From NCBI GenBank assembly GCA_029263415.1, contig JAJCXN010000036.1, positions 1 to 43,802 on the forward strand: 43,802 nt of DNA. Direction: 5' to 3'. Shown piece after piece: positions 1 to 43,802 of this stretch. Position numbers and translations under genes: made by a program. The DNA comes from Acidobacteriota bacterium. GTDB lineage: Bacteria; Acidobacteriota; Thermoanaerobaculia; Multivoradales; Multivoraceae. The notes below the pieces were generated by a model. It saw only the letters and a program-made list of their open reading frames with translations. It was not told the DNA's origin and searched no databases. Each line of letters opens with the position of its first letter. The first letter of the stretch is position 1.

Positions 1-335
1 CTCGCTGAATCAGATGCTCGCTCCAAGCGCCTTCGGCGTCTCGCGAGGTGAAGATACAGAGGTGAGACCCTGCGATGAGTCACAGGACCTCGCTGAATCA
101 GATGCTCGCTCCGAGCGCCTTCGGCGTGTCGCGAGGTGAAGATTCAGGGGTGAGAACCTGCGATAAGTCACAGGACCTCGCTGAATCAGATGCTCGCTCC
201 AAGCGCCTTCGGCGTGTCGCGAGGTGAAGATTCAGGGTGAGAACCTGCGATGAGTCACAGGTCCTCGCTGAATCGGATACTCGCTCCAAGCATCCCGCGG
301 GACGTGGCGAGACGAAGATTCAGGGTGAACTTGTG
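1..335. repeat. 88-bp tandem palindromic repeat array (3 full units plus a degenerate fourth)
   Basis: Units run 1-88, 89-176, 177-263 and a diverged one from 264. Each holds an imperfect hairpin with outer arms CTCGC/GCGAG and an inner CGCC-TTC-GGCG palindrome (17-47 in unit 1). A second inverted repeat, ACCTG/CAGGT, is visible in units 2-3. In the fourth unit the inner palindrome is replaced by TCCCGCGGGA while the outer arms remain, so pairing rather than sequence is kept. The array resembles REP/BIME elements. No coding region is supported in 1-570. Confidence 0.85.
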
Positions 336-570
336 AAATTGGCGGTGCCTACCGTCACTTGCCCAATTCCTAGACTCGAGGGCAAGATGCCTCACGGACC
401 TGAATCTCTGCGCAACCACACTGAATCGCATACGGTCCCATGTGCCCCGGGACTTCAACTCCTGCAGGTCACGACGACTCCCGCCGCAATGTTGAAACGC
501 AAGGATTCGACGTCAACTGGACTCTGAGACCAGAGCCGAAACTGCTAGTACTACCGAAGGACAATCGATC

Positions 571-1761
571 ATGGACATGAACTTCTCTGCCGAAGACCTC
601 GCGTTTCGCGTCGAGGTCCGCGACTATCTCGACTCTGCAATGCCGGATCACCTGAAGGCGAAGGCAACTCAGGGTGGCGGCTTCAGCCACGATGACGAGA
701 TGGAATGGCACAAGATCTTGGCCGCGAAGGGTTGGGCCGCACCGCGTTGGCCGGTCGAGCACGGCGGGACGGCTTGGAGCGTTACCCAGAGCTTCATCTT
801 CTCGGAGGAATGCACGCGCGCAAACACGCCGACGCTCTCTCCCTTTGGCCTGGGCATGGTGGGACCACTGATGATCCAGTACGGCACGCCCGAGCAGAAG
901 GAGCGTTTCTTGCCAAAGATCCTCGCGGGCGAGGAAGTCTGGTGCCAGGGCTACTCGGAGCCGAATGCTGGTTCTGATCTCGCGAGCCTGCAGTTGCGGG
1001 CAGATGACGCCGGCGACCACTACATCCTCAACGGCCAGAAGACTTGGACCAGTGCCGCGCAATACGCCGATTGGATCTTTGTTCTGGCGCGCACTAGCGG
1101 CGAAGGCAAGAAGCAGGAGGGCATCACCTTCTTGCTGGCCGACATCAAGAACACCGACGGCATCGACGTCAAACCGTTCTACACCATCGGCGGAACCCCA
1201 GCCTTCTCCGACACCTTCTTCCAAAACGCCAAGGTGCCCAAGGCGAACCGTGTCGGGCCTGAGGGCGGCGGCTGGACCATGGCCAAGGCGCTGTTGGGCC
1301 ACGAACGTACCGGCATCGGCGGCGTCGGCAATGCCAAACGTTTCATTGAGCTAGCCAAGCAGATAGCGCGCGATACACCGAACGGCACCGACTCGCTGCT
1401 CGACGACGCAACCTTTCGTCGGCGCATCGCTAAGCTCGAGATGCGGATCCGCACTATCGAGATGGCGAACCTCCGTACGCTCGCGTCTGCGTCCCACGGG
1501 CAAGCGCCCGGGCCAGAGAGTTCGATCTTGAAGATCGTCGGCACTGAGGCAACGCAAGAGGCTACGGAGCTCGCTATGGACGCTTTGGGGCAAGGAGCTC
1601 AGGGTTGGTTTGATGCGCCAGAGGGCACCATTCACGAGAGTTCGCGGCAGTTGCAGTCGACCTTCAACTACTTGCGTGCTGCCACCATTTACGGTGGTTC
1701 AAATGAGATTCAGAAGAACATTATTTCCAAGCACATTCTAGGGCTCGGGGCCTTAGGTTAG
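571..1761 (+). CDS. acyl-CoA dehydrogenase (FadE/PimC-like large subunit)
   Basis: A 396-residue flavoprotein of the acyl-CoA dehydrogenase family, which would introduce the alpha-beta double bond into an acyl-CoA thioester and pass electrons to ETF. The N-terminal, middle and C-terminal ACAD domains are all present. The first family signature, S-E-P-N-A-G-S-D, is near residues 129-136. The C-terminal signature YGGSNEIQ is at 374-381, with Gly where the medium-chain enzyme has its catalytic Glu (YEGT), as is common in bacterial FadE-type subunits. The ATG is preceded by an AAGGA ribosome-binding site. A second, more divergent ACAD follows on the same strand. Paired genes of this kind often encode heteromeric enzymes, as for pimeloyl-CoA or steroid side-chain dehydrogenases. 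Substrate unknown. Confidence 0.93.
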   Translation: MDMNFSAEDLAFRVEVRDYLDSAMPDHLKAKATQGGGFSHDDEMEWHKILAAKGWAAPRWPVEHGGTAWSVTQSFIFSEECTRANTPTLSPFGLGMVGPLMIQYGTPEQKERFLPKILAGEEVWCQGYSEPNAGSDLASLQLRADDAGDHYILNGQKTWTSAAQYADWIFVLARTSGEGKKQEGITFLLADIKNTDGIDVKPFYTIGGTPAFSDTFFQNAKVPKANRVGPEGGGWTMAKALLGHERTGIGGVGNAKRFIELAKQIARDTPNGTDSLLDDATFRRRIAKLEMRIRTIEMANLRTLASASHGQAPGPESSILKIVGTEATQEATELAMDALGQGAQGWFDAPEGTIHESSRQLQSTFNYLRAATIYGGSNEIQKNIISKHILGLGALG

Positions 1762-1769
1762 AGCGCCGA

Positions 1770-1786
1770 CCGTGGTTTTACCACGG
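1770..1786. terminator. hairpin after first acyl-CoA dehydrogenase
   Basis: CCGTGG-TTTTA-CCACGG is a perfect 6-bp stem that starts 8 bases after the stop codon. No T-tract follows, so it may be part of the neighbouring dispersed palindromic repeat rather than an intrinsic terminator. Confidence 0.4.
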
Positions 1787-1805
1787 GCTCTAACCCGTAT
1801 TGCTG

Positions 1806-1836
1806 CTCGCTCCAAGCGCCTGCGGCGCGTCGCGAG
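1806..1836. repeat. dispersed copy of the CTCGC...GCGAG palindromic repeat
   Basis: The sequence matches the hairpin of the array at 1-335 almost base for base, with inner loop TGC instead of TTC. A weaker, diverged copy is suggested at about 2015-2075. The 1762-2111 gap contains no supported gene. Confidence 0.75.
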
Positions 1837-1846
1837 GAGAGGTTGG

Positions 1847-1884
1847 AGAGGTTGGAGAGCTGGAGAGCTGGAGAGCTGGAGAGC
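1847..1884. repeat. short tandem repeat (GGTTGGAGA / GCTGGAGA)
   Basis: Two 9-bp units GGTTGGAGA are followed by three 8-bp units GCTGGAGA. It looks like a slippage-prone microsatellite directly after the palindromic repeat. Confidence 0.8.
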
Positions 1885-2111
1885 ATCACTGCCTGGAAGA
1901 GAAACAACGAATATAGAACACCCAACTCCGAAGGAACGTCTCGGAAGAGAGGCTGTGATCAATCAACAGGAACACAGCCGAACAGCATGCTTGTTGCTTG
2001 CATCCTCTGGGACTCTAAGCGCCTGCGGCGGTGCGAAGCCTCCGGCGGGACATCGCGACGAGGGTGGCAACGCCTCAATTCAAATGCCCTGATGACTGAA
2101 ACGAGATAAAT

Positions 2112-3266
2112 ATGGACTTTTCACTCTCCAAAGAACAACAGATGATCGTCGACTCGGTGGCGGGTTTCGTCAAGGACGAGGCCAACGTCGAGCGGTTTCG
2201 TGAGATGCGCGAGACTGAGCAGGGCTGGGATCCAAAGATCTGGGCCGAGATGGGCGAGTATGGGTGGCTTGGGATCGCTGCACCGGAAAGTGCTGGCGGC
2301 ATCGGTGGGTCGTTTGTCGACCTGGCTTTGATCCTTGAGCAGCTGGGACGCGGTCTTTCGCCTGAGCCAATCATCGCTTCGGTAGTGCTGGCTGGTGGCT
2401 TGCTTGAGCAGCTCGGCAGTGATGAGCAACAGCAAGAGCTGCTCGCACCGATGATCGAAGGCAAGACGTCGTATGCGTTTGCGCACACTGAGCGTCAGAG
2501 TCGCTACAACCCAACAGACGTGCTGTCCACAGCCACCAAGACCGAAGATGGCTATACCTTGTCTGGCGAGAAGACTTGGGTCCTCAACGGTCACGCTGCT
2601 GAGAAACTCGTGGTCTCCGCTCGCACTTCGGGCTCACAGCTCGACCGCGACGGCATTTCGGTGTTCATGGTCGACGCAAATGCCTCAGGTCTGAGCAGCA
2701 AGGTTGTGCGCGGCATGGACGGTCAACGCACCGCGTTTATCTCGCTCGACAACGTCACAGTGCCTGCTACCGCGCTGATTGGCGAAGAAGGTGGCGCTGC
2801 GGGTGCCATCGAGTGGGTTCTTGACCGCGCGGCTGCAGCCGCTTGCGCCGAAGCTCAGGGTTGCCTCCAGCAGATGTTTGAACTCACCGTCTCCTACCTC
2901 AAGGAGCGAGAACAGTTCGGCTCCAAGATCGGATCCTTCCAAGCGCTTCAACATCGAGCAGCGGACATGTTCGCCGAAACCGAACTGTGTAAAAGCGCGA
3001 TGATCCTCGCGGCCATTCGCGCTGATGAGACCGATGCCGACACCCGCGCAGCCGACATCTCGGCGGCCAAGGCGCAGCTCGGCACTGGTGGTTGGTTCGT
3101 CGATGAGAATGCGATCCAGCTGCACGGCGGCATTGGCATCACCGACGAGCACGACATCGGCCTCTTCTTCAAGCGGGTGCGGGTCCTGCAAGGACTGTTC
3201 GGCGACGCCGACTATCACGTCGATCGTTTCCAAGGTCTCGAGGGCTTCGACCAGGCGCGCGGCTAG
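2112..3266 (+). CDS. acyl-CoA dehydrogenase (PimD-like small subunit)
   Basis: A 384-residue ACAD-family protein. The start (MDFSLSKEQQMI) is typical of the second member of paired ACAD genes. The middle-domain S-E-x-x-A-G-S-D signature of the upstream paralogue has decayed to R-Y-N-P-T-D-V, so FAD/substrate contacts at this strand probably differ. The C-terminal domain keeps the Q-L-H-G-G-I-G segment near residue 338 and a following R-V block. It is separated from the first ACAD by about 350 bases of repeats, so it may have its own promoter. The likely role is a partner in an alpha2beta2 dehydrogenase acting on an unusual acyl-CoA; a stand-alone dehydrogenase remains possible. The ribosome-binding site is weak. 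Confidence 0.9.
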   Translation: MDFSLSKEQQMIVDSVAGFVKDEANVERFREMRETEQGWDPKIWAEMGEYGWLGIAAPESAGGIGGSFVDLALILEQLGRGLSPEPIIASVVLAGGLLEQLGSDEQQQELLAPMIEGKTSYAFAHTERQSRYNPTDVLSTATKTEDGYTLSGEKTWVLNGHAAEKLVVSARTSGSQLDRDGISVFMVDANASGLSSKVVRGMDGQRTAFISLDNVTVPATALIGEEGGAAGAIEWVLDRAAAAACAEAQGCLQQMFELTVSYLKEREQFGSKIGSFQALQHRAADMFAETELCKSAMILAAIRADETDADTRAADISAAKAQLGTGGWFVDENAIQLHGGIGITDEHDIGLFFKRVRVLQGLFGDADYHVDRFQGLEGFDQARG

Positions 3267-3420
3267 CGCTCGATTCTTCAGTAGCTCTCGCGATAGGTCC
3301 AGATAGGGGACATGCGACGGGCCGGGAATACCAACAGGGGGTCCGCGCTGTTTGCATCTATGAAAGAGCAGGCGGCTGCTCACCGCTGATTTCAACTCCC
3401 GAAAGCCCGAGGCCAGATTG

Positions 3421-4551
3421 ATGAACCCCCACGCCCAAGTTTCCGGCGACCACGCCCGACGCCCGTTCCCCAGCTGCTGCATCCAGCTCGGCCTACTGAC
3501 ACTCTTAGCGACTCTGCTTGCGTCCCCCGGCATCAGTCAAACCGCGGTCACCGCGAATCGATCCTCGGATGTCTTGCAGCGGCCGGCACGGGCGGTAACG
3601 GCTCTGAGCACGGACAGCATTGTTGGCTCCACGCAGCGCCAGGAACTGGTCATGCAGTGGGATGGCACTGCCGAGGACTTCTACGCAGTCGTCGGAACCC
3701 TACCGGGCGAGGCAGCCGAGTTCATTCAGCTACTCACAATGCCAAGCGACAGCGGCACCATTAACACCGTAACGGCCTGCTTCGGGTTTGATGTGGCCGT
3801 CACCGACTTCACGTTCGAAGTGCTGGTCCTGCGCAATAGCGGCGGGCTCCCGACAACAGTCCTTGCAGACGAGCAGTTCGAGCTGCCCGGAGTCACCTCC
3901 CAGGACTTGTGCATTGCGGCCACTCTGGACCTTCCCGTCGCTCAACGACGGATCTTCGTCGGCGTTCGCTTTCCAGAGATTCCCGGTGCCACACAGGGCT
4001 CGGCAGGTGTCTTCTTAGGCGCGGACCAGAATGGTCCCTCCACCTCGCCGAGTTTTGCTCGGGTCCACCCAGACGATCCTTGGGAGACGATCCAAAGTTT
4101 CGGGTTCCCTGACTTCCGCAACCTAGCCATCGAACTTGAGTTCACAAGCGAGGGTGAGCCCCCGCCGCCGCCCCTCGAGACCTGCCCAGCAGTGGCCTGC
4201 ATCGAGGATGACGAGACCCTGTGTCTGCTCAACGACCGCTTCCAAGTCAAAGCAGATTTTCGTGACATCGCAGGCGCATCGGGGCCTGCCAAAGCCGGTG
4301 CCGAGATCACCCCAGACACTGGTTTCTTCCACTTCCCGGGCCAACCGAACAATGTCGAAGTGACGACCAAGCTGATCGACGCTTGCGGGCCATTCGACCG
4401 ACTGTGGTTCTTCGCTGCCGGGATGACCGACCAAGAATTCACCCTCAAGGTCTGTGACACAGAGACCGGTGCGCTACGCACCTACTTCGATCCACTTGAC
4501 AAGATATTCACGACGATCACTGACACCAGCGCCTTCGCCACCTGCCCATAG
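3421..4551 (+). CDS. secreted protein with conserved Cys-containing C-terminal domain
   Basis: About 376 residues. An N-terminal signal peptide (hydrophobic stretch LLTLLATLLAS, cleavage near ISQ-TA) sends it out of the cytoplasm. The middle part is beta-rich, with no family I recognise. After a proline-rich linker (EPPPPPLE) the last ~120 residues begin with two Cys-containing segments and end with D-T-S-A-F-A-T-C-P. From memory, this pattern (C-L-x-x-x-R-F ... TGFFHF ... NVEV ... K-x-x-D-x-C ... DTETGA ... TSAFATC) recurs at the C-termini of exported proteins of Acidobacteriota and relatives; its function is not known to me. A TTG directly before the ATG is an alternative start. No SD-like sequence was obvious. 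Confidence 0.75.
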   Translation: MNPHAQVSGDHARRPFPSCCIQLGLLTLLATLLASPGISQTAVTANRSSDVLQRPARAVTALSTDSIVGSTQRQELVMQWDGTAEDFYAVVGTLPGEAAEFIQLLTMPSDSGTINTVTACFGFDVAVTDFTFEVLVLRNSGGLPTTVLADEQFELPGVTSQDLCIAATLDLPVAQRRIFVGVRFPEIPGATQGSAGVFLGADQNGPSTSPSFARVHPDDPWETIQSFGFPDFRNLAIELEFTSEGEPPPPPLETCPAVACIEDDETLCLLNDRFQVKADFRDIAGASGPAKAGAEITPDTGFFHFPGQPNNVEVTTKLIDACGPFDRLWFFAAGMTDQEFTLKVCDTETGALRTYFDPLDKIFTTITDTSAFATCP

Positions 4552-4586
4552 GCCGGAGAGCCAAACTCAGCTAGTCGGCGACGGCC

Positions 4587-4642
4587 CAGCGCGATCAGCC
4601 CAGCGCGATCAGCTCGGTCCGATTAGCTCGGTCCGATTAGCT
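4587..4642. repeat. 14-bp tandem repeat, two variants
   Basis: Two units of CAGCGCGATCAGCC/T are followed by two identical units of CGGTCCGATTAGCT and a partial fifth. The 4552-4966 gap otherwise shows no gene. Confidence 0.85.
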
Positions 4643-4806
4643 CAATCCGGGCTACCTGGTCGAACCTTTTCTGCTTCCGCTCGACTTACCGGCCTCTTCA
4701 TTGAGGGCGAGGTCGCGGAACGGCTCAGGCCGACACACTCCACCGGGCGTGGCAACCAACCCGCAGGATCACGCTCTTGCTCGATCCCGCTTCCCGCTTC
4801 CCGCCA

Positions 4807-4842
4807 AGCGGCTGAGCGGCTAAGCGGCTGAGCGGCTGAGCG
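4807..4842. repeat. 8-bp tandem repeat AGCGGCTG
   Basis: Four units (AGCGGCTG, one with A as last base) plus a half unit. They are preceded at about 4785-4804 by repeats of TTCCCGC. Confidence 0.85.
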
Positions 4843-4966
4843 ACCCTGAGGACTCGCCACAATCTCACGGCGAGCATTCACGCTACAGCTTTGCCTCGCA
4901 CAGCACATAAGATTCGGGAAGCGGTACCGAGACCGCACCAACAATTCCAGAAGGAACACGACCCCA

Positions 4967-5482
4967 ATGCGCACACTCTCAGCCTTTGTCGTCCTCTTCA
5001 TTCTCGCTCTTGCAGGCAGTCCCGTCACAGCCCAAGCCGACATCCAAAGTGACCTCCAAGCGGACTTCCAAGCGCTCTCTCAGAAGTTTGTCTCGCTCGC
5101 CGAGGCCATTCCCGCTGACAAATACACGTGGCGTCCTGCCGAAGGTGTTCGCAGCGTCAGCGAGTCGCTGATGCACGTTGCAGGCGCCAACTACTTCTTC
5201 CCCACCGTTGTCGGCCAGGCGATGCCCGAGGGCATCGACCCGCGGGGCTTTGAGAAGGACTACACCACCCGCGAAGACGTGCTCAGAGTGTTCAAGGGCT
5301 CGCTCGAATCGATGGACAAGATGCTCGCTCTTGGCGATCTCCAAGCAGAGGTGACCGCATTCGGCCAGACCATGACCAAGGCCGGCTTCTTCCACACCGC
5401 CATCTCCCACAACCACGAACACTTAGGCCAAATGATCGCCTATGCGCGGTCGATCGGCGTGGTCCCGCCTTGGTCGCAATAG
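4967..5482 (+). CDS. exported DinB-superfamily protein
   Basis: A 171-residue four-helix DinB/YfiT-type protein with an N-terminal signal peptide (about residues 1-23, ending VTAQA), so it probably works in the periplasm. DinB proteins usually bind a divalent metal through three His. Here His70 (SLMH), His148 and His152 (S-H-N-H-E-H) are the likely set. Family members include thiol-dependent transferases, but most have unknown function. The ATG is preceded by AGAAGGA. The HAD hydrolase follows 16 bases later and may be co-transcribed. Confidence 0.85.
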   Translation: MRTLSAFVVLFILALAGSPVTAQADIQSDLQADFQALSQKFVSLAEAIPADKYTWRPAEGVRSVSESLMHVAGANYFFPTVVGQAMPEGIDPRGFEKDYTTREDVLRVFKGSLESMDKMLALGDLQAEVTAFGQTMTKAGFFHTAISHNHEHLGQMIAYARSIGVVPPWSQ

Positions 5483-5498
5483 CTAGAGCAAGTCAACA

Positions 5499-6110
5499 GT
5501 GAGCAAGACCGAAGCTTCAATCAGACACCTGGTCTTTGACCTAGGTGGTGTGCTGGTCGATTTCAGAGGCGTCGCATCGCTCGCCACGCGGCTCAGAATC
5601 GCCCCCGCGCTCATGGCAGAGCAATGGCTAAAGTCTGAGTCGGTCAGAGCCTACGAGCGCGGCGCAACCGACACCGAGACCTTCATTAACTCGGTCATCG
5701 CGGAGTTTGGCCAGGGCTTGACCGACCAAGAGCTCCGCGAGCAGATGCGCGGCTGGCTCCCGGGCCCGCTGCCAGGTGCGCTCGATCTCCTGCGCGATCT
5801 CGCAGCCGCAGGGATCTCACACTCTTGCTTGAGTAACACCAACACCTTCCACTGGCGCGAGATGCAATCGTGGCACCTCGATCGCACCTTCGCCCACAGC
5901 TTCCTCTCCCACGAGCTGCGCATGGTTAAGCCGGATCCCGAGATCTTCGAGCATGTCTCGCAAACTCTGGAACTCCCACCGAGCTCTATCGCCTTCTTCG
6001 ACGACCATCCCACCAACGTCGCAGCCGCTCGCGCGTTCGGCCTCACCGCAATCCAGACCACAAGCCCCCATGCCTGCCGCTCATGGCTTGGCGCCAACGC
6101 CCTTCTTTAG
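5499..6110 (+). CDS. HAD-superfamily phosphatase (YihX-like)
   Basis: A 203-residue haloacid-dehalogenase-fold hydrolase. Motif I is FDLGGVL with nucleophile Asp14, motif II is the S-N-T-N near residue 112, motif III is the Lys of V-K-P-D, and motif IV is the F-F-D-D-H pair. The small helical cap between motifs I and II fits the YihX/epoxide-hydrolase-N subgroup, whose E. coli member dephosphorylates glucose 1-phosphate. The natural substrate here is unknown. The start is GTG, 16 bases after the DinB gene. Confidence 0.88.
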   Translation: MSKTEASIRHLVFDLGGVLVDFRGVASLATRLRIAPALMAEQWLKSESVRAYERGATDTETFINSVIAEFGQGLTDQELREQMRGWLPGPLPGALDLLRDLAAAGISHSCLSNTNTFHWREMQSWHLDRTFAHSFLSHELRMVKPDPEIFEHVSQTLELPPSSIAFFDDHPTNVAAARAFGLTAIQTTSPHACRSWLGANALL

Positions 6111-6168
6111 CAACGCATTCCTTTAGTATCGACCCCTACCACCAATAGCGCGAAGGGATTTGCTTCCT

Positions 6169-7752
6169 ATGTCGGAAGACAACACGCTCGCTGACGAGCT
6201 GCAAGAAGCCGCAGCCCGTGGGATGTCGATCGCGGTTCACGCCGCGCACAGACCGTTGCAGTCAGCGGTCAAGTCGAACTTCGGCGAACGTAACTGGTCT
6301 CAACTCAACGCTGCCGCCAACCAGCTCGCGCGCCTATTGCGCAAACGCCACGTGGGCCATGGTCACGGGATCGCACTGCTCTGTCGCAACCGACCGCAGT
6401 TCATCGAGACCTACGCCGCCAACCTCAGAGCCGGAACGCGACTGACTCCAATCAACTGGCACCTCAACGCAAACGAGGTGAGCTACATCGTCAACGACTG
6501 CGATGCCAAGGTGATGATCGCGGATGCCACTTGTCCTGAGGTAGCAGCAGCAGTTCGCAAGACCTGCCCGCAGGTTGAGCTGTTCTTGTCCATCGGTGGA
6601 GAGCTGGAGGGCTACGAGGACTTCGATCGCGCGATCGAAGCAGAATCGACTGCAGACCTTGAGGCAGCACAGCTCGGCATATCCATGCTCTACACATCAG
6701 GCACTACCGGCCACCCCAAAGGGGTCTATCGCAAGGCCTCCACCCAACCACCACCGTTTGTGGTGAAAGTACGCGAGTCCGGCGCCCTTGATCCGGCGTC
6801 GCATGTTTCGTTGGTGACCGGGCCGCTCTACCACGCGGCCCCCTTCGGTCTCAATATGGCCGTTCCGCTCGGCGCTGGAGTCGGCCAAGTGCTGATGGAT
6901 GGATGGGACGCCGAAGAGACGCTCGCCCTGATCGACCGCGAGAGGGTTAGCCACAGTCACCTGGTGGCTACCATGTTCCACCGTCTTCTTCAGTTGCCCC
7001 AAAGCATCAAAGACCGCTACAACCTCGACAGCCTTCGCTGGATTATCCACGGCGCGGCGCCGACCCCAGTTCACATCAAGCGCAGCATGATCGAGTGGTG
7101 GGGACCAATCCTCTGGGAGTACTACGCTGCTACCGAAGGCGGTAGCTACTACCTCGATTCGCACGAGTGGCTCAAGAAGCCCGGTTCAGTCGGTCGTCCA
7201 GTGGAGGGCACCGTGGCGAAAGTTCTTGACGCAGAGGCCAACGAAGTCGGGCCGGAGGAATCTGGCACCGTCTACTTCCTCGCGCCAGACGAAGGTCGTT
7301 TCACGTACTACAAGGCACCGGAGAAGACCGCATGCGCCTATCAGGGCGACTACTTCACTATGGGCGATATCGGGCACCTCGACGCCGATGGCTATTTGTT
7401 CCTCACCGGTCGCAGTGCCGAAACCATCATCTCGGGCGGCGTGAACATCTATCCGCAGGAGATCGACGACGTTCTCCAGCAGCATCCCGCCGTCTACGAG
7501 GTCTGCACTATCGGCATACCCAGCGATGAATGGGGGGAGAGTGTGAAGTCCGTGGTCGAACTCAACCCGGAATGGGAGGCACAAACGAATGTGGCAGACC
7601 AGCTACTGGCCTTCTGCGGGGAGAATCTGCCGGCCTACAAGCGCCCGCGATCGATCGACTTCGAGGTAGGCCTACCGCGCATGCCAACCGGCAAGATCCA
7701 GCGGCACAAGGTTCGAGCGAAGTACTGGCAGGGCCGCGACCGGCAGATCTAG
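6169..7752 (+). CDS. acyl-CoA synthetase (FadD/CaiC-like AMP-forming ligase)
   Basis: 527 residues from the ATG at 6169, chosen because AAGGGA lies 10 bases upstream; a TTG three codons earlier is in frame. It activates a carboxylic acid to acyl-AMP and then acyl-CoA. The AMP-binding loop Y-T-S-G-T-T-G-H-P-K-G starts at residue 175, the adenine-contacting Y-A-A-T-E-G is near 320, and the hinge motif (TGRSAETIISGG) is present. The catalytic Lys lies in P-T-G-K-I-Q near 509. It probably supplies substrate to the two upstream acyl-CoA dehydrogenases. Chain type is not predictable. The stop codon overlaps the stop of the convergent DUF885 gene by four bases. Confidence 0.92.
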   Translation: MSEDNTLADELQEAAARGMSIAVHAAHRPLQSAVKSNFGERNWSQLNAAANQLARLLRKRHVGHGHGIALLCRNRPQFIETYAANLRAGTRLTPINWHLNANEVSYIVNDCDAKVMIADATCPEVAAAVRKTCPQVELFLSIGGELEGYEDFDRAIEAESTADLEAAQLGISMLYTSGTTGHPKGVYRKASTQPPPFVVKVRESGALDPASHVSLVTGPLYHAAPFGLNMAVPLGAGVGQVLMDGWDAEETLALIDRERVSHSHLVATMFHRLLQLPQSIKDRYNLDSLRWIIHGAAPTPVHIKRSMIEWWGPILWEYYAATEGGSYYLDSHEWLKKPGSVGRPVEGTVAKVLDAEANEVGPEESGTVYFLAPDEGRFTYYKAPEKTACAYQGDYFTMGDIGHLDADGYLFLTGRSAETIISGGVNIYPQEIDDVLQQHPAVYEVCTIGIPSDEWGESVKSVVELNPEWEAQTNVADQLLAFCGENLPAYKRPRSIDFEVGLPRMPTGKIQRHKVRAKYWQGRDRQI

Positions 7753-9650
7753 GATCCCGCCCCGAGCAGATCCCTCCACCAAGCGAGTGGCACGGGCCCC
7801 ATCACCATCACCCCATCGGTGAACTCGCGAACGGTGGCAAGATCCACATCCGAACGGCTCACTCCATCCTCGAGGTTCATCCCGCGCTCGGTGAGAAACT
7901 CGTCGTACGCCCGCTCGATCTCGCGGCTTCCCAAGAAGTAGGTCACCAACTGAGGCGCGGTGGTCAAAGTCCTACGCCGCATGTTGCGAGCGAACTGCTC
8001 TTCTTGCAACGCCTCCTCCACCACAAAACGCTCCACCTCGTCTTGCTCCATGCCCAGGGTGTGCACCCGGATATCGACGATGGTGCGAGCGGTGTTCTCC
8101 AAGCGCTTCTTCAGGTGCGCGGCATAGGCCAGCTCGTCGCCCCAGCCAAGATCCAGCATGAGTCTCTCTGCGTAGGTACCCCATCCCTCGATGGTGACCG
8201 AGTCACCGAACATCGCGCGGATCTTGCTCGGGTGTTGCGCTGCCCACTTAAGTTGCAGATAGTGGCCCGGCATCAACTCGTGCGGCGTGATCATCACGTT
8301 GAAGTGATGATTGAAGTCACGAAAGAAGCTCGCCTGCTGGTCCGCATCGAAACTCGGCGGTGGTGTCGGCAGGAAGAGCAGCGTGTCGGACTCCGGGGAG
8401 TAAGGCCCCGCCGAGTACACACCGCCTACGGCAGCGCCTGAAAAGAACGCCGGTGAACGATCGGTGATCAAGGTCAGTGGATCCGGAGTCGACACAATGT
8501 CGTGCTCTTTGACGAAGGCTTCTGCGTTCTCGACCAGCGTCCGATAGTCGACCACGAACTCCTCAACCGAGGCAGCCCGGTCATCCCCTAAGGCAAGGAA
8601 CAACGCGCGCACTCTCTCGCGTCGATCCGTGGGCGGCTCTTGATCGAAGTGGCTTTTCCAGATCGCCATCGCGTGTCGATCGGCCTCATCCAGTTGCTGT
8701 TCTAGTGCCTCTTCGGCGCTGGCAAGAACCTCCGCAGGCGTCGCGCTCAGTCCGGTGTAAAGAGCAAACCGGCGTGCATAGAGGTCTGCACCCAGCACTG
8801 GACTACCGGTGGCCTTTCCTTCTAGCCCTGCAGCGAACTCAGCGAACCCGTCCAGTGCTTGCGCGGCGGCAGTGCCGGCGGTTTCGAGATCTTTCAGCAG
8901 CTCTAGGTGTTGGTCTTGCGGCAAAGCCGCCGCGTCAATCAAACGTTCGCGATAGAAGCCAGCAAGAGAGCGCGCCTGGCCGGCTGCAAACCCGCAATCT
9001 AAGGCCGACATAGCTGCAGGGTCGCCTAGAGCGAGAGTCTCGGTTGCTTGTGCCATCAGTCCTGGGATCAACCGAAGCCGGTCAATCACGAACCCAACAC
9101 GCTGCTCGAGCGGCCGATCGGCGCGCACCAAAAAGTAGACCGTGCTGCTACTGGCAACACCGGTCCACAGAGTTGGCTTCTGACGCGGCGCGTTGCGCTC
9201 TTGCCAATCAAGCAAGTGAAGCTCGATCTCGCGACGCAACAGCTCTGCGTCGACTTGAGAAGACTTGCACGCGAGCGTCTCATCTTGACCCTCGCAATCT
9301 GAACTGGCCGCCGAGGGCAACTCGCTCAGCACCGCAGACGCGTGAGAGAACCAGGATTCCAACCGCTCAGCAGAAAAGTCTTCCAGTTGTCCGTCGTGAT
9401 CGTAGAAACCGCTCGCCGTCGCTCGTGAAGGAAAGAACCGGAGGTACGCCTCGAGATAGCGATCACCGAGATCCTTGACCGCACCTGCTCCGCCGAATTG
9501 TTCTGGACCAAGAGTGGTCCAAGCCTGCTGAGGACGCAGGCCGCGCATCTCCGCTGTGTCGCCGTCGGTTTGCGCGTCCTCGACCGAGCCGCTGCACGCC
9601 ACTGCCAGGCAAGAGATGATTAGCGCAGCGCACTTGGTCCAGCCCGGCAT
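7749..9650 (-). CDS. DUF885 lipoprotein (putative zinc peptidase-like)
   Basis: About 633 residues from the ATG at 9650, which puts a hydrophobic leader and lipobox-like L-A-V-A-C near the N-terminus. An ATG at 9794 has a good GGAGG upstream but would add 48 residues with no protein-like character. DUF885 proteins are large helical proteins with an H-E-x-x-P-G-H signature; here H-E-L-M-P-G-H lies near residues 455-461 and probably binds zinc. The family is annotated as peptidase-like, but the substrate is generally unknown. A second family member is encoded at 17338-19161, only distantly similar. It probably sits in the outer membrane or periplasm. Confidence 0.85.
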   Translation of the reverse strand: MPGWTKCAALIISCLAVACSGSVEDAQTDGDTAEMRGLRPQQAWTTLGPEQFGGAGAVKDLGDRYLEAYLRFFPSRATASGFYDHDGQLEDFSAERLESWFSHASAVLSELPSAASSDCEGQDETLACKSSQVDAELLRREIELHLLDWQERNAPRQKPTLWTGVASSSTVYFLVRADRPLEQRVGFVIDRLRLIPGLMAQATETLALGDPAAMSALDCGFAAGQARSLAGFYRERLIDAAALPQDQHLELLKDLETAGTAAAQALDGFAEFAAGLEGKATGSPVLGADLYARRFALYTGLSATPAEVLASAEEALEQQLDEADRHAMAIWKSHFDQEPPTDRRERVRALFLALGDDRAASVEEFVVDYRTLVENAEAFVKEHDIVSTPDPLTLITDRSPAFFSGAAVGGVYSAGPYSPESDTLLFLPTPPPSFDADQQASFFRDFNHHFNVMITPHELMPGHYLQLKWAAQHPSKIRAMFGDSVTIEGWGTYAERLMLDLGWGDELAYAAHLKKRLENTARTIVDIRVHTLGMEQDEVERFVVEEALQEEQFARNMRRRTLTTAPQLVTYFLGSREIERAYDEFLTERGMNLEDGVSRSDVDLATVREFTDGVMVMGPVPLAWWRDLLGAGS

Positions 9651-9980
9651 TGGACGCCTCGTGCTGAGCCCTTCTCTTGCGATCTGCTCCCTTCGCTCCG
9701 GCTCCGCCCACAGACACCCACACCAGGCCCTCGGTTCATCGACGGGCGCTTGTCTGGCTTCTCTTGTTTGTCTCGCTTCTCTCGCAGTTGTCATCTCGAC
9801 ACAACCTCCATTGCCCCTCAAGAACGAATCAGATTTTCATCGGCTTCGAGCCAAGACTGTCAGACGCGGCCATGCGACGCAGCAAAAACTGCTTGATCCA
9901 CTCGCGCGCGGCAGCTAGACGGCCAGCCGCCCTATAACCTGCAACGTTTCGCCTATCAGTTCAGCTATGGTTGGCGCCTC

Positions 9981-11162
9981 ATGACCAGCTCCATCGAAAA
10001 CTCGAAAGCCCGCTACGCTCAAGTCGGCGGCGGTCCAGACTCCTTCATCGGCAGCGTTCATCGCATGGCCGCGCGGCTAGACAATCGGTGCGAGCTCGTC
10101 GCCGGCTGTTTCTCCTCTGACCAGGCGCGATCACTTAGAACCGGAGCCGAGCTTGGTCTCGACCTCAAGAGAACCTTCGGTTCGTACAATCAGCTGCTCG
10201 CGGCAGAAGCGCAGCGCCCGCAGCACGAACGCGCCGAGTTCATCAACATCGTCACTCCCAACCACCTCCACGCGCCAGTCGCCAAAGCAGCCATCGAGTT
10301 CGGCTTTGACGTTCTTTGTGACAAACCCTTGTGCCACTCAGCGGCTGAAGCCGCCGAACTCTCGAGCCAGCTTGCCAGCGCCAACTCGTTCTACGGCAAG
10401 GTAGCGCCGCTCTTTGGTGTCACCTACAACTACAGCGGCTACCCCATGGTGAGGGAAGCCCGCCATCGGGTTCATTCCGGATCGATCGGCACAGTTCGAC
10501 ACATCACGGTTGAGTACTCCCAAGGCTGGCTCGCGCAGCAAATCGAAACCGAACAACAGAAACAAGCAAGCTGGCGAGTAGACCCCGAGCGAGCAGGCGC
10601 AGGCGGCGCGCTGGGCGACATCGGAACCCACGCAGCTCACCTGGCCGAGTTCGTTGGCGGCTCCAAGATCGCCCGGGTCCTCGCTGATCTCGGCACCTCG
10701 TTCAGCAGCCGCGTGCTCGACGACAACGCCTCGGTCTTGCTGCGCTTCGAGTCCGGCTGCCGAGGCCTAGTGTGCGCGACCCAGGTAGCGGTCGGCCGCG
10801 AAAACGGTTTGCGACTGCGCGTCTTCGGCGAAACCGGCAGCCTTGAGTGGTTCCAAGAGGAACCCAACACGCTCATAGTGGATGCCTTAGACAGGCCTCG
10901 CAAGATCATGCGCACCGGCGGTCCCGGCCTGTCTCAGGACGCTGCTGCAGCCACGAGACTGCCTCTAGGGCATCCCGAGGGATTCATTGAGGCGTTCGCC
11001 AACGTCTTCACCGACTTTGCTGACACTGTGATCCTCAGACGTCAGGATCTCTCAGCAACACCGCAGTGGACTCCCTCCCTCGAGGACGGTGCCCGCGGAA
11101 TGCGCTTTATCGAGGCGGCGGTGGCTAGTAGTGCGGCAGGCCAGACTTGGATCGACGCCTAG
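9981..11162 (+). CDS. Gfo/Idh/MocA-family oxidoreductase
   Basis: A 393-residue NAD(P)-dependent sugar-type dehydrogenase. The N-terminal Rossmann fold starts with GGGPDSFIG (about residues 17-25). The conserved Lys of the E/D-K-P motif is in C-D-K-P at about 113-116. The catalytic G-D-I-G-T-H-x-x-H block is near residue 211. Family members oxidise or reduce sugars, inositol or their derivatives at a hydroxyl carbon. No sugar-transport genes are adjacent, so the substrate is open. It is divergent from the DUF885 gene; the 330-base gap between them holds a degenerate 17-bp direct repeat (about 9745-9785) and presumably both promoters. Confidence 0.9.
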   Translation: MTSSIENSKARYAQVGGGPDSFIGSVHRMAARLDNRCELVAGCFSSDQARSLRTGAELGLDLKRTFGSYNQLLAAEAQRPQHERAEFINIVTPNHLHAPVAKAAIEFGFDVLCDKPLCHSAAEAAELSSQLASANSFYGKVAPLFGVTYNYSGYPMVREARHRVHSGSIGTVRHITVEYSQGWLAQQIETEQQKQASWRVDPERAGAGGALGDIGTHAAHLAEFVGGSKIARVLADLGTSFSSRVLDDNASVLLRFESGCRGLVCATQVAVGRENGLRLRVFGETGSLEWFQEEPNTLIVDALDRPRKIMRTGGPGLSQDAAAATRLPLGHPEGFIEAFANVFTDFADTVILRRQDLSATPQWTPSLEDGARGMRFIEAAVASSAAGQTWIDA

Positions 11163-11453
11163 CCGCCGTCTCAGTGCTTGCTGGCGTTCCGCCGCGCCGC
11201 GATCCGACAAGACTGTCTAGCAAGCCACTGAATTCTACGTTTTCGTTGCTGCTGCACAGCCAGTCGCCGGATCGCGACGCTCGCAGGTGGCACCTGCTCC
11301 AAAGCTTCTAAGCCCTTGTTTCATAGAGGCTCATGCGTCGCAAGCCGCGCTCCAGCTCGGGCTGCAAAAGCAACGCGGCCGCTTGGCGCCTACCTTGCAG
11401 TGTCGTCAGTCGAGTCCGACCGATCAGACGAATGACATCGCCAAGGAGCCGGG

Positions 11454-12845
11454 ATGCCCCGTGACGCCAGAACCGTCCTGCCAACCATTCAAGTGGGGAG
11501 CTGCTGCTCGACCAGCCGGTCGGCTAGCCGACTTTCACAGCCAATTCTCCGCGGACTAGCCCTCCTAGCTCTCACCCTCCTACCCTGGCCCGCCCTCGCC
11601 CAGGAAGGAGTAGACACCGGCGACACCGCATGGATGCTGACTGCCAGCGCAATGGTCTTGCTAATGACACCAGGTCTGGCGTTCTTCTACGGTGGCCTCG
11701 TCAGGCGAAAGAACGTGCTCTCGATCTTGATGCAGTGTTTCTTGTGTATGTCCTTGATGACCGTTCTGTGGGTCACGGTTGGCTTCAGTCTCGCGTTTGG
11801 CAGCAGCACATTAGGTGGGTTCATCGGCGGCTTCGACTACTTGTTCTTAGGGAATCTCGGCTACGACGCATGGCCAGGGACCGGAATTCCTGCTGGTCTG
11901 TTCATGATCTTCCAGGGCATGTTCGCCGTGATCGCCCCAGCCCTAATGATCGGCGCCTTTGCCGAGCGCATGAAGTTCAGTGCGTTGTGCTGGTTTGCCA
12001 GCCTATGGCTGCTGCTGGCCTACGCTCCCATCTGCCACTGGGTGTGGGGCGGGGCTGAAGGGTTCTTTGGGCTAGGCAACGACGGAGCACTCGACTTCGC
12101 CGGTGGCACCGTGGTCCATATCAATGCTGGTATGTCGGCCCTCGTCGCGGCCATGGTTCTCGGCCGACGCGAGGGTTACCCCAGCGGAATCTCGCCGCCG
12201 CACAATCTACCGTTCGCCGTTTTAGGCACGGGTCTTCTCTGGTTTGGCTGGTTCGGATTCAACGCTGGCAGCGCGCTCGCCGCCAACGGCTCCGCAGCCA
12301 ACGCACTTGTGGTAACACACGTCGCAACGGCCGCAGCGGCCTGCGCCTGGGCGGCACTGGACTGGTGGCGCGAAGGCAAACCGACCCTGCTCGGCTTGAT
12401 CACCGGCGCGGTCGCCGGCCTAGTCGCAATTACCCCCGCCTGCGGTTCGGTCAACACCATGGGAGCGCTCGGAGTCGGTGCTGGAGCCTCGTTGACTGCG
12501 TACTGCGCGGTGACATGGGCCAAAGTCAAGTTCGGCTACGACGACTCGCTCGACGTCTTTGGTGTTCATGGCATCGCTGGGATCTGGGGGGCAATCGCAG
12601 CAGGCCTATTCGCGACCGCCGAAGTTCCTGGCAACGATACCGACGGACTCTTCTACGGCAACGCTGCACAAGTTCTGATCCAAGGAAAGGCGGTCCTCTA
12701 CACCCTGGTTTGGGCGAGCATCGTGTCCTTGGTTCTGCTCAAGCTGCTCGACGCCACCATCGGTCTGCGGGTCTCGGGCGATGCAGAGCGCATGGGACTC
12801 GATGTGGCTGAGCATCGCGAGACCGCCTACACACTGGTCGACTGA
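11454..12845 (+). CDS. amt: ammonium transporter Amt
   Basis: A 463-residue Amt/MEP channel. The start at 11454 is supported by AAGGAG six bases upstream; it gives a long basic n-region followed by a signal sequence ending PALAQ, usual for Amt proteins. About eleven membrane spans follow. The pore twin histidines are visible in V-V-H-I-N-A-G and in D-V-F-G-V-H-G-I-A-G. The first transmembrane helix has the family pattern F-F-Y-G-G-L-V-R. It imports ammonium into the cytoplasm. The PII gene 73 bases downstream is the usual partner that plugs the channel when nitrogen is plentiful. The 291-base region upstream shows no gene. Confidence 0.96.
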   Translation: MPRDARTVLPTIQVGSCCSTSRSASRLSQPILRGLALLALTLLPWPALAQEGVDTGDTAWMLTASAMVLLMTPGLAFFYGGLVRRKNVLSILMQCFLCMSLMTVLWVTVGFSLAFGSSTLGGFIGGFDYLFLGNLGYDAWPGTGIPAGLFMIFQGMFAVIAPALMIGAFAERMKFSALCWFASLWLLLAYAPICHWVWGGAEGFFGLGNDGALDFAGGTVVHINAGMSALVAAMVLGRREGYPSGISPPHNLPFAVLGTGLLWFGWFGFNAGSALAANGSAANALVVTHVATAAAACAWAALDWWREGKPTLLGLITGAVAGLVAITPACGSVNTMGALGVGAGASLTAYCAVTWAKVKFGYDDSLDVFGVHGIAGIWGAIAAGLFATAEVPGNDTDGLFYGNAAQVLIQGKAVLYTLVWASIVSLVLLKLLDATIGLRVSGDAERMGLDVAEHRETAYTLVD

Positions 12846-12918
12846 TGCTTTGTTTGAGCCGCCATCTCCTTGTCTTCGTAACCAACGATCATCGATCACA
12901 GCAAAGAGTGAAAAGCCC

Positions 12919-13269
12919 ATGAAGTACGTCGTCGCAGTCATCCAACCGGATCGCATGAACGCTGTTCTCGAAGCCCTCCAAACCGCCGAGATCCATTTGG
13001 TCACCGTTTCCCAAGTCATGGGCAGAGGGCGCCAGAAGGGAGTCTCACAGGTCTATCGATCGCACAAAGAGGCGGGCAGTCTGCTGCGCAAGGTCAAACT
13101 CGAGATCGCCGTCAATGACCAGTTCCTCAAGGCAGCCACGGCGGCGATCGCTGACAACTCCAAGTCTGGAGACGACGGCGAAATCGGTGACGGCAAGATC
13201 TTTGTGCTCGACCTCGAAGACTGTCTAAGGATCCGAACCGGCGAAACTGGAGAACCCGCAATCGGCTGA
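12919..13269 (+). CDS. glnK: PII nitrogen regulatory protein lacking T-loop Tyr51
   Basis: A 116-residue PII trimer subunit, from the ATG at 12919. It begins MKYVVAVIQP and carries G-R-G-R-Q-K-G before the T-loop and the ATP-binding segment G-E-I-G-D-G-K-I-F-V. The end I-R-T-G-E-T-G is typical. The B-loop has a three-residue insertion (S-G-D-D-G-E-I) that I also associate with PII proteins of Planctomycetes and relatives. The T-loop reads Y-R-S-H-K-E-A-G, so the uridylylation site Tyr51 (E. coli numbering) aligns with Glu. It is probably co-transcribed with amt and likely gates it by ADP/ATP/2-oxoglutarate binding without uridylylation. Confidence 0.93.
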   Translation: MKYVVAVIQPDRMNAVLEALQTAEIHLVTVSQVMGRGRQKGVSQVYRSHKEAGSLLRKVKLEIAVNDQFLKAATAAIADNSKSGDDGEIGDGKIFVLDLEDCLRIRTGETGEPAIG

Positions 13270-13377
13270 TCGTCGTTGCAGCCGTTGCGACGCCAAGTGG
13301 GCCGTCGCTCGAGCAGATCAGACCTCGCGATCCAAAGCACCTCTCGTCAGGAGACAGGACGATCCACTAGGGCGCAA

Positions 13378-13404
13378 AAGCTCCATTGACTCGAGATGGA
13401 GCTT
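13378..13404. terminator. hairpin between convergent glnK and kinase-TPR genes
   Basis: AAGCTCCAT and ATGGAGCTT form a perfect 9-bp stem with a 9-base loop. It lies between the ends of two convergent genes (13269 and 13451), a fitting place for a two-way transcription stop, although only short T/A tracts flank it. Confidence 0.6.
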
Positions 13405-13450
13405 GCCCTCTCGGCCGATCCGCTTTCGGTTGATTCGAAACCGCGCTTCG

Positions 13451-16173
13451 TCACTCCTCACTCACCCATTTCAGAGCCTGATCGGGACGTCCCCACGCCT
13501 CGTATAGATCAATCATGCGCTTGCGCGCGTTAGTTTCGAAACTCGCGACGCCCGCGCGCTCTTTCACGATGACATCGTGCGAGGCCAAGAGAACCGACTC
13601 TGCTTCCTCGAAGCGTCCGAGCCTCACCAAGCTCATTCCCCAATTGCCGTTCGACGACGCAGTGCGCCAGTGGCCCTCACCCAAAGCCGCGGCCAGCACG
13701 GCCCCTGCCCCGCGCAGTTCACGTTCAGCTCGAACGAACCGTCCGCTCTTGAGATGAACCTGCCCCAGTCCTCCGCGGGTCAAGCCCACAACAGCGTGCT
13801 CTTCACCCAAGAGCCCTCTCACTATGTCGAGCGACTCCTGCATAAGTACGCCGGCCTCTTCCAAGTCCGCGGCGACGCCGGTTTGGTGCAGCGACGAGGC
13901 CAAGTTGAACAGAGCCCGCCCCACGTTCAAATGTCGCTCGCCGTAGAGCGAACGGGAAATCGGAACTAGTTCTCGAAACGCGTCGACCGCTTCAGAGAAC
14001 TTCCCAGAGCGCACTAGTAGACCGCTTAACGCGTTGAGGCTTTCGAGAGTGTCCGGGTGTGCAGAACCCAAGGCCTCGCGGCGAATCTCGACCGAACGAC
14101 GGATCAGCTCAGCGCTACGGTCTGCGTCCCCGAGGTTGCCGACGCCTTGACCAAGCGAAAGCAAAGAGATGGCCACCAAGGGATGGTCGCTTCCGTAGAT
14201 ACTCTCACGCTGTTGCAAAGCCTCTCTAAACGACGCCACGGCCTTTTCGTAGTCAGCCAAGGTTGGCCCACGCGGCTCCAATGCTCTGATGCGACGCTGC
14301 AAGCTCTTCGGCGGGTGCTTTGAAGATGATGCTTCGAACTTCGAGGGCCTCTTGAAAGAACGACTGCGATTCCTCGAACTGGCTGAGGTCCATCCTCAGC
14401 CACCCGATCTGATCGAGAGCCGCTGCCAATCGACCTTGCGCCTCGCCACTTTCATCGTCCGCCGCAGCCAGCTCTCTCAGCACTGGCTCAGCCGCGAACA
14501 AGGCTTCCTCGGCCTCTTGGTGCTCGTTCAAGACCCGCAGAAGCCAACCCCAACGCAGCTGACTCTCCGCTGTGTCCTCATGCCACTCGCCAAGAAGATC
14601 TCGTCGGGTTTCCAGCGCGCCGCGCAGAAGCGGCCGCGCCTTCTCGAACTCACCGAGGCGTTGATAGGTCAAACCAAGCGTGTTCTGCACTGAGGCGCGA
14701 ATCAGGGGCTCGTCACGAAACGACTCTTCGATGTCAGCCTCGGCCTCGGCGAGAGCCTGGAGCACCGTCACTTCCCCGCCCAATCTGTTGTACGGATCGG
14801 GCGAACCCCAGAACATCTTCCAGGAACGTATTGATGACTGTGGCTTTCCGTGCCTCCGAAGCTGCAACCGCCTCCGCCTTGCGCGCTCGCACCAAACCCG
14901 CCGCGGTACCCACCACGCCGACCGCTAGCACAGCAAACAACAGAGCAGCGGCGGTCACAGCCGTGCGGTGCCGGCGGACAAACTTTCCGGCCCGATAACG
15001 CACAGTCGGCGGACTAGCGAGCACCGGTTCATGCCGCAGGTGACGCTCAAGATCCGCTTTAAGGTCCGAAGGCGAGTCATAACGACGCGTACGATCTCGG
15101 TCGAGCGCCTTCATCACGATCCAATCCAGGTCGCCCCGGAGTTGGCTCTTCAACGTCTTCAAGTCCGTGCCCCGGTATTTCGCGGAATCTGAGAGGGAAC
15201 GGGAGCCCTGGCTTGTGATCTCCGACAACCGGCTACTGGGCAGAACAGGATCGGCCTTGCCGATGCGACTCAAGATCTCCTGATTGCTCGCCTGCTTCTC
15301 ACCGGACGAAGCCAACGGTGACACGCCCACCAAGATTTCGTACAGCAACGCACCGAGCGAGTAGACATCGGTCCGGGTGTCGACATCGAGACCACTGCCC
15401 TCGGCCTGCTCTGGACTCATGTAGGCAGGCGTGCCAATGGGCTGGCCCAAGCGGGTGTAGACAGTCTTCTCGGTGAGTCTCAGCCCGGTGGCTTTGGCGA
15501 CGCCGAAGTCGATCACCTTGGGTACCGCTGCACCCTCGCTAAATTTGACCAAGATGTTCGAAGGCTTCAGGTCACGATGAATCAATCCCTTCTGGTGGGC
15601 GTGCTGGACTCCATCGCAAACGCTGCAAAACAGGTCAATCCGATCGGCAGTCGACAGCTGTTGTTTGTCGCAGAAGGCAGTGATTGGTATACCCCGCACG
15701 TACTCCATGACGAAGTAGGGACGGCCGGCATCGGTCGCACCACCGTCAAACACCCGCGCGATGTTGGAGTGGTCCATCAGCGCCAGCGCCTGTCGCTCCA
15801 CCTCGAAGCGAGCAACCACCTGGCGTGTGTCCATGCCCCACTTGATGAACTTGATTGCAACCTCGCGCGCCACCGGCTCCCGCTGCTCGGCGCGAAACAC
15901 CATGCCCATCCCACCTTCACCGATCACCTCGAGTAACCGATAGCGATCTATCTGATCACCCGCAGCAGGTAACCCTTCGCGTTCAATCTCAGAGGGTTCG
16001 CCCTCGAGAGTTGCGTCAGAGTCAAGCTCGAGAGCAAGACGCATAGCGCAAGCGGGACACACTGCCGCTTGCGCTCCTCCATGTGCAGCACGATGAACGG
16101 CTCCACACCTACTGCAGGTCCATTGGCTCGCCGCTCCAGGCTCGAGCCGTTGGGTTGGTTCTTGGTCAGTCAT
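13451..16173 (-). pseudogene. Ser/Thr protein kinase with zinc ribbon and TPR tail, broken by two +1 frameshifts
   Basis: Restoring both frames gives about 906 residues. Order: zinc ribbon (Cys20, 23, 39, 42), kinase domain with glycine loop GEGGMG (85-90), Lys108, H-R-D-L-K-P-S-N (Asp201), D-F-G (222-224) and M-S-P-E-Q; one membrane span at about 404-426; then TPR repeats to the end. The reading frame slips at about 14804-14809 (sense GGGGTTCG, one base too many before S-P-D-P-Y-N) and again at 14255 (an extra T in sense GGCTGAC, just before the D of a perfect TPR junction N-L-G-D-Y-E-K). Everything else is well preserved. Either the gene died recently or these are assembly errors. Such kinases are membrane-bound sensors in Acidobacteriota and Planctomycetes. 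Confidence 0.88.
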
Positions 16174-16237
16174 GGATCAACCGAAGAGTATCCTGGTCGC
16201 CATCACCGACTCGATCCTTCAAAGCCACTACTACTGC

Positions 16238-17341
16238 CTACGAGAACTCCGCGACTGCCGCACCAAGGACGTCGAGGTCCGGCTCAATGCCGAGACCTGG
16301 CGCCGTGGATGCTCTCATCCGCCCGTTCTCGCGTCGTGGTGCACCACTGGCGAGACTGACGGTGCCATAGCTGTTGAAGTCCGTGGAGGTAAAGCGCATC
16401 CGTTCGGGCGTCGAGTGCGCCAAGTGAGCGATCGCCGCGGTCACAATGTCGCCTCCCCAAGTATCCTCAATCGTCATGGCGAGCCCCATCGACGCACACA
16501 GATCTCGCGCCTGACGCGCCCGAGTTAGGCCGCCGAACTTTGAAATCTTGATATTGACGACGTCCATTGCCCCGTCAGCGTGCGCGCGCAACAGCATCGG
16601 AATGCCGTCAACGTTCTCGTCTAAGACGAAGGCGTGATCACACCGGCGCCTGATCGTCAGGCACTCTTGGTAGCTCTCGCACGGCTGCTCGATGTACACA
16701 TCAATATCGTGCACGCCGCGCACCACCCGCGCGGCCTCGTGCGGTAACCAACCGGTATTGGCATCTGCGATCAAGATGTCGCCCTCTTCGAGCACTTCGG
16801 CGACTGCGCGAATGCGAGCGATATCGACGTCCACCGAGGACCCCACCTTGAGCTGGAACCGTCGGTAACCTTCGTTGCGATAGCCAGCCACATTGGCTGC
16901 CATTGCCTCTGGAGCGCCTTGCGAGATCGCGCGATAGAGCACCACATCGTCGCCATCGGCGCCACCTAGAAGGGTGCACACGCTTTGACCACTTGCCTTG
17001 CCCAAGATGTCCCAACACGCCACGTCAATCCCAGCCTTGGCATACGGATGCCCCTTAAGGCTTCGATCCATCACACGATTCAGCACATCAACGTCGGTGG
17101 CTCGATATCCAATCAAGCTTGGCGCCAACTCCGCGATCCCCGCCCGTACACCCGCTGCGTACGACGGTAGGTACACCGGACCGAGCGGGCAAGTTTCTCC
17201 CCAGCCAATCAATCCGCTGTCGGTCTCGACGCGCACCACGGTGCTATCGAACACTTGTACCGACTTCCCGCCCGACCACTGATAGTTCTTCTCTTTGAGC
17301 GGCAGGTCAACTTGATAAACGCTAATGCGTGCGATCTTCAT
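16238..17341 (-). CDS. enolase-superfamily dehydratase/racemase (mandelate racemase group, hydroxyproline-type)
   Basis: A 367-residue enolase-superfamily enzyme that abstracts an alpha proton next to a carboxylate. Visible residues: Lys165 in F-Q-L-K-V-G, metal ligands Asp193 (D-A-N-T-G-W), Glu218 (I-E-Q-P) and Glu242 (L-D-E-N), and Lys265 in N-I-K-I-S-K. The opening (WSGGKSV, F-D-S-T-V-V) and the S-T-D-F-N-S-Y segment resemble, from memory, cis-3-hydroxy-L-proline dehydratase or 4-hydroxyproline betaine epimerase. That assignment is tentative. Its ATG overlaps the TGA of the upstream DUF885 gene (ATGA), so the two are translationally coupled. A hydroxyproline substrate would fit the peptidase-rich neighbourhood. 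Confidence 0.85.
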
Positions 17342-19161
17342 TGCGATTCCTCTATGAAACGGTGCTCCACTCGACGCTCGAGCAGTGTCAAAGGCAGCGC
17401 GCCCGCACCGATCACAGCATCATGAAACGCCTTGATATCGAACGCCTCGCCTTGGTGCTCACGCACGCGCTTGCGCAGTTCTAGAATCTTGTTCATCCCG
17501 ATCTTGTAGCTCAAAGCTTGACCAGGATTGACGAAAAAGCGTTCAACTTCGGTCACCACGTCGCCATCTGACAACGGCGTGTTGTCGCGGAAGTAGTCGA
17601 TCGCATGCTGCCGCGTCCACTTCTTGGCGTGAATGCCGGTGTCGATCACCAGTCGGGCAGCGCGCCAGAGTTCGTTCTGCAAGCGGCCAAAGTCATGTAG
17701 TGGGTTCTTGTAGAACCCCATCTCTCCCGCCAGCCGCTCACCATAAAGAGCCCACCCCTCGACGTACGCTCCATAACCGCCTCCGAAGCGCCGGAACATC
17801 GGCAGTCCGTCCATTTCTTGTGCCAGCGCGATCTGGAAGTGATGGCCGGGCACCGACTCATGGTAGGTGATGGCGGTGAACACGTACTTTTGAAACTGTG
17901 CCATGTCGGCCAAGTTTGCATAGTAGATGCCGGGCCGCGAGCCGTCTTGCGACGGCGAGTTATAAAAAGCGATACTCACTGAGTTCTCACGCCACGGTTC
18001 AACGCGACGCACCTCAATACTGGCCTCGGGCAAGGTGCTGAACCAGTCGCCCACCACTGCGTAGATGTCATCGATCTGAGCCTGCGCCTCCTTCAAGAAG
18101 ACGGCCCTACCGACATCTGAGTTCTCGTAGAAGTTATTGGGATCCGTGCGCACGAACTCGAAGAACGCCTGCAAATCCCCTGGAACGCCGACCTGTTCTT
18201 GAAGGGCACGCATCTCATCCTGAATACGAGCAACCTCACTCAGACCTGTCTCGTGCACCTGATCGGCCGTGAGGTCGAGACTGGTGTGATTGCTGATCCG
18301 GTTCTCATAGAACTCAACACCTCGTGGCAGCGCCCAAACGCCGCGGTTGCCCTCCGCAAGTGGTGCCAGGTGGCGCAGTTCAGCGAGCAGTGTCGAGAAA
18401 CCCTCACTGTATGCACCACGCAGCGCGAGCTGGGCACGCTCCAACAGTTCCTCGCGGGCGGCCTCATCGATTGTCGAGGGCGACAGCGCGCTGAGCTTCT
18501 CTTGGAAGTCCGCCCACAGCGCATTCGGCGCACCGCCATCAATCGGCGCACCCGACGCCATAGCGCTGGCATCAGCAATTACCGCCGGAAACGAGAACTC
18601 CGGTGCGATGACGCCCAGATCGGCCCGCTGGCGAAGACGCCCTGCCATCCCCTCGAGCACATCTCCTAGTCCCATGATGCGAGCAATGTAGGCCTGCGCA
18701 TCAGCGGCGTTGTCAATCGGGTGATTGTTGAGTAAAACCGTCAGCAATCCCGACAGCTGGCCGTTGAACTGATCTACCACGTAGAAGTGATCACGAAACG
18801 CAGCGTTGCGAATACGCCGTTCGGCAGAGTACTCAAACAGGTCGTAGCTGAGCTGCGCTACCTCACCCAACTCCGCGCGATCAAATTCCTGATGCAACCT
18901 GAAGAGATCGCGCTTGACTTGTTCGACCTGCTCCGCAGCAAAGGCGTCGCTGTAGTCGTCCCACTGGCCCTGGCGCTCGGTCTTGCGCCCTAAGCGCGAC
19001 TCGCGGGTTGGGCTTCGAGAGACATCGCGTTCAAAGACTTCGTCGAAGAACTCATTCAGGCAATCGTCCGCGCTCATCAAAGGAGCGGTCCCGCCACCAC
19101 AACTGATAGCTGCCAATGCCAGCAGGCAGAGGCACAACGGCATCCAAGTTCTTTTTGACAT
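17338..19161 (-). CDS. DUF885 lipoprotein
   Basis: About 607 residues from the ATG at 19161, preceded by AAGGTGG; GTG codons at 19167 and 19170 are in frame. The N-terminus is a lipoprotein signal with lipobox A-I-S-C followed by G-G-G. The DUF885 signature H-E-S-V-P-G-H-H starts near residue 433 and is expected to bind a metal. The C-terminal third has the family's Y-K-I-G segment. Its stop codon overlaps the start of the hydroxyproline-type dehydratase gene by four bases, suggesting that this exported protein releases, or otherwise works with, the substrate of that enzyme. The substrate of DUF885 proteins is not established. Confidence 0.87.
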
Positions 19162-19239
19162 CAACACCACCTTGAAGCTGTGACTACGACGTTTGAGATG
19201 AGATCCAGCCGTCGATCGAGAGTCGTCACGGTCGTCGAC

Positions 19240-20397
19240 TCAGGCCGTCTGCTGGTTCGGGAACTTCCGTGCAAGCCAATCGAGGATCACGCGATTCAGC
19301 TCTTCAGGTTTCTCTTGCTGCGTCCAGTGGCCACAGTCGGCGACTGTGTGGCGTTCGAAATCGGCGATGAAATCGACCATGCCATCTGAGGACGAGGGTC
19401 GCAGAATCACGTCGTTCTCTGCCCCCACATAGAGACTCGGCACATGGATGTCCCAATCTGAGATCGCCTCAGCGAGCCCCGGCAGCCGCGCTGCCCGATA
19501 CCAGTTGAGACCGCCGGTGAATCCGGTGCGCTCGAAAGAGTCAACAAAGAATTTCAGCTCTTCGTCGGTCAAGAACATCTCGCCGGTCGGCGATCCGGCT
19601 TGAACCATCGTCAGCAGGTCTAAGCGCCGCTCCGGTGAGTCTTCCGGCAGAGCAGCGAAAGCCTCGACGTTCCAAATGCCTCCGCGCCGCATGAAGAACT
19701 CGAAGGTCTTCTTCACATCGGCTTCCAACACCGCTTCGGCGTCGCCCAGCGGCTGGAAGGTGTTGGTGTAGTAGCGCTCGCTCCGCACAATCAGCGACTG
19801 CTCCGTGGGTTCACGCTGATGCGCAGGATGTGAGGTCGGCGTGTTGACCCCAATCACACCAAGCACGCGGTCTGGATGCAAGCGAGGCATCATCCACACC
19901 ACACCGCCGCCCCAGTCGTGCCCGCAGAATACCGCCTTGTCGATCTCGAGTGCGTCGAGCATGCCCGCCATGTCGCCACAGAGCTGGAGCAAGGTGTACT
20001 GGTCCATGGCCTCTGGGCCCTTGGTTAGCCCGTAGCCGCGCTGGTCGGGAGCGATCGCGCGATAGCCAGCCTCTGCTACAGCTGGAACTTGGTGCCGCCA
20101 AGAGAAGGCCAGCTCTGGGAACCCGTGGCAGAAGACCACCGGCACGCCCTCCCCTTGCTCGTAGACGGCCATGCGAATGCCGTTGGTATCAACGAAGCGA
20201 GGAGCGCCCAAACCGGGGGCATAACCAACCGCGTCGGTGCCGAGGGCCGCTTCGGATACCGGCGCATCATCGCTGTCGGTGCCGCAACCAATCGCTAAGC
20301 TGCCTAGAGCCAGTGCCGACAGTCGAAGCGCCTCGCGGCGGCTGAGTCCGCTCTCGACGCCCTTCCCTACACGATCCAATCCTGAGTACGGGTTCAT
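19240..20397 (-). CDS. Tat-exported epoxide-hydrolase-like alpha/beta hydrolase
   Basis: A 385-residue alpha/beta hydrolase. The N-terminus carries a twin-arginine motif (SRREALRL, Arg20-Arg21) followed by a lipobox L-A-I-G-C (Cys38), so it is probably a Tat lipoprotein folded before export. The oxyanion motif H-G-F-P is at 91-94, the nucleophile is Asp161 in G-H-D-W-G-G, and the catalytic His is His357. The cap domain offers Tyr in R-Y-Y and N-W-Y-R, the pattern of soluble epoxide hydrolases, which open epoxides to diols. A haloalkane dehalogenase is less likely. An AAGGAGG site lies 9 bases before the ATG. It heads a minus-strand run of four genes. Confidence 0.9.
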   Translation of the reverse strand: MNPYSGLDRVGKGVESGLSRREALRLSALALGSLAIGCGTDSDDAPVSEAALGTDAVGYAPGLGAPRFVDTNGIRMAVYEQGEGVPVVFCHGFPELAFSWRHQVPAVAEAGYRAIAPDQRGYGLTKGPEAMDQYTLLQLCGDMAGMLDALEIDKAVFCGHDWGGGVVWMMPRLHPDRVLGVIGVNTPTSHPAHQREPTEQSLIVRSERYYTNTFQPLGDAEAVLEADVKKTFEFFMRRGGIWNVEAFAALPEDSPERRLDLLTMVQAGSPTGEMFLTDEELKFFVDSFERTGFTGGLNWYRAARLPGLAEAISDWDIHVPSLYVGAENDVILRPSSSDGMVDFIADFERHTVADCGHWTQQEKPEELNRVILDWLARKFPNQQTA

Positions 20398-20761
20398 CGG
20401 CCTGGGCCTCCTTAAGAGCGACGTTGCGGTTGCACGCGCTTAGCGTCAGGCAACCGATTGAGGCGTCAGACTAGCACCGCTGACAGCCACTCAAACGGGA
20501 CGATGAAGTGCGCAGCGGCGCCCGTTCCAGATAGATCCTCGTTTCGGTTTCCAGGTAGGTGCGCAGCCGATCAGTGCCACCGAGACTCATCCGGCGCACC
20601 GACAGCCACCGACAGTTCCGGGGCCGGACGCTCGAGCGTGGACCTGCCTGGGCTGCGCTCTTAGAGCTTGCACGCACGGCAGATTCGAGGCAACCTATCG
20701 ACTCCACTCTCAGATCACTCACGCCAAGCACGCCATCAGCGTAGCAGCCCGGAGCCCTCCC

Positions 20762-21604
20762 TTGAGCCCAGTATTGCCCGTCCAACGGACCGTCGTCGCC
20801 CACAACTACGCCACCGATTCCGAGAACCGTATCCACGCTGATGACGTGGCCCAGCAGTTCGGCTTCCGCGGCGGCCTGGTGCCCGGCGTGAGCGACTATG
20901 GGTATCTAGCACGCACGGTTGCCCTAACCCTGGGCGAGGGATGGCTCAGTTGTGGATGGATGGAAGCGAAGTTCATCAAGCCGGTCTATGACGGCGACAC
21001 GGTCACTGCACGCCTAACAGAGCCCAACGCAAGTGACCATCTTCTGACACTCGAGCTCATCGATGGGAACGGAGCATTGTGTGCGGTCGGCCGGGCAGGT
21101 GATGAGAAGGTCACGGCCTACCCCGACTCAGACTGGTTCGACCCGGCACTTCTCGAACCAGGCCCGCTTCCGCACCCTAAGGCGCGCACCCTCGCTCGCA
21201 TCGAGCGTCTGCCATCAGGAACCCAGTTCGGCAGCCTCAGCTACTCTGCTGCTGCAACTCACCAGTGGCACGCCGACTCTCCAGAGCGCTTCGCCGAAGC
21301 GGGCAGCCGAGCCGAAGCGGACGGCCGGACCGGAGACCAGCTGCTGCACCCGGCGTTCGTGCCGGAAGTCGGCAACGAAATCCTGATGCAGAATACGCTT
21401 CTCGGGCCTTGGATCCACACCGCTAGCCGCGTCCGTCACCTGAGTCCCTTACGCGCGGGCGACGAGCTCGAGGTGCGTGGCTGCGTTGCCGAAACGGCCT
21501 GCAAGAAGGGTCGAGAGAGCGTCGAGCTCAACGTCGGCGTCTACCAAGGAGGCGACTGTTGCGCTCAGCTGGTGCACGCCGCCATCGTTCACCTACCTAC
21601 ATAA
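20762..21604 (+). CDS. hotdog-fold MaoC-like dehydratase domain protein
   Basis: A 280-residue protein with a probable double-hotdog fold. The segment F-R-G-G-L-V-P-G-V-S-D-Y-G-Y resembles the catalytic helix region of MaoC-like and FAS1-type acyl dehydratases, and F-I-K-P-V-Y-D-G-D-T-V is the typical strand that follows. Such proteins hydrate or dehydrate enoyl/hydroxyacyl thioesters. The start is uncertain: TTG at 20762, with another TTG four codons later. It is divergent from the epoxide hydrolase gene across a 364-base gap in which I see no gene. It ends 31 bases before the convergent spermidine-synthase-like gene. Confidence 0.72.
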   Translation: MSPVLPVQRTVVAHNYATDSENRIHADDVAQQFGFRGGLVPGVSDYGYLARTVALTLGEGWLSCGWMEAKFIKPVYDGDTVTARLTEPNASDHLLTLELIDGNGALCAVGRAGDEKVTAYPDSDWFDPALLEPGPLPHPKARTLARIERLPSGTQFGSLSYSAAATHQWHADSPERFAEAGSRAEADGRTGDQLLHPAFVPEVGNEILMQNTLLGPWIHTASRVRHLSPLRAGDELEVRGCVAETACKKGRESVELNVGVYQGGDCCAQLVHAAIVHLPT

Positions 21605-21635
21605 CGAGCAAGTGACCTCGTGGATCTACCGACGA

Positions 21636-22394
21636 TCAACGCGATCGGCGCCGCGGGTTGCCCTTCCGTGGCTTCTGCTGACTACGCTGCCGTGGCTTCT
21701 GCCCAGGAGTTGCGCTTCTGATTCGTCTGCCGATTGGCAACCTACCGATATGAATCGCGTAGCTTTGTCCCTTGTTGCCCCGCTCACGAACAATCTTGCA
21801 TTCCGCGTCGAAACCCGCCGAGCGCATGCGCTTGACGAAGCTAGGTTGCGCGTCGGCCGACCACACCGCAAGCAATCCGCCCGGCACCAGCGCGTTGCGA
21901 ACACGCTCTAGACCTCGATCGCGATAGAGCCGCTGGTTGTCGGGCAAGCACAGAAACTCAGGGCCGTTGTCGGTGTCCAAGAGAATCGAGTTCCACGAGC
22001 CCTTGCCGATCTGATCCCAAACATCGGACACCACGATCTCAAACCGCTTGTCCTCCAACGCACCAGCGTAGAGCCCTCGCAGATGAGTCTGGTTCCATTC
22101 CACCACCTTCTCAAACAGATCAGCGACCACCAGCTTCGCGTCTCCGGGCAGCTCGCGCAACGCTGCCCGCGCGGTATAGCCAAAACCTAATCCGCCGATC
22201 AACACGCGCGGCGCCTTAGCCTCTTTCAGTCCGGCGCAGCCGAGTTCTGCCAGCTTGATCTCGGAGCCCGTGCGCCGGGTCGACATCAGCTCGGTGCCAT
22301 CGATCTCGATGTACCAATCGTTGTCGTGGGTGATCAGCTCGAAGAAGTGACCGTCCGCCGTGTCGAAACGATCAATCGTCTTGCGTGGCTTCAC
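21636..22394 (-). CDS. spermidine-synthase-like methyltransferase-fold protein
   Basis: About 252 residues from a GTG at 22394 (V-K-P-R-K-T). The Rossmann core opens with V-L-I-G-G-L-G-F-G-Y, the nucleotide-binding loop of the spermidine synthase family. Acidic residues follow in V-V-A-D-L-F and a catalytic-position D-T-D-N-G-P. Bacterial relatives outside polyamine operons are of unknown function, and no speD or other polyamine gene is nearby. The C-terminal ~35 residues are strongly basic (Arg, Lys, Gln, Pro-rich), possibly binding nucleic acid or membrane. An in-frame extension upstream to 22460 is open but lacks a clear ribosome-binding site. Confidence 0.78.
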   Translation of the reverse strand: MKPRKTIDRFDTADGHFFELITHDNDWYIEIDGTELMSTRRTGSEIKLAELGCAGLKEAKAPRVLIGGLGFGYTARAALRELPGDAKLVVADLFEKVVEWNQTHLRGLYAGALEDKRFEIVVSDVWDQIGKGSWNSILLDTDNGPEFLCLPDNQRLYRDRGLERVRNALVPGGLLAVWSADAQPSFVKRMRSAGFDAECKIVRERGNKGQSYAIHIGRLPIGRRIRSATPGQKPRQRSQQKPRKGNPRRRSR

Positions 22395-22521
22395 AGCACA
22401 GTATCCGGGTAAGCCACTGCGATTGCTGGGCCTGAAACGCCAACTCGCCGACGCTTGCACCCATCGAAAGATGGATACTCACAGCACGCCAACACTTTGG
22501 CCACCCCCAACGAACCCATCA

Positions 22522-23757
22522 CTAGTTTTGGCCACCTGACGACTCGGGCAATGCGAGCGGCTCGTAGTACGGCTTCCCGTCCAGAGCGCGGAACTTCTGG
22601 ATCCATTTGGCCCCGGCCTCTGCAGGGTCATATGACCAATCTTGGCGGTGGTAGTTCCAGCTCTCCGGATGCAGTTGCTGGGCCTGCTGCCAGTACTTCT
22701 TGGCGCGTTCTTCATCACCGCGCAACTCGAAGAACGAACCCAGTCGAAAGGCGGCGTCCGCCTTCGCTTCGCTCGCTGTTCGTTTGGCAACCAGCGCCGA
22801 GAGTTCACCCGCCGGTTTGACGTACGGACTGTCAGCGCCATTGATCAACCAATCCTTGACGATCGGTAAGTACTCATCAGAACCGAACTCGAGAGCGCCC
22901 GCCTTGTACATTCGTGAGTAGGCGCCCTCATCAAAACGCACAACGGTACCCTCTTCATCGATCAGCACCCCGGTAGGTACGTTCACCATTCCGTAGAGCG
23001 AACTCAAAGTGTGCTGAGTGTCGATCAAGGTGGTGTAGGTCGCCTTGGCGGCGTCATAGAACTTGCCCGCCACCGCCTCGCCTTCAGTGTCCTCCGCGAC
23101 CGCGATGATCTCGAAATTCTCTCCGCCCATCTCTTCATACAGTGCCTGCCACCCGGGCAGGTCCCTGCTGCATCCTCACCAAGAGGCCCAGCTGAGAATC
23201 ATCACTTTACGCCCCCGAAAGTCCTTGAGGCTGATCGGGTTGCCGTCGCGGTCTGGCAGCGTGAAATCGGGCGCTACGGCCTGCTGGATGTAGGAACTCC
23301 GGGTTATAGGAATCGAGCCGAAGCTCCACGTATCCGTGTCGCGGTCCACTACAAACTCCTGGCCCATCAAGGCGGCGAACCCAGTCAGACTGAACCACTT
23401 GATAGCACCCCGCGTGACCACCAGGTCGCTGTCGAATTCTTGATTGACCGGTACGCACAGGTCGTCAAGGCATGCGCCCTCGGGTTTGAGAACGAAGTCG
23501 TTGACCCTCGTCAGATCGTCCGGAGTCACCCACAGGTCGGAAGGATCGGCCAGGGTGCTCTCGATCTCGACTGTGCGACTGAGATAGAGCACCGTCGTCA
23601 CAACTGACTCCACCGAAGGCTGAGATGTGGTGATAGACGCACCGGCACTCGGTGGCCCAAGCGCGCACGCCGCCATCATCAGGACGAGAGACAGCGTTGG
23701 CGATCCAGCAAAGGTTAGAGAAGGTGAGTTCGATCGAGTGCGCGGTAGGTTCTTCAT
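22522..23757 (-). CDS. TlpA/redoxin-like thioredoxin-fold selenoprotein (in-frame UGA = Sec194)
   Basis: Read conventionally this is two ORFs in one frame, separated only by a UGA at 23176-23178. Read through, it is 411 residues from the ATG at 23757 (a GTG at 23778 is also possible). It has a lipoprotein-like leader (L-M-M-A-A-C), an unknown domain with a C-L-D-D-L-C pair, a thioredoxin fold, and a TPR-like tail (A-F-R-L-G-S-F-F ... A-K-K-Y-W-Q-Q-A). The UGA sits in W-A-S-W-U-G-C-S-R-D-L-P, where TlpA-type proteins have W-C-x-x-C-R. Downstream residues (cis-Pro region V-N-V-P-T-G-V-L-I-D) are intact, so this is not decay. A SECIS-type hairpin follows. Probable periplasmic thiol/selenol oxidoreductase; the reaction is unknown. 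Confidence 0.87.
23145..23161 (-). promoter_or_regulatory. predicted bacterial SECIS hairpin of the TlpA-like selenoprotein
   Basis: On the coding strand, 14 bases after the UGA, CCTGCC-CGGGT-GGCAGG folds as a perfect 6-bp stem with a 5-base loop. The loop starts 20 bases after the UGA and has G as its second base. This fits the usual spacing and loop rule for bacterial SECIS elements read by SelB. A competing small hairpin (GCAG-GGAC-CTGC) overlaps it. Confidence 0.7.
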
Positions 23758-23858
23758 CAGTGCACCAAAGTCTGTCACACCAACGTAGCAAGCCTTAGCC
23801 GAAGCAGCACCGCGCGATCACGGCAACCGCTGAGTACCGATCCCAAGAGAACCTTCTA

Positions 23859-24155
23859 CTACATATCTTCCGCCTCCTCGTCGCTGTCCTCTGGCCACCC
23901 ATGCTTGCGTCCACGGACAATCCTCTTCACCGCTACCACCACCACCGCGAGCAACACCACCAGGCTTAGCGCCGCAGCCGGAACTCGGATGTCGCCCTGC
24001 GTCCCCAACGCATGCTGTAGGAACTGCTCAGCCTGCGAAACGCCTTCTAGGCTCTGTCCGCTTCGCTGATCAACGGGTCGATCATTGGTGGCATCGCCTA
24101 CGGATTCGGCTGCGGGGTCGTCTTGGATCACTTGAATCCCTTCGCGCTGTCGCAC
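23859..24155 (-). CDS. small single-span membrane protein
   Basis: 98 residues from a GTG that lies two bases after the TGA of the M1 peptidase gene, suggesting translational coupling. Residues ~57-75 form one hydrophobic helix (A-A-A-L-S-L-V-V-L-L-A-V-V-V-V-A-V), followed by a basic patch and a very acidic tail ending D-E-E-A-E-D-M. I recognise no family. It could anchor or modulate the M1 peptidase or the selenoprotein encoded about 100 bases downstream. Because the ORF is short and the start is GTG, a chance ORF is not excluded. Confidence 0.55.
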   Translation of the reverse strand: MRQREGIQVIQDDPAAESVGDATNDRPVDQRSGQSLEGVSQAEQFLQHALGTQGDIRVPAAALSLVVLLAVVVVAVKRIVRGRKHGWPEDSDEEAEDM

Positions 24156-24157
24156 CC

Positions 24158-26797
24158 TCAGTTGTCGTAGGCCAACACCCCGTTGCGATGGTTCACCATC
24201 AACGCCTTGGGCTTGCGAGAGAGCTCGACAACGGTGTCGATGTTCCTGGTCATCTCACCGCGAAAGGCCGAGCGACCGAACATGCCGACCCCATCCTTGC
24301 CGAGATCGGCGTAGAACGACACCACCGAGACAAAGTCCTCCGGCACATTGCTTTGCGACACCGTGCCGTACACCCGATACTTGCCTCGTCCAGCAGACTC
24401 CCACTCAAGTTCGCTATGGATGGTCGGAATCGAACGACCATAGACCCATTGATCGAAGAACCAGTCGACCTTGCCGTCTCCTGCTGCGTTGAGTTGCGGC
24501 ACGAAGTGCTTCTGGACTGTCCGCTGAAAATCCGCAGTGCTCACCTCCTGGCCAGCGTAGCTCTGCGCAAAGTCTCGCATCATGGTGAAGAAGGCAGCGT
24601 CCGGGTCCTCGACGCGTACATCACGCATGAGATCGCGCAGCATATGCAGGACAAAACCGCCCTTGCCATACGCGAGCCCTTGGTAGCCATACGGCGACTT
24701 AGCGCTGCTCGCGCGATAACCCAGTGTCATCGGCCCTGCCCAGGCTGGTGGCGCCGAACCGAAGCGACGCGCCAAGACATTGCGCCGTCGACTGCGCCAG
24801 AACGCATCGTAAGCCTCTTGGCCACCAGTAGCCTCGACCACGAGCGCAGCAGAGAACTCGGCGAAGCCCTCAGAGATCCACTGATCACGATAGCTCTTCC
24901 ACCCAATCAGATGCCCCCACCATTGGTGTGCGATCTCGTGAATACCCACCTCATCAATGAACTCAGCCATCCCCGACAGACCCAGCATCGCGCGCGCTTG
25001 AGTACCAAACGCTGCCGCATAGGGCAGATAGATCAAGCCTGGCCAGGCTTGGCCAAACGTCCATTCGGCCTGCTGAGTAATCGCCAACCGATCGAACGGC
25101 GACGGACCGAAGCGAGCGGTGAACACTTGCACCGAATTCTGTGCATCCGCGAGCGCCGACTGCGCGAGTCCTTCCAAAGACACACCCAGATCAGTGGCGC
25201 CTGAGTACTGAGAGATCAGAGTGATGCCGCTGCTGGCAATTGCGACCGCCTGATCTGGCGTCATCACTGCGCTCTGCTGGCGCATCGCGCCGTTGATCTC
25301 GGTGATGATGTCCGGCACTCCAAGGCTTGCGTAGACCGCTAGCTGGTAGCCCGTGTTCTCCTCCTTCGCCAGGTACTCCTTGAACGATCCATAGTTGAAC
25401 CCGGCAACCCGGATTGGAGTCTTTGTCCGCCAATGGGAGACCACCTTGCCGTCCTGGGTGCGTGAGCCCTTCGGTTCACCAACCGCGATGACCGTATTCC
25501 CCTTGGGCACCTCGAAGGTCAGGTCGAAGTGGGCCAGGTCATCGAAGTTCGGGTACCAGCTAGCGCGGGCTCCAACCCTGTAGGTGCGCACGCCATCGTC
25601 AACTAGCACCTTGTCGCCGGCATAGCGCAACAGAATCTCGACTCGATCGCCGAACAACAGCGGTTCATCCAAAAGCAAGGCGACAGCCACTCCTTCTTCT
25701 GGTGTCGCCTGAACGAAGGGGACCGCAACCGCCTGTTCTCCCTTTCTAACGAACGCTTCTTTGACCCGGAGATGCGCAGTCAACTCAAACGGCACCACCG
25801 TCACCTTCGTCGCCAGCACGTTCGCAACGATGGTGGCCTCGCCTTCCAGATCCACCTCGGTGGAGATCACTGAGCGCACGGTCACCGTTTCAACGTCGAA
25901 GAGCTGCTCTGGCCCTTCTCCGAACTCGCTGCCTGCGCGAATCGCCGGAATGTCCCTGCTCGAGTACCAGTAGCCCGGATCAGACCAAACCTCCTGATCT
26001 TCTGAGTCGGCCGCAGCGTCCTCGGGAGCCTCCGGCTCTCCATCCCGCTCGAAGACGTACAGCGCCACTTCTTCACCATCGAGCACACCCCGTTGATCGA
26101 AGGCGACGAGAGTAGGCCCCGGATCCTCCGAGTTGGTCAACAAGTAGGCAATGCCTTCTCCAGCCTGAACCGCGGTCTGATTCCGCATTGCCGCTGCAAT
26201 ACGCAAAGGAAGATCAACCAAGCTACTCCCGTGCGTGACCTCCATCAGGCGTTGCGCATCGAGAGCATTCGGCGGCGCCACTGAGGTCGCCACTGCCGCC
26301 GGCGCCACCGAGTCCGCGACAATCGACCTGGCAGCTGTTGCATCTAGCCAAATCAAGGCCTCGGTGAACTCAGTTTCGAGTTGCTTGAAGTCGTCAATGC
26401 CTGAACGAAAATACAGCGAACGCCATTCGCCGTTGGTCACAGGCTTCAGCACATGCCTGCCCTGACCGCGGAAGTACCAGCCCTTCAGTCTCTCGGTCTC
26501 TGCGCCGTCAGACTCTCTTTCGCCGTTTGGCATATCGAGCGGAAAGAGCACACCGTCGAGGCGGATGGTGTAGACATCCAGTGTGAGATCCGAAGCAACC
26601 CGTACCCCCTGCGTCGATGGGACCGGCTCAGCAAGTGCGCGATGCAACTCGACAAGTGACGAGCCTACGACAGGTGGAGCCTCAGCCAATGGCTCCGGCT
26701 CTTGCCCAAACGCCATCGAAGAGACCGACGCCACCATCAACAGCCCGGCCAGTGACGGAAGAGCTAACCCCCGCGATGTAAACCTTTGATCCACCAT
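24158..26797 (-). CDS. exported M1-family metallopeptidase
   Basis: An 879-residue gluzincin aminopeptidase-like enzyme with an N-terminal signal peptide (cleavage after F-G-Q). The long N-terminal half holds beta-rich M1 domains. The zinc site H-E-I-A-H begins at His620, followed by W-W-G-H and the third ligand in S-E-G-F-A-E (Glu643), matching HExxH-x18-E. The G-A-M-E-N exopeptidase motif is not evident, so it may be a variant of M1 rather than a classic aminopeptidase. It would trim peptides in the periplasm or at the cell surface. A strong AAGGGGA site precedes the ATG. The small membrane protein and the selenoprotein genes follow on the same strand. Confidence 0.9.
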   Translation of the reverse strand: MVDQRFTSRGLALPSLAGLLMVASVSSMAFGQEPEPLAEAPPVVGSSLVELHRALAEPVPSTQGVRVASDLTLDVYTIRLDGVLFPLDMPNGERESDGAETERLKGWYFRGQGRHVLKPVTNGEWRSLYFRSGIDDFKQLETEFTEALIWLDATAARSIVADSVAPAAVATSVAPPNALDAQRLMEVTHGSSLVDLPLRIAAAMRNQTAVQAGEGIAYLLTNSEDPGPTLVAFDQRGVLDGEEVALYVFERDGEPEAPEDAAADSEDQEVWSDPGYWYSSRDIPAIRAGSEFGEGPEQLFDVETVTVRSVISTEVDLEGEATIVANVLATKVTVVPFELTAHLRVKEAFVRKGEQAVAVPFVQATPEEGVAVALLLDEPLLFGDRVEILLRYAGDKVLVDDGVRTYRVGARASWYPNFDDLAHFDLTFEVPKGNTVIAVGEPKGSRTQDGKVVSHWRTKTPIRVAGFNYGSFKEYLAKEENTGYQLAVYASLGVPDIITEINGAMRQQSAVMTPDQAVAIASSGITLISQYSGATDLGVSLEGLAQSALADAQNSVQVFTARFGPSPFDRLAITQQAEWTFGQAWPGLIYLPYAAAFGTQARAMLGLSGMAEFIDEVGIHEIAHQWWGHLIGWKSYRDQWISEGFAEFSAALVVEATGGQEAYDAFWRSRRRNVLARRFGSAPPAWAGPMTLGYRASSAKSPYGYQGLAYGKGGFVLHMLRDLMRDVRVEDPDAAFFTMMRDFAQSYAGQEVSTADFQRTVQKHFVPQLNAAGDGKVDWFFDQWVYGRSIPTIHSELEWESAGRGKYRVYGTVSQSNVPEDFVSVVSFYADLGKDGVGMFGRSAFRGEMTRNIDTVVELSRKPKALMVNHRNGVLAYDN

Positions 26798-26856
26798 TGT
26801 TTCCCCTTAAGACCGTGTGCTCGACTAGAACCAGCCGCCCGTATCTACGCTTACTC

Positions 26857-27108
26857 CCGGGCATCCCGACCTCGAGACGTCCAGCCGGGCGCAAACAATG
26901 AGTTGGTGCCAATCCAGGACTAGCACCAACCCTTCGCTGAATTCTCACCTTGGGACGCCCCCCGAGAGGCTGGATGCAAGCAACGAGTGGGTCGCATCAA
27001 TCTAGATGTCGTTTCACCAGTTCCTTGAATCCTCACATCGCGACGCACCCCCTTTGGGAGGTGCTTGGAGTCCCGCGCGATGCAAGCAACGAGCAACTGG
27101 CACTGATC
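26857..27108. repeat. imperfect ~85-105 bp tandem repeat, reverse-oriented relatives of the array at 1-335
   Basis: Markers G-C-A-A-x-C-A-A-x-G-A-G recur at about 26891, 26976 and 27082. The segment TGAATCCTCACATCGCGACG near 27026 matches the reverse complement of the window-start unit (TGAATCTTCACCTCGCGAC) closely, and GCTTGGAG follows the inner palindrome in both. The inner palindrome differs: GCACCCCCTTTGGGAGGTGC at 27054-27063 onward versus CGCCGAAGGCG. No gene lies in 26798-27135. Confidence 0.7.
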
Positions 27109-27133
27109 TAGGACGCGGTTTCACCACGTCCTA
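27109..27133 (-). terminator. hairpin just after the TonB receptor stop codon
   Basis: TAGGACG and CGTCCTA form a 7-bp stem, extended by two more pairs across one mismatch, ending three bases from the stop codon. No T-tract follows. It may serve as a terminator or be one of the hairpins of the adjacent repeat. Confidence 0.45.
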
Positions 27134-27135
27134 AA

Positions 27136-30100
27136 TCAGAATCGGAAACGCAGACCCAACTGAGCGCGGTAGGCGGACGGGATCCGTGCAATCGTCGGCT
27201 TCGAAACAACCGAACCCGGGGTTCCGTTGTAAGCGGCCGTCGGCGTCAACACGAACTGCGAGCCATCACCCGAGAGACCGACCACTGCCGGTGCAACGTT
27301 GGAAGGCGCCGTGTAGCTATCCACCTGGCCCCAATCGTTGTTCAGCAAGTTGCCGAGGTTCTCGATGTCGAGAGTGATCGCGAACTTGGTATCGCCGAAC
27401 GCTCGAACTTCCTGCTGCAAACGCAGGTTAACGATATGCACCCAGCCAGTGCTGCAACTGTTGCGCTGAACCGCTCGGCCCCGCTGACCGCGCAAGCACG
27501 AATCGCTGGAAATGAACGAATCAAGATCCGAGAGGAAGCCGGCGTCACCGGTGACCAAGGGATCATCCAACCCGGTCGGCACATAGAACAGTTGCGGCCC
27601 CGGATTGTCACCCTCACTGCCGAAGTCAGCCAGGAAAGTGCCACCGAATGTCGGCACACCGCCGCTACCGAAGACGTAGCTGAAGTGACGGCCCGAGCGA
27701 CCAGCGTAGGTCATACTGATCGACGAGGTGTTCTCACCGAACAGTTCGTTCTGCCATTGAGCGGTCGCTGTGAAGCGATCCTCAACCTCATACTTCGAAG
27801 GCGCGACCTGACCATTGTTCAAGTCCGTCTGCGCATCGAAGGCATAGGTCTCAAAGCCCACGAAACGGTTGTATGACCGAAGCTCATCAACGTCCTGCAT
27901 GGTGTAACCCAAGGACACATTGAATCGGCCGGCGTTGGTGTTCCAAGCGTTCTGCCCGTTGAGAGTCAAGATCGTGCTTTCACCCTCGCTGGTGTTGCGC
28001 ACGATGTAGTCACCGTCCGCTGGTGTGTCGTAGATGGGCCGACCGTCTGGTGCGGTTCCAACCTGCCGACGACGCGCCTCGGTGATGTCGTATCCATCGT
28101 TGACGTCGGAAAACACCAGGTCTGCATTGAGCAACCAGCCAGCGGGCAATGTGAAGTTGCCGCCGATGTTGTACTTCCAGGTGCTCAGAATCTCAAAGTT
28201 CGGATCGATCGCATCAACCGCCGCATCAGGGTTGACCCCGATGAACGGCTGCAGGTGACGGAACGCCGCTGAGGGGTCCGGCAGATCAGCGAGTGCCGAG
28301 GCGATGCCATCGCTTATCGGCGGACCAAAGAAGGGCGCAAGGAACGCAGCAAATGTGCGATCGATGCCGTCACCAGCGTAGCTATTGGACAGCATGATCA
28401 GCGGCGTACCGCCGCCGAACAGTCCGGCACCGCCACGAATCTTCACCTTGTCGGTCGGGGTCCAACTGAAACCGAGCCGCGGCAAGAAGAGGTCTTTGCC
28501 GTCCAGATTCTCTTGGTTCGAGTAACCGTTGCGTGCAATGAAGTTCGGGTTGCGCGTGACCTGGTCACTGTTCGAGTACTCATCCGCGCGGAAACCAAAC
28601 TTGACGGTGAAGTTCGGGCTAGCAGCCCATTCGTCTTGAAGGTAAACGCTGTTCACTCCCAATTCGAAATTCGCTTCAGCATCAGTGCCGACGCCGGTGT
28701 TGGCGTTGCCGTAAAGCACAAACGCAACTTGTCGAGCCGCTAGATCGTCAATCGAACCAAAAATGTAGTTGCCCTTGGAGAACGGCAAGAAGAGATTGCG
28801 CACGGTGTGTTCCACTTGCTCAATCCCACCAGTGATGAGGTGGTCGCCCACCTGGTAGTCACCGCGTAGCCGGATCGCGCTCGACTCATTGTCGAGTTCG
28901 TTGGTATGACGGAAGCGATCGCCACCGGCAGCAATGGTTCCACCGCCACCGGTGAAGATGGTGAAGTCAGGCGTGTCGCGGCTTACGCTGATCTGCCGGT
29001 TCTCAACGTCCTTTGAGCCGACCTTCAACTCGGTGGTGAAGTCGCCAGTCCAGTTGGAGAACAACTGAGCCGAAGCCGCGGTCAGCTTCTCGTTGATGTT
29101 GTAGCGATTCGACTGCAGAACGGCGATCTCGGGGAAGTCGTCAAACAGGACATCTCCGTCTGCGATCTGGTAGGTGGCGTCAACGCGGTGGTTCTCGCCA
29201 AGGTTCCATGCCAGCTTGGCAAGGATCTTCTCGTCTTCGTCGTCGTCGACTGCATCGAAGCGTCCCGGGTTGAACCCGTATTCGTTGTTCAAGATGCTGG
29301 TAACTCGATCGATATCGCCCTGGGTCACACCCGCGATGTTGTCGAGAGTCTGCGAGTTCGACGGGCGCGTGGTTTGGAAATTCTCATAGTTGACCACGAA
29401 GAACAACTTGTCCTTCGCAATCGGACCACCGAGAGTCAGCCCAAAGGTGTCCTCATCGAAATCGCCGATGCCGAGCCTGGTGCCGTCTGACTCATCACCG
29501 GTCAAGCTGTCGCCGGTGGAGACCGTGAACAGCGTGCCAAAAAAGTCGTTGGAGCCGGACTTGGTCACGATGTTGATGTTGCCGCCAACGAAGTTGCCGT
29601 AGGTCACATCGAACGGTGCGATGTTGACGTTGATCGCTTCGACCGCATCGATCGAGATCGGAGCACGTTGTGTCGCGGAAGCATTCTTGGACAAGCCGAA
29701 GTTATCGCTCTGCCCGACGCCGTCGATGGTCACACTGTTGAAGCGGAAGTTCTGGCCAGCCATGGAAACGGCCGGGCCACGAGCAACACTGTTGTCGACC
29801 AAGATCTGTGGTTCAGTTGCCAAGGTGTCGACAAAATCGCGCCCAACCGACGGTACCGCGTCGATCGTGGTGCGGCCGAAGTCACGGCCCACGCCAATGC
29901 CCAACTCATCGCTCACCGAGTCTGCGGTGACGGTGATCTGCTCAAAGGTCGCAGGCCTAGCGGTCAGCGCGATGACCTCGGTCTCGTCCAACTCGATGTA
30001 GATGTTTTCAACTGTGTCCGACGCGTACTCACCGCCCGAGGGCACGCTAATCTCGTACGGACCACCGATGGTCAGACCTCTAGCATTGATTACGCCTTGC

Positions 30101-30321
30101 GCATTGGCCACGAAGGCTTGCACTCGGCCAGTCGGCAGATGGGTCAAGGTCACCGCGACGCCACCGATCGGCGCGCCGTCTGGGCTTGAGACCTCAACGC
30201 GAATCGATGATGAGGTGTTTTGTGCAAAGACCGCGCCGCTTAAGGCGAGGGCAACAAGGGCGACAACCGTCGTCAGGGCGATACTTCTCAGAACAGGGTT
30301 TCTGGTGTTGACTGATCGCAA
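27136..30321 (-). CDS. TonB-dependent Oar-like outer membrane receptor
   Basis: 1061 residues from a TTG at 30321, chosen because GGAGGAAA lies 7 bases upstream and the signal peptide (L-T-T-V-V-A-L-V-A-L-A-L-S-G-A-V-F-A-Q) then starts at the right place. Order: signal peptide, carboxypeptidase-regulatory-like beta-sandwich (S-P-D-G-A-P-I-G-G-V-A-V-T-L-T), plug domain (N-I-V-T-K-S-G-S-N), and a long beta-barrel ending in the outer-membrane sorting signal R-F-R-F with terminal Phe. Oar-type receptors import, or help secrete, large molecules; substrate unknown. The 720-base region upstream (30322-31042) shows no supported gene and probably holds a long leader and promoter. Confidence 0.93.
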   Translation of the reverse strand: MRSVNTRNPVLRSIALTTVVALVALALSGAVFAQNTSSSIRVEVSSPDGAPIGGVAVTLTHLPTGRVQAFVANAQGVINARGLTIGGPYEISVPSGGEYASDTVENIYIELDETEVIALTARPATFEQITVTADSVSDELGIGVGRDFGRTTIDAVPSVGRDFVDTLATEPQILVDNSVARGPAVSMAGQNFRFNSVTIDGVGQSDNFGLSKNASATQRAPISIDAVEAINVNIAPFDVTYGNFVGGNINIVTKSGSNDFFGTLFTVSTGDSLTGDESDGTRLGIGDFDEDTFGLTLGGPIAKDKLFFVVNYENFQTTRPSNSQTLDNIAGVTQGDIDRVTSILNNEYGFNPGRFDAVDDDEDEKILAKLAWNLGENHRVDATYQIADGDVLFDDFPEIAVLQSNRYNINEKLTAASAQLFSNWTGDFTTELKVGSKDVENRQISVSRDTPDFTIFTGGGGTIAAGGDRFRHTNELDNESSAIRLRGDYQVGDHLITGGIEQVEHTVRNLFLPFSKGNYIFGSIDDLAARQVAFVLYGNANTGVGTDAEANFELGVNSVYLQDEWAASPNFTVKFGFRADEYSNSDQVTRNPNFIARNGYSNQENLDGKDLFLPRLGFSWTPTDKVKIRGGAGLFGGGTPLIMLSNSYAGDGIDRTFAAFLAPFFGPPISDGIASALADLPDPSAAFRHLQPFIGVNPDAAVDAIDPNFEILSTWKYNIGGNFTLPAGWLLNADLVFSDVNDGYDITEARRRQVGTAPDGRPIYDTPADGDYIVRNTSEGESTILTLNGQNAWNTNAGRFNVSLGYTMQDVDELRSYNRFVGFETYAFDAQTDLNNGQVAPSKYEVEDRFTATAQWQNELFGENTSSISMTYAGRSGRHFSYVFGSGGVPTFGGTFLADFGSEGDNPGPQLFYVPTGLDDPLVTGDAGFLSDLDSFISSDSCLRGQRGRAVQRNSCSTGWVHIVNLRLQQEVRAFGDTKFAITLDIENLGNLLNNDWGQVDSYTAPSNVAPAVVGLSGDGSQFVLTPTAAYNGTPGSVVSKPTIARIPSAYRAQLGLRFRF

Positions 30322-30325
30322 CGGG

Positions 30326-30333
30326 TTTCCTCC
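30326..30333 (-). promoter_or_regulatory. ribosome-binding site that fixes a TTG start
   Basis: GGAGGAAA on the coding strand lies 7 bases before the TTG of the TonB receptor. The in-frame ORF extends about 109 codons further upstream, so this site is the main reason to start at the TTG. Confidence 0.8.
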
Positions 30334-31042
30334 GTAGAATACTTTTGGGCATTCAAGATGTCTGTTGGGGGTTGTGGTTTGTCTGAGCTCCGAAAAAGGC
30401 ACTAGAAGACGCAGCTGAATCGACCACCTTGGAGTTGGGATTCTTTCACCGCGTCTCGAGCTCAACCTTTCCCGAGTATACGCAGCGCCGCGTTCTGAGA
30501 TGCACAGATCCGATGCCTTCCGGCAGAGGTTCTCGCCGCGGCCACCGTCCCACTCTTGCCCCTGGGATTGGCCCGACCGACACCAGCACTGATAAACCCT
30601 TTCGATGCCAACAGTTACGCAGTCCGAAGCCACTGATCTCCGACTCATTGGCTAAGGGTCAAGGACCAAAGCGCAGTCGAGCAAGTTTTTGCCTCTGATC
30701 CGCGGAACAGGGCACACGATCCCGACCAGGCACCCAGCGCTAGCGTCTTGTTCACAGGTCGCGACCCACAGCGCTGGGCCACGGCGCCCCATTCCTCTAC
30801 CCTCGCAAGACTCGGGGTTTCAGTGGGAAGATCGCGTTCTCTCTTTGCGATCTACGGCCTGGCCCTATGCGCCGCCGCTTGCTGATCGCCCACGCTCGCG
30901 GCCGCAACGCCGCCAAGCGCGATCGGGACTCGCACCGTTCAAAGATGCCGCCGAACTCACCCGCTCTCAAAGCTAAGCGTTCGCCACCTCGATCGCAAAC
31001 GCATGACAACCAAGCCATGATCCTGGCCCCGTCGCTACCCGA

Positions 31043-32626
31043 TCACCAATCCGTGGGTTTGTAGTCCTTCAAGAACCTGCCCCAGACGTGCTCACCTGTG
31101 TTCGCCCCTGAGATGATCGGATCAACGATCCGAGCGGCCCCATCTACGATGTCGAGCGGCGGATGAAACCGGTGATGTTCGAGCTTACGAGCGGCAATCT
31201 GCTCAGCATCTTCATCGGTCACCCAACCGGTGTCCACCGAGTTCATATGAATGCCATCGTTGTAGTAGTCCGTGGCCGAGGTCCGAGTCATCATGTTGAG
31301 CGAGGCCTTGGCCATGTTGGTGTGCGGATGCCGAGTGGTCTTCGAGTTGCGGTAGAACTGCCCCTCGACCGCCGAGACATTCACCACGTGCTTGTCCCGT
31401 TCTGAGGTCATCAGCATCAGCGGCTTGAGGCGAGCATTGAGCAGGAACGGCGCCACTGCGTTCACTAGATGTACCTCGAGCAGCTCCACCGTGGGTACTT
31501 CGGCTAGCAACATCCGCCACGAGTTGGTCGCTCGCAGATCGACCTGTTGGAGATCTTGGTCGAACCGACCCGGCGGAAATAGAGCACCCTGCTCCGCGCC
31601 CTCATCGGGAAGCATTGGCACCTGAGTGAGGCTGGCAGCGGCGACCAGCCCGATCGCCTCCGGCGCCTTTGCAAGTCCGGATGCGTCTTCTGAAGTGCCA
31701 ATTGCCCGGGCGCGCAAGTCCTCATAGCTCTCGACCAAGCGTCGAGCCGGTGCATCCATCGACGCGAGCGCCGCGGTCTCCACATCCATCATGTGCTCAT
31801 AAAAAGCCGGCGGCCGACGCACAGTCTGGCAAGCATTGTTGATGATGTAGTCGAGCCGCTCTCCACGCTTCAGCAACTCTGCACAGAATGTCTCGACACT
31901 CGGCGTGTGGCGCAAATCGAGACCAAAGATCTCGAGGCGATCTGCCCATTCAGCGAAATCGGGCTCCTTCGAGTAGCGAGATGCTGCATCGCGCGGGAAG
32001 CGTGTACTGACGATCAAGCGAGCGCCACAGCGCAGCAGCTTGATGCCGGCCTGGTAACCGATCTTGACTCGACCGCCGGTGACCAACGCGGTTCTGCCGG
32101 AAAGATCTGCAAGTTCATTGCGCTTTGCGAAGTTGAAGTCGCCGCACTCAGGGCACATCTGATCGTAGAAGTGATGGACCCGAGAAAAATCTTGCTTGCA
32201 GATGTAGCAGTGGACGGCCCGCTCGTACAGTTCGCCACCCTCGAGGGGCGCGACCTGCTTTGCGCCGGCGCTCAGATAGTGATTGGGGGTGGTGAATGTC
32301 GGCTTGCGGCGCAGCTCGCGAATCCCTCTTTCCTCGAGCACGGTCTCTTGCTTTTCGAGACGTTCGGCGCGGCGCTTTGCGATCAGTGCCTTGACCAACC
32401 TTCGCCGAGCCTTGGGGTCTGGGACCCACACCAAACCAGCTGCCTCAACCAACCGCTCCTTCTCGGGCTGCGACAGCTCGGCCAACAGTCCTCGATCGTG
32501 GATGATTGCTTCCAATGTCCGAGCGACGTCGAGCATGTGCTCACGGGTGACCGGCCGGTCGACCTCGGCAGGCGTCTCGCTCTCGGCGGACAGCGCCGCG
32601 GGGGCGTTTGATTCGGTCTCGCTCAT
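31043..32626 (-). CDS. SDR-family oxidoreductase with an N-terminal zinc ribbon
   Basis: A 527-residue protein, about twice the usual SDR length. Residues 1-130 are helical and charged. Cys140, 143, 158 and 161 (CYIC ... CPEC) form a probable zinc ribbon. The Rossmann domain starts with V-T-G-G-R-V-K-I-G (182-190) and has N-N-A-C near the middle. In the active-site region the segment aligned with Y-x-x-x-K reads T-N-M-A-K, without the usual Tyr; a Y-R-N-S-K occurs eleven residues earlier. The D-T-G-W-V block after it is SDR-like. Substrate and partners unknown. It is transcribed toward the TonB receptor gene and divergent from the ABC pair, with 100 bases between the starts. Confidence 0.87.
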   Translation of the reverse strand: MSETESNAPAALSAESETPAEVDRPVTREHMLDVARTLEAIIHDRGLLAELSQPEKERLVEAAGLVWVPDPKARRRLVKALIAKRRAERLEKQETVLEERGIRELRRKPTFTTPNHYLSAGAKQVAPLEGGELYERAVHCYICKQDFSRVHHFYDQMCPECGDFNFAKRNELADLSGRTALVTGGRVKIGYQAGIKLLRCGARLIVSTRFPRDAASRYSKEPDFAEWADRLEIFGLDLRHTPSVETFCAELLKRGERLDYIINNACQTVRRPPAFYEHMMDVETAALASMDAPARRLVESYEDLRARAIGTSEDASGLAKAPEAIGLVAAASLTQVPMLPDEGAEQGALFPPGRFDQDLQQVDLRATNSWRMLLAEVPTVELLEVHLVNAVAPFLLNARLKPLMLMTSERDKHVVNVSAVEGQFYRNSKTTRHPHTNMAKASLNMMTRTSATDYYNDGIHMNSVDTGWVTDEDAEQIAARKLEHHRFHPPLDIVDGAARIVDPIISGANTGEHVWGRFLKDYKPTDW

Positions 32627-32726
32627 CGAGCGCGAGGCTAGCAGCCAAAAGGTAGTTGAAAGTCGCGTACCTGCCGTTCACGGTAATCGGCCCCCCACCG
32701 GCCAGAAGCCGCTACGATCTGAAGCC

Positions 32727-33608
32727 ATGACACCAATACTTAGCGTTCGCAACCTAGTCAAGGACTACGCCGACGTGCGTGCGGTCGACGACCTCTCGCT
32801 CGATATCGCGGAGGGCATCTGCTTCGGTCTGCTCGGCCCGAACGGCGCAGGCAAGACCACCACCGTCGAGATCATGGAAGGCGTGGTCGATCAAACCTCG
32901 GGCGAGGTGCTCTTCTGCGGCAAACCGCGCGACCCCTCGTTCAACAACGAGATCGGAATTCAGTTTCAATCGACATCGCTGCAGGACTTCCTGACTGTGC
33001 GCGAGGTCATTGATCTGTTTGGCAGCTTCTACCCACGGCAAGTCCCCACCGATGAGATCGTGGAGATGTGTGCCCTGGAAGAATTTTTGGACCGAGATCA
33101 CCGCAAGCTTTCCGGCGGCCAGCGCCAACGCGTGATGCTCGGTCTTGCGCTAGTCAATGACCCTCAGATGGTCTTCCTCGATGAGCCCACCACCGGACTT
33201 GACCCGCAGGCGCGGCACAATTTCTGGGAGTTGGTTCGCACCATCCGCAAGCGCGGCAAGACAGTCTTGTTGACCACTCACTACATGGATGAGGCGTTTG
33301 AACTCTGCGATGAGATCGCGATCATGGATCACGGCAAGGTGATCGCTCTCGGGCCACCGCGTGAGCTACTTGCAAAGCAGTTCGAAGGTGCCGTGGTATC
33401 GCTTCCCTCAGGCGACTTCCAGCCCAGTGACAACTTCTCGTGGACGACCTACCAACGAGACGGGCGCGTTGAGATTCAGACCAGTGACGTCAACGCGACG
33501 CTCAATCATCTGATCGACCAGAACGTCTCGTTAGAACACCTGAACGTGAAGTCACGCACACTCGAAGACCTGTTCTTGGAGCTCACCGGAAAGGCGCTGC
33601 GATCATGA
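32727..33608 (+). CDS. ABC transporter ATP-binding protein
   Basis: A 293-residue ATPase of the ABC-2/DrrA-like export type. Walker A G-P-N-G-A-G-K-T-T is at 37-45, the signature L-S-G-G-Q near 130, Walker B M-V-F-L-D-E-P, and the switch His in T-T-H-Y. The ATG at 32727 was chosen because the strand-1 motif (ILSVRNLVKDY) begins right after it. Its TGA overlaps the ATG of the permease gene (ATGA), a classic coupled pair. The C-terminal ~70 residues are the variable domain common in DrrA/CcmA-type exporters. It would drive export of a lipid, drug or polysaccharide precursor. Confidence 0.94.
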   Translation: MTPILSVRNLVKDYADVRAVDDLSLDIAEGICFGLLGPNGAGKTTTVEIMEGVVDQTSGEVLFCGKPRDPSFNNEIGIQFQSTSLQDFLTVREVIDLFGSFYPRQVPTDEIVEMCALEEFLDRDHRKLSGGQRQRVMLGLALVNDPQMVFLDEPTTGLDPQARHNFWELVRTIRKRGKTVLLTTHYMDEAFELCDEIAIMDHGKVIALGPPRELLAKQFEGAVVSLPSGDFQPSDNFSWTTYQRDGRVEIQTSDVNATLNHLIDQNVSLEHLNVKSRTLEDLFLELTGKALRS

Positions 33609-34690
33609 AGAAGTTCTGGGCGGTCTTCGTGGCCCGCAACAAGGAGTTTGTACGCGACCGCGCATCCTTCGGCTGGAGCCTGTTCTTCCCGTTCCTCTTG
33701 CTGTTGGGCTTCGGCTTCATGCTCGGGGGCGACGGTCAAGACGTATTCAAAGTGGCAGTGCTCGGCACTGTGCCCCAAGAAGCCCAACTCGATGCAAGCC
33801 AGTCCGAAGAAGCCCAGGCTCAGGCAATTCAGGCCGAGGCAACCCAACCGGAGAACGGCACCGGCTTCTTCTCCACCAAGCACGTGCAGTTCTTGGAAGT
33901 CGACAACCTCGAGGAAGCCCTGGTCAAGGTCGGCCAACATCGATTCGACCTCCTCCTCGACCCTGGCACCACCACGTCTCAACCGCGCTATTGGATCAAC
34001 TCAAGTTCTGCTAAGGGATACCTCACCGAGCGTATCTTGTGGGGATCAAGCACACCCAAGAGCTATCTCAAGCAGGAGATCGAGGGGAAAGAGGTGCGCT
34101 ACATCGACTGGCTGATGCCCGGCCTATTGTCGATGAATATGATGTTTGGCGCCCTCTTCGGCATTGGCTACGTCATGGTGCGCTACCGCAAGATGGGAGT
34201 GCTGCGCCGGCTCAAGGCGACGCCGCTCTCGGCGTTTCAGTTTCTCTCCGCTCAAGTCGCATCGCGCTTGGTGCTGATTATCGCCACCACCACGATCGTC
34301 TACGTCGGATCCAATCTGCTGCTCGACTTTCAGATGCTCGGTTCCTACATGAACCTGGCACTGGTCTTCATCTTGGGCACCATGTGCGTGATCTCGCTCG
34401 GCCTGGTTTTAGCCGCGCGCACGGCCAGCGAGGAACTGGCTGGAGGCCTGCTCAACCTGATCAGCTTCCCCATGATGCTCATGTCCGGCGTCTGGTTCTC
34501 GATTGACGGCGCGCCAGGCTGGGTCGTCAACGTTGCCAAGATCTTCCCTTTGACTCACGTCAACAACGCCGCCCGTGCGGTCATGACTGATGGTGCATCG
34601 CTCATGGCGATTGCGCCACAGCTTGGAGCACTCAGTGTCATGACGCTGGTCTTCCTCACGCTTGGAGCGGCCCTCTTTCGCTGGGAGTGA
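33605..34690 (+). CDS. ABC-2 type transporter permease
   Basis: A 361-residue membrane protein. One hydrophobic helix near residues 24-42 (FGWSLFFPFLLLLGFGFM) is followed by a ~150-residue periplasmic domain with an Ala/Gln/Glu-rich stretch (about residues 62-87), then five or so membrane spans ending F-R-W-E. This is the layout of ABC-2 export permeases. It overlaps the ATPase gene by four bases and forms a two-gene operon with it. Because there is one permease and one ATPase gene, the working pump is probably a dimer of each. Substrate unknown. Confidence 0.92.
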   Translation: MKKFWAVFVARNKEFVRDRASFGWSLFFPFLLLLGFGFMLGGDGQDVFKVAVLGTVPQEAQLDASQSEEAQAQAIQAEATQPENGTGFFSTKHVQFLEVDNLEEALVKVGQHRFDLLLDPGTTTSQPRYWINSSSAKGYLTERILWGSSTPKSYLKQEIEGKEVRYIDWLMPGLLSMNMMFGALFGIGYVMVRYRKMGVLRRLKATPLSAFQFLSAQVASRLVLIIATTTIVYVGSNLLLDFQMLGSYMNLALVFILGTMCVISLGLVLAARTASEELAGGLLNLISFPMMLMSGVWFSIDGAPGWVVNVAKIFPLTHVNNAARAVMTDGASLMAIAPQLGALSVMTLVFLTLGAALFRWE

Positions 34691-34697
34691 AGCTCTC

Positions 34698-34806
34698 CCA
34701 GCGAATGGCCCAGCGATGCGGCCCAGCCAGTGCTGCCGCGGCACAGTGCTACTACGACCCAGCGATGCCGTGGCCCGTGATGCCAGTCCCCGTTATGCCG
34801 TGGCCC
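34698..34806. repeat. degenerate short repeats (ATGCCGTGGCCC and CCCAGCGATG types)
   Basis: ATGCCGTGGCCC occurs at 34765-34776 and 34795-34806, and variants of GGCCCAGCGATG recur from 34698. The stretch separates the ABC operon from the convergent NIPSNAP gene and shows no coding potential. Confidence 0.65.
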
Positions 34807-34832
34807 ACCTACCTGAGTACTAGCTTAGTTAG

Positions 34833-35597
34833 TTAGCGGATACTTGAGTAGTCCGTACCAACCAAAAACACGGAACCGGGAGCTTCTCGCAGCAACGGTC
34901 CGTCCTTGCGTGATTCAGCGAACACCGTGCCCCATTCCTCGTCAGCAATAAACGCCTGCCACGCCTTGGCAGCGGCCTCGCGACTCTCGTGGTGCAGGAT
35001 GTAGATCAGAGTGTCCTTGGAGTCTGGTTCGTCGACCGGATGCCAGTACGCCATCGACTTCATGTTGAAGCGATCAAAGATCGCGATCGTGTGATCTCTG
35101 AAGCGCGCATCAAGGTTGCCGAGCTTGCCCTCGCCGACCTTGTAGGTGCGCAGCTCGAACACACCACCGTCAGTGGAGCCCGCACCGAGCGCGGGCGAAA
35201 AGTCGGCGGCTTCCATGTACACCGACTCGGGAAACTTGGCCAGGATTCGGCCGTCCAGCTCCGATTCTTTGGCGACTTTCTGCCAAGCCGGATCCGTGGC
35301 GAACGCGCGCCACGAGGCCTTGGCTGCATCGCGGCTTTCATGACGCAACACGTAAATCAGGGTGTTCGACGCTGCTGGCTCGTCGACCGGCACCCAATAG
35401 CCAATCGACTCCATGCCGTGCTTGTCGAACAAACCAACGGTGTGATCGCGAAACCTAGCGTGCAAGTTAGGCAGCTTGCCTTCGTTAGTGGTGTACGTCC
35501 GCAGTTCGTAGACCTGAGCCGCGACCGGAGCCGACGCCAGGAACGCAATGGCAAATAGGAGGACCGCGCACATGCTAGTGATGGATAACTTCTTCAT
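34833..35597 (-). CDS. exported protein with two NIPSNAP domains
   Basis: A 254-residue protein with a cleavable signal peptide (ends A-P-V-A-A-Q) and two tandem ~105-residue ferredoxin-like NIPSNAP domains. Both open with the same pattern (V-Y/F-E-L-R-T-Y ... E-G-K-L-x-N-L-x-A-R-F-R-D-H-T) and share Y-W-x-P-V-D-E-P and Y-(V/I)-L-x-H-E-S-R. The domains have clearly arisen by internal duplication. NIPSNAP-like proteins are dimeric alpha-beta barrels, some acting on small organic molecules. Here the exported location is unusual for a family better known from the cytoplasm or mitochondria. An AGGAG site lies 6 bases before the ATG. Confidence 0.9.
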   Translation of the reverse strand: MKKLSITSMCAVLLFAIAFLASAPVAAQVYELRTYTTNEGKLPNLHARFRDHTVGLFDKHGMESIGYWVPVDEPAASNTLIYVLRHESRDAAKASWRAFATDPAWQKVAKESELDGRILAKFPESVYMEAADFSPALGAGSTDGGVFELRTYKVGEGKLGNLDARFRDHTIAIFDRFNMKSMAYWHPVDEPDSKDTLIYILHHESREAAAKAWQAFIADEEWGTVFAESRKDGPLLREAPGSVFLVGTDYSSIR

Positions 35598-35674
35598 TAC
35601 TGACTCCTGTGAGGGGAATTGAGGGGACGGATGATGTCATGTTCGCTTCAACGCTCCGTCAAGCGCCCAAGGGC

Positions 35675-36688
35675 TCACAGACGGTACACACGATTCGCTG
35701 TGCCCCAGAACATCGCATGCTGCTCCTCTTCCGAGTACCTAGCAGCGATCTTCTTGAGCCCGTTCCACAGCACGGGATACGAGAGCGACCAGCGGTCTAC
35801 CGGAAAGTTGCTCTCGAACATGCAGCGATTCGCACCAAAGCACTCGATGGTGTGATTGTAGTAGCGCGCCTGCGCCTCGACGAACTCCTCCGAGGTTGGC
35901 GGCGTAGCGCGTTGGTCCCAACCGAAACCGTTGTCAGGCATCGCTAGCCCACCTAGTTTTGCCACCACATTTGGGCACTCAGCGATCGCAGCGATGTCAG
36001 TTTGCCACTGAGCGTAGATCTCCTCGCGTTGCCCGGCGTACGGACCAACCCCGAGCGGGGTGCCGAAGTGATCCAGCACCATGGTCGTCTCGGGAACCGC
36101 AGCAGCAAGATCTCTAAAGCTAGAGTTCTGGTGGTGGTAGTGCCAGGTATCGTAGGTTAGTCCGCGTTCACCCAACCGCGCTACGCCACGACGGAACGCG
36201 TCATCGCCGTAGAGGCCTTCTGGGGCGCTTCCAGGAATCCTGAGCGCCTCAGGGTGAGGGTCGAGAGCACCTGCATGACGGATACCGCGGAATAGTCCTT
36301 GGCCTGCGGCTAAGTGCGCGTCCAGAACCTCATCGAGATCCGGGTGAGTCAAATCCGCTCGCGCCACGATTCCAGCCACCTCTGCCCCAGCGCCGTTCTC
36401 TGCATCACGAGAGGCCCTTGCGATCTCCTCCACGAACACCGACTCACCCACAGGCCGAAGATGTTTAGGACCGCTCCGGTGGTAGTACGCACCACACTCC
36501 ACAAACACCGTCTTTTGCACGTTGTGGCCGGAGCCCGTGTCAGCGCGTAACTGCTCGAGGAGATAGGTCGACGTGCTCCACTTCCAAAGATGATGGTGCG
36601 GGTCGATGATCTGCCTTGATGGATCGATAATCGGTTCTGTGACCTGATCCAGCCAGGCGTCGGTGCCTGGTACTAGCTCCTCTGTCAT
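35675..36688 (-). CDS. amidohydrolase-2 family hydrolase (PDC/fuconolactone lactonase-like)
   Basis: A 337-residue TIM-barrel metal-dependent hydrolase. The first metal-binding motif D-P-H-H-H-L-W is near residues 29-35. A barrel-end L-D-H-F-G and the family's F-E-S-N-F-P-V-D block follow, the latter with the conserved catalytic Asp. The nearest known activities are lactone-ring opening (2-pyrone-4,6-dicarboxylate lactonase, fuconolactonase). The true substrate is unknown. A GAAGGG site precedes the ATG. It lies 77 bases upstream of the NIPSNAP gene on the same strand; the two could form an operon in which both act on small cyclic compounds, though only one of them is exported. Confidence 0.88.
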   Translation of the reverse strand: MTEELVPGTDAWLDQVTEPIIDPSRQIIDPHHHLWKWSTSTYLLEQLRADTGSGHNVQKTVFVECGAYYHRSGPKHLRPVGESVFVEEIARASRDAENGAGAEVAGIVARADLTHPDLDEVLDAHLAAGQGLFRGIRHAGALDPHPEALRIPGSAPEGLYGDDAFRRGVARLGERGLTYDTWHYHHQNSSFRDLAAAVPETTMVLDHFGTPLGVGPYAGQREEIYAQWQTDIAAIAECPNVVAKLGGLAMPDNGFGWDQRATPPTSEEFVEAQARYYNHTIECFGANRCMFESNFPVDRWSLSYPVLWNGLKKIAARYSEEEQHAMFWGTANRVYRL

Positions 36689-36847
36689 TGTCTTTGCCCT
36701 TCTCGCGATAACCGTGTGGTGTTGGCCGTGATGGTCTGTTCGTGGAAGGGCGATGTTAGCGGCTCACGCCCTTTACCCAATCGCTCGGGTCCACGTCGCT
36801 CTGCTAGCGTTGGCCATCCCGCAAGAATTCAACTGGAAGCCAAAGTC

Positions 36848-38383
36848 ATGAAGAAGCGATTGTCTCCTGCCGCCCTCTGCGTTGTCCTGCTCGTCAGCCT
36901 CTCAACTTCGGTCCTCGCCCAACCTGAGGAGAAGAAGAAAGCGAAGCCGCAACGACCTGACCCGACAGCTTCGAACTGGACCACTAGCCACTCGATGAGC
37001 ATCGACGGGACCAAGGTCGAGTACGACGCGACCGTCGGCAGCATCATCCTGCGCGACACCGAAGAGAAGCCGAGCGCGGAGCTCTTCTACACCGGCTACT
37101 TCCGCACCAATGCCGATGACGCTGCACCTCGCCCACTGATTTTCAGCTTCAACGGTGGCCCCGGCTCAGCCAGCTTCTGGTTGCACATGGGAATCATGGG
37201 ACCCAAGCGTGTGGTCACTGAAGAGGTCGGGCCGCAGGCCGCACCACCCTACGAGATGGTCGACAACCAATACACCTTGCTCGACATCGCCGACATCATC
37301 ATGCTCGACCCGGTCGGCACCGGCTTGAGTCGCCCTGCTGGTGAAGCTGAGGGCAAAGATTTCTGGGGCATCGACGAAGACGCGGCCTCGTTGACTCAGT
37401 TCATCCGGCGCTTCTTGAGCCAATACAAGAGATGGAACTCACCGCGCTATCTGCTCGGTGAAAGTTACGGCACCACCCGCTCCGCGGTGCTCGCTACGCA
37501 TCTGCAACGCTCCAACATCGATCTCAACGGCATCGTCTTGGTGTCGTCCGTCCTCGACTTCGCGACTATCGGCTTTCCCGAAGGCTCGGTGGTGCCGTAT
37601 GTCACCAATGTGCCCTCCTATGCCGTCACCTCCGCATATCTCGACGCATTGCCCGGCGGCAAGCCAGCGGACCACGCTGCATTCATGAACGAGGTCGAGC
37701 AGTGGGCGATCACCGACTACGCAACAGCTCTGTTGGCCGGCAGCGCCGTCGACCCCGCTCACCGCGCCAAGGTGCTCAATGACATGCACCTCTACACCGG
37801 GTTGAGCAAGGAATACCTCGACAAGAGCAACCTCCGCGTCAGTGCTCCGGAGTACCAACAGGAACTCCTGCGCGACAAGGGCCTGCTCGTAGGTCGTCTC
37901 GACGCCCGCTTCACTGGTCCTAGCGGCGATGTGCTCAACACCCGCCCCTCACATGATCCACAATCCACGGCGATCAGCTCCGCTTACACGTCGATCTTCA
38001 ATACCTACCTCCGCGACCAACTCGGCTATGACGGCGATCGCGAGTACGTGCCCAGCGGCATGGCGCGGCCGTGGAACTGGGAGCGTCAAGGTGGAGCCCG
38101 TTCATTCTCACGCGGAGCAATCCCCAACGTTGCGCCAGATCTGGCACGGGCTCTCACCCGTAACCCGCGCCTCGAAGTGCTGTTGATTAACGGGATCTAC
38201 GACCTCGCCACGCCCTACTTCGCTGCAGTGTGGACCATGGACAGTCTGAATCTGCCGCCCGATCTGCGCGACAACATCGAACGCGCGGACTTCGCGGCCG
38301 GGCACATGATGTACGTTGAGGAATCACTTCTCGAACAGTGGCGCACCACGCTCGCGAGCTTTGTTGAACGCACATCGCACTGA
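36848..38383 (+). CDS. exported S10-family serine carboxypeptidase
   Basis: 511 residues from the ATG at 36848, which begins a typical signal peptide (M-K-K-R ... S-T-S-V-L-A-Q). The S10 core is clear: oxyanion segment F-N-G-G-P-G-S-A-S-F, nucleophile Ser206 in G-E-S-Y-G, catalytic Asp in G-I-Y-D-L-A-T-P, and His in A-G-H-M-M-Y near the C-terminus. A Lys-rich patch follows the signal peptide. Bacterial S10 enzymes remove C-terminal residues from peptides in the periplasm. Together with the M1 enzyme and the DUF885 lipoproteins this suggests a proteinaceous diet. It is divergent from the amidohydrolase gene. Confidence 0.93.
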   Translation: MKKRLSPAALCVVLLVSLSTSVLAQPEEKKKAKPQRPDPTASNWTTSHSMSIDGTKVEYDATVGSIILRDTEEKPSAELFYTGYFRTNADDAAPRPLIFSFNGGPGSASFWLHMGIMGPKRVVTEEVGPQAAPPYEMVDNQYTLLDIADIIMLDPVGTGLSRPAGEAEGKDFWGIDEDAASLTQFIRRFLSQYKRWNSPRYLLGESYGTTRSAVLATHLQRSNIDLNGIVLVSSVLDFATIGFPEGSVVPYVTNVPSYAVTSAYLDALPGGKPADHAAFMNEVEQWAITDYATALLAGSAVDPAHRAKVLNDMHLYTGLSKEYLDKSNLRVSAPEYQQELLRDKGLLVGRLDARFTGPSGDVLNTRPSHDPQSTAISSAYTSIFNTYLRDQLGYDGDREYVPSGMARPWNWERQGGARSFSRGAIPNVAPDLARALTRNPRLEVLLINGIYDLATPYFAAVWTMDSLNLPPDLRDNIERADFAAGHMMYVEESLLEQWRTTLASFVERTSH

Positions 38384-38410
38384 TCTCCGCCTCTAAAGCG
38401 GCCTGGTCCT

Positions 38411-38614
38411 GTGACAGCGGACGATTCTTGGCTCGAGATGCGCCAGCTCTTTGAGGAGTTGGTGGATCTTCCCGTGGCCGAACGAAGCCTCGCATTGAGC
38501 GATCTGCGGACGAAGAATCCTGGACCCGCGAGCCAGGTGCCGTCGTTGATCCTCTCTGAGAGTGAAGCCGTTCAGCGCTACCGAAGCCGCCGACCTTTCC
38601 GTAGCGACCGTTGA
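38411..38614 (+). pseudogene. possible remnant of a Ser/Thr kinase N-terminal leader
   Basis: A 67-residue ORF starting with GTG. Residues 7-35 (W-L-E-M-R-Q-L-F-E-E-L-V-D-L-P-V-A-E-R) resemble the conserved leader of Acidobacteriota kinases, which reads roughly W-x-x-x-x-x-L-F-x-x-A-L-x-L-P-x-x-E-R. The kinase domain that should follow is absent. It is a likely remnant of a deleted gene; a small independent protein is possible. Confidence 0.4.
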
Positions 38615-38702
38615 GCGTCGCTTGCGGTTTGCCAAAGCGTGGTTGCATCGCGAACTGAGCAGTTAGCCCGAGCCAGACTTGCCCGGGCTGCTTCCGACGG
38701 TC

Positions 38703-39116
38703 CTATCCGCGTTGCCCTGCGATCTCGACTGCGACCTCAAAGGCCACATGCCGATCCAACGTGTGCCAGACCGAGCAGTACTTCTCTTTCGAAAGAGCCA
38801 CGGCCCGCTCGACCTTCTCGCGCAGCCGATCACTCGGTTCTTTGGCCGTCACCTTGACCACCATGGTGTAGCCAATGAAGCAGCGTGGGGGATCCTCCGC
38901 CCGCTGCCCCTCCACCTCGACTTCGAGATCACTCAACTCAACTCGTCCCTTCTCAAGGATCATGGCGATATCGATCCCCATACAACCAGCCAAGGCACCG
39001 AGCACGACCTGCATCGGCCCCGCCTCAGTTGCTGACTCACCATCCAGCACAATCGGTGCGCCGTCGACCTCTCCCTCGAAACGCTGCCCACCGTGCCACC
39101 TGATCTTGGTCTTCAA
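38703..39116 (-). CDS. OsmC-family peroxiredoxin-like protein
   Basis: 137 residues from a TTG at 39116, selected because AAGGAG lies 6 bases upstream and the first strand (K-T-K-I-R-W-H-G-G) then starts normally. The two redox Cys of the OsmC/Ohr fold are Cys45 (A-G-C-M-G-I-D-I) and Cys114 (K-Y-C-S-V). OsmC proteins reduce organic hydroperoxides in the cytoplasm through these cysteines. The subgroup with G-C-M-G-I-D is closer to YhfA-type OsmC than to Ohr. It is divergent from the acyl-CoA synthetase gene, and the region between them carries short repeats. Confidence 0.92.
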   Translation of the reverse strand: MKTKIRWHGGQRFEGEVDGAPIVLDGESATEAGPMQVVLGALAGCMGIDIAMILEKGRVELSDLEVEVEGQRAEDPPRCFIGYTMVVKVTAKEPSDRLREKVERAVALSKEKYCSVWHTLDRHVAFEVAVEIAGQRG

Positions 39117-39122
39117 CTCGCT

Positions 39123-39128
39123 CTCCTT
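39123..39128 (-). promoter_or_regulatory. ribosome-binding site that fixes the OsmC TTG start
   Basis: AAGGAG on the coding strand is 6 bases before the TTG at 39116. The in-frame ORF continues upstream through the 20-bp direct repeat, which makes longer starts unlikely. Confidence 0.75.
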
Positions 39129-39191
39129 GTGGCGCGCGACTGGGCGCTCCACAGAAATCCGTGTGAGCGAAGTCTCGCACAGGCCACTACC

Positions 39192-39231
39192 TTCCCTGCC
39201 AAACTTCGAGCTTCCCTGCCAAACTTCGAGC
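39192..39231. repeat. perfect 20-bp direct repeat, two adjacent copies
   Basis: CTTCCCTGCCAAACTTCGAG occurs at 39192-39211 and again at 39212-39231. It lies in the OsmC/acyl-CoA synthetase divergent region and could arise from slippage or act as a tandem operator. Confidence 0.9.
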
Positions 39232-39290
39232 ACTCTCGCCCGAGGAGCTGCGAGCTGGTCGCACGTCGCGGCAGCAGCCGCAGGGCAGCT

Positions 39291-39328
39291 ACGGAAACGG
39301 CAACGGCAACGGCAACGGCAACGAGCAG
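39291..39328. repeat. hexamer microsatellite (ACGGCA)n
   Basis: About five to six units of ACGGCA (first one ACGGAA). It sits 120 bases upstream of the acyl-CoA synthetase start and could shift promoter spacing by slippage. Confidence 0.85.
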
Positions 39329-39450
39329 AACCTTCAGTCGATCGCCAGCCAGCAACGCTGTTATAACTCTGCCTCGGTTTCGCCTGTGGCCTTCCTCACC
39401 CCGTGCCAGAACTTCGAACCTCAGCTCCCCTCAGCAAAAGGAACCATGCG

Positions 39451-40998
39451 ATGCCCATGCAGCACTACGACTGGAGCCGCGCCCAAGCTCGTCGTCTCCC
39501 CAACAAGATCGCGATCATCGATCACGCAACCGGGCGGCAACTCTCCTACGCTGAACTCGACAAGCGCGCAAGTGCGCTCGCTGCAAGCTTGCAGAATGCC
39601 GGCATTCGCAAGTCAGACCGCGTCGCGCTCCTTGCTCTCAATGGGCCAGAACACTTCGAGCTTGAATTCGCGTGCGCCAAGATCGGCGCAATCTCAGTTC
39701 CCCTCAACTGGCGCCTGACCGAGAACGAGCTCACCTACATCGTCGGTGACTGTTCACCAAAGGTGCTGGTACACAGTGGCGAGTTCGCTGGGGTCGCAAC
39801 CGCGCTCCAGGGCAGGTGCGATATCCAACAGTTGTTCAAGATCGACCCGGCCAGCGCCACGACGACCTACGAAGCCGCGATCACCGAAGGCCTCGGTCTT
39901 ACTTATGAACCCGTGATTCAAACTCACGACGACGTGACCATGATCATGTACACATCTGGAACAACCGGCCACCCCAAGGGCGCGATGATCACCCACGGGA
40001 TGAACTTCATCAATTGCGTTAACACTGGCATCCCCGCGCGCATTACTCCGGATACCGTGCAACTCGTGGTGTTGCCGTTGTTTCACACGGGCGGGCTCAA
40101 CTGCTACGCCAATCCCGTGCTCCATGCCGGCGGTAAAGTTGTGATCTGTCGCGAGTTCGAACCGGGGCAGTCGCTCGACCTAATCAACGATCCCGCACTA
40201 GGTATCACTCACCTCTTCGCGGTGCCGGCGCCTTACCAGTTCATGATGAACCATCCGAAGTTCGCAGCAACCGACCTTAGCCGCATCGTCACCGCCGGAG
40301 TCGGTGGCGCACCCTGCGCCGAGATCATTCTCGAGACCTGGCAGGCCCGCGGAGTTCGCATGAGTCAAGGCTGGGGCATGACTGAGACCAGCCCTGGCGG
40401 CAGCGGTCTGGATCCAGACGATGCTGTTCGCAAACTCGGATCGTGCGGCAAAACAGTGCTTCACTCCGAGATCAAGATCGTCGACGACGAAGGAGAGGAA
40501 GTCCCAGCCGGCGTCGCCGGGGAACTCCTGATCAAGGGACCCAACGTCACCCCCGGCTACTGGAACAAACCGGAAGCCACCGCCTCGTCCTTCGTGGACG
40601 GCTGGCTGAAAACTGGAGACGCCGCGAAGTTCGACGACGAGGGTTTTTTGTACATCGTGGATCGGTGGAAGGACATGTACATCTCCGGCGGCGAGAACGT
40701 CTACCCGGCAGAGGTTGAAAACGTGATCTACCAGTTAGAAGCGGTCGCCGAGGCTGCCGTCATCGGCATTCCGCACGAGCGCTGGGGAGAGACCGGAAAA
40801 GCAGTGATTGTTGTCAAAGATGAGTACAAGCTCGACGAGCATCGGGTCATCGCTCACTGTCTCGAGAACCTCGCCAAGTTCAAGATCCCTGAGACCGTGG
40901 AATTCGTTGATGCCCTCCCCCGCAACGCCACCGGCAAGGTGCTCAAGCGCACTCTCCGGGAGCAGTTCCTCGGCAGCGACGCACCAGCGATCAGCTGA
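39451..40998 (+). CDS. acyl-CoA synthetase (AMP-forming, FadD-like)
   Basis: 515 residues from the ATG at 39451, seven bases after GGAA in AAAAGGAACC; in-frame codons upstream look non-coding. It activates a fatty or aromatic acid through acyl-AMP. The phosphate loop Y-T-S-G-T-T-G-H-P-K-G is present. So are G-M-T-E, the hinge region D-R-W-K-D-M-Y-I-S-G-G-E-N, and the catalytic Lys in N-A-T-G-K-V near the C-terminus. It is only distantly related to the synthetase at 6169-7752. The selenoprotein methyltransferase gene follows after 123 bases; whether they share a transcript is not clear. Confidence 0.93.
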   Translation: MPMQHYDWSRAQARRLPNKIAIIDHATGRQLSYAELDKRASALAASLQNAGIRKSDRVALLALNGPEHFELEFACAKIGAISVPLNWRLTENELTYIVGDCSPKVLVHSGEFAGVATALQGRCDIQQLFKIDPASATTTYEAAITEGLGLTYEPVIQTHDDVTMIMYTSGTTGHPKGAMITHGMNFINCVNTGIPARITPDTVQLVVLPLFHTGGLNCYANPVLHAGGKVVICREFEPGQSLDLINDPALGITHLFAVPAPYQFMMNHPKFAATDLSRIVTAGVGGAPCAEIILETWQARGVRMSQGWGMTETSPGGSGLDPDDAVRKLGSCGKTVLHSEIKIVDDEGEEVPAGVAGELLIKGPNVTPGYWNKPEATASSFVDGWLKTGDAAKFDDEGFLYIVDRWKDMYISGGENVYPAEVENVIYQLEAVAEAAVIGIPHERWGETGKAVIVVKDEYKLDEHRVIAHCLENLAKFKIPETVEFVDALPRNATGKVLKRTLREQFLGSDAPAIS

Positions 40999-41121
40999 AG
41001 GAACTTTCCTTCAAGAGACCTGTAACCTGCCCAGCAGATCTTCCTTAGCAAACAGGTGAAGGCCAGAAACCGCGCGATCGCGAGCCCGGGGCCTCTCACC
41101 AACGCTTGAAGGAACACATCC

Positions 41122-41907
41122 ATGGCTCTGCAATGTCCGATTGGTCTCGACGTCAACCAGCTCCGCCAGGAGATCAAAGATGTCTACTCGCAAGTCGCGG
41201 TCGCACCAAACGGCGACTTCCACTTTCATCGCGGCCCTGAATACGCCGCCTCCAAGCTCGGCTACGACGCCTCAGAACTCAACGAACTGCCCACCGCCGC
41301 CACCGCCTCGTTCGCTGGCGTAGCTAACCCACTCGCAATCGACGAGCTCGCGCCTGGCGAGACGATCGTTGACCTCGGCTGCGGCGCAGGCATGGACATC
41401 CTCCTCGCCAGCAAGCGTGTCGGCCCAGCGGGCCAAGCCATCGGTGTCGACATGACCGACGAGATGCTCGCCAGCACCACCAACTCCGCCGCCGAAATGG
41501 GCGCAATCAACGCGCAGGCTCGCAAGGGAGACCTCACCGCGCTCCCGATCGAAGACGGCACCGTCGATGTCGCTATCTCCAACGGTGTCTTGAACCTTGC
41601 CCCTGACAAGAACGCCGCCTTCTCCGAAATCAAACGCATCCTCAAACCCGGCGGCCGCCTTCTGCTCGGCGACATCATCATGAACCGCGAGCTCAGCGAA
41701 GACGCCAGAAACGACATCGACCTGTGGACCGGCTGAATCGCCGGCGCTCTGCAGTCTGCAGAGCTCGTTCAGCTGCTTGAAGGCCTAGGCTTCGTCGATG
41801 TCCGGGAAGTCCGTCGCTTCGACGCCTTTGCCGAAACCTCCAAAGAACACATTGCCCGCAAGTTCGGCGTCGAAGGAGCCAACTTCTTCGCGCGACGCCC
41901 GATCTAG
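41122..41907 (+). CDS. ArsM-like SAM-dependent methyltransferase selenoprotein (in-frame UGA = Sec205)
   Basis: Read conventionally the protein stops after 204 residues at the UGA 41734-41736. In the same frame it continues 56 codons to TAG at 41905, giving 261 residues. The SAM loop V-D-L-G-C-G-A-G-M-D is at 83-92. The UGA lies in D-L-W-T-G-U-I-A-G-A-L, which aligns with L-W-G-E-C-L-G-G-A-L of human AS3MT (Cys206). The following residues (E-L-V-Q-L-L-E-G-L-G-F ... A-N-F-F-A-R-R-P) are the normal end of the fold. The other As-binding Cys (S-N-C-V of AS3MT) is Gly155 here, so arsenite may not be the substrate. GAAGGA lies 9 bases before the ATG. A SECIS-like hairpin follows the UGA. Confidence 0.9.
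41746..41764 (+). promoter_or_regulatory. predicted bacterial SECIS hairpin of the ArsM-like selenoprotein
   Basis: GCTCTGCA-GTC-TGCAGAGC is a perfect 8-bp stem with a 3-base loop. The loop begins 17 bases after the UGA. The apex TGCA-GTC-TGCA is nearly that of E. coli fdhF (TGCA-GGTC-TGCA as I recall it), where the spacing is about 18 bases. It is therefore a very good candidate for SelB binding. Confidence 0.85.
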
Positions 41908-42009
41908 AAGCAACGCTTGTCCAACGAGACGCAAGCTTCGTGCCGAAGAACCTCTCGGTGAAGGCGTGAGTCCCCAACTCATACCTTCAACTCCACCCTT
42001 CACAACAGT

Positions 42010-42143
42010 GGGGCGAAACCCCCTTTACCCCATCAACATAGGGCCAACGCTGGCCAACGCCTAAAACTCGCCAGCCAAAGCGGGGTGATCGATCGCGCTG
42101 CTGGCGAGCGAGTGCGCCAGGCGGGAGTGTGAGGCCTCCCGCC
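42010..42143. terminator. two hairpins in the region between methyltransferase and enoyl-CoA hydratase genes
   Basis: GGGG-CGAAA-CCCC at 42010-42022 is followed by CTTTA. GGCGGGAG and CTCCCGCC at 42120-42143 form a perfect 8-bp stem. Both lie between two convergent genes and may end transcription. The 41908-42309 stretch has no supported gene. Confidence 0.45.
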
Positions 42144-42309
42144 GGGCTACACCTGTCCGTTCAACAGGCGGGTGAAGCCGGGGCGCATGAGACGAGTTTT
42201 CCTGCTGCCGAGGGTAGCAACAGGGCGTGCGGGAGCGCCGCGATCGCACTAGCCCTTGCACAAGACGACATCAGCTTTCTACGATTTCGACCTCCCGCTA
42301 CCGCCAACT

Positions 42310-43134
42310 TCACCGTCCCGCGAACACCGGCTCCTGCTTAGCCACAAACGCCTTTACCGCCCCCGCATGATCCTCGGTCTGCCCACAATGAATATGGTGC
42401 GTCGCCTCCATATCCAAGCACTCCGTCATCTCCCCACCCATCGCACGATTCAAGTTCTCCTTCATGTACCTATACGCAACTGCTGGCCCCTTGGCCAACC
42501 TCCCAGCGATCTCAGCCGTCTTTGCCTCCAACTCCTCCTGCTCGCATACCCAGTTGACTAGACCCAAGCTCAAAGCTTCCTGTGCCGACACCCGATCTGA
42601 CAAGAAGTAGAGTTCCCGCGCCTTGGCCGAACCGATCAACTGCGTCATGAAGTAGGTCCCACCGTAGTCGCCAGAAAAGCCCACCCGCGCGAACGCGGTG
42701 GTCATGATCGCCTTACTCGACATGACCCTGAGATCACACGCCAGCGCCAACGCCAACCCGGCTCCAGCCGCAGCGCCCGGCAATGCGGCGATTGTCGGCT
42801 TCGGCATCGAGAACAACTTGCCTGCCGTCTCTCGCTGGTTGATCCGTTGCTGATGAATCGCAGCATCGATGGTGGCGTCACCGACAGTGCCATCCCCTGC
42901 AGCGGCCATCCCCTTCACGTCGCCACCCGCGCAGAAACCGCGACCCGCACCGGTGAGCACCACGCAGCGAACCTCCGCATCCACTTCGACCAACGCGAGA
43001 GTGTCTTGCAATGCCGCGTTCATCTCACCGGACATGGCATTCAGTGCTTGTGGACGGTTCAGGGTCAGCGTGGCCACGCCATCGCTCTTGTGGGCCAACA
43101 GATGTTCGGTTCCGGTTTCAATTCGATCTGACAT
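42310..43134 (-). CDS. enoyl-CoA hydratase/isomerase family protein
   Basis: 274 residues from the ATG at 43134, which has AGGAG before it; the open frame extends 16 codons further. It is a crotonase-fold enzyme acting on acyl-CoA thioesters. Oxyanion-hole residues are visible in F-C-A-G-G-D-V-K-G-M and in P-G-A-A-A-G-A-G-L-A-L. The position of the second catalytic Glu reads G-D-Y-G, so it may be an isomerase or another crotonase rather than a strict hydratase. It fits the window's acyl-CoA metabolism but stands alone on this strand. An 8-bp repeat lies 61 bases upstream. Confidence 0.92.
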   Translation of the reverse strand: MSDRIETGTEHLLAHKSDGVATLTLNRPQALNAMSGEMNAALQDTLALVEVDAEVRCVVLTGAGRGFCAGGDVKGMAAAGDGTVGDATIDAAIHQQRINQRETAGKLFSMPKPTIAALPGAAAGAGLALALACDLRVMSSKAIMTTAFARVGFSGDYGGTYFMTQLIGSAKARELYFLSDRVSAQEALSLGLVNWVCEQEELEAKTAEIAGRLAKGPAVAYRYMKENLNRAMGGEMTECLDMEATHHIHCGQTEDHAGAVKAFVAKQEPVFAGR

Positions 43135-43194
43135 GGTTTCTCCTGGTTTGAGTTTGCAGCGGCCGATGCTAACCAATCCCATGCACTTGGAAAT

Positions 43195-43226
43195 CTCTAG
43201 GGCTCTAGGGCTCTAGGGCTCTAGGG
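43195..43226. repeat. 8-bp tandem repeat CTCTAGGG, four perfect units
   Basis: Four identical copies lie just upstream of the enoyl-CoA hydratase gene, between it and the transposase fragment. Copy number could vary by slippage. The rest of 43227-43478 shows no supported gene. Confidence 0.9.
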
Positions 43227-43466
43227 CAATAGCGACATCAATTGACCAGGATGTCGAGGTCCAGAAGATCCATCACTTCGATTGGCGCGTGCGAGTAGCG
43301 ACCAGGCCAAGCTGTGCACCGCCAAGGATAAGTACGAGTCCAAGACTCTGCAATCTCGTGGTCCTAGGCAATCTTTGAAGCTGGTGAACCCCTGGAAGAG
43401 GCGTCGGGCCAGTTTAAAGAGTCGTCACTTTGCGCGAGTCCATCGCCCCTCCGCGTCTATGTACGT

Positions 43467-43472
43467 GGAGGG
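43467..43472 (+). promoter_or_regulatory. ribosome-binding site of the Y1 transposase gene
   Basis: GGAGGG six bases before the ATG at 43479. It shows that the short fragment downstream is the true 5' end of a gene. Confidence 0.75.
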
Positions 43473-43478
43473 ATAATC

Positions 43479-43670
43479 ATGCACCCAGTTCGCTTCCTCA
43501 ACGGCGCGCAAGAGAACGGCAAGAGTACCGTCGAGATCACAGCGAAGACGCTTCAAGGTCGATTCCTGCTCAAGCCAGATACCCACGTCACCAGCATCAT
43601 CATCGGCGTCATCGCGCGTGCGAAGCAGCGCTTCGGCGTCGAAGTGCACGCACACGTCGCACTCAGGTAA
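43479..43670 (+). pseudogene. 5' fragment of a Y1 (IS200/REP-type) transposase, interrupted by a group II intron
   Basis: 62 native residues (T-L-Q-G-R-F-L-L-K-P-D ... I-I-I-G-V-I-A-R-A-K-Q-R-F-G-V-E-V-H-A-H-V-A-L) match the N-terminal half of the Y1_Tnp tyrosine-transposase family. The next residues should be S-N-H-x-H, the metal-binding motif. Instead, after GCACTCAG (Ala, Leu and the first two bases of Ser) the frame runs into GTAA and stops. The break coincides exactly with the predicted 3' end of an antisense group II intron at 43667. Relatives of this family mobilise REP-type palindromes, and such palindromes occur in this window. Confidence 0.75.
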
Positions 43671-43802
43671 GAGTGGGGACCCTGCCGCCTACCGGACTTT
43701 CATCCGACGGTTTGCAAGGCCCCCTCTTCCAAACCCGGCGTGCGACTTTCGTTCCGCACCGGGCTTTCCATCGATGTTTCCGCGTAGTTGGGAGAGCGAA
43801 GC
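43667..43802 (-). mobile_element. 3' end of a group II intron (domains V and VI), partial
   Basis: On the minus strand, 43766-43731 folds as domain V: an AGC triad paired with GTT including the G-U wobble, a lower helix CCCGG/CCGGG, a CG bulge, an upper helix TGCG/CGCA and a GAAA loop. After a 4-base linker, 43726-43671 folds as domain VI: arms of GAG-GGGG-G-CCTTGC and GCAGGG-T-CCCC-A-CTC leave a single bulged A at 43674. That A is the 8th base from the predicted intron end (AC at 43668-43667), as required for branching. The reverse transcriptase/maturase ORF, if present, would lie beyond the right edge. Confidence 0.72.

Follow-up and report, generated by a model that had tools for sequence, protein, structure and literature searches.

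The DNA analysed here, a stretch of 43,802 nucleotides that we call the window, holds a methyltransferase frame interrupted by a TGA codon, which raises the questions of how this codon is read and what the resulting enzyme would do. The frame spans 261 codons, made up of 204 residues, the TGA at position 205 and 56 further residues, all in one frame (Table 1). A preliminary description had held that the UGA splits one continuous methyltransferase fold and that the 56 downstream residues are its normal C-terminus. Both points were borne out by comparison with an orthologue from another family of the same order (locus L020), which aligns over the full length at 72% identity and has TGA at the identical codon. 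Between these two genes, the 55 codons compared after the TGA encode 78% identical residues (dN 0.18, dS 0.96) and the 204 codons before it 71% (dN 0.22, dS 1.38), while the other two frames after the TGA reach 44-47% identity. Judged by this substitution pattern, the DNA downstream of the TGA evolves as coding sequence. An order-level search of 72 genomes found a methyltransferase match at E 1e-40 in 26 of them, and at least six of the listed same-order matches, the window gene included, carry a single in-frame TGA at the identical codon.

Table 1. Features of the methyltransferase gene, in window coordinates.
Feature	Position	Strand	Basis and remarks
AAGGA, likely ribosome binding site	41109..41113	+	From the sequence; 8 nt upstream of ATG
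Sec-containing SAM-dependent methyltransferase gene	41122..41907	+	ATG at 41122, stop TAG at 41905-41907; 261 residues with Sec205
FHFH, residues 33-36	41218..41229	+	Alignment; common in the Gly155 branch, ArsM mostly having an N-terminal Cys pair in this region
Val67	41320..41322	+	Alignment; replaces CmArsM Cys72
Loop DLGCGAG, residues 84-90	41371..41391	+	Alignment; SAM-binding loop by its motif
Gly155	41584..41586	+	Alignment; replaces CmArsM Cys174 (AS3MT Cys156)
UGA codon for Sec205	41734..41736	+	Alignment; CmArsM Cys224 position, conserved in relatives
Bacterial SECIS hairpin GCUCUGCA-GUC-UGCAGAGC	41746..41764	+	Comparison and bSECIS criteria; within the coding sequence

The residue specified by the UGA falls on CmArsM Cys224, a number obtained by counting in the alignment, and on position 169 of the human AS3MT chain (8xt7), and Gly155 aligns with CmArsM Cys174 and AS3MT chain position 119. 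We take these AS3MT sites to be the ones named Cys206 and Cys156, respectively, and the 50-residue spacing fits these names. The UGA therefore lies, as had been proposed, at the counterpart of AS3MT Cys206. Relatives were collected from whole genomes and from genomes of named species (for the latter, the best 80 of 557), and represent the part of the family nearest the query. The 146 loci with a scored match gave 141 distinct proteins, window protein included; residue counts take one match per locus, with the tandem paralogues at L067, L070, L074 and L112 kept outside. When these homologues were aligned at position 205, a check that the preliminary description had suggested, Cys or Sec was found there.

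The state of position 205 follows that of position 155. Gly155 occurs in 46 of the 141 listed proteins, comprising 39 with Sec, six with Cys and one with a broken frame, and all 39 Sec forms found among the 141 have Gly155. The other 95 listed proteins have Cys155, and consist of 91 with Cys67 and Cys205, one with Tyr67 and Cys205, and three that are unreadable at 205 (L038, L060 and L039, where an apparent U is a masked run of N) and were kept in the count. Sec was found at 205 in none of the 92 readable Cys155 proteins, and Cys at 67 in none of the 46 Gly155 proteins, which have Val, Thr or Ile there and, in one case, a gap. At two loci, L066 and L083, the metagenome-assembled genome breaks the gene into two frames, and both loci carry the TGA motif; L066 was scored as unreadable and L083 as Sec with the gap at 67. 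Another alignment, of 61 proteins, has 46 Gly155 rows (not quite the same 46), of which 39 show His34 and 44 show Phe35. Most Cys155 proteins carry a Cys pair in the FHFH region. On a tree built without columns 155 and 205, the Gly155 and Cys155 groups part with one change, the branch itself having weak support (12), and the Sec/Cys state of the 61 proteins requires five changes. By its aligned residues, the branch is marked by Gly155, by Val, Thr or Ile at 67, usually by His34, and by Sec or Cys at 205. The glycine at the other arsenic-binding cysteine, already pointed out for the window protein, extends beyond it and goes with Sec throughout the 141 listed relatives.

According to the labels of the sequence records, the branch occurs in Acidobacteriota, Actinomycetota, Chloroflexota, Gemmatimonadota, Myxococcota, Planctomycetota and Pseudomonadota. 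Tandem Gly155 paralogues are found in Actinomycetota, both with Sec at L070:1362-3082 and both with Cys at L074:4080-5756 and at L112 (about 3250-5756). Further branch Sec proteins that lack FHFH lie at L067:6300-7082 and L134:4998-5729, and L067 has both types in tandem. At L182:4072-5580 (genome G282), a DUF2652 domain is encoded in the frame ahead of the TGA, on the N-terminal side of the methyltransferase, and may represent another fusion.

The genome from which the window derives (6.89 Mb, 99.2% complete) was searched for selA, selB, selC and selD, whose presence the preliminary description had wanted checked. All four were found, each above its cut-off: SelA at 375.6 bits, SelB at 329 bits (cut-off 242), a tRNA-Sec with anticodon UCA at 71.1 bits (cut-off 47) and SelD at 249 bits with its pieces summed (cut-off 125). 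The selD gene, at contig C23 163515-164576, sits within an open frame of 833 codons and is possibly fused to another domain. Among the 39 Sec-form genomes searched, SelB was matched in 36, SelA in 36 and at least one of the two in 38; three gave no SelB match, three no SelA match, and G454 (L069) neither, and the SelB match of G300 is below cut-off and contains TAA. Both proteins were matched in one of the six Cys-form genomes (G446, L075), and neither was matched in the other five. The choice between the Sec and Cys forms tracks the presence of the Sec machinery.

The hairpin that follows the UGA begins at the tenth nucleotide after it, and its apical loop at about 16-17 nt. With a predicted energy of -11.7 kcal/mol, an 8 bp stem, the loop GUC and a distance of 17 nt from the UGA, it lies within the published criteria for a bacterial SECIS (bSECIS), which are a loop of 3-9 nt with an early G, a stem of 4-16 bp, a distance of 16-37 nt from the UGA and an energy of -7.5 kcal/mol or lower (PMC13188914, in excerpt). 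Among the listed relatives, a hairpin of this kind was found in 40 of 41 Sec genes versus 1 of 99 Cys homologues, and in none of the eight Cys genes of the Gly155 branch, two of which are tandem paralogues; the sole miss among the 41 Sec genes is L082, whose hairpin falls outside the criteria. Across 35 main-group Sec genes, nucleotides 10-16 after the UGA pair with nucleotides 22-28 through interchangeable stems such as GCUCUGC/GCAGAGC, CUCUCC/GGAGAG, GCCUGC/GCAGGC and GCGCUGC/GCAGCGC. Of 245 stem cells 239 are paired, against an average of 212 over 2000 shuffles, none of which exceeded 221. This test serves as a guide only, since substitutions in the stem also track those in the protein and the sequences compared share ancestry. 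The test against the bSECIS criteria is more telling. The 50-nt fold starting at the UGA does not stand out in stability from its shuffles (z 0.15), so it is the comparison between genes, together with the published criteria, that carries the case for the SECIS.

Since the sel genes are present, the TGA is conserved in orthologues and the hairpin shows compensatory changes, the UGA is almost certainly decoded as Sec at position 205. A ribosome reaching the UGA would meet SelB with Sec-tRNA(UCA), held there by the hairpin, and Sec would become residue 205 of an ArsM-fold class I SAM methyltransferase. Together, the alignment to CmArsM Cys224, the sel genes and the conserved TGA support the preliminary claim of Sec at a conserved Cys position.

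The further impression that this type of protein looks little characterised was not supported as regards the kind being new, as Sec-containing 'arsenite methyltransferases' with a UxxG motif are already published (PMC2398784, PMC5029168 and PMC13188914, each in excerpt). Eight were reported in the GOS set (PMC2398784) and 41 selenoproteins in 39 organisms (PMC5029168), and a 2026 list includes a 'UxxG' family with WP_011987699.1 as representative and Fomenko 2007 as its given source; the excerpted text of that list describes the functions as largely uncharacterised and the metal binding as inferred from Cys homologues (PMC13188914). The window gene belongs to this already accepted prokaryotic selenoprotein family. 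In the literature searched, with the key source papers outside its scope, we found no statement of the rule of lost arsenic ligands or of a link to TusA and DsrE. Fused double-Sec forms are not new either, as they already have NCBIfam models. NF041537, NF041536 and NF047649 describe ArsM fused to AhpD, DUF2284 or UXPK-star, with two or three Sec; their N-terminal 220-230 residues match the window protein, whereas the latter stops after residue 261 with a single Sec and scores 190-212 bits against cut-offs of 460-575. Haft and Tolstoy 2025 is reportedly the cited source for these fused Sec families.

Pfam and NCBIfam searches identified the window protein as a SAM methyltransferase, with arsenite methyltransferase NF008823 as the best NCBIfam match (222.7 bits). 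The protein resembles NF008823/PRK11873 (UxxG) in its UIAG motif, its one Sec and its single methyltransferase domain, but remains below the family cut-off of 263. An AlphaFold2 model, computed with Cys in place of Sec from the alignment of 61 sequences, had a mean pLDDT of 95.8, and its best solved matches were ArsM structures: 6cx6 (Z 26.7, 2.3 A over 223 residues), 4fr0 (Z 26.6) and 5evj (Z 25.3). Other methyltransferases followed from Z 21.5 down, with human AS3MT and the rest of the ArsM entries interspersed among them at Z 20.9 to 20.1. The model thus predicts an ArsM fold of the class I SAM-methyltransferase type.

The 'ArsM-like' label of the preliminary description stands for fold and sequence, but a function in arsenite methylation is doubtful, as the Cys72 and Cys174 ligands are absent. 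Compared with ArsM and AS3MT (4fr0, 5evj, 8xt7), the protein is alike in fold, SAM site and Cys224 position, but it lacks Cys72, Cys174 and the N-terminal Cys pair and has Sec at 224; at CmArsM positions 72, 174 and 224 it reads Val, Gly and Sec. A survey that required at least three of four cysteines reports Cys72, Cys174 and Cys224 as conserved in the ArsM proteins retrieved (PMC5552862, in excerpt). Because Cys72 and Cys174 are absent from the branch, it falls outside the cysteine definition of ArsM. With these ligands gone, As(III) would not be held as in ArsM, and the window protein is therefore likely to be something other than an arsenite methyltransferase. We count as support for this non-arsenic reading the separate ArsM of the same genome (L193:1498-2679, contig C41), which has 393 residues and all four cysteines, in the motifs CCP, DYGCGDP, SNCVLNL and WSGCISG. 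Two-Cys ArsM proteins are described as retaining the 174/224 pair. Since ArsM proteins with only two conserved cysteines are reported, in excerpted literature, the branch may have a residual metalloid role.

Gene neighbourhoods point to sulfur as a candidate substrate. At 11 of the 46 branch loci, a sulfur-type partner (DsrE, TusA, rhodanese, cysteine desulfurase or MddA) is nearby or fused, and none was found at the other 35 in the flanks compared, many of which cover only 1.5 kb per side. In the nearest relative (L020/L178, 72%), a DsrE gene ends 54 nt upstream and an IscS/NifS-type cysteine desulfurase gene lies directly downstream, and at L065 (62%) DsrE is 10 nt upstream of the methyltransferase gene. 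TusA, DsrE and the methyltransferase stand in a row at L072, TusA is fused to the methyltransferase and followed by DsrE at L075, and TusA lies downstream in the same frame past the stop at L068. DsrE is downstream at L073 and, at a distance of 2.9 kb, at L069; a desulfurase is near the methyltransferase at L112; and the L071 gene is followed by genes for a rhodanese-MBL and an MFS protein, the former with relatives at L072 and L110. At L086:3195-4793, the Sec methyltransferase runs without a stop into MddA, the methanethiol S-methyltransferase (348.8 bits, cut-off 270), and the two may form a fusion protein. Elsewhere MddA was above cut-off in few cases, 3 of 46 genomes in all (9 if E 1e-20 is the limit), the window genome not among them, so it was dropped as a general partner and kept as this one in-frame case. 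A TusA match in L080 (E 0.0005) was discarded because its frame differs from that of the methyltransferase, and MBL proteins were left uncounted in L158/L191, where the rhodanese domain is missing, and in L080 and L112, where the matches are weak (E about 4e-6).

A search of window positions 36001-43802 for relatives of the branch DsrE, TusA, rhodanese-MBL, desulfurase and MFS proteins gave none; the neighbours there are an acyl-CoA ligase gene upstream and a crotonase-type gene downstream on the opposite strand. With branch-derived seeds, Cys155 loci gave no DsrE, TusA, rhodanese-MBL or desulfurase, in a comparison where the seeds favour the branch and flank lengths differ. Neighbours were also compared in 28 loci per group, taken in list order among those with usable flanks, by scanning 94 of 99 proteins for Gly155 (the five dropped being methyltransferase paralogues or pieces) and 97 of 97 for Cys155; the comparison covers the top 25 families out of 180 and 200, respectively, so that a family with one or two members may escape notice in either group. 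The commonest Pfam families beside Gly155 genes were MFS (4), alpha/beta hydrolase (4), DsrE (4), rhodanese (3) and LysR (3), such that alpha/beta hydrolases and LysR are as frequent there as DsrE and rhodanese. Beside Cys155 genes MarR and related winged-helix families came first (5), and ArsR (4) and SBF (2) were also present, all small numbers; ArsR and SBF are outside the 25 most frequent families of Gly155 neighbours, and each can account for at most 2 of those 94.

TusA, DsrE, rhodanese and IscS hand over sulfane sulfur. From the neighbourhoods, a role as sulfide or thiol S-methyltransferase is a candidate for the branch, and the best overall reading of the window protein, which we hold with about even confidence, is a genuine selenoenzyme that is probably a non-arsenic, selenolate-dependent methyltransferase of a chalcogen, probably sulfide or persulfide. 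As to mechanism, we suggest with some reserve that the Sec205 selenolate takes or holds a small chalcogen substrate beside the SAM methyl group, with sulfur delivered by a carrier. Sec205 would occupy the arsenic-ligand position of ArsM, and the loss of the other two thiolates would suit one small chalcogen atom. The substrate would probably be sulfide or else the terminal sulfur atom of a persulfide brought in by a TusA-, DsrE-, rhodanese- or cysteine desulfurase-type carrier. Sec could take the sulfur as a selenenylsulfide, or the selenolate could hold hydrosulfide; SAM would then methylate the sulfur, and the methylated thiol would depart to be methylated again or exported. More tentatively, the bacterial Sec 'arsenite methyltransferases' in general might form a separate non-arsenic family, with a Gly/Val/His site and one Sec, that methylates carrier-delivered sulfane sulfur or sulfide. 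If this is true, a selenium-dependent S-methyltransferase would link selenium supply to the formation of methanethiol and dimethyl sulfide.

The proposed chemistry would be shared with the S-methyltransferases MddA, MddH and MddM1/M2, and L086 is in frame with MddA, but MddA differs in structure, being an integral membrane protein (PMC12904073, in excerpt). MddM1 and MddM2 have 210 and 204 residues, and words that start with 'selen' are absent from the main text of that source. The tandem pairs at L070, L074 and L112 were considered as MddM1/MddM2 and rejected given these lengths.

Three rival explanations bear on these conclusions. A true stop at the TGA, reflecting a pseudogene, a sequencing error or a 204-residue enzyme, would accord with automatic gene calling, and a plain caller did return 204 aa, the truncation that the preliminary description had foreseen. 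The TGA, the hairpin and the coding constraint downstream are, however, conserved in independent genomes, and the identical TGA in those genomes argues against a base error, leaving this explanation extremely improbable. The protein could instead be an arsenite methyltransferase after all, if Sec, a stronger As ligand than Cys, together with glutathione or another thiol replaced the three-Cys site. We consider this unlikely: although ArsM and AS3MT are the best solved matches, NF008823 is the best NCBIfam match and a 2026 review attributes metal binding, including that of As, to Sec sites by inference from their Cys homologues (PMC13188914, in excerpt), the NF008823 score is below cut-off, all 46 listed Gly155 proteins, Sec and Cys members alike, lack Cys72 and Cys174, whereas the ArsM survey has 72, 174 and 224 conserved (PMC5552862, in excerpt), and ArsR and SBF appear among the listed neighbours of Cys155 genes rather than of Gly155 genes.

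The remaining rival retains the chalcogen chemistry and exchanges the atom, with selenide or methylselenol being methylated as a detoxification step in organisms that use selenium. Sec users handle selenide, and proteins of the DsrE/TusA type and desulfurases can carry selenium too, so that the same neighbours could serve this explanation. It is nonetheless doubtful in view of the five changes of Sec/Cys state on the tree and of the five of six Cys-form genomes that gave no SelA or SelB match, which indicate that the protein persists without Sec machinery. The sulfur reading remains the preferred one.

The truncation of the window protein at residue 204 by a standard caller, combined with an arsenite methyltransferase label, means that both its selenium and its probable role would be missed in surveys of arsenic methylation. 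The branch also offers natural Sec and Cys versions of one enzyme and a clear contrast of arsenic versus sulfur chemistry. An MFS transporter accompanies the branch at several loci: 56.6-57.9% identical to the L071 copy (L071:2933-4195), it recurs at L108:2900-4165, L112:859-2079, L187:6961-8190 and L191:3005-5626. Within the window, a match to group II intron RNA (RF00029, 46.4 bits) lies at 43667-43768 on the minus strand, near the contig end.
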